DNA of 64,000 nucleotides. It comes from Sialis fuliginosa (lineage: Eukaryota; Arthropoda; Insecta; Megaloptera; Sialidae). The translations under genes and the position numbers were made by a program. A model generated the notes under the pieces. That model was not told where the DNA came from and did not search any database. It saw only the letters and a list, made by a program, of their open reading frames with translations. The DNA lies in the NCBI GenBank assembly GCA_961205875.1, contig OY540815.1, positions 19,901,638 to 19,965,637 on the forward strand, written 5' to 3'. Positions 1 to 64,000 of the stretch are shown piece after piece; the stretch's first letter is position 1; every line of letters begins with the position of its first letter.

Positions 1-207
1 CTTTATCCAATACTGGAGAAAAAATATAAACAAAATAAATGGTTATAATTTAAAAAAAAAAACTATATTTGCGAAATTTGGTAATTAAATTGATTTAATA
101 AAGAGTTAGTAACATGAGTTCATGATAATTACCAAAATGAAGCCCGCCGATAACAAAAACAGTAAACCTTGCTCTTATAGCGGCCATAACTGGTGCCAGT
201 ACCTTAT
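1..207 (+). mobile_element. MITE family A, copy 1 (cut by window start)
   Basis: The right part of a non-autonomous DNA element. It shares, in the same order as the copies near 7.7, 11.0 and 61.8 kb, a 'tactggagaaaa' segment, an 'aactatatttgc' segment, 'aacagtaaaccttgctctta' and the terminal 'gcggccataactggtgccag' followed by TACCTTAT. The left end lies outside the window. No coding capacity. The terminal motif is the reverse complement of the left end of the copy at 10,965, so this is a terminal inverted repeat element. Confidence 0.75.
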
Positions 208-1404
208 ACTTTTTTGATACGCGTAAAAAGATACATTTGTGATTTGTTTCAGTTATTTTTATTGGAAAAAAATTATTAGACGTTTGTTTGATTAATTAGA
301 TACATCTGCCAATCAAATATTGTTTTTTTTATAATAATTTTCTCATCAACCAAACCGCAAAAGTTTTTTTGCAAAAATTATTTTTATTAAATTATAATTT
401 AAATAAAATTTTAATAGCCGCGAGCTATTTTCTATAATGTTATAAAAATTATTAAACTTTATTGACTGGTTATAATTTATAACAGGGTTTTTATGATGTT
501 ATATAATAGATTATCAAAAAAAATGAGCGCGTAAAAAAACGGTTGAGCACGCACATGATAAGGTTCCGTAACCATTCTCACTAACATTGTCTTCAACTGA
601 AATTCTTTACTTTATATGTGTTATTAATTATTTCATGTTGACGAAAGATGTTACTCGTATCTCCATAAAAAAGGATGTACATATTTGTGTGCCGATTTAA
701 ATATAATAACAGAATTATTTCTGAATTTTTTTGCTATTGTAATTTTCATTGAAAATCCTAATTAAAAACTTTATTCTCGATTTTTTCAAATAAATTACAT
801 CGATTTTTAAAATATTTATAAAAAATTTTCAGTTATGTATTTTCCCGAGGATCAATTCGAATCAAACAAATTTTATATTTTCGCACAGATAAATAATCAG
901 ATGAACTTCCCGATGCGGCATTGCTTGATGAATTAACTTCAGTTTTCAATTTCAATGTGTTGACCTTTATCAATTTCATTAATTTAAAAACATATATCCA
1001 AAGCTTCACCTGTGAACTTTAAGGTATCATTTTCGAATTGAATACATTATCTTTGGTCTTATTTTCGAGTTCTGTTTAATAAAGTAATATACATAAGTAA
1101 TAAACATACGAAATTTCGTCATTCTTACTTTTTGATGATAGACTAAATCAGGGATCGGAAACTTTTTTGTCTATATTGGCACAATACGAGATTTTAAAAT
1201 CACCAAAATTACTTTCGATTCAAATGTAAAATGTAATGTAAATGCCCAACCAGGGGCGTCTGGAACCCACGGGTACCGGGTTGTCGACCCCTGGACTAAA
1301 TATTTAAAATTAAAATACATTGAAAAAACGATATGCATTCAAGGCTGTAAATAATAATGTCAAAATGAATATTATATATTATAACATATAATATTAATAT
1401 AATG
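208..1404. other. Non-coding, AT-rich
   Basis: No open frame of note. Around 1,250-1,310 there is a GC-richer piece (gggcgtctggaaccc ... ttgtcgacccctgg) resembling the 'aggggtcggcaac' end of hAT-type elements, but I could not find the opposite end. Nothing else recognised. Confidence 0.5.
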
Positions 1405-1656
1405 TAACTTTACTGTCCAATGTCAAAATTTATTGAAGAAAAAAGTATACGAAAGCTTTCGATTCACAGAACCATCGTTAGGCTTTTAAAAAAGAAGAAG
1501 ATTTGAGGAAGATATGGTAATATATAATATTGTTAGGATTTACGACATCTTTCTCAAATGTTTTTCTTTTTTGAAAGCCTGACGATGATTATATGAATCG
1601 AAAGCTTAGGTACGTATACTGCTTTTTCAATAAATTTTGACATTTAAATAAAGTTA
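1405..1656. repeat. Foldback element, arms about 105 bp
   Basis: Left arm (1,405-1,510) contains taacttta, tgtcaaaatttattga, gtatacgaaagctttcgatt and aggcttttaaaaaagaa. The right arm (about 1,545-1,656) contains the reverse complements of all of these in mirrored order. The short centre is AT-rich. This is the structure of a foldback/MITE-type element; no ORF. A single copy is seen in the window. Confidence 0.7.
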
Positions 1657-4600
1657 TTTTTATTAAAAGCTTCCCAGAAAAAGAACAAATATTATTTTTT
1701 CTAAACACACATCCAAATTGGTTAAAGGGCTTTCATGTTGGAATATGTAGTTACTTATAAAAACTTTAATTCATATGTATATAGATAGATTCTTGAAAAA
1801 TCACATCCAAAATTTGAATAAATAAAGCAATTTTACGTACATCGATAATATTCAAAAAGAATTATGCTACAGACAGATTTCTTTTCATCTCTAATGTACA
1901 AAGTTGAAAAGAATTCCTTTTTATTAAGAAAAAGTAGCCAATTTAAAATAATATTCTTTTAGATATGAAAATAAAAAAATAGACAGTAGAATGATGTATT
2001 CGTTCATATATGTAATTTTTAATATGATATCTTAGATCATAACATGATAACTGGAATTCACAAAAAAACACGAGAAGAATTCCGGCCTGAACCGGATTTT
2101 TTTTTTTCAAAAATTATATTATGATTATTTATATCTCAGCTTGGCGCGATTCTACAAACTCAAACTATTTTTTGAAAGACAGCTTACACCATTAACTTGA
2201 AGAATATCAAGTGACCTAATACTGTCGCGACCCCTTTCCTCTATTGTAAACAAATTAAATTTGGTAAATGAACAAATATGTTGAATAATTAAGACCAATT
2301 TATTAATGTTATTACAACCATATTTATGCCGAACAAAATGTAAAAAACTGCATTTGTGTTATAAAATTATTGTTCCATTAAATTTTTGTTGTTATATCAT
2401 AAGTATTATATTTGTTAGATTTTTTAAACAAAAATAACTTAGTTCGCAGTAATTTTAAGGAAAATAATCAAATGAAGAAGACTACCAAGTAAAAAAGAAA
2501 AAGAAACGAATATATCGATAAAGAAAATAACTATTTTTGTTATTGTAATGAAAAACAACAAAATCCTTCTGTTGAAAGCTGGGTTTAATATAAATACGAA
2601 GGAGTTACATTATAAATTACGTGCAAAAGTTTTAATGATATTAAACATCATATATTTATAGAATTGATTTTCATACCATATTTATATTTAAGTAGCTTGT
2701 ACATAAATTCCTACTTGATTATTTATAACACTCTTGAAAATGATTTTTATGAAGCAGAGAGAAATATTTAAAGGAAACAACACTTTAAACAGCATATTTT
2801 ATGTCTACAAAAAATCATGTGCAAAATAAATAAACGTTTATATATGTAGCTGACGAAAAAGGTGTTCCAGCTTTGAAATATTTATAAGAAAAGTATAACT
2901 TAGACGTTATCGTACAAAACAACATAAATTTCACTTTAACCGGAAAAGTGGAAAAGCTCCGAACACTCTTAAAATAAAAATTTTACAATACCAAAAGTAT
3001 TTTCAATTTCAAATTTTATGACTTTATTATTTTGCTACATAACTCTTTATAGAAACACGTGTACAGAAAGAAAAAGAAAGATGAAAGAACAAAAAGGTTA
3101 CGAGCAATGACATTTTCTAATTTATTTATTTTTCTGTTTTGTGATCAACGAAATTTATAGTTTTTTTATCGGAGAGCTTGCTTTTTGTACCGCATGAAAA
3201 ATACATCAGTTATTTCTGAATAAATGTTCTGTTCGAAATATGTTGTTAAACGATTTATTACCACAAACAATAACATTGAACATGGGCATACTTTTGACAT
3301 TTTCTACCTAAAAAATAGTGAACCCGATTTAAAATTTAATTGTATTTAAAGTACATATGAATGTACTTTACCTACCCACATGAAAAATAAAAACAGACCA
3401 ATTATAATCCTTTTTGGTTTTTAAATGTCAGTTACATTTATGTTCATATTATTTAATAATTTTCACATCTGTTTTATAAATTCAGTTTAAGTATCACAAG
3501 AACTATAAAATAAAATAATAATAGCCATGTTATTATAAATAAGTAAATGTAGAAGAGATGAAATTTTTTTTAACAATGTAAGTTTATTTTTATTCTTTGC
3601 GTGGGTAAAAAACTCGCAACTTTTTCATCCATAATTAATTAAAATATTTTCACTGTTGTTTGGGGTATTTAAATTACTTTATAAAAGTACAATTTTGTAT
3701 TTATTTTGTTTATTTATTTTAAATATTAGTTTAAAAATGACCATTTATATATTCTAAAAATAAAAATAAAAAATTTACACACGCTCCAGATAGTTGCCCA
3801 ATCTGCTCTTTTAGAAATTTGATGATGCTTTACGCTAACAATAAGCCCAGTACATCAGCAGTAAAAAGGTAATTAAAAACGCCCCCTCCTTAAAAAAAAA
3901 TTTTTCAGCAGAATTTCGAAATGTTTAAACTTCTATGTGAGTATATTAAGGCATAATTTAAAACTCAAAGCCCATAAAACAACAATTTTTATCTCTACGT
4001 CATGGGTTTATTATTAGTTTAATGTTAGGTCAAGAAATGAAACTTAACCTCAAAAATGATTGACTTTTATTTTAGACAAATATCAATTTCTCATGCAAGA
4101 TTATTTGGTACATACCTTATTTAAGAATATAATATAAAGTAAAGAGGTCTTCACAGAAATAAATTGGAGAATTTGGAGATATAGCGGTTGTGTTTCGCAG
4201 AGATTTAGCCACTTATTTCTCATTGTTTTTTTGTTTGGAACATAAACAAATTATTTTCTAGAAGTTTTTATTGATGTGTTTTTACACTGAGGGACCGCAC
4301 ACCACTTATACACTTTAGAATTAATTTTTAACACATAAAATAATTAAACTATTGTATAACTTTGAATGTTTGATTATTGTTGACAAGGAGTGTTTGCATA
4401 GACGTGTGACGTCACAAATGCGCCATGACACCTGGAAGCGTTTTGGCGTCAAATTCAAAATTAGTTTTAAAAGGGTCAATATTTGCGATTAAACCTTTAT
4501 TTTCTGCAGAAATAAGTATTCATATGGAAATAGGAGACACGTAAGATCATTATAAAATAGTTTTTTTTTATAAGGCATCATGCCTATTGTAAAATTCTTC

Positions 4601-5339
4601 AGATTTTCAGATTTTTGCTAAATACCGGTCTAAATAAGTACTATACAAAAAAAAAGTTTTAAACAAAAGTTGTTGATTATAAAATTCTCTACAATCTCCA
4701 TTTCGAAAAAAATATAAATCATTTGTTTATCTGCTACACTGAAAAAATACGTCATCTGGGGTGCCCAAGCTGATTGGTTAAAAGCACACTCAACAGAACA
4801 CTTCGTATATATGTAAAGTGTTGCTATTCTGGGTTAAAAACCACTGGTGTTTGTTAACGTAGCAATGTCAAGATATTTTGCGTTGTATCTTACATATTTC
4901 TTTACAAAAGGGTATTTTTCGATATAACATATCCTAACGATTTTTTGTACAGAATAGATCACATAAACTACTTCTTTTTATATTTTGTATCGTAAGCTAT
5001 AAATATCAAACAAATTTCTCTTTATGGCTATTTCGATATTAGAGAGGGTCGAATATCCGTTTTTTAAAGAGGGTTTTAACAACCAAAAAAATAAGGTAAG
5101 AGAAGGTGGTATTAAAAGTAACAATATTTACAAAAAAGTCTGTAAAGTATATTCCAATTTACCAAACAAAATATTTGAATTAACCCTTGTGTTAATAGAT
5201 AGGTACTCGTGTACGTAATTCTTTTATTTATTTTATAGGCATCCTGGAATTCCAAGATCCATTTATTGTAATGCTATTTTTTGAAAAAAAAGTTAAACAA
5301 GTATTTGGAAGTTACAGATTTTTGGGTCTAGATTTAAAC
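1657..5339. other. Non-coding, AT-rich
   Basis: Low-complexity A/T-rich sequence. The longest open frame (64 codons at 5,024-5,218) has no recognisable composition, splice context or homology that I can name. A GC-richer patch at 4,385-4,450 (gtgacgtcacaaatgcgccatgacacc) could be a repeat remnant. No gene supported. Confidence 0.5.
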
Positions 5340-5625
5340 GATATTGGTTAATGGATAAGGTACCCTTGTATACCTTCATTCTCTCATTTATGTACCTATT
5401 AAGATGAAATTTGGTATACGGACGTAGATTGATGACTCAGAAACAAAAATTATGAAATTACAAAAAATACATTTTTTGAACCCACTTCCCATAGACTGAA
5501 AAGTGTACTAAAAAAATGTTTTTCACTTACCCCATAGATATCTTAAAATGCAACAAAAAATGTTCTAACAACTTTTGATTTTAACTCTTCAGTCACGAGA
5601 AAAGAAAATAAATATAATTAAGAAA
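5340..5625 (+). repeat. Dispersed repeat family B, copy 1
   Basis: Contains 'cattctctcatttatgtacc', 'tattaagatgaaatttgg', a 'gaacccacttcccatagact' segment, 'gaaaagtgtact' and 'gattttaactcttcagtcac'. The same blocks recur in this order at 51,800-52,330 (second half) and partly at 27,690-27,900 (first half) and, inverted, at 45,940-46,080. No ORF; an ancient non-LTR or other element remnant is likely, class not determined. Confidence 0.6.
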
Positions 5626-7725
5626 TTTACCTATTTTGTATAAAAGTATTAATAAAAATTATGTTTATTAAAAAAATATTTTTTGACACGATCAAAAATA
5701 AATTTTGATTTTAGAATAAGTATCAATAAAAATTATGTTGAATTATTTAAAAATCAGAAAGATCCTATGAGCCTCTTTTACTTCATGTATAAATAAAAAA
5801 ATATAACAATATGTTACCCCAATGCCATTACTTTTAAGAATGTTACATTAAGAGAAGAATTGTCACATTTACTCCCACTTTTATGACGTACCACAATAGA
5901 ATATGCTGAGAAAAAACTCACAAAAGTAATAACAAAAATGTAATTGTCAAAAAATAATGCTTCTTGTTAGTTCACTCGAGTTTATGCATAATGTTTTATT
6001 TCTGTAACGACATCATGTGGAAATTTTTAGTACTGCCATTTTTCATCAATTATGTATAACAATTTTATAAGAATCAATATACAATAATTTTAACTAGTTC
6101 TTTTTTTATTGTCGCCAATCAATAACATTTTTGCATTTGTTTCATATTTTATGCTCTCTTGTATATACTTAAATAATTTTTCTAATGAATGTGTCAGTAT
6201 AATTTATTATAGGTATGTGCAGTTTCACGCTGGTATTTTTATGCGTTAATTTTTCCAAAAATACTAAAAATTTTTTTTTTAAAACATAAAATTATATTTG
6301 GCAGGATAAAACTACAGTAAGTCGTCTTTAAGATGGGGAAAAAAATCAAGAATCGATGGTGATATATTATGGAAAATGGCCTTTGAAGATTGACTTTGGA
6401 AATTTTTTTAAAAACTATAAATCTTTTTATTAAGTATCAAAAATATTATTTAAAAATTATCTATGATACATACATAGCGAAAATAAAAACCTGTTTTATC
6501 GACTATATCATAACAGAAATCTGTATTATCTATTTGTATTATTTACCTAACCTAACTTCATGGTGTTGTTTTCACTAACCTAAATTCCACGCGAACGAAA
6601 TCACGGGTAACAGCTAGTAACATCATATTTTATTACATATTAAATAAAAATCAGTAAATAGCATCATCACAAACAAACAAAATAACTCCCATGTATGTTG
6701 AAGAATGTATTTATTATTTGTTCGATACAAAACACAACAATGTCTAGGATAATTAAATGCGGCGGGGCAATCGCCGCGTTGAATCTTTAATTTGATACAT
6801 TTGTCATTCTGTTGAATTTAATTATTATCATTGTTGGTAATTTATTTTGATTTTGAGAGAATCGAGGCTATTTACTGAAATGCGGGTATTACCTCCAGTT
6901 CTTTTGCTGGAAAATAAAACGATTACTTTTATTGTATTAATGCATTTAAAATTGTATATATTTCAGATTGTGATTATTGATTTTTTAATTGTTTACTTTA
7001 GATATGAATTTTCCAGAAAATGTAAGCTATGAATTTTACCCGGAAAAAAACATAAAAAATCATATTATATGAAATATTTATTAAATGAGTTTCAATATAT
7101 TTAAAATTATTTACTTTTATAATAATCAAATGGGAGGAGCCTATTTTGTGATAAGCGAATTTCAGTGAAAACTGGTCGATCACTTCTGCATGCGACTTTA
7201 TAAGTACATTGCCAAAAATGAGAACAAAAATGTACTTAAGTACTTAAAAAAAATACTTTAAATACAGAGGGTTAAGTATCTACAAGTACATGTGTTTGGT
7301 AAAATACTTAAGTACTGGTACAATTACATTCATTACAAAAATAATGAAGTACTATATATAATAATTGGCCGCCAGAAAAAAAAACAACTATTAATTTTGT
7401 GTTTTATTTATAATAAATACGAAGTCTTTTATAAAAGGTACTTTTATCTATGAGAGATAGAAAAAGGAATCCTTTCAGTAATTCGAATCTTTTGAATTAG
7501 TACTTGTATTTCATGAATTGTAGATAAAATTTCTCCAATTTGAATAATAGAAAAAACGACTTTTGTATTCAACAGAAAATCAGCTTTATAATGATGTGTA
7601 AAAAATGACAGTTAATTATGCTGTTTGCTCTGTTAAACGCAACAAAAACTATTCTAATCTATCTTCAAAGGCAGGGTAAAAACCCATAAATATTAAGTCG
7701 TTTTCAAAGTGCTTGATTCTTCAAA
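5626..7725. other. Non-coding with scattered repeat remnants
   Basis: Around 6,580-6,620 'ccacgcgaacgaaatcacgg' followed by 'gtaacagctagta' is a common arthropod repeat tail. At 7,215-7,320 'agtacttaagtacttaaa' and 'aaatacttaagtactgg' suggest the edge of a hAT-like element. Short open frames at 6,390-7,183 on both strands are composition artefacts. No gene supported. Confidence 0.45.
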
Positions 7726-8008
7726 ACCTGTATACCAGTCTTGATATGACCCCAGTAATGGCTATTTTTAAATTAAATGTACTGAATTAGAAATATTAGA
7801 TGATATCTGATTACCTACTACTGGAGAAAAATCATAATCAAAATAAAAAAAAACTATATTTGCAGACTTTGGTAATTGAATTGATTAAATAAAGAGTTTC
7901 TTGTTTTATTAGTAACATAAGTTCATGAGAATTGCAAAAAAAGCCCGACAATGACAAAAACAGTAAACCTTACTCTTAAAGCGGCCATAACTGGTACCAG
8001 TACCTTAT
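7726..8008 (+). mobile_element. MITE family A, copy 2 (internally deleted)
   Basis: Begins with a degraded end (ataccagtcttgatatgacc) and ends with 'gcggccataactggtaccag' plus TACCTTAT. Relative to the 515-bp copy at 10,965, about 230 bp of the middle is absent, with the junction between 'atatctgattacctactact' and 'ggagaaaaatca'. Non-coding. Confidence 0.75.
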
Positions 8009-9647
8009 ATTGTTGTTGAACTTATTGTTAGCAAATGCATCACGTGCAAACTAAATTCTTTCAATATTCTATTTGTATGTTTAACTTAAACAACATCATA
8101 AATTATAAACATGATGGATACGAGCTTGAAGCAAAAAGCAAATATGATATTTTATATTAATCTTATTTTACCGTTTTGATCTTTATTGAAGCAACGTTAC
8201 TTATGGTTATTATTGTTGATAAATGGCATTTTAAATTTCTAGATTGTGGATATTCGTATTTTTATTTTAACATACATATTTCATCGTACCGTATTTTCCA
8301 GCAACGTTACTTTTTATGACGATAAGTTGAAAAAGCTCTATTCAGTTTTATAATAAAGGTTTTTTTATAAACTTTAATTATTATTACAATATATAAAAAA
8401 AAAACATCATCAGTATCAACAACGTTTTTTTATTTGTTTTTGTTTGTATATTATATTAAACTAAATACAAAATTTCATATTTAACGAAACAAGTTACTAA
8501 ATCACCTACAGCATTTGCACGCTAGATGTCTACACCAAACAAGTAAAATCTTTACACGTACAAATGACACACATCTATTTTTTTATCTAATAATTTTTTC
8601 GGGTTTCAAAATAGTATACGTCCTTCCTCAGGATGCAAGATAACTCCTTGCCAAATTTTATCAAGATCGGTTCAGCGATATAGCCGTGAAAGCTAACAAA
8701 AAGAAAGAGAGAGAGAGAAGCAGAGATACTTTCACATTAGTATGGTTAATACATTTCTATTACAACAATATTCTATTTAATTTTTAATGCTAAATATTGT
8801 ATCTTTCGTATTATAGATATACCTATATACTTACATAAAATAAATTAATTATAAAGTAGGCAATCTTGATCAAATTCAAAATTGAGATTTCAACGAAATA
8901 AGACGTTTTGAAGGTCCCCCGTAGGTACGACCATTATCTCAATAGCTTCTGCATGTATGTACCTATGTGAATGCTCTAGAGCCAAACGGTGAAACTTACA
9001 AATATGAAAATTAAATTTGTACGCTTCCTATATGTGGAGATAATCACTAAACCGGAAACAGATTAACTCTTGTCAATTTTTGAAAAAGTTATAGAGAATA
9101 TTACTATCAATAATTTTTAATCTATAAATTGTTCCTAATTTTTTTTAAAGATATAGGTAATATTTAAAAAAAATTATTGTTAAATACACAATTCGAAAAA
9201 TTGTCCTTTATAGTTGTAGTTTGGTGAATTTTGAAAAATTAATTTTGACTCTTATGCAATTATTTCGTTGACATGTACATATATTAGAATAAATATAAGA
9301 GATAACAACACGAGTGAAGTATTTTTGCTCAGAGTTTAAATTAAAATTACTATCTACAATGGCCACTTGAATTGTCAATTAAAACGTAACATTTTCAATT
9401 TGCATATCGACCATATTATCGGTTCGTGATGTTTACATCATGGACTAATTAGATGCGTAATTAATATGCATGTACGTACGATATATACATATATATTCTC
9501 TCAACGGCGCAAAACAACTTCGCATGTGTACGAGACATAACGCTGTAAGCAATTAAATTATGGAAAAGAAACTCCTCATCTATGCTTGGGGTTCGTTCTA
9601 GAGCTGAGCGCCCACGTCGTGACCCGAAACTCACGACTGTTTTATTA
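8009..9647. other. Non-coding; one arthropod repeat tail
   Basis: 8,595-8,750 holds 'gtatacgtccttcctcagga', 'ttatcaagatcggttcagcg' and a GA-rich run (aaagagagagagagaag) before 'agtatgg', the typical degenerate tail of an arthropod interspersed repeat. The rest is AT-rich with no supported gene. Confidence 0.45.
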
Positions 9648-9955
9648 TGAGAGATATTAAAAAAATGTAATAATAAAAATTACTCCACTCAATTAGGTCT
9701 ATCATTTGGCACCCCTAACAAATCATTTAAAAAAATTTATAAATAAAAAAATATTATGTATAATTTTAATTGCTGTCTTAAATAGTTCTAAATGATACAT
9801 TAACACTTTATAGGTGTCCTAAAAGTCACTTCCAACTTGTTTAAGAAGATTTTATTTTAAATTTTTAAATATTGAAATTTGTTAATAACTTTTTTTAATT
9901 GTATAAACAATTGATTTGTTTGGGGTGATAAATAATAGATTTAAATGAAATTTTG
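9648..9955 (+). mobile_element. MITE family C, copy 1 (right end decayed)
   Basis: A direct repeat of 26,842-27,140. Shared blocks in order: gagagatattaaaaaaa, aaaaattactccactca, ttatgtataattttaattg, 'tttataggtgtcctaaaagt', 'attgaaatttgttaataact', 'acaattgatttgtt' and ggggtg. The other copy has matching inverted ends; here the right end (aaatgaaattttggt) is degraded. Confidence 0.65.
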
Positions 9956-10964
9956 GTTAATGCAAGGTATCAATAGGACACTGCGCTTTTTCTACGTAAA
10001 ATAGGTCCTGATCGATTTTCATTAAATTTCGTAGAAAATTAAGTTGATCAACCATACAAAAAAGTTCACTTTTTCGATATATTAGGGAGTAGAAAGAGAA
10101 GAAATGTGTTTTGGAAATACGAGAATACTGTGAGACAAACACATCCCCTCTCTTTCTATTCTTTAGTAGATCGCATAGTTCATTACTTATCTGTTTTACT
10201 GTCAGGTACTTATGTAAAGTAACTTTCTTGTTTTGTAGTTGATCTACTTAATAATTATCGTTTACGATATTTATAAGAAAATCGATCGGGAACTATTTTA
10301 TGTAGAAAAATTGCGGTGTTTTTTAAGTAAAAATAATGATAGAAAGCGGTCGTCAGACGTTCCTTTGATGTTTTTTTGTATGTCTGCGACATAGGTTAAA
10401 CATTTCTAACGAATGCAGTATGATAAATGTAAAAAATAGAATAAATATTGTATTGTAGTTGAATTTATATCCATAAAGAATATATTCTCAGTTCAATAAC
10501 CAGTGCTTCTCAATCGGTGAATTACATTTTATTAATGCATTTTTTCGCATCTTTTTTATGCCCGGTATTATATAGAATTTATTCGAAAGCGATGCTTATT
10601 AGCTTCTTGCTAACGATAGGTTCAAGGTATAAAACATAAATGGCAATAAATCACAGTAGTGAACGAAATCGTATATATGATGACCTTGATGCATGCGTGT
10701 TTAATAAAAATCTCATAAAATATATAACATTTACATTATTATACATTTATTACCACTGCTTTAGAATCCTGTGCGAATTCAAAACGATTTGACACCTCGC
10801 AGATAGTGTTAGACAAAAGTTAATTAGCTTTTCTTTTTTATAATACCGGGAATTAGTCCTCTTTATCGAAAAAAAATTGTTATCTAATATTGATTTACAT
10901 TTATTTAATACAGAATGTCAACATAATTTGATAGAAATCAATAAATACACATACAATGGAAAAA
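9956..10964. other. Non-coding, AT-rich
   Basis: An open frame of 61 codons on the minus strand (9,957-10,142) has no supporting context. No repeat partner was found in the window and nothing recognisable otherwise. Confidence 0.4.
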
Positions 10965-11483
10965 TAAGGTACTGGCTCCAGTCTTGGATATGACCCCAGT
11001 AATGACTATTTTTGAATTGGAAATATTTGTTGATATCTGATTACTACCATTTCTGAATATTAATCTATATACATTTAACTGTTTTACAGCGTGATTTGAT
11101 GCCAATCGGCCAATAGGTGTCAAAATGGTGGACATTTAAACAAATTATTAGTATAATTTATTTATTAATTATTATATTATCATAGCAACTGCTTTACATT
11201 GTTTCAAATCTGACGATTCTTTCATTTATATCTTTTGTGTCGTAGTACTTATTATTTTGTAATTATAAGCAAGTGTCCATCACTGCATGCTCATTACTGG
11301 TTTTACTTTATCCATTACTGGAGAAAATACATAAATAAAATAAAAGGCTATAATTTAAAAAAAACAACTATATTTGCAGACTTAAATAAATAAAGAGTTA
11401 CTTGTTTTATTAGTAACATGAGTTCATGAGAATTACAAAAAAACCTTGCTCTTATAGCGGCCATAACTGGTGCCAGTACCTTA
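10965..11483 (+). mobile_element. MITE family A, copy 3 (most complete, about 515 bp)
   Basis: Left end TAAGGTACTGGCTCCAGT and right end ACTGGTGCCAGTACCTTA are inverted repeats with one mismatch. Both are bordered by TA (10,965-10,966 and 11,482-11,483), which fits a TA target duplication of the Tc1/mariner type. However, the next base outward is also conserved between copies, so the exact end is not certain. No transposase. The interior matches the reverse complement of 61,768-62,215 over nearly its whole length. Confidence 0.8.
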
Positions 11484-11526
11484 TATGTATAGATAAAATC
11501 CTAAAATCAAGTATAATACAACTTAC

Positions 11527-11548
11527 CCGTTACGTTGAGCAGTGACAT
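11527..11548 (-). CDS. Candidate first coding exon (7 codons plus 1 base)
   Basis: On the minus strand an ATG is followed by codons for M-S-L-L-N-V-T plus one base, and then a near-consensus donor GTAAGT (11,526-11,521). NVT is an N-glycosylation sequon, which would suit a secreted or membrane N terminus. Immediately upstream is a strikingly C-rich stretch (11,555-11,575) ending in CAG just before CG-ATG. It could be GC-rich 5' UTR or the polypyrimidine tract of an acceptor, which would make this a 24-base micro-exon. The gene would run leftward; no following exon was recognised in 1-11,520. Confidence 0.3.
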
Positions 11549-11645
11549 CGCTGCGGGGGGCGGGAGGGGGCGGCAAAGCGTCCGTATGACCCCACACCCC
11601 CTGCACTGCACCGGTGCAGCGTCAGTGCACTTATCACTTCTTTAC
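11549..11645 (-). promoter_or_regulatory. GC-rich island, possible 5' UTR
   Basis: A 100-bp island of high G+C in very AT-rich surroundings (gcggggggcgggagggggcg, then a small palindrome tgcactgcaccggtgcag near 11,606). It lies directly upstream of the candidate start on the minus strand. No TATA box at a convincing distance was seen. A GC-rich repeat fragment is the alternative. Confidence 0.3.
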
Positions 11646-11739
11646 TTCACAGTCTTCCATGGCTAACAAACACAACGCTCTTATTTCATATCTTGCCAGT
11701 ACCTACTTGATATCTCAAGTGCTCACGTTACACGTACGA

Positions 11740-12560
11740 ACTGTCAAATGTAAAATTAGTTAAATGTGTGTATGTATGTGCATGTGTTCTTGTCTGTATG
11801 TAATGTATGCTATATGTATTTCAAAACTAGGTCAGCAGTCTCCAACAACGATATCCGAATCGTGGATTGAGGTGATTTTTGAACTGATCCCGATTTTAAA
11901 ACATTTTTGCTTCCTCGCAATATCGAAGATACGAGAGCTTTGTGATCGTTTCAGATTGAGACAAAAAAATGTTCTTCGATTTCAAAATTTTCCGTTTCAC
12001 GTCAAGACTAACACTTTTCGTTCCGTGTCTGTCTGTCCGTCCGTCCGTCTGTCTGTACCCTGAATCCTTGTCACACGCATAACTCATGAACCACTGAACC
12101 GATATTGTTGAAACTTGGTCGGATGGTTGGGTCTGTCTTAAGGAAGGTCCCATTTTAAAATCATCAAAATCGTGTGTAAGATATCTCAAGAACGACACAT
12201 GTTACGTGAAAATTTTATAGAATATTTTTTGTAGAGTATTAAATTTCCTATAATATGGGTCTACAACGTTTGTTGTAAAATATTCCCTTACAAATATTTA
12301 TCTCAATTTATTTTAAAAATTCGTGTTTTGTTTTTCTAAATTGATATTTGCTTGGCTATATTAAATGTCATTTTGACGTTTGTATAAGTTTAGATTTACA
12401 TTGAAATTGTCAAAAAATAAAAAAATATACGAAAGAATAGTCAGGTGCGTCTTAAGAAAATTTTCGAACTAAGATTTTTTAGTAAAATTTGTATAAAAAT
12501 TAAATGGTTAACCAATGCCAGGCAATTTATCTTAACACTATCGGTTTTGGTGAATTTAGC
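11740..12560 (+). repeat. Family D repeat with (CTGT/CCGT)n tract, copy 1
   Basis: Contains a short CTGT/CCGT tandem at about 12,020-12,058, then 'gaatccttgtcacacgcata', 'actcatgaaccactgaaccg', atattg, 'aaatcatcaaaatcgtgtgt' and 'aacgacacatgttacgtgaa'. Open frames of 99-100 codons on both strands cross it; the same frames recur at other copies, so they are repeat-derived. At least three further copies lie between 12.6 and 17.2 kb. Confidence 0.7.
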
Positions 12561-12699
12561 ACGAGGAAACACTGTACATTTACTTGGCAGATGTTTTTTT
12601 ATATTCTTATTTAAATGATCAATGTCTTCATGTTAACATTACTGTTTTTATTTTTTATGTTACTTTCTTCCCATACCCTTTGCAATTATTTATGAAAAT

Positions 12700-13030
12700 A
12701 GAAAAAAAATTCTTCTCTGATATTTCCGTTTTGGATTAATACATTGTTTTCCGTGTCTGTCTGTCTGTCTATTCTCCGAACTCTTGTCACACGTATATCT
12801 CATAAACCAGTGAAACGATATTAATAAACATACTAGTAGATGATCTCATATAAAAATCATCAAAATCGTGTGTAAAGAGTTAGGTGGTATCCTAAAACTG
12901 TAACATTTTTCAAAATATCTCAAAAACAAATCATGTTACGTGAAATTTTTTTAGAATCTTTATTGTAGAATGCAGATAGTTAAATTCTCTATATTTAATA
13001 ATTGTATGCTCTAAAAAAAGTTGGTGACCC
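12700..13030 (+). repeat. Family D repeat, copy 2 (partial)
   Basis: Same block order as copy 1: (CTGT)n at 12,755-12,770, 'cttgtcacacgtatatctca', 'taaaccagtgaaacgatatt', 'aaaatcatcaaaatcgtgtg' and 'aatcatgttacgtgaaattt'. It ends near 'ggtgacccctgacctgg', an end-like motif also seen near 1,290. Confidence 0.65.
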
Positions 13031-14234
13031 CTGACCTGGACTTCCAACTATAATTATAGTTCATTTCAAACAACAAATATGGTAACATTGTGGTATTTAA
13101 CATACATTACATACGTAATTGATTTTTGATATGAATATTAAAATACCTTGGTATGAATTTATAAATGAGTGATTTTCATTTAATTAACTATTAAAATTTC
13201 TAATTTACAAATTGAATAAACTTTTTAAAACATATCTAATAATAAATTGTATATTAAAATATGAGATAAATAATTAGTGGGGGTTGGGGGGGGGGGGGGA
13301 AGAGTAGAAATATAATTATATTATACAAAATTTATATTCTGTTATTTTACAATGCAAATGATAAAAACATTTTTAAATGTTGTATTTTATATAAATAATT
13401 ATGTTAGTATTTCTCAATCATTTGTACCCTCTTTTTGATGTTTAAGGATATTATAATCAAATAAAACTATTTGTAAAATTTCATTTAGTTTTAAAATTTA
13501 CTAGTAAAGGTGTTAACACTTTTTTATAATAAAAAATATTTTGTATCAAAAAAAAAACAATTATTTATTATTATAAAAGAGAAAAAGTAAAGATTTTAAA
13601 AGATATAGAAAAACGTGATTTATACCAAAAAAACATGAAATTTGTTTTGTTTCGTGGAATCGATTAAATTTTACATTTTTCATTTTGTACCTGGATTTAA
13701 AATATTTTGACTTGTTTCAATTCCAGTTATATATTGTTTTGTTTCAATATATATTTCTTACACGTGTTTCAATAATGTCACAAAAGTTAAAATTGTTTTT
13801 TTTTTTATTATTATTAAGTTTGAATCTTTGTTATATATAATTCACTTACAAGTTTTTAAATTATTACATGACTTTATTTGTTACTTTTTCTTCTTGCTTG
13901 CAACACAGAATAACTTGTTAGATCCACTGTAAGTATTTTTCACGTTTTTTTAATATGTTTATTTAAGTTTTTTAACTAACTTCATCTCATCGCCTATTGG
14001 AAAAGTTCTTCTAACTTTTAATTGTCTCGTTTGTTTAAAGTATTTTATAATACTTATGTTAGATATCAAATGTTTTGTTTTAAATATTTATTTGTGCTAG
14101 AACAAGAATTGACTGTAATTAATTAAAATAGAAATGTAAACATTATTTTAACAAGTGCAGTGTGAAATAACGAATAGGGTAAATTAATACTAAATTGGTA
14201 ATATGTAATTTATGTTTTTATTAATTTATTAACT
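13031..14234. other. Non-coding; poly-G tract and repeat edge
   Basis: A run of 14 G lies at 13,286-13,299. 'gtatttctcaatcatttgta' at 13,399-13,425 resembles 'gtgtctctcaaaagattttg' at 29,280, suggesting shared hAT-like ends (cagtgtttctcaa type). Otherwise A/T-rich and without coding signal. Confidence 0.4.
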
Positions 14235-14830
14235 TGATCTTTCCGTTTTAGGTAAAGATAAACACTTTTTGTTCCATGGCTGTCTATCTGTGTGTCTGTC
14301 TGTCTTTTAAATCCTTGTCACACGCATAACTCGTGAACCACTCAACCGATATTAATGAAACTTGGTTAGTTAATTGAATATGGCTTGAGGACGGTCCGAT
14401 TTAAAAATCTTTTAAATCATGTGGAAAAAAGGAGATACACCATTTAATATTTATTTTTATTTAGAACGACACATGTTGAAAAAAAATAGAGCATTCAATT
14501 TTCTTTGTATAGTTCTACAGCATAACAATAGTTGTAAAATTTCTCTTACAAAGATTTATCTCAATTTGCTTTAATTATTTTTTACAACCACTATTTATTT
14601 TGACATTAAATGTAATTTTGATGTTATCATAGCAGAAAAATTTAGATTTAGATTGAAATTATAAAAAATAAGATCTCGAATTAATATTTTTAAATAAAAA
14701 TGCATGAAAATTAAATGGTTAACTAATGGTAGGCAATTCATCTGAATACTTCATCGATTTTTATTTAAATTGTTCACGAAGAAGCACTGTGAATTTACTT
14801 GATAGAAGTTTTTTTTTAAATCATGTTTAG
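14235..14830 (+). repeat. Family D repeat, copy 3
   Basis: (CTGT)n at 14,278-14,305, then 'aatccttgtcacacgcataa', 'ctcgtgaaccactcaaccga', 'tattaatgaaacttggtt', aacgacacatgttg and 'ctcttacaaagatttatctc'. Same orientation as copies 1 and 2; non-coding. Confidence 0.7.
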
Positions 14831-16020
14831 TTTTGATTTATTTGATAGATTTGGGTATGACTCAAATGCAGTTTACGATAAATTTTACGATTCTAATTCC
14901 ACGGTTGGAGCAAGGCCAAGTTTACACATATAACAGCAATCATTCAGTACAGACGGTTCTTGTATCGTGTAACGACCGTTATGAACGAGACTAGAGTTAA
15001 GCATTGGTACTATTCCAATAAATGTACAAATCATATAAATCATACGGATATTGCAAATCTTTATATTTTAAAATAGTTCTTTCAAATGTTGACCTATTAT
15101 TGATTTTATTAAAATATTAAATGTAGTGTGTAAATTCTATTACAGAATTATGTGATATGTATATTTTGCAGCTCCATTTTAACGCATAATATCTTGCGTG
15201 ACTTTTTTGTGTGGTTATTTTGAGCATAAAATCAATTTATATATATTAAAAATAAAAACAAATTTGATAAAAATATTTTCAGTACACTACTCATGTTATA
15301 ACTTATTGATCGTAAAGAAAGCAAAAAAAAAAATTAAAATGCTTTGTTTAAAATGAATGTATAAAAATATCATGTTCAAGTTCGTTTTTAATATTATCTT
15401 ATTCAATCTTTATGAAATGCAGTTTTTACTGGTCACAAACATGAAACATTATATGAGCTAATAACCTTAAAATAATGTTATCTCGATGTAAGAAAATAAA
15501 AAACACACCAACTTTTAATTTTGTTATTTATTTGCATATGAAAACAAATTCTGACTTAAACAAAAATAATTTTACCATAATCGATAGCATTATACTATTT
15601 AAACTGTGATATTTATTAAAAATGACATATATATGTGTGTTTGTATGAAATTTTAACATATCACATGATAATGTCATAGTAAATAACTACAAACGTGGTG
15701 TACAAATAATCGTATTATAGCTACGGCGTATCAAATATCAGTGTAAATTGAGTAAAATGTGTATACAATATTCACACTGCACGTGTGTTAATCGTTATCA
15801 AACAAATAATAATGTACATCACTAGATAAGATTAAATAAAACATTTAATTAATTTTAAAACCACCTGTCCCGATTTCACTCCAAATAATATGTATGTAAT
15901 GAATAATTGTGACAGAACATTAAATGGTACACATATAACATTAATCTTAAAGCACATGAACGTTTTAAAAGAGAAAACCCGCACGTTTTGTATAAGATTT
16001 AACACTACACTGTACCTAAC
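14831..16020. other. Non-coding, AT-rich
   Basis: No open frame or repeat partner worth naming. It ends where the CpG-rich island of 16.05 kb begins. Confidence 0.4.
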
Positions 16021-16049
16021 CTATAAGTTGTGTTTCGTCAGTGCGTGAT

Positions 16050-16300
16050 GGGGTGGTCGCGACGGGCCGGTCACGGCGGTTCCGTCAGACCCATGAAGGT
16101 CAACGGGATCTCCGGCATGTCACTGCACTCCGGCGGTTTCACCGTTACTGTGTTGAAGAGCGCTGCTAGCACTGAACCGGACTGCGTCGGCGGCCATATT
16201 GACGCGGGCGACGTCGAAGGGGGCGTTGTGGTGACGTCACTGACACGGACACCCCGCCGCCGCTACTAAACGCACTAGGGCACCGACTGTGGGGCTCTCA
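16050..16300 (-). promoter_or_regulatory. CpG-rich island, probable first-exon region
   Basis: About 250 bp rich in CG dinucleotides within an AT-rich genome. On the minus strand an ATG in a good context (AATATGGCC, 16,197-16,195) opens 18 codons reading MAADAVRFSASSALQHSN plus one base, up to a possible donor GTGAAA at 16,142. A second minus frame is open from 16,262 to a TGA at 16,073-16,071 and ends ...EIPLTFMGLTEPP. The plus strand has a 79-codon frame. Because several frames are open, base composition alone cannot choose between them. I favour a leftward 5' exon; a 3' terminal exon is the alternative. Confidence 0.35.
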
Positions 16301-16540
16301 GCGGTGATCTATCTCATGGATACGTCGATATATGTCTATAATATGTATCTTTTCGATATTCTCTACATGTTTTAGCCGGTCGATAATTCAGAAAGCGGCG
16401 AGCATGATACCTATAACGAGAGCGCATGCGTACCCGGAATGTATGGAAAATGCACGTTATGGTATAATAATAAATGTGTATGTGTGTGCGTACATAGCAC
16501 GAGTTCCGTGCGCAAACTCGGTGCGTACGCGCTAGAACAC

Positions 16541-16551
16541 ATATATATACA
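16541..16551 (-). promoter_or_regulatory. Possible TATA-like element
   Basis: TATATATAT lies about 30-40 bp upstream (minus sense) of a stretch that turns abruptly CG-rich (ctagcgcgtacgcacc). This is the layout expected of a TATA promoter feeding the island at 16.05-16.3 kb. Such AT repeats are common in this window, so the call is weak. Confidence 0.2.
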
Positions 16552-16799
16552 CCACGTTAGTGTTTAGTGAGTCAGATCACCAAGACATGCGTAATACCAG
16601 ACATACGCTAGACATCAATACTTAAACTCTGCATACATACACTTTATAATCACACACACACACATTAAAAATATATAATTACAAAAAAAATATTCCAAGA
16701 TTTATCTTAAAAAAAAATTAGACTGTCAGAAATTTTTTTTTATTTTTTATACTTTTATAATTGGAAATGTTTTAAAATGTATTTTATGTTAAAAAACAT

Positions 16800-17240
16800 T
16801 TAATATGTCATGTAAATAGCGGTTGTAAAAAACAAATGACGATTTTTTAAAGCAAATTGAGATAAATCTTTGTTAGGAAATATTTTACAATAAACGTTGT
16901 GGTAACCTAAATTATAGGAACATAAATGCTCTATATATAAAATCTATGTGTCATTCTTAAAATATCTTGAAAATATAAATATTTTGGGATGTCACCCAAC
17001 CAACCAACCAGGTTTCATTTATATCAGTCTAGTGGTTCATGAATTATGCGGGTGACAAGGATTCAGGGGACAGACAAACAGACAGACACAGAACGAAAAG
17101 TGTTTGTTTTCATTTGAAACAAAAAGTTTAAATTTTGAAATCGGGGAATTTTTTTTTTCGTTTTAAAACGATCACATAGCTTCTTGTATCTTCGATACGG
17201 CGAGGAAGCAAAAGAATTAAAATCAGGTATATAGCTAAAT
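16800..17240 (-). repeat. Family D repeat, copy 4 (inverted)
   Basis: Read on the minus strand it shows the family order: 'cttcgatacaagaagctatg'-like block, 'cgttctgtgtctgtctgttt', 'ccctgaatccttgtcacccg', 'cataattcatgaaccactag', 'aagatttatctcaatttgct'. A 78-codon minus frame through it resembles the plus frame of copy 1 (...FRSVSVC.SVP), confirming repeat origin. Confidence 0.7.
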
Positions 17241-17700
17241 GAACTCACTAAAAATTCTATTATAGGAAAGTAAATTAAGATGGTCAAAATTAATTTCAAA
17301 CGACCAAATTCAAAACAATGAAATTACGGTAAAAATGGTCGTATATAAATTAACAAAAAGGCATTTTAAAGATTGAAATTTTTACTTTTCAATGCATTTC
17401 ACACTTTCTATTTTTATTTCATTTTTCACAAAGTAAAGGATTATAAAACAAGTAAACACTGTGTGTGAGTGTGGGTGCATTGGCTTCAAAAAATATTTTA
17501 AACTTAATCTGTTAATACCCTTCAAAAGTGTAAAGTTCAAACTCGAACCACCGTTATTCTACAAAGATATTTGAGATAAACCAAAAATAGTCATGTTAGC
17601 ATAATATTTAATTTTAAAAAATCGGAGACAAATTTTACTTTCTAATGAGTTTATTTTTTCAATTGTTTTTTTTATTTGTTTATCTATTATGTTTACCATA
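17241..17700. other. Non-coding, AT-rich
   Basis: No gene or repeat recognised apart from a short GT-rich run near 17,460. Confidence 0.4.
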
Positions 17701-17719
17701 ATTGTTAAGTTTAGTCAAC

Positions 17720-18585
17720 CAGGGGGGTAAAAGCTTTTACTTTTTAAAACTAATTCTTATGTATTTAAATCATAAATAAATGATTCAACGTCCTATTTTT
17801 TTGTATATAAGTTGATATTTGTATGGGTTGACGTGAAAATATGAAATTTTCAAACCGCAGGTCTATATCTCAAACCCTTCTCGAGATATAGCCTCTCAAA
17901 GTTTTAGTTTTTTCAAATTTTTGGAGAAAAAAGGTCATAACTTTTGAACGAGTGATCGGAATTGATTTTAGTTGACGGATTTGAAATCAGCGTGTCAAAA
18001 TCTATGTAATGACATGTGTAATACTTTAAAATTCGACAAAAAAAAATTCGTAAAAATCGACATTTTTTTAAGGTATACCCCTTTGAATTTTTTCGATTTT
18101 TCGCGAATTTTTTTTTCTCAAGTTTTAAGGTATTATATATGTAATTATATAGATTTTGACACGCTGATTCCAAATCCGTCAACTAAAACCAATTCCGACC
18201 ACCCGTTCAAAATTTAGAGCAATTTTTCTTCAAATTTTTGAAAAAACTTTAACTTTGAGAAGCTATATCTCAAGAACGGTTGGAGATACAGACCTGCGGT
18301 TTGAAAATTTCAACTTTTCACGTCATTTTTTATATAATAGTTATACTTTTAACGAAATCAGAAATTCAAATTTTTTTAGTGAAATTTCCTGCAGTGAACT
18401 TTAACTCGTCATACAAATATCGTTTTAAATTCAAGAAAATAAGACGTAGAGGTGTATAATTGTTTTATAATTGAGCGTATAATATTTTTAAATTATTTAT
18501 TAACTGAAAACACAGGTTTGTATTAATTTATCCATTAAGTAATGGAAGCACTGCTTCTCTTGTTTCCATGGACGCTTCGCCACTG
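17720..18585 (-). mobile_element. Family E element with giant palindromic core, copy 1
   Basis: A core from about 17,786 to 18,453 is a long inverted repeat. 'cgcaggtctatatctcaaac' on the left mirrors 'gagatacagacctgcggttt' on the right, and 'tgacggatttgaaatcagcg' mirrors 'cgctgattccaaatccgtca'. The left arm lacks about 90 bp present in the right arm. Right of the core, about 130 bp leads to a CGCCACTG end at 18,578-18,585, a CAGTGGCG-type terminus. The same right flank occurs inverted at the left of copy 2 (48.23 kb), so core and flanks moved as a unit. Mirror-image open frames (MTDL.SACQNL) occur on both strands; these are palindrome artefacts. Confidence 0.7.
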
Positions 18586-19672
18586 GATGGAGATTGTCAT
18601 GTCTCAAGTGTGTATCAATACGTTCAACTGTATTTTAATCACTTAATTAATATTATTTCGACGAGTGTGCCTGTACAAGTAAATGCATAGGTAAATCATC
18701 TATACAAGTACATTTTTAAATGTATATACATAGTATAATAATATCTGTACGTACGAGAACCATATAGGTTGTTTTACAACAAATAAAAACATTCGCATGG
18801 AAAATGCAGACTGCAAGATAAAAACTGTCAAACTTCAAATGCAACAATAAACATCGCATGCATCATGTTTCGTTTTTGTTTCACAATCTTTTGTTGTTAC
18901 GCTTGATGGAAGTAATTCGCTTCTTTCTACAACACGTCTACTTTTGAAGTTGTTGCAGTCGAGAGAAATTTGTACCAAAGAAATAGAATTTCTTTAAAAG
19001 CAACATAAAACGGGTGGGTAAAATTGAACACATTTTAAACATAATTTGATGTTAATTTTATTTTACAATATGCAGTTGGTACGGTTACTCGTATTATTAT
19101 AGAAGAAATAAACGCTGGAAACAAATTAGCATATTAATGTTTTCAGAGCTATGTAAATGATCTTTTTGATTATAACATACCTTCGTTATTTTATAGTTAA
19201 TATATATAGAATCTTTTTTGATAATTTTTAGAAATTTGTTTTGTTTTATTTGTTTATTCCAAATAAAATCGAAAATAACTGTTAATACACAGTGACGTAA
19301 AATAAAAAAATAAATGTCTAGAATCACGCCGTTGACTAACAAAGAATCCCCAAAAGCATTTAGTAATTAAATTCAAGAGGGTGGGTTTGTTTGTAGAAAT
19401 AGTGTTATTATTGTAACGTGGTAGTTTTAATGAATAATGATAAATAAGTCTCACTAAACAGGATTTTACCGATGAATTCTATATAGATACTATATTATAA
19501 TGGGGGCAGTAATTGTAAGTTTAATTGTGTTAATGTTCAAGATCTCATAAAAATCTGGACACAATTTGGAAACTATTCACGATTAAAGAATGAAACTTTC
19601 GGATATGTCGTTTCGGAGTCGTAAAAAAATAATATACGTCCGGTTTATAATAAATATATATATATATATAAA
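18586..19672. other. Non-coding, AT-rich
   Basis: No supported gene. Short minus-strand frames (19,097-19,454) are low-complexity. An (AT)n run sits at 19,650-19,670, just outside the next foldback element. Confidence 0.4.
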
Positions 19673-20012
19673 CTGATCAAAAACAGTGAACAATGAGCTT
19701 TGATTGGTTGATTCATGGAATTTCTGGTGGAATGTACCAGAAATTTAAAGAATGTCATTTTTTAAGCGTGTAAGGAAATGTGAAAGAAGTACTAGAAAGA
19801 GATAGAAACTAGTGTTCTGGCAGAAACGCTCAACATTAAGTGAACATAAGAGTTATTCGGTTAGCCTGGTCACTAGTTTCTATATCTTTCTAGTTACTTC
19901 TTTCTCACTTTCTTATATGTTTACAAAATTACATTCTTTTAATTTCTGGTACATTCCACCAGAAATTCCATGAATTAACCAATCAAAACTCGTTGTTCCG
20001 TTTTTTGGTCAG
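19673..20012. repeat. Foldback element, arms about 150 bp
   Basis: Left arm carries 'gattggttgattcatggaat', 'ttctggtggaatgtaccaga', 'agaaagagatagaaactagt'. The right arm is the mirrored reverse complement (ctagtttctatatctttcta ... 'attccaccagaaattccatg' ... ccaatcaaaactcg). The loop of about 50 bp is not repeated. Non-coding, foldback type. A 104-codon minus frame starting at its right edge (20,289-19,975) partly lies in it and is not credible. Confidence 0.75.
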
Positions 20013-23000
20013 ACGTGAATGCTCCCATTGTGTAGCTAACTTCATGCGTTATATGACAACACATGAAGACTATTATATGTGACAGAAGAAAAATGCATAC
20101 ATTTGCGTCCAATAAGCTTATATGTAACATTTTCTTTGCTGACCGATTAAATTCAATTTCCCTTATCTGCGTCTTTGTGCAGTAGTAGAGCTTCACGTTT
20201 TCCATACATTTCCTTGTGTGCTTGTACAGCTGAAAACCCTTTTGTTCTATTTCATGCTGTCTAATGAACATAGATATCGTTAGCATCAACCAGAAGTTGA
20301 CAACAGTCTAGGTTCCATTATATGCTAAAGTATTTCTTTGAAGTGTTCGTTATAATCATAGAGTATGATGCATTTAATAAAGGCACACCCTGTCTTGTTA
20401 TATTGCATTAACACAGAGCCGTACTAAGACATTAAAGTGACCTATATAAACAATATACTTTTTATTTCATTTATACTAGGTGAGCTAAAGAGTTGAAACT
20501 AGACTAATACTGAAAATAGCCATTTTTAATTAAAATTTAATGAAAATTCATATTTCTTTAATACACTTAAGTATTTACTGTAAGCTTAAAAAATGCCAGT
20601 GCGTGTACATTATATGTATATATCTTCAATAAAATATATCATAAATAAACTATTAAATTTACCTTGACATGTATACATTGACGTCCGTTAAGGTGGTGGG
20701 AGGGCAGATGGGGCATCTACCCCTTGGGATATGACCTTTTTGGCATTCTATAATGTGTTATGTGAGGAATATGAAAAATTGAAAAATTTTAATTTGTGAA
20801 GAGCAAAAAGTTCTTACATTATGATAACCTAGCTTAGGTGTTTTTTGAAGGTTATTTTTAGATGAAATAATTTTATAACCTACCGTATCTGCTATTTAAA
20901 TTCACACTTTACTAGAAAATAATAACTGGCATATGTACCTCTAAAAGCTACTAAAAATATTAATCATATTCGTGATTTAAGTGTTAAGATAATTTTATCA
21001 AAAATAACGTATTTAAATTTCCTGCCTGGCTAAAATCCGTTACTGAATAATGCCCGCATTCATAAACAAAATAACAGTCATTCCAAAACCATCGAATATA
21101 CATACATTACCAGTCAACAAAAAAAAGGATAACTATGGACAGTATTTATCCTTAAAGCTCTTTCGGTCAGGATATAATACGACGAATCTTTACCAAAGCT
21201 TTTGTGTCCTGATTCTCGATGGCCCAGATTCTGTTCAAAGTAATATATCACAGAGCGGGACGGTCCGGTTATACCCACGTCGTCCGAAATAATTTGCATT
21301 GTAAATCTCTATACAGCATGCACTTTATGTAGCATTTAGGTCGGTTGTTGCTCTAACAACACGTGGGATGGCGAAGCTGATTCTATGTACCCATGCATCA
21401 TACATGCAACAGCAGAAGCCACATACAGGACCGAACTATTCTATATGGAGTTTATATACACTCCTTACATTTTAAGCGCCCATCAATCAATTTTGAACTG
21501 ATGATATTTATTTGTATGTTTTATATGAAGTGGTCCAGCACTGATTGCTCGATCATTCTCAAAAAAGTGATTTTTTTGAGTGTAATTAATTACCCTAACA
21601 TATTGGTATTTCGAAATGTCCATTATTTTTATTGATTTTTGTTTTCGCGTGACGACCAGATATAAACATGAAATCTCAATCTTAATTTTTTTTTTTACAT
21701 AATTGGACTAAATTTCAAATTTTTATCTGGCCTCCCACCACTGTTATTACGCTTTAAAAAGTGCCATTTTCAAATACTGAGAATTTTTTTAAAGGAGGGC
21801 AAGTCAAATTGAACTAGGGTGTGTGAACTAAATTAGTACCCACCTATTTGTAAAAAATAATTTGACTTGTTCATTTTTCCCCTTCTTGCAAAAAAATTCC
21901 CTTAAAAATGGGATTTTTTCAAAAAAAGAAAATTAAGGCTAAAATTTCACCCTTTAGAATTACATTTAGGTGAAGTAAGTAATCTTGTAGCCCGTTTTTT
22001 TCTGAACAATTTGCTTGTAGTCCCATGTTAAAAGGTTATATTCTAGTTTCCGCAAACCCTTTAAATTGCAAAAAATTCTACATGTTAGGGTAATTACACA
22101 CAAAACAAAAGGTATTTTTTTAGAATGGCCAAGCAATCATTGAATTAAATTCTGGGCCATTTGATATGATATGATGTAAAATAAATTATACATTTTTGCG
22201 ATTTTGTTTAACATTTACAATGTTTTAACAATTATTTTGTCTTACACCGTTGGGAGGGGGGCCCAAAATCAACGAAAATGTACTTACGTAATACTTATTT
22301 GAATGGCCTCTAATTTAAAAACGCTTTCATGAACAATCACTTGAATAGAAAAATAAAATTGACTCAACTTACCAGATGTATCTATTTACCTATAACATCC
22401 AAATATTTTTTCCGTCCCTGATCTAAAGTAAATGTTCTAATGAAAAATATGCATTTGCATAGCTAGATGTATATAATAACGTCCAGTTCTGTGTCATGCT
22501 TTATACCAGTTTGGAAACACACTGTTATTAATACAAACATATATATATATACATATATATTTGTGTACGTACAGTATACAGAGATCTTGATATATTACCT
22601 ATAAACCAACGCGCTGCAAATACGAACTTATATCGTTCACTCGCATACTATACATTACAGTTAAACGAATAGTACGAATCAGTTGCAACCCTGCAATAAT
22701 GAATTGTAAAATGTAAAAAAAAAACATCTAGCAATGTTATCAGTGGTGTGTTATAGCTTCATGGTGCCCTAGTTAATTGAGGCCCCATGTATACAGTCAT
22801 TTTTTTGCCAGGGGGGCGGGATATTTTTATTCAACACTACTCATGCAAAAAAAAAATTGATAAAATTTCACTTAAAAAAATTGTGTTCCCAAAGTGAATT
22901 TGACGATATGGGGTCATCATTGAAACCATTCAATGAACTATGACGGGGTGCCTGAAGATTCTGGTACAAGAAGATTTATGCAGCGCTGTTTTAAAGAATG

Positions 23001-23225
23001 AGAAAAACGTCGGCGTCAGTATATTTATAAAAATATAAAAAATAAATATAATAGTCCAAAAGCGGATGATATTATTTTCAGCCCCATCTGAGCATTAGTG
23101 GGATAAAGTGGTGTAATCCCTTAATCAAAATTTAAAGAAAATACTTGTAAAATTCGACACCAAAACGAGACATCAGTTCTAAAAACTGAGACTTACCTGA
23201 TTCGTCTTGTGTGCCTTAATTCTTA
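20013..23225. other. Non-coding with unassigned GC-richer patches
   Basis: 21,040-21,300 is richer in GC and open on both strands (80 and 61 codons), with 'gagcgggacggtccggttat', but no domain or splice pattern is visible. 21,790-21,895 contains a partial inverted repeat (gcaagtcaaattgaac / taatttgacttgttc). 22,790-22,990 has repeat-like 'ggcgggatatttttattc'. Simple (AT) runs lie near 22,545. No gene supported. Confidence 0.4.
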
Positions 23226-23400
23226 CCTGAAAATAATTATTTAAATGTATAGAACATAAATAACAGATACTAATATTATTTACAACTGTACATTTTTTCC
23301 AAATTGACAAGAGTAAACATTTGTTTCAGGTTGTAAGATCATTTACAAAAATAGGAGGTTTTCTTCCGAGACAAATATTATCCATAGAGAAATGTAAATA
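23226..23400 (+). repeat. Family F repeat, copy 1
   Basis: The segment 'gtaagatcatttacaaaaat' plus 'aggaggttttcttccgagac' matches the reverse complement of 41,935-41,985 (ctgggaagaaaacctcctat, ttttgaaaacgatctttc). A weaker match extends left through 'gaacataaat' and 'cagata'. Related sequence recurs at 42,302-42,350. Class not determined. Confidence 0.6.
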
Positions 23401-24590
23401 GTAATTATTTAAATTAAAGCATTGTCCTAATTGACATTCTAATTCATTGCATACTAAAAAGTTTTCATGTAGGTATTATATGTAGTTTAAAACTCAGACA
23501 ATGACTAATATGTCATGAGATGGAACTTTTTATATAAAATAAATTCTATTTGTCATTGGGTTTTTTCCTGGATTATGCTCGAGTCCAAGGGAAAATAATT
23601 CTATAATAAATAAAAAATTCGACAATATAGAGATATTTTGTTGAAATAGTAATTAATTTTTTATTGGTTTGTAATTTGCATATTCATTATTTAATAATAT
23701 TTTTTACCATACATTAATTAGGGAACTTTGCCATATATCTGACCTAATTTTGCACCCGCGGTTTTCGCATGTAACTGTTAATTTTTTTGGTATACCCAAA
23801 GGGAATTATCACTGAAAGGATAAAAAATGGAAGGGAAGAAAAAAATCAAGAACATTGAGAATTACTTATGTGTAGATTGAGCCAAAATTATCAGTACTAA
23901 AAAATTCTGGCACGATCAATTGTTATAAACAATTTGATTGTTTATTTCCTTATAGAAAAATTGGTACCACCCATTTTAATTAAACTGAAATATAAATATT
24001 AAATATACTGGTGTTTAATTTTTTTATGTTTGTTGATAAAAAAAACGGAACCGAACATTAGAACCGGAGTTCAATTTTAAAAAAAAATACTAAAACCCTA
24101 CCCAGAACCGAAAATTGAAGGATTTTCTGGCTCTGTACTGATACATACTCAAAGTGAAAACTTTTAAAAATAAGTATAATATTGCGCACACTTCCTCTAC
24201 TTTCATTTCAAATTTTTCCATTAAGTATACCCCCCTCCCTATATCCCTCACTAAAGCTAACACATTTTTAATATAAAATAATACAAATTGATGAAAATAA
24301 AATTTCAAACGAAATTATTTTTCTCATGACGTGCAGAAGACCCAGATACCGAAATAGATGTTTGATTCCATTTACGTAGTAAAACAAGAGACATAACATG
24401 TTATTTGCTGCGCTATATTTCTAATAGCTCCCGAGAGTTCTCCACAAGATTACAGCCTGCGCGATTCCTTATTACGCACGAGTTACGTGAGGTCCCATAT
24501 ATGTATTGTTTTATTCAACACTGTTCGTTTGTCATCTGTGGAAAATACTATGTCGATACGTTTCACCGATATATCACATTTCTCTTTCAG
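23401..24590. other. Non-coding, AT-rich
   Basis: No gene recognised. It ends in a pyrimidine-rich stretch plus CAG (tttctctttcag, 24,579-24,590) that could be a splice acceptor for the next entry. Confidence 0.4.
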
Positions 24591-24766
24591 ACGAGCCTAC
24601 AATAAATGAGAAAAGTTTATTAAATCAATATTTTCTAATATTGTTTTGGGAAATAATGGCTCTATTGAAGATGTTTACTGCAATGTGCGACGAAATGTTG
24701 GCCAACAGAACAACAAAATATCCGTATGGAGAACCATACATGACTATCTTTTTAAATAATTTTTAA
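24591..24766 (+). CDS. Possible terminal exon of an unrecognised gene
   Basis: A good acceptor (tttctctttcag) ends at 24,590. The following frame (phase 1) is open for 58 residues to TAA at 24,764-24,766 and includes ...LKMFTAMCDEMLANRTTKYP and YGEPYMTIFLNNF. The residue mix is less A/T-biased than random frames here (Met, Cys, Tyr, Gly, Pro well spread), and an ATTTTATTTATA stretch follows. No family recognised and no upstream exon found, so a chance open frame remains quite possible. Confidence 0.2.
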
Positions 24767-26840
24767 ATATAAATTTAAGAAAAAAATATTTTATTTATAT
24801 AACCTACTACTATAAATATAAATTTTGTAGTACATAAAAAATATATACACTTACGACGGTTACAGCTGTTATTGCCATTTGTATATCAATATATTATGTC
24901 AAAAACATAATACACATTCGTAGAACAACTAATTTGACAATCTGAATTTAGTTGCATTTGTTTCCAAGGCAACATGAATTAATGACGTATTAATTAGTAT
25001 TTTAAATTCAAATTTTGAAGGTATTTTTCACCCCTTCAATGGCTGTTTAGGCACGTACAAATAATAAATGTCCCTTAGGTTCAATTGAACTACAAATGTA
25101 CCAAGTCTTACCAAAATTAGTGGGAAAATACTCGTAACGTTCACTAAAAGTTACAAAATTTCGAATATTTCCAAAACCTCTAATCCGATTAGCACCAAAT
25201 TCAACAGATCTGGAGTACTCACTGAAACAAACATTTTCCCCAAAAATAATTCAGATCGGTGCATTTTTACACTGGTTATCGTGAACGAAAGAAAATTCTA
25301 CACACGCACAGCTGCCATGCGGAAATCAACTTTTATTTACGTTTTGAAGTTAGTACAATCAAAATCTGTCATTATCTCGGACACGATTTTTCGACGGTAT
25401 TACAATACTTCCATTTTCTTCGGAACATGGAAGTAAAACAGTGCGGATTATACTCAGAAACCAAGATTTAATTAAATATTTACGTAATTAAGGTGTATAG
25501 GATTATAAAACAAGTTAAAAATACAATTTTAATAATTAATCTATTCTACATGTTTTAATTATAATACTGCAGTAATTACAAATCTGTTAATACAAAATAA
25601 AACAAAAATTTGCATATCTATATATGAAAATATATCTATATTTCTGAAAGAAAACCTTGACACAGAAAATGTTAATTATTTTCTCGAATTCGGTAATGAG
25701 AAATACCATTAATTTTATTAAGAATATATTTCCAGCTTTCTGTAATTTTGCATGCCAGATATATTATTTATTTTATTACAGCAATTAAAACATAATTCAT
25801 TCGAAGAAAAAACAGAAGTATAATAAATAAAACATGATAAATTCTAAAGAATTCTTTGAAATATAAAAAAACTAATGTCGAAATAATTATGAAGAAAAGT
25901 TTTAAGGAACGAATAAAAATACGGAAGAATATCTTTAAAGTGAAAACCATAGAATTATGTCCGGTATTACAACTTAGTTAATAAAGTTTGCTAGCTTGTA
26001 AGCACTTCCAAACGGGGTATCAAACTTATATGACAGTTGTCTTGGAGTTTTTGACAGATAGTTGCATACATAGTAAATAAAAATCAAGGTATATAAAGTA
26101 TATTTACTAAAGTGAAACAGTGAGATTGAATTAGTTTTGTATTTTATAAATAAGAAATAATTAAAATTTTTATATACATATCTGTCAAAAAAATAAGATT
26201 CTTTTTTAAACTAATTAATCAGGGGGTTTAGGCTGCATTTTTCCCCGAGCCCTCAGGCTAGAGCTCTTTGCAGGGGTCATGATTGTTATTCTATTAATAA
26301 TCCGTCACATATATTTTTTATACATCCCTGTACACTTTACATGTATATGTAGATATATAATTATGTAGATCTTCTGAAAAAATATTAATATTTAAAATAT
26401 TTTAAAAAAAAATAAATAAAAAAAACTACTGATTTGATTTTGATGGAACTTTCAATATTAAACTCGTACTGAAACGTTTTTAATAAGATTTTCATTGTTA
26501 CATAGTGTTAAATTGGTGACAAAACAAACACAGTAATAACTTTGGCGCATGATGCGGTAGAGAGAGGTTCTTCCATGATAGAAATATATACATAGTGCCC
26601 ACATATTAAGAGTATATGATCGCGTAGGCAAAGCTATAAATGCGAGTATATATAAGTATAAGTTTAACGAATTTGTTGAATTATAGAATAATGTATTTGA
26701 CCTTTTGTAATTTGCTATTTTTTCGAGTAGGAAAAATATTTTATGAGCTTAGATGAAAAAATATTGTTCATCTCCACCTACCTTTCCTGTATTGGCGGTG
26801 TCGGGCTACAAAAGGTTCCAAGAGCTGTAATTCCTAAACG
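24767..26840. other. Non-coding, AT-rich
   Basis: A patch at 25,090-25,290 ('cctctaatccgattagcacc', 'aaattcaacagatctgg', 'aattcagatcggtgca') reads like a diverged interspersed repeat tail. 26,225-26,275 has 'cagggggtttaggctgcatt'. No gene supported. Confidence 0.4.
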
Positions 26841-26841
26841 G

Positions 26842-27140
26842 TGAGAGATATTAAAAAAAATATGTAATAACAAAAATTACTCCACTCATTTAGATCTATC
26901 AAATTTCATTAAAAAAACTTTATGTATAATTTTAATTGATGTCTTATAGTTCTTATAGATTTTCAAATAATAAATTAACAGTTTATAGGTGTCCTAAAAG
27001 TCACTACCAGTTTGTTAAAATAGATTTTATTTTAAATATTGAAATTTGTTAATAACTTTTTTAAATTCTATCAACAATTGATTTGTTGGGGGTGCTAAAT
27101 GATGTATTTAAATGATTGGAGTAATTTTTGCTCAAAGCTG
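26842..27140 (+). mobile_element. MITE family C, copy 2 (both ends visible)
   Basis: The left end region 'caaaaattactccactcatt' (26,871-26,890) and right end region 'aaatgattggagtaattttt' followed by G (27,110-27,130) are inverted repeats. The interior matches 9,648-9,955 in the same orientation. About 265 bp between ends, no ORF. Superfamily not assigned because target duplications were not clear. Confidence 0.7.
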
Positions 27141-27685
27141 TATTACCACAGTACTACTACATATAATGCATTTTAAGTCCACCACTGTATTTCATCTCTC
27201 ATTACAAACCACAGTGTTTCTTAAATCCACATTAATTAAAGATAAATATTAAGAAAACATTATATTTAGCACCATTACTCATAACTACTGAATCCAAGAA
27301 TTTAAATAGTATAAAAATGAAAACTTGTAAATTTATTGCAAGGAAATTTCCGCACACTAAACTGTAATTACCACAAACATCAGGCGAGTCCTGTTTCCAA
27401 GGAGTACAGCATAAATTACAAGCCTGCCTACACAAGTATTTATGAATGAATAAACTAAATAAATTCGGAACAAAGTTTTAATGAAAAATAATGTCCTGTC
27501 GGTCGAGGAACCGTTCTCCTTTCCATGTTTTGTGGTCTCAGATCAGTGGTGGCTCAACAATCAGCATTGTGGGGGGCTTTTTTGATTTACCCTTTACTCA
27601 TTATACAGAGAAATTAAAAGAAGAATGCCTGCCTCGTACCAATTTCTATCATTTTTAGCGTTTCGTAGAAAACTAGGAACCCTTA
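27141..27685. other. Non-coding; one transposon-like end
   Basis: 'cagtggtggctcaacaatca' at 27,545 resembles a DNA-transposon terminus with no partner found. A minus frame of 67 codons (27,232-27,435) has no support. Confidence 0.4.
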
Positions 27686-27905
27686 TAGTTTCGGTCAGTT
27701 CGTATGTCTGTCTGTCCGTCTGTCTGTATGTCACAGCCTTCTTATTCTCTCATTTATATACCTATTAAGATGAAAAGATTATAACAAGAGATTACATCTT
27801 TCGTCAATATGAAATAGCTCTTGATACGTTTTATCAAGTAGGCAATTCAAGTGAGAATGGTTACGGAACCCTATCACGTACGTTGGCCGTTTTATTTTAA
27901 TAAAA
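27686..27905 (+). repeat. Dispersed repeat family B, copy 2
   Basis: (CTGT)n-like tract (gtctgtctgtccgtctgtct), 'ttctcatttatatacctatt'-type block followed by aagatgaaa, then after a deletion 'gagaatggttacggaaccct', atcacgtacg and ttggccg. The last motif parallels 52,277-52,325 and is the tail I take as Lepidoptera-like. Confidence 0.6.
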
Positions 27906-30793
27906 AACTCACCCTGTTTTTATATAAATTTATTGTTTTTGTCTGACAATATTACTTTAAAGAAAAATAATAATATAGTTGAGTCTATTATGTATTATGA
28001 TCTATTTCAATTTCAGGATTCCTATCTTCAACTACCTTTATTTTAATTAACAACAATGCTCGTTTCTTTACGCTTTTAGACACTAAAAATCGCTCTCTGA
28101 CTCACACTCCTGCGTTCTACATAGGTAAAAACATTTACATATAAAATTAAAGGTAATTAAATTCACTAAAAAAATGTTTTACTCATATTTTTCGTAAAAT
28201 TTGCACTTCGTTGTACAATGACCGACTGAATTTATTATATTTGAAAAGTTTATATATTTCAATGAAAATACATTATTAATTAATAATAATATTATTATCA
28301 AACAAAAATTACGAATCTGACGAAAAATATGTATAGAATCTTTTTTGTAAAAAATTTAATTAGCTTTGATTTTATAAAAAACTGAGGACAATGCTACCTG
28401 AAATGTACCTGAAAGCTGGAGTAGCGAAACGCCCATTGTTGTTAATTAAAATAAAGGTATAGGTATCCTGCAATTGGAGTAGATAATATTGTTAACAATA
28501 TTTTGAAGATTATATAAAAAAATATAAAGTATACGAACATTATTTTTTAAGTAAGTATACTTTTATAGTAGGTAGGTATTTATAACAGTGAGTGTACCGA
28601 ATGTTTTTTTTCTGAATAACTATTGATTTACATAAAAATCAAGTATTCTGATACCCTGATACCGAAAAAAGCAAATCGATAAAAAATAAATTTAGTTACA
28701 TTGAGAACAGAGAAATAATTATTTATGTACATTTTCTTTGAAATACAGTGGATAAAAATCATCTATAAAACGTAAATCTATTTTATTTTTATTTTGCTGG
28801 ACCGTTTGTTCCGCCAATGTCCATAATTCTCATCCAAATCTACAAAAAAACGAAAAAAGAACGCTTTTGTATTAATCTTGATACAATACAATGGTCATTT
28901 TTGATATTTGATAAATATCAGAGGTCATAAGCAGTAAATTTTTTATACAGTGAGTGAGATACATGAAATAAGCACTTATAGAAAATTAAAAATTCACAGT
29001 AAAAATACTCTGTAATATTTTGGGTTTTAATTAAATATCTTTAGCTCAGAGATCATTTTCATACTAGGTATGTTTAGTAATAATATTTAATTTCATTTCA
29101 TTGGGTTTAAAGGTAGATACACATATAATTTTCCTCAATATCATATTTTAATAAAAAGTTTTAAAACTTCAAATTATGATTGAAAATAATATAAACAAAA
29201 AAAAATATTTCTGAAAAATGTACCTACTCGTTTAAAAAAATATGTATTTATGTTAAGTATAAAATAACATTCTAGATCAGTGTCTCTCAAAAGATTTTGT
29301 ACCTATAACTAGAAGTTTTATCAAATAAATCAAACCAATTTTATTTACTTGAAAAGCCATTTTGCACCCAGCAATGTTATTAATTTTTACAAATCTGCAA
29401 CATATTGCAGATTTCAAGGTTCTGTATTTTTGAAAGTGTTCTTTATGAATCTTAATTATATATTTATAAATATATGTAATAAAATTATTAATATTTGTTA
29501 ATTAAGAACACAAATTGAAGTGTATATAATTCTAGAAAATATACATGTTTAAATTCTCCATTAACTTTTTACTTATCACTTTATCACTGTGTTGAAAATA
29601 AAATACAAACTATTTAATTTAGGTACGAAATATTCACTGTACTGCATGTTTCTTTATTTAAATTTTTGAAACACATAGTAACGTGAAATACAATTGTTTT
29701 AACCAAATTACAAAATGAAATATTCAAACTAAACTAACTCTAATTTTCAGCATTTTTTACTTTTATTTATACCTAGCTATGAAATAAAATTAATCTAGAT
29801 ACTAATAAATATATCGGGATGGATATATGACAAATTGAAATTTTCTTTATTTTAATTTAAAATATTTTTGTATATTAATTTGCAATACAAATTCATTTTA
29901 ATGAATTATTTTCGCACTATGGTTTTTGAAATTTAAAAAGACTGACTTTTTGTATATTGTCGACATAAAAGTCACGCTCGATAAAAATGCTCTCATCCAC
30001 AATAACACACGATTTATTTTCTTTTCAAAATTGCTCATACGAAAAAAAACGACCCGCTCCCAACTCTATTACTTTCTATATGAGTTTAAAATTTAAATAA
30101 ATAAATAAACATATCATATTCACCCCAATCTTTTGGTACCAGCCACGTAGACTAATCAAAACCTAACATTTTGCTATTTAATAGATGAGTACCAAACTGT
30201 CAATACAAACAAACTGGTAACATAGATAGAAGAAATCAGGTAATAATCTATTATAATTTTTAACAGCCAAGTTCCTCCTTTAAAAAATATTAACTTTTGT
30301 TTTAAAATCTCTGCAATGCAACAATCTTTTAACTAAATGACTGGTATAAAATTCTATAGTCTGCCGCATTGGAAATTGGAAAATAAACACTTACATAAGA
30401 ATATGACACCGAACTGCGTTTCCCGAATGAAAATGAATCTTGTGACATTAGATTATGTGTAAACATAAACTGTGAATAGATTTTACATGAGAATATATTA
30501 TATACATTGTTTGTTTTAAGTTTACATCATAAAGTTATTTTATTTTATACTGCCTCATATATATTTATTTAAATATGAAATCTTATATGTGAAAATATTA
30601 TATATACGAAAACTTTTAAAATGTTTTCAATCCGGTGTTGACTTTAGAGAGAAAATAATATAAAAGAATGCCATTGAAAATTATTATCGTTTCGTGTACG
30701 AAATCTGCTGTCACAAATATATAATTTTTCAGATCAATAAATCTATTACATTATTATCTATATATGTACATATATATATAATAATAACATGTT
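27906..30793. other. Non-coding, AT-rich
   Basis: 'cagtgtctctcaaaagattt' at 29,279 looks like a hAT-type end. No opposite end, ORF or gene recognised. The rest is A/T-rich filler. Confidence 0.4.
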
Positions 30794-30972
30794 CTGACTG
30801 ACTGACTGACTGAGTGTCTGATTGACTGACTGATTAACTGACAGATTGACTGACTGACTGACTGTCAGATTGACTGACTGACTGACTGACAGATTGACTG
30901 ACTGATTGATTGATTGACTGATTCACTGACTGATTGACTGATTCACTGACTGGCTGATTAACTGACTGACTG
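30794..30972 (+). repeat. GACT tetranucleotide minisatellite, about 180 bp
   Basis: Imperfect tandem array of the 4-mer GACT (CTGACTGACTGACTGA...), interrupted by GATT, GATTAACT and ATTCACT variants that themselves recur as 'actgattgactgattc'. There are higher-order units of 20-40 bp, for example 'agattgactgactgactgac' present more than once. Non-coding. Confidence 0.85.
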
Positions 30973-31149
30973 TTTCATCATCGCCGAGCCAAAACCCCTG
31001 AACCTAGTGTCATCTTTTTATGATGTAAGCACTCACTAATTAGAAAGTTATAGAATATAATATATGTATGTTAAATGTCAATGATCCCTCATAAAAATCT
31101 TAGTTACGCCACTGAATTTATAAACAAAAAGATCTATTCGTCTTCAGAA
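30973..31149. other. Non-coding, repeat-like
   Basis: 'catcatcgccgagccaaaac' follows the minisatellite directly and may be part of the same mobile element. No gene. Confidence 0.35.
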
Positions 31150-31390
31150 AATTTCTCATTGATCTTTAGTATAGATCTTCATTTTTAAAAAGTGAGTTAA
31201 AAATCCAAGAACAATATTCGGCGACCACACCTTGGACAAAAATAGAATAAAAAATAATATCGGCACGCAACGCGCCTAATACGTGGCGCGCCAATCTCAC
31301 GCTAACATCGCGAAACCCCCGACGGCCTCCTACTAGAGTGCCTACACGTCGCGATAACATTCCACTATTCTACATGTCGTCAGGTGAATA
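31150..31390 (-). repeat. GC-richer transposon-like fragment
   Basis: Minus strand reads MLSRRVGTLVGGRRGFRDVS... then a hydrophobic stretch ending near FKNEDLY (31,360-31,166, 64 residues). G+C is well above its surroundings, with CG-rich words (cggcacgcaacgcgcc, tggcgcgcc, cgacggcctcc). I take it as a fragment of a repeat rather than a gene; a short real exon is not excluded. Confidence 0.35.
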
Positions 31391-33764
31391 TTAGCCATCG
31401 AGCCAGCCAAAATGATTTCGACATTTAAGCATTGCTTAAGTGTGTTGTACAATGGAGCATCGTTAAATGTGATATTGATTTTTGTTTATATTAAGCCGCA
31501 TTTACATTGTTCACTTAAGATGATTAAACGGGATGAATCATGTTAATTGAACTACTCAATTAACTTTAATAACTACAATAAATATAATTCATTGAATATA
31601 ATTAATAAATGCGGTCATAGGTTTTTTTATATTAAAGTGTACCTACCTCTCAACTTTAACAGGCAAAATTAAGGGGTTACACACCTCCAGCACTGATGAA
31701 AATTATTTTTAAAGTTGTATTTTAGGCACTATACTGTTAAAAATAAGTCATTTGAAATTAAAAAAAAATACAATTTTTTATCATAAATTAAATGTGTCAA
31801 TTGAGATTCTTTCGGTCACTGTTGGAAAAACGTTGCTTCATGGTCTGTATGATTTATTTCGTAAAAGTCAATGTGTCTAAAAAATTAAGATTCCTGTACA
31901 CAGTACAGTAATGTTTTTGTTATAGTCTGTCGAGCCAATTTTTTTAATTTCGAAAAAATAAGTATTTACAAGATTGTGTTCTTTTATTGTTCATAAAATA
32001 TGTATTAAATTAAATATCAAAAATGGCTCCACAAAGATAACATTTAAAAATATTGCAAACTTTTCGAGTTACCAAATAGAAAGTTAATAGAAATTAAGAA
32101 TGTTAATGTTTTAGTTAATACAATATAATAATAGAGAGAAACAAAATAAAAACCTTTTCAATGCTAAAATAAATTTCTCAAAACGGATGTCATAAAAATA
32201 AATATGCACAACTAACGATGGTTTTACAAGAAAAAGAATAAAAAAAGAATACGGTGGTTCCTAAGGACTAAAGGGAGCACTCCGAGCACCAGATACTAAA
32301 AGAGCAAAAAGAAAGTTGGTCTTCAGAAATTGCGAAATTTTTTTTTTTGACAAAAAACTTTAAATTTTTCATACTGCGCCACTGGAGGGGGAGAGGGGGG
32401 CAAAACTAACATTCTGCCCCGGGTCACAATCTTTCTTGTTCTGTATTTTGTTTAGTAAAAAAATTCCATCTTACTGCCTGTCAATTTGTGAAATAAAAAC
32501 AGTAAAACAAGAAATCAGCTGCAGAAATTGTAAAAATAAAACAATGTATAAAAATTTATGTAAATACATCTCAACCATATTAACTGAATATATTTGCATA
32601 TATAATAATATTCGTTCGCATTATATTTTTATAAGTTTCCGTTTATACAGTATTCTTTTATTATTATTATTTTCCATAATTGATACATTTTGAATAATTA
32701 TACGTTATTTGACCTTTTTATAGTTGTATAGTTTTTAACTTTATTATTTATTTTTATTATTGCTCTCAAAGAGCCGTTTTTATCACTAGGCAAAGGTTTT
32801 CGACCTGGGTTCATCATTTTTGGAGTCTGAGCTAACGTAATTTGTTTTCTAATAAGCACTTTCAACGGGGTATTTTTTCTATAATATTATCTATGGATAC
32901 CGTTGGTGTTTACTTACCACGCGTGTGAGAAATTAGGCAAACACTTCATGAAACTTCAAGGGAACTTTCAGATAGGATTGATACCCCAACTGCTTGTTAG
33001 CTAACAAATCTTGTTAGCTACTTTATAATAACGGACTTTAACTTTATTAAATAGATATGATATTATGAATACTACCCCTACACAAAATAAAATAAAACAT
33101 GAATGTTTAACATACATTAACGGCCTTGAAGCAAAAAGGCAATACTCATCTTCTAATTAAACAAACTGTTTTTCTTTATGCAAAGTAAACATTATAAATA
33201 CGTATACAGGCTTGTTACACAGATAAAACAATTTACAAGTGTACAGCACACAACAATTCGCATGCAATAAACTCATAAAGCTCTTTTACACTAGTCGACA
33301 ATTTACTGGCTCACTTGATATTTCCGAAATGCTTTTCACACTTTACAAAATTTATTATATGTGCATTATTTATGTATCTTACAAATTTAAACTTCGCTTT
33401 GTTTATATTGATTTGTTTCTTAATTTACGCTTAAATTCTGTTAAATTTATTAATTTCATATCCAAAAAAGCTCTTCGATGTGTTTAAAATTTATTTTGCC
33501 GCCCGGGGCAGACTCCACCCCCTTAGTCCGCTACTGAACGTATGGAAAAACAAAAATTTTACATTCAGATATTATATTTTCATCTTACTGACTTTGATTT
33601 TCGCCAATTCAATTTTTTTACATAATTTTCTGCCCTTACATGAATGAGATAAGACCAGCTTAAGACGAGATGAAATCTACCTAAATCTAATATTTTTTAT
33701 AATACATTTTTCTATAAAATTATATATCTACCTCGTTAAATAATATTATTTAGTATGTAATTAG
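31391..33764. other. Non-coding with two transposon-like ends
   Basis: 32,365-32,430 ('tgcgccactggagggggaga' ... 'ctgccccgggtcac') and 33,497-33,540 ('gccgcccggggcagactcca' ... 'tccgctactgaac') look like ends of DNA elements, possibly bracketing one about 1.15-kb insertion. The open frames inside (85 and 82 codons) are low complexity. No gene supported. Confidence 0.4.
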
Positions 33765-34057
33765 TAGAGATTGGAAAAATAGTTTTTCAACTATTGCGTA
33801 AAAATGCATTTATTGTGATTTTTATTACATATCTCCACCGTTTTCAGAAAACTGGTTTGATTGAACACAATTTGAAATCAACTATTTGCAACTATCTTTC
33901 CAACTATTTTTAAACTATTTGCAACACTTTTTACTGCTTCGTTTGCACTAAATATTATTAAATCGTAAAAAAAAACTATTTACCAACTATTTTCCGAAAA
34001 AAAAAAATCAACTAGTAACTATTTCATTGAAAATAACAACTATTTTTCCAATCTCTA
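33765..34057 (+). mobile_element. hAT-type MITE (family G), copy 1, intact ends
   Basis: Ends TAGAGATTGGAAAAATAG and its reverse complement CTATTTTTCCAATCTCTA form terminal inverted repeats. They are flanked by a perfect 8-bp direct duplication GTAATTAG (33,757-33,764 and 34,058-34,065). An 8-bp target duplication and TAGAG-type ends are the hAT signature. The interior is full of the word 'aactatttt' on both strands. 293 bp, no transposase. Confidence 0.93.
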
Positions 34058-35104
34058 GTAATTAGTTTTAATCAATTTCCAATAAGCAAGGTTGAATGCT
34101 TAAACCAGATAACGCAAAATTGATAATTACACTATCGAGATAGTGTAATTATAGATAGATAGTTTATTAAGACGAGCACCAGGAAGAGGCCCGAGGGCTC
34201 TGTATGCTGCGTTATATTGATTTAGCAGCGTCTGACTGGGTCGCAGACATTGCGAAGGACAACGACCTATGACCTCCAAACACACAATACTCATTGTCGT
34301 CCATTATACAAAATTGAATTTATCTTTAACAATTAAACTGCGGATATATTTTTCATGTATTACATCTAATACTGGTGTAATATTAGTGCTTTATTTTATA
34401 AGGAACTGAAAGGAAGGGGCAGTACTCTTTGTTTATAGTACTCATATATATATTTATGCGATTAAATTATTATGTAATCTATTGAAAATTTTAGTATTTA
34501 AATATGTTAAACTTGATATAAAATTGATTAATGAAATGGACGTATATTTGTGTTTTTATTTAAAATGATGTAACTAAATAAGCTCTTCCATAGAAAAAGA
34601 TAACCCATGATGTTTGTCTTAATATTTTGGAACGACTTCTGAAGCCTGGAATACAATGTACATTCTAAAATGAATTTAATATACATCAAATATTTCGAAT
34701 GGAGCCAGAGAATCGATATTTATTAATTATTAACATAGTCCAAATAGAGATAGTCTATAATTTAAATCAAAGTTATTAATAGGTTTTGGAATGTTATAAA
34801 GCTTATAACACAAAATGACATCCCTGAAGTCTTCAAAAATTAAATGTATATTAGGCGCATATGGAATATGTACAGTATTGATATTTCGCTTTTGTTCTTT
34901 TCCGAGAAATATTGTATTTACATTTTTTAGATTTGTTTATAAAATATAAACCTGTAAGAATTGATGGGATTCGATGAAAATTGGATTTTACTAAAAATGA
35001 AAAAAGGCTGAATTTGCAAGTAATGTTTTTCAGACTATTCCATTTACAGTCTTTATTTAATTTAATATGTACATATAAACATTGTTTTTTTTTTCAAATG
35101 TTTA
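34058..35104. other. Non-coding; short perfect hairpin
   Basis: A 28-bp near-perfect palindrome (taattacactatc gag atagtgtaatta) lies at 34,124-34,151, next to a GC-richer repeat-like patch (gcaccaggaagaggcccgag, 34,175-34,290). Otherwise AT-rich without a gene. Confidence 0.45.
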
Positions 35105-35121
35105 ATTTAGTTGGCGGAAAA

Positions 35122-35446
35122 AATTTGAACAGTTGATCGAGAAAAATATTTCACGAAAAAAAATTTGTATGAACACGTGTCAGGAAACTCCTCGTGAAGG
35201 AGCTTCAGACCCCAAAAGATTTTGCTTAAAATTAATTTATATTTAATATCTGGAGAACCCATTATGATAAAGTTACGAAATTTTATAATTAGTTTAGTAT
35301 TAATACGTGTTATCGATTATTATTATCAACCAATGATTATTTAGACCCCCTGGATATATGGGGCCAGTGAACCCTCTTTTTGTTTATAATTTTCTATGTT
35401 ATTAACTTTTTGCTTGAAATATTTTTCTCGATCAACTGTTCAATTT
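35122..35446. repeat. Inverted repeat pair, 26-bp perfect arms
   Basis: gaacagttgatcgagaaaaa plus tatttc at 35,127-35,152 is exactly mirrored at 35,416-35,441. Between them lie 'caggaaactcctcgtgaagg' and 'ccccctggatatatggggcc'. It may be the end region of an element, since 'atgactcatcctgtatata' (a common transposon terminus type) follows at 35,460. Confidence 0.6.
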
Positions 35447-36381
35447 CGTTCCACTTGATATGACTCATCCTGTATATAATATGTACGACAAAATTGTATA
35501 TTGTTCACATCTTGTATCTGTGCATTTGTATTATCTATATATCTACAGTTTACACCAGACATTCTCAAAACTGTATACATAATAAAATGTAAAATATTAA
35601 AATTCATGGTACGATAATTTTGCTTCATTCCCTTATTCAAAAGAATAAGGGAAGTTATATGATCAATTCCTCTGATTTCAAAATTTTCACTTGATCTTTC
35701 CATTTCAGATAAAAAAAATGTTTCGTTCCGTGCCATATATTTTTTATAAAAACATTTCACAATGATAATACCAGGTAAGAAAGTTGAAATTATTTTAAAA
35801 TTATCTATTTGAGAACCCCTGGTCCACACAGTTATATCAACGTAGCAAATTCGTAATGGTTATGCAGATTACAAACAAATATTCCTTTGTATGGTACAAA
35901 TAAACGATTTCGATGTTCAAGTGTTCACCCACTAATGACGTCATCAACGTGTATGAACTTTACTGTCACACGTAGAGATAATGAATGCAGCTCTCGTTAT
36001 AAATCCTGAGTTAATTCCGTACAGCGGATTTAGAATAATTGTGATAGAACTATCTGTAAACATGATTGTATCTACAAACATACGCTTAATAATATAATAC
36101 CGGATAAACATTGCACGTGCATGATTTTTTTAATTAGGGTAAGTGGGGGGAAATGGGTGGTATTTAAATTCAATCCTACAGACTTAAATATTCTTAAGAA
36201 TTGCAAAGTTAGTACATACTCACATGTTTTTGTACTTCAATTTGCTTTTATAATCAGTCATATAATGTACTCCTGGCCGCATGTTTTGAGAGAGCTTCAG
36301 TGGGGTTCAAGCCAAACAGCATTTGGGGGGGGGGGGGGGGGGGCATAAATAACTGCTACAAATTAAATTATTCTTCTAGAC
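35447..36381. other. Non-coding; hAT-like end and poly-G
   Basis: A 129-codon minus frame (35,829-35,440) starts inside 'caggggttctcaaatagata' (minus sense), which matches the hAT-like consensus cagNggttctcaaa, so it is likely repeat sequence. A run of 19 G lies at 36,325-36,343. No gene supported. Confidence 0.4.
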
Positions 36382-36483
36382 CAGTAATTGCCAAACTTTT
36401 GTTTTTAAATCTTTCGTGATAATTTTAACAAAATGTTTAAACCGCCCAGTGTGTCGTAAGGTTAAAAAGTTTGGCAGACACTG
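36382..36483 (+). mobile_element. Very short hAT-type MITE (102 bp)
   Basis: Ends CAGTAATTGCCAAACTTTT and AAAAAGTTTGGCAGACACTG are inverted repeats (CAG...TGCCAAACTTTT). They are flanked by similar 8-bp words, TTCTAGAC (36,374-36,381) and CTCTATAC (36,484-36,491), 6 of 8 matching, consistent with an aged 8-bp target duplication. It lies about 250 bp upstream of the coiled-coil gene. Confidence 0.75.
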
Positions 36484-36736
36484 CTCTATACTCTAGTTAA
36501 TGCTGTTTTATTCAATATTTATCAATTTTTGTTAGATTCAACGTACTATACTACGTGGCTTGTAATGTTTCCATAAACATTCTTAAAAACAGAAGTTGTC
36601 TGTTAGCTAGCATCTATCACATTGGAGATAAATATAAATTTATCTAGGAAGTCATGGTACTTATATTAAAATGACAGATACTTTAGTTTACATATACAAA
36701 TATTATAAAAGTACATTGCATCAATAAAATAAAATA

Positions 36737-37666
36737 ATGACAGACTTAAATATTGTAAAAGAACTTCAAAATCAACAAATACATTCAAACTATCAAAAAA
36801 CATTTTTAAGAGGTAAAATTAATTATCAAAATCGATTGAGTATTGTACAGTTTTTACATACTAAGGAAATAGAAAAAATAAATGATGCTTGGCAAGAAAA
36901 ATTACAAGAAGTAGAAGAAACACTAAAAACTAAAAGTTCCGAGTATATCTCTGTAGAAAACAGTAACCGAAATTTAGAAGATACTGTCTTAAAACTACAG
37001 AATGAGCTATCCAAGATAAAGAATTGGAAAATTGAGTATGAAAATCAACAGATTGTATTGGAAACGCAAAGTATCAAGTATGAATATGATTTAATATCTA
37101 AAAATAATAAACTTAAAAAATGTGCAGATTTATTTAAAACTTTACAAAATGAAATAAAATCTGTTAATGAGCAAAATAATGAATTAGCAGAAAAATATTC
37201 AAATTTGGAAGAATTGTTAAGTACTTATCAAGATAACAATGTTAAATTATCAACAAAATGTCGAAGCCTTGAATTAAAGTTACAAATAAAAGACAAAGAA
37301 GTGAATAATTTAAAAAATATATTACAAAAAGAAATTGCTGAAAAATGTAAAATTTTAAAATATATTAATTTGGAAAATATACATGAAAATATTGACGTTA
37401 ATAATAAATATCATTTATTTAATGAAATATCAACAAATTCTTTTACTTCGGTCAATAGCTTAAACAATATTAATAAAAATAATGGAGACGAAAAAAATAT
37501 ATTTATCACAGAAAGCAATACGTTTCACAGTGAAATGAAAGATATTCAAAAAGGATTAAAACTAAATCGAAAATCTAATATAAAATGCATCTTAAAACCA
37601 GTAATTAAAAACATGGCAATAAATATTGATACATCAATTCAAGTGATTAAGAATAGTAGAAAATGA
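36737..37666 (+). CDS. Intronless coiled-coil protein, function unknown
   Basis: A single uninterrupted frame of 309 residues, by far the longest in the window. Start ATG at 36,737 is preceded by an in-frame TAA 12 bp upstream; stop TGA is at 37,664-37,666. Residues about 45-215 are rich in Lys, Glu, Asn, Gln and Leu in heptad spacing (for example INDAWQEKLQEVEETLK and LKLQIKDKEVNNLKNILQK), a clear long coiled coil. The remainder is Asn/Ser-rich and then basic (KLNRKSNIKCILKPVIKN), ending NSRK. No signal peptide, membrane segment or catalytic motif seen. Such proteins are often centrosomal, cytoskeletal or cilium/sperm-related, but nothing here proves it. No introns and flanking poly(A) signal: either a genuine small intronless gene or a retrocopy that stayed open. 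It runs tail-to-tail with the GPCR gene. Confidence 0.85.
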   Translation: MTDLNIVKELQNQQIHSNYQKTFLRGKINYQNRLSIVQFLHTKEIEKINDAWQEKLQEVEETLKTKSSEYISVENSNRNLEDTVLKLQNELSKIKNWKIEYENQQIVLETQSIKYEYDLISKNNKLKKCADLFKTLQNEIKSVNEQNNELAEKYSNLEELLSTYQDNNVKLSTKCRSLELKLQIKDKEVNNLKNILQKEIAEKCKILKYINLENIHENIDVNNKYHLFNEISTNSFTSVNSLNNINKNNGDEKNIFITESNTFHSEMKDIQKGLKLNRKSNIKCILKPVIKNMAINIDTSIQVIKNSRK

Positions 37667-37702
37667 AATGTATATTTATTATGTAATTATGTAAAGCATT
37701 TT

Positions 37703-37708
37703 AATAAA
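37703..37708 (+). terminator. Polyadenylation signal of coiled-coil gene
   Basis: Canonical AATAAA, 37 bp after the TGA stop. It is close enough to serve the coiled-coil gene and implies a very short 3' UTR. Confidence 0.7.
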
Positions 37709-39603
37709 AATTATAAAATCCCATAAATATATGGCGGTCTCTAATGCCAAAACGTTGAACTATATTTAATTACACTTCCTGAGTGACGCCATCTATAGAG
37801 ATTAATTTAAAAAAATCAAAATAATATGGTTCATATCTTTACTAAAAAATCATGAAGGTATTTAGTTCTGCATTCTGATGCCAGACTACGCCACATGAAA
37901 ATATTTTCAGTTCATTTGATACTCATTTTTAAAACTTTTCGAAGAATGCGTTTCTAGAATTCACTATTTGCATCCTATTTTATCATTTGCAGAAATATAC
38001 AGTCGGTATTACGTTACTTATTTTGGTTAATAGATGGCGCTGTTGGTTTAAATATAATTTGTAATTTAAGGATGAATAGAATCTACAGCAGTGGTCCTCA
38101 ACTTTTCTAGAGTTGAGAAACATTTTTAGTTATTAAAAAAATCAATAACGTTTAGAAATTGCTACAATCTTAACAGTTATATAAAAGATTTATTCGAGAG
38201 TGGGGAAAATTTTGTACCTTAAGACATATTTTTTTGGTTGGTGAAAAACTCAAATTTCAATTTAACTATGATATGTAAATTCAACTAATCCTTTTTTCCG
38301 TGATACTAGAAAACACAAACTTTATATAAAAGAACCTACATAATTGTTTATGTATGAGAAAACAGATGGCTCCAAATTTTAATATACTTTCTACTAGTTG
38401 ACCCGGCAAACGTTGTTCTGTCCAAAAATAATTAAAAAATCAGACTATAAATACTAAATACACATTTTCGTAAATATCTCAACTCAAGCGCCACCTACAT
38501 ATGGTGTGAATATGGCTTCGATACGTCCAGTGTTTTAGAATAGGTAGATGCAGCGAGTGCTAATAATTTTCTTCATTTATACAATTATATACATATTACA
38601 GTTTTTTAGATTTTTGACACTATTACTTTCGAAGATATGGGCAGAGGATACAATTTTTCTTCTTCGATTTTTAGGAAACGAAGGTTTTAATAAATAAAGA
38701 AAATTTTATTTTTATAATTCAGGTCTATTAAATTTATTGGTCTTACATTTACAATTAAGATGCCAAATCTCACAAAAAGACAGACAAAGACAGATATAGT
38801 GTTGATTCCATGATTGTTCCTTTGGTTTGGGGCTCTTAAAACAGCTAGTGAAAACACGAAAACAAATTCAAGGTAATAAATATTACTGAGTTTTTCTATA
38901 TAATAAGCAGTTAGTTAGAACAAAAAAGAAAACATTATTTTTCGAATAAAAACAAAAAATAATTATATTGTTAGTATAAAAAATTCTACTGTTATTTTCA
39001 TATTGAAACATCGTATTGAATTAATTTAAAATTCTTTTAAGAATTCTCGATGATAATTTCGTTGTCTCAATTTCATTTTTTAGAAAAGGTATAATTTGTT
39101 AAAAAATACTACACCTTTGTTAAATCAAAGAATAAAAATATAACTATATTACATTTCTTTAAAAAAAAAATAGTTCAATAAAATACGGAAAGTTGTTTTT
39201 TTCCTGAGAGAACTAACTTTTAATAATAATTGTGACAAGTTCAAACAGTTCCTAAAGAAACGATAACATTTTTCAGTTTATACTGGCAGTAAAGGTTTTA
39301 ATAATGATATCATTAAGATATATTTATTTGACATATCTATAGAAAAGAATATCTTGGTATCATTATGAAAATCTTTGCTGTCAGAGATGATATTTCGTAC
39401 GTCTTTTTCTGAGAAATATGATAAAAGTTTTTTGAGCAGTGTAAATATGTAACCAAATTGAAATTTTGTGCTTACATTCATATTTAAAGCTCATTGATGA
39501 AGTTCCTTTGATATTTTGAAATCTATAGCTCTTTTACTGAATTGCCAGCTGTTATTTTTATAATTGAATAAGTATGATGGACCTCTTTTAATATTATTTA
39601 AGT
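37709..39603. other. Intergenic; repeat family H copy inside
   Basis: 38,095-38,125 (cagtggtcctcaacttttct) is a hAT-like end. 38,392-38,560 is listed separately. 39,278-39,481 has a 67-codon minus frame without support. Otherwise AT-rich. Confidence 0.4.
38392..38560 (+). repeat. Dispersed repeat family H, copy 1
   Basis: Contains 'ctagttgacccggcaaacgt' then tgttctgtcc, 'aaaaatcagactataaatac', 'ttttcgtaaatatctc', 'gaatatggcttcgatacgtc' and cagtg. The same order occurs at 60,347-60,665. The 'cccggcaaacgttgttctg' start is common in arthropod repeats. Non-coding. Confidence 0.7.
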
Positions 39604-39855
39604 CAGTGGCGTAGATAGGGGGGGGGGATTAAGATGATCAATCACCCCCCCCCCCATGAGTTAATTTTATGAGAAAATTTAAAGACATTTTTTAAATTTT
39701 GTATTCATGACCTTTTTTTTTTAGTAATAAGAAGTAGACTAAATACAGTTTTGATCAAAAAAAAAAATCAATTCAAAATTACATTAATAATTTTTTTAAT
39801 TTCGCATATTTTAGAGGCCCCTCAGCCACCACTCATACCCCCCCCCCCCATCACA
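39604..39855 (+). mobile_element. CAGTGGCG-ended element with G/C homopolymers
   Basis: Starts CAGTGGCGTAGATA followed by a run of 10 G; a run of 12 C appears 22 bp later. 'tcagccaccactcatacc' followed by a C-run is near 39,822-39,852. Ends of the type CAGTGGCG mark several insect DNA transposons. The right boundary is a guess, and homopolymers are prone to assembly error. Confidence 0.4.
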
Positions 39856-40126
39856 AAATTTTATTTCAGCAATTTGTAATTGCAGATGAAATGTTAAAAT
39901 TGTAATATAAATCTTATAGCATATATGTATACTATATAGATATATTATTTTGTATATTTTTTGTACTGATATTACAGTATAAAAATAGGAAATTAAATAA
40001 TATTATACAAGTATGTGGATAAACAATGATTAAGAAATAAAAAAGTTGAAATCAGACTTATTCTCTGTACACCTATAAAACAATTGAAATAATTCAAAAA
40101 ACAATTTTCATTTTATAATGAATATT

Positions 40127-40132
40127 TTTATT
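40127..40132 (-). terminator. Polyadenylation signal of GPCR gene
   Basis: AATAAA in minus sense, about 150 bp beyond the GPCR stop codon at 40,286-40,284; a plausible 3' end for the receptor transcript. Confidence 0.5.
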
Positions 40133-40283
40133 GTATTCCGTTTTTTTACATTAAATAATAAATATATTTTTAACATTTATGTACGAACATTCATGTTTAA
40201 ATTGGCTGCGCATCTCGAGTTCGTCCCTGTCCAAAATACTTAATTAATCTACCATCTGTATACACACACTTCACCACATTCCA

Positions 40284-40508
40284 TTACAATATAGTATTCA
40301 AGTGTCCGTTGTTGTTCCGCGTGCTCGCGCGATGTCCGTGCAGAGTACACTGGACTCCGCGTCGACTGCTGTACAAAGACAGACGACCAATGTTCGTTTC
40401 ACTGTTGCACGTGCCGCCCAGTGAGGGCCCGCCGCCCTCGTCACCGTTGTCGTTGTCACTGCAGCAGCATCGGCGTCTCAACGCCATGTTCATGCGTCTG
40501 GTAGCGGT
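40284..40508 (-). CDS. Class A GPCR, last exon: helix 8 and cytoplasmic tail
   Basis: Acceptor atattttcag ends at 40,509; the exon continues in phase 0 from the TM7 exon and runs 74 residues to TAA at 40,286-40,284. It opens TATRRMNMALRRRCCCSD: a basic amphipathic helix 8 followed by three consecutive cysteines, typical palmitoylation sites in receptor tails. The rest is Asp/Gly/Ser-rich, then Arg/Ser-rich (RLSLYSSRR), with possible kinase and arrestin sites, ending NTIL. The last four residues do not match a class I PDZ ligand (S/T-x-phi). The CG-rich plus-strand frame across this exon is only its shadow. Confidence 0.88.
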   Translation of the reverse strand, partial: TATRRMNMALRRRCCCSDNDNGDEGGGPSLGGTCNSETNIGRLSLYSSRRGVQCTLHGHRASTRNNNGHLNTIL

Positions 40509-41431
40509 CTGAAAATATGAGATATTATCATAAAAAAATAATTATGCAGAAAAAAGTTCGAAAAAAAATATTTTTTTGAAAATTGATATTTTATTCATGT
40601 AGATAAAATCTTTTGCCATTCTAAATCCTTTTTTGCTCTAAAATTTGAGCTTTGGTGTTTGTTAGACGTTATTGAATTCTCGCCAACACCGTAGTTGTAA
40701 TTATTGCTAGTATTTTTGTCTCGTGAAATGTCGTGGACTCGCCCTATTAGAGCAATCAGATTTTTTTTACAAGAGAATTATAATATTTTCCACGTCTATT
40801 TACTCAATTTTCGAGCATCATGGCATCTCTGGCAAGTGCCCAGCTTAGGAAAAAATTAAAAAAGAAAAAAATACTAGATATGGGCCCACTGGCTCCATAC
40901 AGCTCTGGTCTAAATTATAATTGGTTAATACTGGACATCGATAACACATTAAAATTAAACTGGTTATTAACTTTCACAATGGGTTCTCATGATATTAAAT
41001 AAAAATTAATTTGGGGCTAAATTCAAGTTTAGTACGACAGTGATGAATTGCAATGTACCTATACCAGGTGAGTTTTTTATCTTGAGACTTTATTAAAATA
41101 AAAATAAAAAATTTTATGTAAAAAAAGAAAAATCAATTTAAAATATAAGTTTTTTTAAAAACTTTTCACTAAAAAGTTGTTTGTTTTTTTCTGCACAGAA
41201 ATAAATTGATTTCTATTTGAAAAAAAATGTTTGACCCAAAAATGACCTCAAAACCTCCACTCAACCATTGTTTTTTTCCCTTCAAACTCTGAAACTTTTG
41301 CATCAAACATTTTCTATGAAAATCCTTATTTTTCCAGTCTAAAAAAAAAAAAATATCCTGCTTTACCATGTGATCACATAGCCCATGGCCACTTGACTGT
41401 TAATAATTGTATACAGAATGTTTTTCAATAC
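40509..41431 (-). other. GPCR intron (TM7 exon to tail exon), 923 bp
   Basis: Donor GTATTG after codon AAG (41,431-41,430), acceptor TTTTCAG at 40,509. Phase 0. Low-complexity A/T-rich; small open frames inside (for example 60 codons at 40,820, plus) have no support. Confidence 0.8.
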
Positions 41432-41657
41432 CTTGATCTCTTGCATGCGCGATGCGTATATAATAGGGTTGGCCAATGTCTTCAGTATAGTAAGAGTGTT
41501 GTAGGTGACAGCGCCGAAAAAGAATAGCGTAATGTTGATGTCTTTGTTAGTGTATAGACAGTCTTCACACTTCAGAAGGAACACTACAACAGCTGGTATC
41601 CATCCCACCACGAACGAGCCCAAGATGAACAACGTGGTTTGGACGGCCTTTACGTTC
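41432..41657 (-). CDS. Class A GPCR, exon with TM6 and TM7
   Basis: Acceptor ctgtttacag precedes 41,657; the first base completes an Arg codon split with the previous exon, then NVKAVQTTLFILG begins TM6. Landmarks: F6.44, W6.48 and P6.50 in FVVGWIPA (Gly where most class A receptors have Cys 6.47). A Cys-containing third extracellular loop follows (KCEDC). TM7 ends LKTLANPIIYASRM, with the NPxxY motif intact as N-P-I-I-Y. The exon ends EIK, then donor GTATTG. The frame would read on 23 codons to a stop if unspliced, giving a tail lacking the cysteines. Confidence 0.93.
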
Positions 41658-41934
41658 CTGTAAACAGAACATTTCTGATTTAACGAACAGATAAAAATTA
41701 ATCTTCTCTTTATTATAAAGAAAGAAGTCCTGACATAGAAACGTGAAAAAATATGTATATACAAAGCTAGTTTATTATAAGAAACAGAAAAACATAAATG
41801 ATCAGTATTTTCTCCAATAAATATATATTATTTCGTTTGTAAGTCATTGGATCCATCAGATATTTTGTAGTCCAATAATATTTTATTCAAAAGTATTTAT
41901 TTAATATTAAATTCTAGTAGGATTCGTTATTTAA

Positions 41935-42455
41935 GATTAATTTTTATCTGGGAAGAAAACCTCCTATTTTTGAAAACGATCTTTCAACCAGATACGGATG
42001 TTTACTGGATTTTAAATTTTTCTAATTATTTTTAAAACAGTGCGAATTAGATAAAAATGTCTAAGTTATAAATTATAGGTTATATTATTATTTATAATTT
42101 ATGTTCTATTAATAAAATTAAAAAAAAATTAATTACATTTTAAATGGTTCATAGCAGGGAAAAAATATCTGCCATGAGTGTTATGGGACTTTCTTATACG
42201 TATTACAGATATTGAACAGTGCCATAGGTACCATGGGAATGCTCATCGTTAACATTGTGGGTGATTCTAATTAATTATGTAAAAAAATTCTTTTTGGCTA
42301 AATCATTTTAAAACATAGGTGGTTGTCTTCCCAGATGAAAATTAATTTATTTCCCATTAATTTTTATTCTATATTCTTTCATTCTATCTTTTATTAATTT
42401 GTCAGTATTACGTATGTATAAGAAAATTCCGTGGCTCCCATGGCAGATTTTTTTC
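41935..42455. repeat. Two interleaved inverted repeats in a GPCR intron
   Basis: Pair 1: 'tctgggaagaaaacctccta' (near 41,947) mirrors 'cataggtggttgtcttccca' (near 42,315), also related to family F at 23,330. Pair 2: 'aaaaaatatctgccatgagt' (42,160) mirrors 'gctcccatggcagatttttt' (42,435), with 'ttcttatacgtattaca' also mirrored. The pairs cross rather than nest, implying one element inserted in or near another. They lie in the 845-bp intron between TM5 and TM6 exons. Confidence 0.6.
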
Positions 42456-42502
42456 AATATTAATGAAATATGAAAAATAGTATGATACTAATAAAATCCT
42501 AC

Positions 42503-42724
42503 CTGTGCATCTGTTGTTCGTTGTCCCTTCGTAATGCCGCCGCGGAACCGGCATTGTTGTTACCCCCCGTGACCCGCCTACTTCCGGCGCGCGAGTACTG
42601 CAATCTGCTCTCCTGATGACGCTTCACTATTACGAATATGTGTCCGTAGATCACGACCATCAAAAGTAGTGGGATCAAGAACACGAATGAAAATACCAGA
42701 CGGAATTTGAAATACGCCAGAAAC
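42503..42724 (-). CDS. Class A GPCR, exon with TM5 and third intracellular loop
   Basis: Acceptor tttgtgatcag precedes 42,724. The first base joins AA of the upstream exon to make Lys, giving H-K-F-L-A-Y-F. TM5 spans about residues 8-33 of the exon and holds P5.50 and Y5.58 (LIPLLLMVVIYGHIF). The third loop is Arg, Asn, Gly and Ala-rich (SRAGSRRVTGGNNNAGSAAA), moderately long and basic, the usual G-protein coupling region. The donor at 42,502 is CACAG|GTAGGA; the exon ends with two bases of an Arg codon. The joined frame reads QQMHRNVKAV across the intron. Confidence 0.93.
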
Positions 42725-42756
42725 CTGATCACAAAATGTTTATACATTTATTTATT

Positions 42757-43145
42757 ATACCGGATGATTTTTTATAGTTTCCAGCAAATTATTTCCAAAA
42801 TAATGAATTTTCATAAAAAATGTTTCGGACAAAAATGGTTTCGAAGGAGATTTTTTAATTCAAATTTGTTATTAACTTTTTTATAGACTAAATTTGAAAT
42901 TTTGAAATAGGATCATTGTCTTTTTTCATTCTGTGGTTTTTCTTAAAAATTTATTAGTTTTCGAGTAAGAACTATTGAATATCCAAAAGTTTATTTTTTT
43001 TTTCTCCATATGATAAAAAAAATAATAGTTGGATCTGAAAACCCACCAATATTTAGCCACCTCGAAACCATGAAAAATTTTTTGTGAAAATTCGTTATTT
43101 TGGAAATAACCCGCTGGAAAGTAATTAAAAAAACACCAGATATAT
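42757..43145. mobile_element. Foldback MITE in GPCR intron, arms about 85 bp
   Basis: Left arm: ccggatgattttttatag, tttccagcaaattatttcca, aaataatgaattttcata. The right arm mirrors it: ttttgtgaaaattcgttatt, 'ttggaaataacccgctggaa', aaaaacaccagata. Interior 'tttcgaagg...' and 'ccacctcgaaaccatg' continue the match weakly. It lies just upstream (gene sense) of the TM5 exon acceptor, only about 33 bp away. Non-coding. Confidence 0.75.
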
Positions 43146-45724
43146 AATACGTTTCAGACATGCTGTAGATGTTCTAATTTGAAAACTCATTTTAACTTTA
43201 TATTGGATCGATTTGTAATGATTTATGTGCGAAACAGAAAATAAATCAGTTTACTAATTAATTACTTAACTCTGCAATGTAAATTAGTAAATCAACGAAA
43301 ACTTCCTTAACCCTGTATTAATTGCATTTGTTATGATCTACAATAACAATAACAATTTTTTAATAAATTGTTTTTGAGAATTTCCTTTAAATTTAAACGC
43401 CCCCCACTCCCTTCCCACAACCATCATGGTACCGTCCTTGATTCAACCCTAATTATGATCTCCCCCTACAAGTAAAACGAAAAGTCGGCATCTATGTCTG
43501 AACTATAAATAAAGTAATTAGTTTTGTACATCTGACCGCATATTCCTACATTAAATTATACTGAAGAGATATACACATTATTATATATGTACTTATGTAG
43601 TACTTAATATTTTACAAGAAGAAGAATATACCAACATTGCGAAAGTATTTTTAGGCGGAAGTAGTAGGTTAATAGTTTTAGCAATTATCTCTCTGTATAC
43701 AAATCCCTGTAAAGAGCGTCACTGGTAAGCCACCTCCCCCCTCCTAACTCCCTGAGGTTTTGTAGAAAGTAATTCGTTTCATAACCTAAACTTCAAGTAT
43801 ATCTATATGATTTATGTAATACATCTTTTATGCCTGTATTTATGCAGTAAAGTAAAATTTTGGTGTATAGAAAACGTTATTTTTAGTCGTATATAAAAAG
43901 TAGAGTAACGTAAAAAGTATACACACTGTGTATAAATCATCATTACTTAGGGGTGATTAGGGCTGTCGCGATATATTTGATATCACAAACTCCTTTCAAC
44001 TCTATTGAAAATTTTAATCTTTTTTTCATGTAAAACTGAATATACAGTGTATTCCATGATAGATGTAACAAGAGGTGTAATGAACAAAAAAAATCGATGT
44101 GGCTTACACCCAGAAGCCAATGTTAATAGGTTACAATAACGTTTTATTTATAGAACAATACCTTTATTTGCTTTTTAAATTCTAACAAGCAGATTCTAAT
44201 TAAAGGAAATTCGATTATTATCTGTTATTTTAAATTAGAACACAAGTACACTAATCAATTCATACATACATATGTATGGAATTATGTAACATAGACGGGC
44301 TCAGAGAAAAATAGCGAATCAAAATAACTTCGTATCTACGTTAATGACGTATTGTAATGAAAAACCTTTATTAGTAGATACGAGAAATATACAATACATG
44401 TTTTTAATTTATTACCAAAAAAGACGGATTAGTGCGAGTAGAACTTGCGCCCTGAGAGTTCCGTATTTATAAAACTTAATTATTTACAATTATAGTTACG
44501 TAGACAATGGATCCTATTTCCAGGACGTCTTTGTGTGTAGGCATTTTTACGTAAGAAATAAACCGCAAAATTATGTTTAACATGTTATAATTCCACATAG
44601 AATTAGAAATAAATGATTTTCGGATGTTTTCCTTTACTTCTGCTATGAGACATTCCTACGTACCAAATTTGAAGATTCTAGGTTAACGCAATAGGTTTTT
44701 ACGAGACAGTGCAACATAATTCATAATTATTAAATAGGAGCAGAAACAGGAAAAAAAGAGATAAAAATTAGCGACATACATAAATACAGATATATTGCTA
44801 TAAAACGTTCAGAATTATTATTTCTGTATTTTGTCAAGATAATGTTATTTTATTTGTAGGAGATGCAAAGATTCTTTATGAAGAACTAGCAGACCTGCCC
44901 GCGGCTTCACTCGCATTGTATATTTTTTTTATATTGATAGCACAAATAATATTATTTTAAGACAGGGAATGCAATATTAAATTATTCTTTTTTTTAATTC
45001 ATTAATACCTCCTTTTAACTTTGAAAAATCTTTTCTTAGTGGGTGCTTACGTCACAAAAGGAAGACAACCCGGTAATTTCACGGGATTTCAGCTGATATA
45101 AAAAAACTGGTGCAATTTGTATATACAGGTATAATATTTACTTAAATCACTTATTATATATTCGTATCGCCGAACCAAACATTTTATATAAAATAAAATA
45201 ACTTTAAGATTTTTTTCTTATTGTTAGCTGTTAAAGCAATACTTGATGCGAAAGACATAAAACATATTTATCTTACAGTAGCTTCATTTAAATGTACAGA
45301 ATGTATGAAAAAGACAATATTTTTAATATAATATAATATATATATGTACAACATATGTTTAAAATTTAACGAAGCAAAAAGCATATATATTTTTAGAAAT
45401 GTCGATTTAATTTTACAGAGAATTCTACCAACCTAGAGTAATTTTCGTATTTCGTTTTGATATAATTTTCTCTCAGATTGCGTTACAATAAAGGGTAAAT
45501 TTGAAAAGTGTCATATTGGAGTCGTAAATTACATTTTATATATCAAAGTATTGGTCTGCCCACGACAGTAAGGGAAGGTCATCATTTTGTGAATCGTACA
45601 TAGAAACAAAACATTACTAGAAGGAAAATAAAGGACTTAATTTTTTTATAAAAATATTATTAAATATAACAATTATTTAGACCATAGAAAAATATATAAA
45701 AATATAAATGACGTTAAATTGTAA
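43146..45724. other. Non-coding, within the large GPCR intron
   Basis: Part of the 5.1-kb intron between the TM4 and TM5 exons. Patches such as 'cccactcccttcccacaacc' (43,400) and 'gacctgcccgcggcttcact' (44,893) are arthropod repeat fragments; no coding signal. Confidence 0.5.
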
Positions 45725-45854
45725 TAATAAAATATCTTTATTGTCTAAACGACAAGTAATTCTTGAAGTAAAAATTTACAGTGAATCGAAAGCTTGCTCG
45801 TAATTTTTTTTTAAAATAAATTCTTGATGTTTAGACAATAAAGATATTTTATTA
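45725..45854. repeat. Small foldback element, perfect 26-bp arms
   Basis: taataaaatatctttattgt plus ctaaac (45,725-45,750) is exactly mirrored at 45,829-45,854, with 78 bp between that include 'gtgaatcgaaagcttgctcg'. It resembles a miniature inverted-repeat element; no clear target duplication. Confidence 0.75.
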
Positions 45855-47862
45855 AATATAACATACATTAATATATGGATGTTATCAGCATTTTGGGGAT
45901 CCTATGTACAGTGTTGATTTTTTCATTCTATGGGGGTTAAAAAACATTTTTTTTATATCTCATCATTTTTGTTTTTGGGTTATCAATCTACAGGTCTGTA
46001 TACCAAATTTCATCTTAATAGTTATGTATATAAAAGAGAGAAAGAAGGCTGTGACATACATACATCAATTTTAGATAAAAATAAAATTTAAATTTTGATA
46101 TTCTTACTACAGTAAATGATTGGTTTAAGACCCCTTTGAAGGTGAAGAAATCAGGAAATTGATATGTCTACCCATAGTGTAACGGATCACTGAATATGTA
46201 GTAAAACTACTAGTTTGAGATATTGACATGTTACAGTATATGAAAAATAAAATTATTGAATGTGATATAGATGCAATTTGATTGGTGCAATCTATCTGTC
46301 ATTCAATTTTAAATTTATATTTATTATGTGCACAGTTGTCAATTTATCATTTCATTTTATGTTTCACAAACATGTAAGGGAATATTAACGAAAATTTGTA
46401 CCATTGTACTTACATATGAAAAATTGAAGGGATTTTTTATGAAAAAAAAATTGATAGCTTGGAATTTTTTCTTGGACACTGTTATGCACTAACGTATCAA
46501 CCCATAAAAATATTATTTTTGAGTTATGAATGCAGTGTCGGATCATTTAAAATGCATTTTGAATGATCGTTCTGTGACTATATTTAATAAAGGTGATTTA
46601 AATTTAATCTTTTCTTTTTAATAAAAAAGTACTAAGCGAGAGTTTACAAAAAACGATTACATTTAAATGCATTTACTTCAAAATATAAATAATTATAACA
46701 CATAATTTTCCCATAAAACATGCAATCCAGAATCGTTATCTGATTATTACATGAAAGAGATGATTATATAGAAATGAATATAATATTTCTATAGAATTAC
46801 CTTTTTATCTTATAAATTGAATAAAAATCTTATTAAGCAGAAGATGAAATTATCTGACGTCATTTAAATTTAATATTTATTCTGAAGCTATGTTAATTAA
46901 AATTAAAGCATTGATGTAAGTGACATTTAAATTTTGTAATTAAAATTAACTTTTACATAATGATAATCTGAATTTTAAACATTCGTTAAGTGGTTAAAAT
47001 TGCAGCTAGTAAAATTAATATAATAAAATAACTCACAATCAGATGGTAGCTCTGTTAAGTTTTATTTTACATTACTCAAATTATAGTCAATTTTGAAAAT
47101 AACATAACATTTTAAATAAGACATTGGTTTTTACAAACTGTCTCAGTTTTGCGGTGATTTACGAAGAAATTCAAATTAATTTAATCTATTCGGAATTTGG
47201 ATTTGTTTACTGTTATGTAACTAATTGACTTTTGAGTTAAAGTTTGTGCTTTATAATTAAAGTTACACTGTCTTCACCTGCAGGTTTTAGAATCTAGTTT
47301 CATAGTTACAGAACCCTTTGCCTTTGATATTCGCAACTGCTCTACTAAATATTGTATCTCGAGATTTTAGATACATATCTTTACTATTAAAATGATAACT
47401 TTCATGGTTGCGTTAGAAAGTGAGATTTATTACAATTTATTTGCTAAAGAATTGGTTATATTGATTTCACAAAAAAATAAAAAAACATCTGCCAAGTGAA
47501 TGCAAAAAAAAATTTGTTTCATTTTTTAGTCAAGTTAGTAAAGTACGTGTTACAATCAAATACATTGTATGGTATAGACTAAGTGAGCCATAACACTTTA
47601 TGTAAGTCAACATCAATCATAAATAAAATAAGAAAGAAAATATTGAGTATCTACGTGACGTGGACTGTCGATTCTGGAAGTATCTTTAATCCACAATCTT
47701 CTTATTTCTACCGAGAGTTATCGTTTTCGGCTGGCTCACTGTCTCTATATCATACAATCTGTTTGGTTACAATAATTAAATTATCTTTAGGTCTATGAAG
47801 TCGCGTATTATTTATTGCTACAATAAATTAAGAAAGCCAACATGCATGAGCCTTATGCGTAC
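45855..47862. other. Non-coding, GPCR intron; family B fragment
   Basis: 45,940-46,080 contains the reverse complement of the family B block (ggtctgtataccaaatttca, tcttaatagttatgtata, agaaggctgtgacat). The remainder is AT-rich. The 71-codon plus frame at 47,583 has no support. Confidence 0.5.
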
Positions 47863-48115
47863 TTATGACTGCATTTGTCGGCCTGGAAGCCGTCACCGGG
47901 CAACGCGGCGACGTAGATGAAGAAACACGCAATGGGGAAGAGCCACATCATCACCAGCATTACCGTCGTGTTACGACGCGTCATTGTGGACACGTAGTGC
48001 AACGGACGAAGGATCCCCAGGTAGTGATTTCCGGTTAGTGCTAGCAGGTGACACACAGTCACCAACATTCCGCTCAGACGGAACGTTTCTAGAGTCAAGT
48101 CGAAGCAATCCGAAC
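47863..48115 (-). CDS. Class A GPCR, exon with TM3, TM4 and second extracellular loop
   Basis: Acceptor tttgttccag precedes 48,115; the exon enters in phase 1 and leaves in phase 2 at donor GTACGC (47,862). It begins SDCFDLTLETF, then TM3 reaches the G-protein motif at ALTGNHYLGILRPLHY: the usual D-R-Y is N-H-Y here. The residue equivalent to 3.32, Asp in aminergic receptors, is Arg (ETFRLSG). So an amine ligand is unlikely if this alignment is right. TM4 carries W and P (MMWLFPIACFF). The loop ALPGDGFQADKCSHK holds the second-loop Cys. Exact family not recognised; I consider it an orphan class A receptor. Upstream TM1-TM2 exon(s), which must end in phase 1, were not found. Confidence 0.92.
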
Positions 48116-48228
48116 CTGGAACAAAATTGATATTATTTGCGAATTTAGCAGGTTTAACAAAATTTTGAAAAGTTTGAAATCACTTGTTTTTTAGGTTTTT
48201 TACACATGAAATTTTCATTGAATTTTCA
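48116..48228 (-). other. GPCR upstream intron, 3' end
   Basis: Carries the acceptor (TTGTTCCAG) for the TM3 exon. The family E element starts about 115 bp further upstream in gene sense. Confidence 0.6.
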
Positions 48229-49320
48229 CAGAGTAATAGAGGAAACAGTGCTTTCCTTACTTTATGGGTAAATTAATACAAATCTGTGTTTTCAGTTAAT
48301 AAATAATTTAAAAATATTATTAGAATATTCGTTTTTATGCGCAACTCAAACATTATAACCAAAAATCAAAAATAGCATTTAATATTAATTTACACGTTCA
48401 ATTATAAAACTATAATACCTCTACGTCTTATTTTCTTGTATTTTAGTCGATATTTGTATGACGAGTTGAAGTTCACTGCAGGAAATTTCACTAAAATTTT
48501 TTGAATTTTTGATTTCATTAAAAGTATGTTTATTGTATATAAAATGACGTGAAAAGTTGATTGTTTCAAACCGCAGGTCTGTATCTCAAATTGTTCTCGA
48601 GATATAGCTTCTCAAAGTTTTAGTTTTTTTCAAATTTTTGGAGAAAAAAGGCCATAACTTTTGAACGCGTGGTCGAAATTGATTTTAGTTGACGGATTTG
48701 AAATCAGCGTGTCAAAATCTATATAATGACATGTTTAATACCTTAAATCTCGAAAAAAAAATTTTTGCGAAAAATCGAAAAAATTCAAAGGGGTATACCT
48801 TAAAAAAATGTCGATTTTTGGCCAAAATTTTTTTGTCGGATTTTAAAGTATTATACATGTCATTATATAGATTTTGACACGCTGATTTCAAATCCGTCAA
48901 CTAAAATCAATTCCGACCACGCGTTCAAAAGTTATGGCCTTTTTTCTCAAAAAATTTGAAAAAACTAAAACTTTGAGAAGCTATATCTCGAGAACGATTT
49001 GAGATACAGACCTGCGGTTTGAAACAAACAACTTTTCACGTCATTTTCTATATAATAAACATACTTTTAACGAAATCAAAAATTCAAAATTTTTTAGTGA
49101 AATTTCCTGCAGTGAACTTCAACTCGTCATACAAATATCGACTGAAATACAAGAAAATAAGACGTAGAATCATTTAGTTACTATATAAATATATAAGATT
49201 TTATTTAAAAAAGTAAAATCTTGAACTTATGGTGTTTCATAACTAATTTTTTTTGTTAATAGGAGTGGGAGGATTGACAAAATATGCTTTCCTTATTAAA
49301 AATTTCACGCCTCGCCACTG
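48229..49320 (+). mobile_element. Family E element with giant palindromic core, copy 2
   Basis: The core, about 48,420-49,170, is a near-perfect palindrome with arms of about 350 bp and a spacer of only about 30 bp around 'caaaggggtatacc'. 'acgtcttattttcttg' on the left mirrors 'caagaaaataagacgt' on the right. Both strands show the same frame start, MTDLKSACQNLYNDM, as expected of a palindrome. The left flank matches the reverse complement of the right flank of copy 1, and the right flank matches copy 1's left flank. The right end is CGCCACTG at 49,320 (CAGTGGCG type); the left end is decayed near 48,229. It sits in the intron just upstream of the TM3 exon. No transposase. Confidence 0.8.
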
Positions 49321-51799
49321 TATTAAAGTAACCCCAAAATTCTCGAACTAAAAGAAACAGGATTTAATAAATGTAAAAAAAAATTTACAAAAATCAGTTT
49401 TTATTACATTCAAGAGAACTTTTTTTGTTCACTTTTGCTCACAATCAGATACAACCATGGACATATACCACGCAGTTTTTTAGTTTTTAAAATTAATTCT
49501 GGTCTGCTGCTTGGATCATTTTGGTATAAAAGTTTTTATGAATTTCTTGTAAGGAAAAAAAAGCTTTCGACTATCATAGCGTAATTGTGGCTTGAAACGT
49601 TAAGGTCGTTTTAGTTTCTTAAAAATTGGAAAATTTTGGTTAGAATGGTATCTATGTTAAACTGTGTGTTAGGCTATTTTGGCGCTGAGCGCCTCAACTA
49701 TTAGTCTTAATTTATTGATATCATTCTAAAGCATATAATTTTAACTTCAAAATGCTAGTTATATTTAAACTCAATTATTTGAATGGAAAAAAATCGTAGA
49801 TCAAATCTTAAAACGAATTTCACGCTGACAATATACGGATTAAATTAAATTAAAAGATTTTCTCTAAAAATGATTTAATCTCATGCACCTTGACAATGTT
49901 TGTTATTTGCTTACTTTACAAGCCTGTGAAAAAAAAATTAATTAACAAAAATCTGTGTATGTACCTACGCAGATACTGTATTAAAAGAATAAAATCCCAA
50001 TCAAAAAAATGCTTTTTTTTATTGCTAGTGTTTTTGATTAAACCAGTTTACAGTTTCCTATAGCTTCCCTAGTTACTACATTTGATATTATAGGTACTAA
50101 AATTTTGTGTATAAATCGGTTTTGGCTACTCAGGAAAATGTAATAAGCACATAGGTATTAAAATTTCATAAAATTTAAATTAATATTTTAAATGACTTAT
50201 TTTACTTTAAATGTTATTCATATCACTTTCTGTCTTTTTGTTTAAAGTGTAAGTATATAAAATTAGGTTACACTTTTTTAAATCTAATCAAGTTTTTAAA
50301 TTCAATCCAGGAATTTGTAAATAATTCAATCGCGAAATTCCGATCGAGATCGGATATTTTTTCGACAATTGAATTTCTAATTATTATTTGGAAAAATGTG
50401 CTAGACATTACTAAACAATAATAAAAATATTAAATTATCAATCAGTTTCAATCATTTTCATATAATAAACAAATATGTATGTACTTTTATTAAAATACGG
50501 TCGCTTAAAATTTAATAAAAATAAATTTAAATCGTTTTTCAAGTTAGTTAGTTTCCTTTTTTGTACCTACGTTACTATACAATTCTGTGCTTAATAAAGT
50601 AAAATTGTCTCTACAGGTGAAATATTTCGCACATTTCTGTCGGAGTGATATTGATTTACACTAGAATTTTACCAACAACCAAGGAATTTTTTCAATTATG
50701 TGTTACGCCGTATATAATTCAGCAAACTCGGCAAGTTTTCCGTATTGAGACAAAGGTATATTCACTACACATGAGAAAACAGCATAACAATATCTATCTA
50801 TATGTTCATGTCGCCTACTACTGTCATTTCAGTGCCTTTGATATTAGTTTTTTTTTAAATTATTTTTAAACGTTTGAAAATGTATTTATTTATAAAATTG
50901 TTAAAAGAAACAAAAAATTGACTGTGTTAATTATTTTCCCTTTTAAATTAAAACAGAACTCAAATTATTTGCATTTTTTGTTTTATTAGGTAATTTAGGT
51001 GTTGGTTAGTTATTATTACAATAATAACTAATCGTGTTTTTACTTAATTCAACTATATTTTTCAAAGTTTAGTTATTTATAATTTATTTTATTTATTTAT
51101 TTTTAAAATTAAGGTGTGGTGATTGAACAAAAACATTCGATCGACCCTGTATATATAACGTTAGAGTTAACAATTATGTTTTTCAGTTCGTAAGTAATTA
51201 ACAGACAGGTACGTACTAATCTAAATTAACTTATTGTACCTCAGAAACATTGGGAACGCGTAAAATATTTTAATTAAATTAAATTAAAACTTTTCATAGA
51301 CAAAAAAAATCAATTAAATATATTTTTTCATTTATATTATTTGATTCGACTGCATAATTATTCTAACTCTAATTAAAATTTCTTTGGACGATTTTCTCGA
51401 GGATATAATTATAAGACACAAGCGTCGAGATAACTTTATTTAGTTAAATATGACGGGCTTACAAAGCTATTTTGATCCACCCACCGGAACCTTTTGTGTT
51501 AAGTGCTGCAAATCCGGGTACTGACAATATAAATTGAGGGGATTACAGAAAATATTCTTGGTCAAGACTTGAGTAAGTCGGCCTATTTACCAGTTTTTAT
51601 ATTTTGTGGTATTTGAATAAATTGGATCTGAAAATTCAGTTGTGAAGATATAAATTATATAAGTACACTTAAATGTTAGTAATTAGTAAAATGGTTGTTA
51701 TCTTTTTAGTATAATATATAATTTTCATTCTTATTTTCATATAAAATAAATTTGTTATTATTTAATAAAATAAGCTAAAAAATTATAGGTTTAGTAGTT
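49321..51799. other. Non-coding, AT-rich
   Basis: Upstream of the GPCR exons (gene sense); searched for a TM1-TM2 exon and none seen. A 74-codon plus frame at 50,645 is unsupported. Confidence 0.45.
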
Positions 51800-52330
51800 G
51801 GAAGACTGTGACAGACATTTTGAACAAAAAATTTTTTTGAACCCCCTTTCCATCGATTGAAAAGTGTACTCAAAAAATCTGAAAATAATTCCAGTTAAAG
51901 CTTGTAATTAGTATTTTCCATGAAAATTATAACGAACACTGTATAATTTTTTTGAGCCTCTCTTCAATAAACTACAAAGTGTACTCATTTTTTATTCATT
52001 TACCCTATGAGTGGGGTGTCTTTATATAGATCTCCTAAAATACAATAAAAAATGTCTAAGGGCCTTCTGATTTTAACCCTTCAGTCACGATTTATTTGCT
52101 TTTTTAAGTCGTTATCAGGGCGTCCTTCCCCTCTAATTTCTAAACTATTAATGCATAAAATCAAAAAAGAAATCCAGAATATAGCTGTACTTTCAATGAA
52201 AATTATAACGAACACTGTATTATTTTTCTTTTTACTTTATTTTGTAGAAATGTAGTTAATTTCGATTGTTAGTGAGAATGACTACGGAACCCTATCATGT
52301 GCATGCCCAACACGTACTTGGCTTAATTGG
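51800..52330 (+). repeat. Dispersed repeat family B, copy 3 (longest)
   Basis: Two 'gaaaattataacgaacactg' blocks (51,922 and 52,197), 'gaaccccctttccatcgatt', 'ttaacccttcagtcacga', then 'actacggaaccctatcatgt', gcatgcccaac, acgtacttgg. It aligns to 5,440-5,600 and ends as 27,860-27,900 does. The internal duplication suggests an unequal or nested copy. No ORF. Confidence 0.65.
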
Positions 52331-52773
52331 GGACTTTTAAATGTTATAATAAAATAAAATAATTTAAAATTCTCATAAAAGAACGTGCCATACTCCGGGT
52401 TAAAACATGTCGAGTATCTAATTACATGCTCCACGAAAATGGAATTATGAATAGCTATATTTCATATTTTTCACAATTTCTGTCAATTACCGCAGGGTTT
52501 GCCGCCAGCCTCTGACAAACTCGTGTTTGTGTTCGAGCAGGATTTTGATTAGTGAATATTTCTGTCTCTGTTATTGATTTGTACAATGGTATCTCCGGTA
52601 TGTACGTTTTTAATTACAGTTTCTTTATTAGCGAAAGGTGTTGTTAATTTAGAACAAATTATAAAGCAGAACTATTTAGAAGCTAGACAGTATTCTCTTT
52701 GTTACAGATTTGTATAATAATAGGTATGTAAAGAAAGTCCACTGTGTAAAGTTTGTATAAAGAATACGATAAA
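52331..52773. other. Non-coding
   Basis: GC-richer patch at 52,490-52,560 (accgcagggtttgccgccag ... gttcgagcaggat) without recognisable coding. Otherwise AT-rich. Confidence 0.4.
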
Positions 52774-52974
52774 CAAACGAGAAAAAAAATGAAATTCCTC
52801 TATAAATTCGTTTCAACATATGTACATTGTACATATAAAAAAATCGATCGCACCAAGGATCGAACCCGGCCATTTACGATTGTTAGCCCGTAGCGCTAAC
52901 GACCGAACCACCTCTGGATAGGTACATATGTTTAAGCGAATTTACAGAGGAATTTCATAATTTTTTTCTCGTTT
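52774..52974 (-). mobile_element. tRNA-like core enclosed by inverted repeats
   Basis: Arms: 'acaaacgagaaaaaaaatga', aattcctctataaattcg, catatgtac (left) mirror gtacatatg, cgaatttacagaggaatt, 'tcataatttttttctcgttt' (right), about 50 bp each. Between them the minus strand carries a tRNA-like stretch (separate entry). About 200 bp in all. Flanking similarity may continue weakly outward. It looks like a non-autonomous element built around a Pol III-type promoter; I know no family name for it. Confidence 0.75.
52845..52918 (-). other. tRNA-like / tRNA-derived sequence
   Basis: Minus strand: an A-box-like TGGTTCGGTCGTTAGCG and a B-box GGGTTCGATCC at tRNA spacing (about 30 bp between). The T arm can fold as CCGGG-TTCGATC-CTTGG with two G-U pairs. 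The putative acceptor halves do not pair and no clean anticodon stem forms, so this is not a functional tRNA gene but a tRNA-derived (SINE-head-like) sequence. Confidence 0.7.
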
Positions 52975-54952
52975 GTATATGAGTTTTCCTTCAAACGGCT
53001 TGATATGTAGGTTTGTCTATGCCACTACTACGGTGCGACAAGGGTCTGGTGGTCCCCTTGTAAGACTTTTCAGCGCCACAGATAAAATATTTTTTGCACC
53101 CTTTAAGGTTATTTGCCTAGCACCCCGTAAGTTGTGAACTATCCATAAATTTTTAATAAAAAAAGATTTGATTTCGAAAAATTTAGTTTTTAATTTATAT
53201 GTAGAACACATATACCTACATTTAATAGAATTTTTTACTTTGTTAATAATTAAAATTAAAAAATTAAATATAATTTGGAGACCGCAGTAAATCTCATACA
53301 AAAGATTGTGCAGCTCACTATTTCTTTTCCACAGTACATTATAGACTATATCTTTAATATATATCTACTATGGCCTCGACAACTGTAATTTGTTGCACTT
53401 GCACACGTTGTTTCGCCGTACTCTATTACTTTTGCGGATGCGTCATTACCAACGCTGTCATGGTAGAGTGTTATTTTACTAGTTTGTCATTACTTTGAAT
53501 AAACCTGGTTCTGAAACTACACGTGAATGTATGTATGTATGTGTTTTATAGTATTGAAAAGGGTTGAAGTTTCGAATAATCAATGTTTTCAACGTTTCTG
53601 TATAGAATTTCTCTCACTGATGATGTTTTAAACACTCTATTTTTAATATCCAATTTTTAAAAACCATATGTCCAATATTAAAAAAAAATAGTAAAATATA
53701 TGATATATCTATCCACAAATAACATATTAAATTTTTAGACTTTTATCTATACATTGCTTTAACGATCGAATAACCTTAAAAACATCGAAATTAACTTTTT
53801 TTAACGAAAATGATTTATGTTGTAAATGGAACATTTTTTTAAACAGAATATGTATGTATAACAATCGATTTGTACAATAAACAGGATGCAGAAGTTTATT
53901 ACGGTACATAGGGATTGCATTGTTAATTCTGAAACATCCAAATATTTTTGCGGCTTTTTATTCCACCATGCGTTCTGTATACATGTAAGTAAATAAATAC
54001 TTATAAAATAAATAAATAAATAAATAATAAAATAAAATAATTCCCAGAACTGTAAAAAAATATATAAAACACATATAAATTTCCAGAAATGCGGAGTTTT
54101 TAAAATTATACATTGAATTAAAAAAAATAACAGTATTATCTCTTCATTTCAGATAATGCCCAGTTAAATTATAATTATGGTGGAGGCGCATTGCAATAAA
54201 ATTAAATCTAAGAAGAAGAATATTTATAATTTTTGATTTTTAAACAATTAAAAAGGTATATTTTATGTATTATTAATATGTCATGGTAACAACAAAATAA
54301 AGAAAATGCACATTTACTATACACAATAAACTCAAGTTAAAATTTCCTCGATTTTGGCAGTAGTGTTCACAAACAATCGATTGTATCTCGAGTTCTTTTT
54401 CGTAAAAAAAGTGTAGTAAATTTTTTATACAGTAGGTATATGTATAAAAAAGGTACAACAACGTATATTCAACTATACATTTGTAAACAAATGTAATGTA
54501 TGTACAAACATGTGTACATATATACAGAATTATATCCATATTCATTACTTGATAAAATAGAACACAGTAAATTAGCAATAAGAGCATTACATTTTTTCAT
54601 TGTTTTGCATTTACTGAATAGCTTCTAGGCGTTCTGGTTTCAAAACAAACAATGTATTAACAAAGTGGATAGAATAATTATTGTAAAATATAATACTGAT
54701 GCCTTGTTAGTATTTTTCTGGATAAAAAGTGTATTTTGCAATTAAGCTCTATAAAAGATAATTATGCTTTTTAAAAATTTCTGATAGAATAATTTAGTTT
54801 CAGTTGCACGTTTGTCAGACTATATTCCTACCTGTTAATGGTAACAAAAATAAAGAGTTGAGAACAAAAGGAAACACTTTATAAGTGAAACTGTAGTCAT
54901 ATCGTTGTAGGCATGCAGTCAACCATAGTTTCTCTTTGTACATAAACACTAG
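52975..54952. other. Non-coding; simple repeats
   Basis: Short (ATGT)n at 53,527-53,545 and (AAAT)n at 54,006-54,035. Open frames of 94 and 104 codons on the minus strand (53,301 and 54,587) are unsupported; the latter is low complexity rich in Tyr, Leu, Ile and Cys. Confidence 0.4.
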
Positions 54953-55270
54953 AGATGGGAAAAATTAGTCTTTTTATTAACTCGAGTCACTTGAATTAAT
55001 TCAGTACAAGGATTCGTTCTTATAAAATTGTTCAGTGAGCCATTTAGCTTGTTTATAAGAAAACATATTAGGAAATTATAATAAAACTTTTTTGGATAAT
55101 AAGTGGAGACAGATTTTTTATTTTTCTTATTGTCTTGAAAGGTTTGAAATGGCTTTGTTTAAAAAAAATGATGTATTGTAAGTGATCTGAATATTTATAT
55201 AAGAAAGATTACAAAAGAAATAATCTTTTTCAAAATACTAACTCGAGTCTTTCAAAACTTTAGGAAAAAA
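54953..55270. mobile_element. Single hAT-like end
   Basis: TAGAGATGGGAAAAATTAGTC at 54,952 resembles the TAGAGATTGGAAAAAT end of family G and the common TAGAGATGGG hAT terminus. 'actcgagtcacttgaatt' and 'taactcgagtctttcaaaac' recur inside. The opposite end was not found, so the extent is uncertain. Confidence 0.4.
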
Positions 55271-57291
55271 TGCCTTTTTCGTAATATATTCATAAAGAAG
55301 ATGGCAAAAATTGTCAATTTATGACAAAAACCTAACGTTATTGAGCAATTTGAACAACAGATTCAGTTTAAGCATGTCGAAACTTTGAGGATCACCTATT
55401 CAAGTCTTTAGAACAGTACAAAAGATTTTTTGTTCTTAAATAAAAAAAATTCCAAAACAATATAAACAAATGATACGATATGTACAAAACTATAGACGCG
55501 CTTCGATGTAGATAGTTTCAACATGTCCGTATAAAGGCACACAGACAAGTATAATATCCACATAATGAATTGAGGTAGGTAGCCTTTGTATCAACAGAGA
55601 CCAGGCAAATGCTGGCGTATGCACATTGTTTCTAATACACGAGAAATGCTTTACGTACCTATATAGATTCTGCAAGCCACTTCACTATATTGGCATAAGA
55701 AAATTAAACATTCTATCTGTTACAGTGACGTTTCCTAACCGAAGAAACTAATTTAACTTTATTTCCAATATTGTCATTTGATTAGTGAAATAATTAATAT
55801 TATTTATTGCCGACATTACTTTCTTCAGTTTTACACAGCCCTGATTAGTTTTTTTCTTTTATATGAAAACTTAACAAACATACCTTAAGCATTATAAAGA
55901 ATAGAAAATAGACGTATAGCGTTGATGTTCCATCTCCGTTTCAATTGTTTGCTTTCTTACATTATGTACATTATTGCAAAATAGAAACATTTAACAGTAA
56001 GATCAAGTAAAGTTTCAAAAGGAGGGTTGAAATGTAATCAATATAAACAAAAATAAATCTATTTATTCCCTAGTTTTTATTTAATTACTTGAAATTGGTT
56101 TTTTTTCTTAACAATGCAGAAAGAGATTTGTTTGGCATATATTAATGTTCTTTTAATGCGTTTTATTGAATACGTCTTGAATTTTTCAATTTGTAAAAAG
56201 TTTGCATTAATTGTTAGCTAAAGAAAATGTAGTGTCAGGTACAAAAAATCCAACATTTCCGACAGATCCTTTTATTTTAGTTTAACAAAGAAGTTTAATC
56301 TTCGAAGGTCACTAGAACCATTTGTAGTTTATACTGGAAAAATGACATCGGGGAAAGTACTACACGGGTTATTTCGTTTCGTTGAGTGATTCTGCACGTT
56401 CAGGAAGACCGTTTAAACGCTTCAATTCACGATGATCAATTACAATAAACTCGGGAATTGGCCTGTGATAAATTTACCACATACGACATTTGTACTTTAT
56501 GAGCAAAGTTAAAAAATCAGAAAGTAATTTTGAAGTTTGTCCGCGTACTGCAAACATTACAAAATCGGTTAATCAATTTAATAATTTTACATCAGCTCTA
56601 TTCTCGTGAACAAAGTTTCATCTTTCCTGCTCTCTATCCAAGGAATCATCTTTAATAATAACGCTGCTCTTCAAAATTGACGATATATTTACCTCTAAAC
56701 CACCCGATTTATTCAAGCGTAAAAACTGACAGAACGTTGAGTGTCAATCGTAAACAATACAGGATAATTATGGTATTGATTAGTTTATGTATTTTGTTTA
56801 TTTAGAATAAAATTTTTAAAATCGTTGATTTATGCATCAAAATTGATTATCGTTTTAATTTTGATACATTTTTATTAGATTTAATAACGGTGCCTGGCAT
56901 AATTGTTTAAAATAATTTGTTAGTTTTATTACATCAATATCACTAATATCTTTGTTTTTTATATAGGTATAATATTATAAAATGTAAATTGATTTATATT
57001 CATTTATTTTAACTAAACAAAGTCTAGTGTCTTAAGGAGGAAGCCACTGTGAACACATTTAAAGTTTTTTGAGAGTTATAACTGGCCACGTTACCTAGTC
57101 GCACTAAATTGACTGTAACTCAATTTTCGGAATTTTAACTTAATTTTTTTTCTTCATATTTTCGAATATTTATACTTTAAAAAAATGCATTAAAAATCGA
57201 TTTTTTCCGTCACAAAGCTTTTAAACAATGAAAGTCCCATCAAAATTGGTTCAGTAAGAATTATAAAAAATTACAAATAAAATATTATTAG
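55271..57291. other. Non-coding
   Basis: 56,260-56,760 is slightly GC-richer and could hold a decayed element, but no frame, domain or repeat partner is visible. Confidence 0.35.
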
Positions 57292-57585
57292 TCGAGATTA
57301 GAAAAATAGTTGTTATTTTCAATGAAATAGTTACTAGTTAAATTTTTTTTTCGGAAAATAGCTGGTAAATTGTTTTTTTTTTTACAATTTAATAATAATT
57401 AGTGGAAACGAAGCAGTAAAAAGTATCGCAAATAGTTTTAAAATAGTTGGAAAGGTAGTTGCAAATAGTTGTTTTCAAATTGTGTTCAATCAAACCAGTT
57501 TTCTGAAAACGGTGGAGATATGTAATAAAAATTACAATAAATGCATTTTTACGCAATAGTTGAAAAACTATTTTTCCAATCTCTA
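57292..57585 (-). mobile_element. hAT-type MITE (family G), copy 2
   Basis: Reverse complement of 33,765-34,057 over its full length (294 vs 293 bp), including 'actatttttccaatctct' at the right end. The left end is mutated (TCGAGATTAG for TAGAGATTGG), and no 8-bp target duplication is recognisable, so this copy is older or altered. Confidence 0.88.
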
Positions 57586-59930
57586 ATATAAGTACCTATA
57601 TAGTAGATCAAAAATACCACCGAAAAATATAAATACTGAAATCACCCATCCATAAAACATTTCAGGATACGCTCATGAAAGAGACTACAGTATTCGAAAG
57701 GCAATATATTGGATGGCTCTTAAAGAATGGTGAAAATAACGAGATGTAACAGGTTTAAAATAAATAAATATGTATGAATGTACTTACATATACAATCAGA
57801 ATTTATATACATGAAGCTGTATGAGAAAAATAATACATCTTTTCGAGAAAAAAGAATTTAGTTATTTTAGTAATTTTATTTTTATAAGCAGTTTAATTTG
57901 GGGATAATGGTTTTAAATACTTTTGGGTGGTAGTAAAAAAAATGGTTTCAGGGAAGTGTGACATGTATATGTGTCGAGGAGAAGGGTGAGGGGGGGTTAT
58001 ACGCAATAAAAAATAATATACTGGATTTTCTTTTTCAAGAATCGACCTGAGAGACGGATCGAAACTGTATAAAAAAATAATCAAATAAGTTGGATCGAAC
58101 CTTTGATCTTCTATATTTGCTGCTTACATTACAACCAAACTCGTCCGTAGTTTGTTACTGAGATTAATAGTGTTTGCGAACTTCGCAGAGTCGCCGCATT
58201 CGATAAAGTGCAAAACTATTCAAGTAATAGAGTTTTTAACTTTTTTTATAGATTAATCTTTAATTGAATGAAACAATAAAGGAAATATAAAAGTGTTGTA
58301 ATTAAAAAATACATATTTATCTCTTTTATTGTATTATATTATTCTGGGTGTCCCAGATAACTTTTCCCAACATGGAGATCTCAGCATCTATAAAATTGAA
58401 TTGATTAAACGAGATGAATTATTTGTAAGGAAGGGGTGAGTGTTACTACATGAAAAAATTGAAAAATTTCACGTTGTTTAGTTAAATTAAATTTTCGAAT
58501 TATTTTAAATGGTCAACTTTTTTGCTAAATTATATAGAAACTTATTATTTTTATGTAGTATTAAATGTCACAATCGTCATTTCCATGCATATATGCTTTA
58601 AATTACAATTGAATTTAGTATGTATGAGAGATGATAGTTCCAAATAGACAACGCTAGGTAATGTGTTATTTGTCCTTTATCTTTCCTTGTCTAAGGAATT
58701 AACGTTTAAATGATAAACAAAATTCTTTATTCCGGTACTACACTGTAATTGAAAAATTAGAATCTCGTTTTAATGGAATCAAAATTCAATTTAAGAACGT
58801 GACTGTAATAACTGGCGCTTACTATCCATAATTTATCACAGAAGACTAAAGCTTTGCATACTTCGGTTCTATTAATACCTCGCCGCTTTTTTTATTTATG
58901 TATGAGTCCTTAAGATACGATTTCTTCCTACGCAAATTGAGGGGCATTTACACGGTTCTTTTATTAATACTAATGGGCACTCGACTAACTCTAGATAAAG
59001 TATCAAAAGAAAACATGTAGGGAGTTCTTGTGTGTTTTAAAATTGTTGTAATACTTTAATAATTCAAATTTAAAACAGTTTTGTTGATTAGTAATGTTTC
59101 TATTATTTTTTTTAAAATGTTCCCTTAATGATGATAACTAACAACATTTTATTACTCTTATTTCAACAATTTATAATTTTTAGCTTGCTCCTTTTATCCT
59201 TTTAAATAATGTTTAATGACTAGTGTTGCAAGGATCTTAGCTATTTTTTAATGTCATAACACGAAATTATTTTCATCAAAAACTCAAACTTGAAATTCGT
59301 CACCTCCGTGATTTTGTGCCATATACTTTAAGATTTTTTTTACCCATCATAGTGATGTTCCCGTTCACAACCAGTGAGAGTGTAATGTGAATCAACCTAT
59401 AGAAAAAGCGTGTTGTAAATGTGACAGATATTTTATTTATGTACGAGCTCTCAAGAAACGCCACCACACATTAGGCAAAGTTTAAGTGATCTTCCTTTGT
59501 TTTCACAGCGTGTTTCTTGGCCGCCATCAAATAAAAGCTAATAATTTCAAACGCACGAGAAAACTAAGCGTGTCAACACCAGTGAGTGGGGTCATGAGTT
59601 ATTATTCTCTCAAAAAGGACTACTGAAATCAATGATATGTACAAGCGTGCAATGAGTGTTTAGATAACAATGGTAATGCGGAATTGTATAGGTATATTTG
59701 TCAGGATGAATAAACACGTAAACTGATTCTATAGATTTAAATAATAAAATATATTGGTATGAAAAACCATACATGATTTTCATGTTCTATATTCATTTTT
59801 CAATTAAAATTATTTCAGTGGAATTTGCCAAAAAAACTCACGGTTACGTGAAAATTTAATTACGTTTGTTTTTAATTTCTACTACTACTAAAACTAGGTG
59901 CTCGCACTGTTATTTTTTTTCAATGCACAT
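57586..59930. other. Non-coding; weak tRNA-like box near 58.1 kb
   Basis: Minus strand at about 58,145-58,085 shows 'tttggttgtaatgtaagcag' followed by GGTTCGATCC, a decayed A-box/B-box pair. 58,345-58,420 contains 'tgggtgtcccagataactt', like an insect element end. No gene supported. Confidence 0.4.
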
Positions 59931-60200
59931 TTTAAATAATATCAAAAATAATTTTCCTAAAAACCAACTAAAAAGCATAAAATAAAATTCGGTTAGAATT
60001 TACTAAATCCTTACTAAATATTGCATTTTTTTAAGTTGATTTTGTTCGTATTAGAAGAGTTTAAGAAATGACTAACTCATCTATTATGATCAACGAAAAG
60101 AGTCAAACCGAATTATATTTTCTGATTTTTAGTTGGTCTTTAAAGGCAAATTATTTTTAAAAAAGTGTTTTTTTATATTTTTATTTTTGAATTTTTAGTT
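59931..60200. repeat. Foldback element, arms about 60 bp
   Basis: 'aaaaataattttcctaaaaa' then ccaactaaaaagcataaaa and attcggtt (59,945-59,995) mirror 'aaaccgaattatattttctg', 'atttttagttggtctttaaa' and ggcaaattattttt (60,107-60,165). Non-coding. Confidence 0.7.
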
Positions 60201-60346
60201 CCACATATTCAAAGAATTTTTTTAAGTTCGTGTAAATATCCCTCCTGACCCAAAAATAACCAAAAAATATTTTTAACAGTAATTATACATCGTATTTAAA
60301 AAAATTGTATATATGGAAATAGATCTGCCATAAACATATAAATAAA

Positions 60347-60665
60347 CTAGCTGACACGGCAAGCGTTCTTCTGCCCAAAAATAATTTGTTTAAAAATCAG
60401 ACTATAAATACATATTTTCGTAAATATCTCGAATCCAGCTCCCCCTACCGGATCCATTTTTTGAAAATATTTCTTTCCACGTAACTAACATATATTTTGA
60501 ATATCAGTCAAATCGGATCATAAAGAAACACTTTCATAATTATCTCGAAAAAAAGAAAAAACTTATCGGAGCTGCAAACGAACATATGGCATGAATATGG
60601 CTTCGATACGTCCAGTGGTTTAGGCTTGATGTGATCACATACATACGCACCAACGTTTTTATATA
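60347..60665 (+). repeat. Dispersed repeat family H, copy 2 (longer)
   Basis: 'ctagctgacacggcaagcgt' then tcttctgccc, 'aaaaatcagactataaatac', 'attttcgtaaatatctcgaa', 'cggcatgaatatgg'-like block, 'cttcgatacgtccagtggtt', then 'catacatacgcaccaacgtt' and ttatatattaagat. Same orientation as 38,392. A 75-codon minus frame across it is a shadow. Confidence 0.7.
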
Positions 60666-61767
60666 TTAAGATAAATAGATATCGCGTTAAATAAGGCAAA
60701 AATAAAATCAGAAGACAATTATTATTCAAAATCACTCCCCAGAGTAGAATTTTACATTCCTTTGTTCACTTAGGTACTAACAATTCTGCATTTTATGTAT
60801 TTTTCTGTATGACTTAATTGCGTTGGCTTCTGAAATATTCTGTATTGATTATATGTAAATGTATTTTTAACCACATGCGCTGATGTTAATAGATAATGTT
60901 TCATCAAAAGCTCTTTTCTTGTACATTAACTTTAATGTCGTGTTTAGATATAAGATAATTTTTTCAGATAAAATCGATCAACATAAACACGATATTTTTT
61001 TTATAGTTTTTACTGGGAAGTGCACATATGCACTGAAATTAAGTAACACTTAAATTTTCTTTAAACTGAATATTTAAATTTATATGTATAACTACTAAAG
61101 TCGACCGATTAAATTGCGTTCTATTCAGTAATTAACTGGACGAATTTTTGTTTCAGTTCAGTGTGCAATAACGATTCTTAATTTTTATTCTTAATAATTA
61201 TTAAAGGTAATATTCTGTTCTAAAATTCATACACAGGATGTTTCGTAAACATACCGACAAACATTCAGGAGTCAAAGACATTAAAACAATCTCTTTTTGT
61301 CATGTATATTCTATAAATATATTTGTTGTTTGACTATTCTTTACCCTGTCATACCGTTCTTCTTTGGTGGGATGGATAATAATATATCCTATACAATTGC
61401 AGATTATGACTTTTTTTAAATTCTTCATTCTTAGTTATAGCTTTGCCTCATATTTACTCATTAATTCAGTAGCTTACTTGTCTACTTCAAACACAAGATA
61501 TTCTGTTAATACACGTACAAACATACATACATACATATAAATGTTCAACTAACATTATTCATATCATGCTACTACCATAGTCGTCATGAATGTTTCAATT
61601 ACAAAACCGACAAGTAGGCCATGGTAGATATGCAGTACTAATTTGGCATTGATATGGGTTTATATGTATGAATGTACTCACATGTGTACTAAATTGATAT
61701 TTATGAATATGTGTCATATATCTATTGTTCATTCCTAATGTTTTTTTAATAAAATGTAAGTCTTAAT
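60666..61767. other. Non-coding, AT-rich
   Basis: Nothing recognised beyond a short (ATAC)n run at 61,520-61,535. Confidence 0.4.
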
Positions 61768-62215
61768 CCCTTTAACAGCATGGTTTACTGTTTTTTTGGG
61801 ATTGATATGCTTCTTTTTTATAATTTTCAAATTAGTTTTTTTTAAATTATAGTCTTTTATTTTGTTTATGTTTTTTCTCCAGTATTGGACACCTAGTGAT
61901 GGACACAAACTAGTACTAGGGTACAAAAGTTATAAAATAAAGAATCGTAAAATTTAAAACAATGTAAAGCAGATTCTATGATAATAAAATAATTAATAAA
62001 TAGATTACACTAATAATTAGTTTTAATGTCCACCATTTTGACATCCACTGGCCGATTATCATCAAATTAGGCTGTTTTATAGATAAGTGTCTATAGATTA
62101 TGATTCAATAATGGCAGTAATCAAATATCAATAAATATTTCTAATTTAGTACCTACATTCAATTAAACAAGAATTCAACACTGGAGTATGATCCAAGACT
62201 GGTGCCAGTACCTTA
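61768..62215 (-). mobile_element. MITE family A, copy 4 (inverted)
   Basis: On the minus strand it starts TAAGGTACTGGCACCAGTCT, continues as copy 3 does ('aaatatttattgatatttga', 'tcggccagtggatgtcaaaa', 'tggtggacatt', 'tgtccatcac', 'atactggagaaaaaacataa') and fades at 'aacagtaaaccatgct' (61,772-61,787). The far terminus is lost. Confidence 0.82.
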
Positions 62216-62790
62216 TTTATATAAGTAATTCGTCATCGGTGGGACATTTGGTGTCCAAAAATGATTTTTTACTTAATAAATATAAATGAAGAAAAGTTTT
62301 AAAAATTTTTATTTCCGGTTAAATGTTAATTATTTATGCAAATTAATAAACAAACTGTTTACTAATAAATCTGAAAATTAAATTTTGTCTGATATGTAGA
62401 TAAAATACACTTATGTGACCTTATATTATTAACTTGCCGGTAGGTTACTTTTATCAGTTAAAATAATACATCGAAATTCGATTGTGTTGCTTGTGGCTGG
62501 CCTCAAGCAACAGATCTAATCAGGATTACATTGTTGCATTATTCATGGATCAATCCTCAACTATGATGCTACAATGTTGCCTCAGTTTGTATAATATACC
62601 TATGGTTCGTTTATGTTAATATTTATTATTATATTAATATTCTAGTATACAAGGTTTTGAAACGATCTAAAAATTCATTATTACGAAATATATCTCAAAT
62701 TAGAGCTAAATAAATTACTTTCTTATACATACCCAAGGACGTATTGTAATCACAAACTTTTATGGCGACAAAACGAATTCGTTTTAATTT
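62216..62790. other. Non-coding
   Basis: 62,490-62,590 is less AT-rich, with 'ctacaatgttgcctcag' echoing 'gattacattgttgcat', but nothing identifiable. Confidence 0.35.
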
Positions 62791-63072
62791 TTTTAATTTG
62801 TTTGTCTTTATTGTGATATTAAACTAAAAATAAATATGCAATATTGATTTCATATTTTGTTTGTCAAGATAATTTGCAAGAAAATCTATTTTTTATGTAC
62901 TTTAATAACAAATATGTATTTTTTTAAATATATTTAATTTGCTTTAATTTGTTTGTTTTTATTGTGTTCTTAACTAAAAATAAACATGTAATATTGATAT
63001 TATATTTTGTTTGTCAAGATAATTTTGCAAGAAAATATCTTTCATGTATTTTAGTACAAAGATGTATTTTTA
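62791..63072 (+). repeat. Tandem duplication, two units of about 135-150 bp
   Basis: Both units contain 'tttaatttgtttgt', 'aactaaaaataaa', atgcaatattgat or atgtaatattgat, 'atattttgtttgtcaagata', 'ttgcaagaaaat', atgta and tatgtattttt. The offset is about 151 bp and the copies differ at scattered positions plus small indels. Non-coding. Confidence 0.85.
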
Positions 63073-63084
63073 TTACTTTATTAT

Positions 63085-63405
63085 TAGTATAGGAACCAGC
63101 TGTGAAGTACCCACTCAGACAAAGCTTGGACGATGCGTCCAGTCTGCCAGCTTATAGGGGCTTAATAGATAGAGCCCCTGAAAATACGCAAACAAATTAT
63201 GCCGTATATCCAAAACATCTTTAATTAGGATCTACTTTAAATAACCATCACTTCTAAGAAGTTGTAACGCGAATTTTTTTCGGGGGCCTTATCTATTAAA
63301 CCCGTACAAGCTGGTGTACCGGCTTAGCTTTGTCTTAGTGGGTACTTCAAAGCAACCACAACGGCAGACAGTTGTAAAGTGAAAATACAGCTGGCTCCTC
63401 TACTA
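63085..63405. mobile_element. MITE with AGGANCCAGCTG ends (family I)
   Basis: Left: tagtataggaaccagctg, gaagtacccactcagacaaa, 'ccagcttataggggcttaat', agat. Right, mirrored: 'ttatctattaaacccgtaca', 'agctttgtcttagtgggtac', ttc and cagctggctcctctacta. The right arm has about 40 bp not present in the left between its GAAGTACCC block and its end. About 320 bp, GC-richer than surroundings, non-coding. Confidence 0.8.
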
Positions 63406-64000
63406 TATGTATATAAAACAATTAATCGATACAAGTGGATTAAAACCAAAAACAAAGGATTTTATTTGTTTTGTTTAAAACATTCAAACAAATAAAAATT
63501 GTTTTTTGTCTTTTCCCAAAAATTATTATTAACCACCAATTTTATCGACGTCAACAGTACTTTATTTTTATTCATTGCACCTTTTGTAAGATTAAATCAT
63601 ATAAATATATTTACAAAGAATCAAATTTTAAGTTAACCACTCTATCAAAGTATAGTAAATTTAAATATCTATAAGTACTCACTTGTTCAAGTTCGAAAAT
63701 CGGTTCTCTTCAACTGGAGTACATAATATTTATATGAATATCTATTTAAAATATACAGTATGTGCATAGTATATAACTTGTTAATATACATATATTATAA
63801 TATGATGTGAAAGCATTCTTCCCATGCTTTAGTAAATGTAATAGGATATAAAAAACGTGGAAATGTTTTATAACCATTAAATCATAAACCTAATGTCTTT
63901 GACTTTCAGCAAGCAGTTGTAAATTTTCTTTTATGTTCCAGAATTTAACAGGATTCCATGCAAAGAATATCTTATGTTAAAGATGGTACTTTTACGAGAA
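63406..64000. other. Non-coding, AT-rich to window end
   Basis: A 67-codon plus frame at 63,471 is low complexity (Ile, Lys, Tyr, Phe) and unsupported. The expected TM1-TM2 exon of the GPCR is not seen here either. Confidence 0.4.

Follow-up and report, generated by a model that had tools for sequence, protein, structure and literature searches.

Within the window, the 64,000-nucleotide stretch of Sialis fuliginosa DNA analysed here, positions 52769–53060 hold what survives of a repeat element, read as a left-truncated miniature inverted-repeat transposable element (MITE) and delimited by its match to the arm and core consensus of a genomic family. The sequence-only reading had described a 200-bp unit at this place; its inverted arms around a core are indeed there, but the unit is only the inner remnant of the larger element. 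The left arm is reduced to its inner 57 bp (52769–52825, plus strand; 91.5% identity with gaps allowed, E = 1.5e-18), equivalent to positions 110–168 of a 173-base family-arm query, and the outer 109 positions are gone. The tRNA-like core lies on the minus strand at 52844–52915 (91.7% identity to the core consensus) and comprises positions 1–72 of 95, the segment upstream of the A box being absent in this copy. The minus-strand A-box/B-box pair at tRNA spacing between inverted arms that the earlier reading had pointed out is present, with an A box-like sequence, TGGTTCGGTCG, at 52910–52900 and a B box, GGTTCGATCC, at 52866–52857 (44 nt from start to start). Directly after the core, a run of seven T residues (52837–52843, minus strand) may act as a Pol III terminator.

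The right arm (52917–53060, minus strand) is internally shortened and keeps an intact terminus, ...GGTGGTCCCCTTG, which was also found by pattern matching at C7:19954669–19954697; its identity to the 173-base arm query is 83% with gaps allowed, taken over 52917–53064 with TAA-G included. The adjoining TAA (53061–53063) represents the TNA target duplication that is expected on the right-hand side. As the left copy was lost together with the left end, this TAA is all that the window copy has of its own duplication, and the rule comes from the family. The foldback itself is real, given that none of 200 dinucleotide shuffles folded as well as the natural sequence (z = −10.16); the perfect-looking inverted repeat of about 200 bp is nevertheless imperfect, its arms being 75% complementary over 75 nt without gaps. 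Elsewhere, the window contains rhodopsin-type GPCR exons (7tm_1) on the minus strand at 41363–41827 and 47853–48179, the second above the Pfam cut-off and the first below it.

A repeat family with arms and core together

The further copies asked for by the sequence-only reading proved to be plentiful. A search of the genome (392 Mb, 20 contigs) with the 246-bp region, in which 40 of 321 candidates were scored, placed the element at at least 40 sites, namely the window copy (self match, 100%) and 39 further relatives. Alignment of 55 distinct copies yielded a consensus that reads CTnA-CAAGGGGACCACCAGACCCTTGTCGCACC...CCTATC, an A-run, the core and a mirror arm ending in ...GGTGGTCCCCTTG-TnAG. 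Composed in full, this consensus element measures 442 bp, and its inverted arms of 169 bp each (CAAGGGGACCACC...) enclose a tRNA-like core that has an A box, a B box and a T-run; two-ended elements are mostly 334–481 bp long, with three longer ones. Genome-wide, 138 matches were obtained for a 29-base terminus pattern (up to 2 mismatches) and 135 for a 30-base core pattern (up to 3 mismatches), reversed controls giving 0 in both cases; these figures are pattern matches rather than counts of intact elements. The family thus has the inverted ends at fixed termini of a MITE, as judged from the 55-copy consensus and the 138 terminus matches, and, by its 442-bp length and copy counts, it is a short unit that occurs in many copies, presumably without a transposase.

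Whether core and arms belong together is judged most fairly on loci recruited by the core alone. For this sample, 36 loci not yet collected were picked by eye from the listed part of the 135 core-pattern matches; an arm lay beside the core in 36/36 and both arms were present in 23. A stand-alone core, sought with the core query, the core pattern and the 36 fetched loci, was not found: none of these cores was without an arm. Recruitment by the arms gave a similar picture, with a core match in 28 of 30 loci (29 elements, as L082 and L108 are one element), one of these over only 31 positions. The other two, L083 and L107, had no core match, with a few core bases of L107 still visible by eye. Across all routes, an arm adjoins the core in 121 of 122 cores (123 table rows, since the core of L164 is split in two), most of this pool being recruited by similarity to the element under study: 85 have both arms, 25 have one arm, 11 have the right arm with a sequence termed ‘bodyB’ on the left, and the truncated L111 has bodyB only.

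Selection against the proposed arrangement changed little. When 20 inner-arm ends were chosen by eye from 90 inner-arm matches for having no listed core beside them, core sequence was present in 18 (scores of 35–148 versus at most 23 in shuffles), and L180 and L192 lacked it. Short two-ended elements with shortened arms (L115–L118) kept the core in all four cases; a search pattern requiring inner arm ends in close succession hit 39 sites, by their look short palindromes. Against strict pairing count 12 cores in which one arm is replaced by another sequence. To the earlier question of whether core and arms always co-occur, the answer is that they do in nearly all copies examined, the exceptions being L083 and L107 without a core match, the two arm ends without a core and the truncated core L111 without an arm. 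The outcomes that would have spoken against a composite element, i.e. no other copy, cores in unrelated flanks or arms devoid of a core, are not the rule, and a MITE with a core between its arms is supported.

Target duplications and a probable transposase in trans

Target duplications outside the arms, which the sequence-only reading had proposed to look for, are indeed there. Among the 33 two-ended elements, 22 have the same 3-mer next to both termini and 11 do not, compared to a mean of 7.2 and a maximum of 17 identical pairs in 20,000 shuffles. Among the 22 elements with TNA on both sides, the two copies agree in 21, their left ends being 8 TTA, 8 TGA and 6 TAA, and the consensus insertion context is C-TNA-G. 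The family, if not the window copy with its missing left end, therefore carries a target duplication of fixed length. Longer duplications of 8–9 bp, suggested by L043 and a few other loci, gave a weak overall signal in a scan and were replaced by the TNA rule. Because identical TNA 3-mers flank 22/33 elements, we conclude that the element moves as a DNA transposon of the MITE type and not as a SINE. Defined ends, inverted arms, 3-bp TNA duplications, many copies and the joint presence of arms and core are all shown by the family.

The transposase is most likely supplied in trans, and from the type of target duplication our best guess at its source would be a PIF/Harbinger-like enzyme. The genome contains 146 matches to DDE_Tnp_4, which we take to be a PIF/Harbinger-type transposase domain; at the three DDE_Tnp_4 loci that were read, the termini of the element were not found. 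Widely spaced ends were considered as a possible longer autonomous partner and rejected, as these loci (L084, L090, L091, L096, L097, L103, L119) hold other inserted repeats. More generally, the arms or core of some copies contain insertions of other short repeats, mostly palindromic; one is common to L084 and L096 (92% over 225 bp) and another to L091 and L119 (88% over 645 bp). By eye, the inserts border on what look like TA targets, a Tc1-like fragment is visible in L090, and the flanks of L114 (C1:35553732–35554234) are mutually inverted, as if this copy lay in the loop of another foldback.

A longer form of the family carries two cores. In twelve cases the core adjoins bodyB where a left arm would be expected, and two palindromic bodyB elements, L064 and C6:4324172–4325321 (L113 with L200), have a core in each half. 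L064:1314–2227 (C7) has 906 bp between its termini and TGA on both sides; the C6 element was read without its left end. This two-core form is longer and rarer than the one-core form, and the cores bordering bodyB are in part more diverged (84–90%), others standing at 93–97%. An older two-core ancestor of the family is a plausible inference from these sequences. Other repeats match the centre of L064, with many on contigs C14 and C11; C14, which may be unusually repeat-rich, also has many of the 146 DDE_Tnp_4 matches.

Origin and fate of the tRNA-like core

Similarity of the core to tRNA was assessed against 20 of the genome's own tRNA genes. The core scored 54, at most 51 was reached in 1000 dinucleotide shuffles (0/1000 as good), and its reverse strand stayed at null level (34 versus a null mean of 36), so that the similarity is strand-specific; it spans 63–64 of 73 profile positions. 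The best match is tRNA-Ile(AAT) by z (5.47) and tRNA-Gly(GCC) by raw score. A profile built from the same 20 genes matches the window at 52850–52912 on the minus strand with an E-value of 5.2e-6 (five short sequences searched), and values of 5e-6 to 9e-6 were obtained for the consensus, the window copy and L056; more diverged cores are weak or null on this profile (L110, E = 0.007; L113, E = 0.45). A loose A box, for which there is no chance control, fits 111 of 121 cores, a strict B box fits 71, and 55 have both boxes at tRNA spacing; of the 71 with a strict B box, 69 have four or more T residues downstream. In having a tRNA-like segment equipped with both boxes, the core matches the head of a tRNA-derived SINE, the box counts having no chance control.

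Dedicated predictors tell a different story. ARAGORN, run on the core as the sequence-only reading had advised, returned 0 tRNAs, and with the Rfam tRNA model positions 52700–53050 of the window gave nothing at E ≤ 1 and 20 related loci nothing at E ≤ 10, meaning that neither sees a tRNA gene; the predicted fold of the core RNA is no cloverleaf and leaves the acceptor side unpaired by eye. Rfam miRNA matches in related loci (E = 1e-4) were discarded, lying far under gathering scores and reflecting the hairpin only. The core is thus tRNA-like by its resemblance to host tRNAs, yet it is no tRNA gene. Given the rejection by Rfam and ARAGORN and the weak scores of L110 and L113, its putative derivation from tRNA rests on sequence similarity and the boxes, with either a tRNA gene or a SINE head as the presumed donor. 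The earlier notion of a MITE that captured a tRNA is supported by fixed termini, 3-bp duplications and core/arm co-occurrence, the captured piece being tRNA-like and not recognisable as a tRNA gene.

Taken together, the window element is very probably a left-truncated, non-autonomous cut-and-paste MITE with long inverted arms and, at its centre, a tRNA-derived segment resembling a Pol III promoter. In the history that we propose, a tRNA gene or SINE head would have inserted into an ancestor of the family, whose inverted repeats were perhaps longer and held a core in each half; internal deletion may then have produced the short form, to be amplified by a transposase in trans, and in the time since both core and arms would have accumulated damage as passengers. 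From the core, Pol III could initiate transcription, which should stop at the T-run ahead of the second arm. Since the T-run precedes that arm, the predicted Pol III RNA should be short and not a hairpin, and a hairpin RNA of the whole element would need read-through transcription from outside. This anatomy disfavours the earlier suggestion of a single hairpin transcript made by Pol III.

Two other readings concern what the element is. The family could be a tRNA-head SINE whose foldback flanks are accidental and which multiplies through retroposition of its Pol III RNA, a view to which A and B boxes, tRNA-like sequence and a T-run after the core lend some appeal, as does the frequent loss of one arm, seen in the window copy and in 25/122 cores overall. 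A pair of fixed, inverted ends next to a 3-bp TNA duplication is foreign to such an element, however, its outer arms would lie outside any internal Pol III transcript, a T-run stands in place of an A-rich 3′ tail, and there were 0 stand-alone cores among the 36 fetched pattern matches, let alone stand-alone copies with a 3′ tail and long duplications of variable length; we therefore hold this to be exceedingly improbable. The related idea of a SINE that jumped into a foldback conflicts with the DNA-transposon target duplications of the copies and may still describe the first origin of the chimera. Alternatively, the centre might be an ordinary MITE spacer whose likeness to tRNA arose by chance, in keeping with the silence of Rfam and ARAGORN, the lack of a cloverleaf and the lesser tRNA-likeness of older cores; the strand-specific match over 63–64/73 positions, unequalled in 1000 shuffles and at null level on the reverse strand, makes this quite unlikely.

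A further reading gives the core a role of its own. It might be a working part, either because a bound Pol III complex keeps chromatin open or aids transposition, or with the arms as a source of dsRNA, and its retention in L115–L118 would fit, as would the fold of the composed consensus (−342.9 kcal/mol, no shuffle control) and a mariner MITE hairpin of Tupaia that is reported as an siRNA source (PMC4408798). Outside CpG, however, substitutions from the consensus average 5.7% for the core against 6.4% for the arms (75 two-armed copies; Wilcoxon p = 0.14), absolute values that are biased low as copies were recruited by similarity, so that these copies give no sign of constraint on a core that diverges like its arms. 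Only 71/121 cores keep a strict B box and only 55 have the two boxes tRNA-spaced; the two arms of a copy resemble one another about as much as arms taken from different copies (0.8802 versus 0.8796), which also gives no sign of gene conversion between arms. We consequently give a working core little credence, and it is equally doubtful that the DNA transposon gained fitness from a Pol III promoter, at first within each long repeat and later at the centre of the short form. Since core and arms have diverged to a similar degree, the core looks like a passenger, one that the family probably already carried at the time of its expansion and that has decayed along with the arms since.

Relation to known elements and implications

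Mariner elements duplicate TA, and the TNA duplication and 169-bp arms of the present family set it apart from the mariner-type MER6 considered below. PIF/Harbinger MITEs such as Tourist are small non-autonomous units with a classical TWA duplication. The family resembles them in its 3-bp T-N-A duplication within a short palindromic target, in its small non-autonomous unit and in residing in a genome with DDE_Tnp_4, and departs from the TWA rule in that TGA and TTA are equally frequent (8 each among 22 left ends). Capture of a Pol III promoter by an unrelated mobile element also has a parallel in Cassandra retrotransposons, whose LTRs contain a 5S-type Pol III promoter; here, in contrast, the carrier is a DNA transposon and the promoter is of the tRNA type.

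The closest precedent is MER6/MER6A, a Tc1/mariner MITE of mammals that contains part of a V-SINE (PMC6887750). Both families enclose a segment, SINE-derived in MER6 and tRNA-like here, between inverted ends, were amplified by DNA transposition and have no parents found beside them. MER6, however, took up the SINE body and tail to the exclusion of the tRNA head (PMC6887750), whereas the promoter-like tRNA head is what is carried here. As for RNA output, siRNAs were observed from MariN1 of Tupaia, a hairpin MITE (PMC4408798); the transcript of either element would fold on itself, here as predicted from sequence. Differences are that small RNAs are an observation in MariN1 and that the accessible part of its report (PMC4408798) mentions no tRNA-like core. 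Our literature search, with most subscription journals outside it, found no case closer than MER6 and none of four sequence strings of the element in any paper; the family may already be catalogued in repeat databases.

A damaged tRNA-like promoter copied many times within a MITE would be a new twist on a known theme. That a DNA transposon has amplified a promoter-bearing tRNA-like segment is well supported and forms the complement of MER6, in which only the SINE body was taken along. The two forms of the family, with a core in each half or a single central one, suggest a capture history that could be dated in related genomes. Copies of the element have carried potential Pol III sites to many places in this animal genome.
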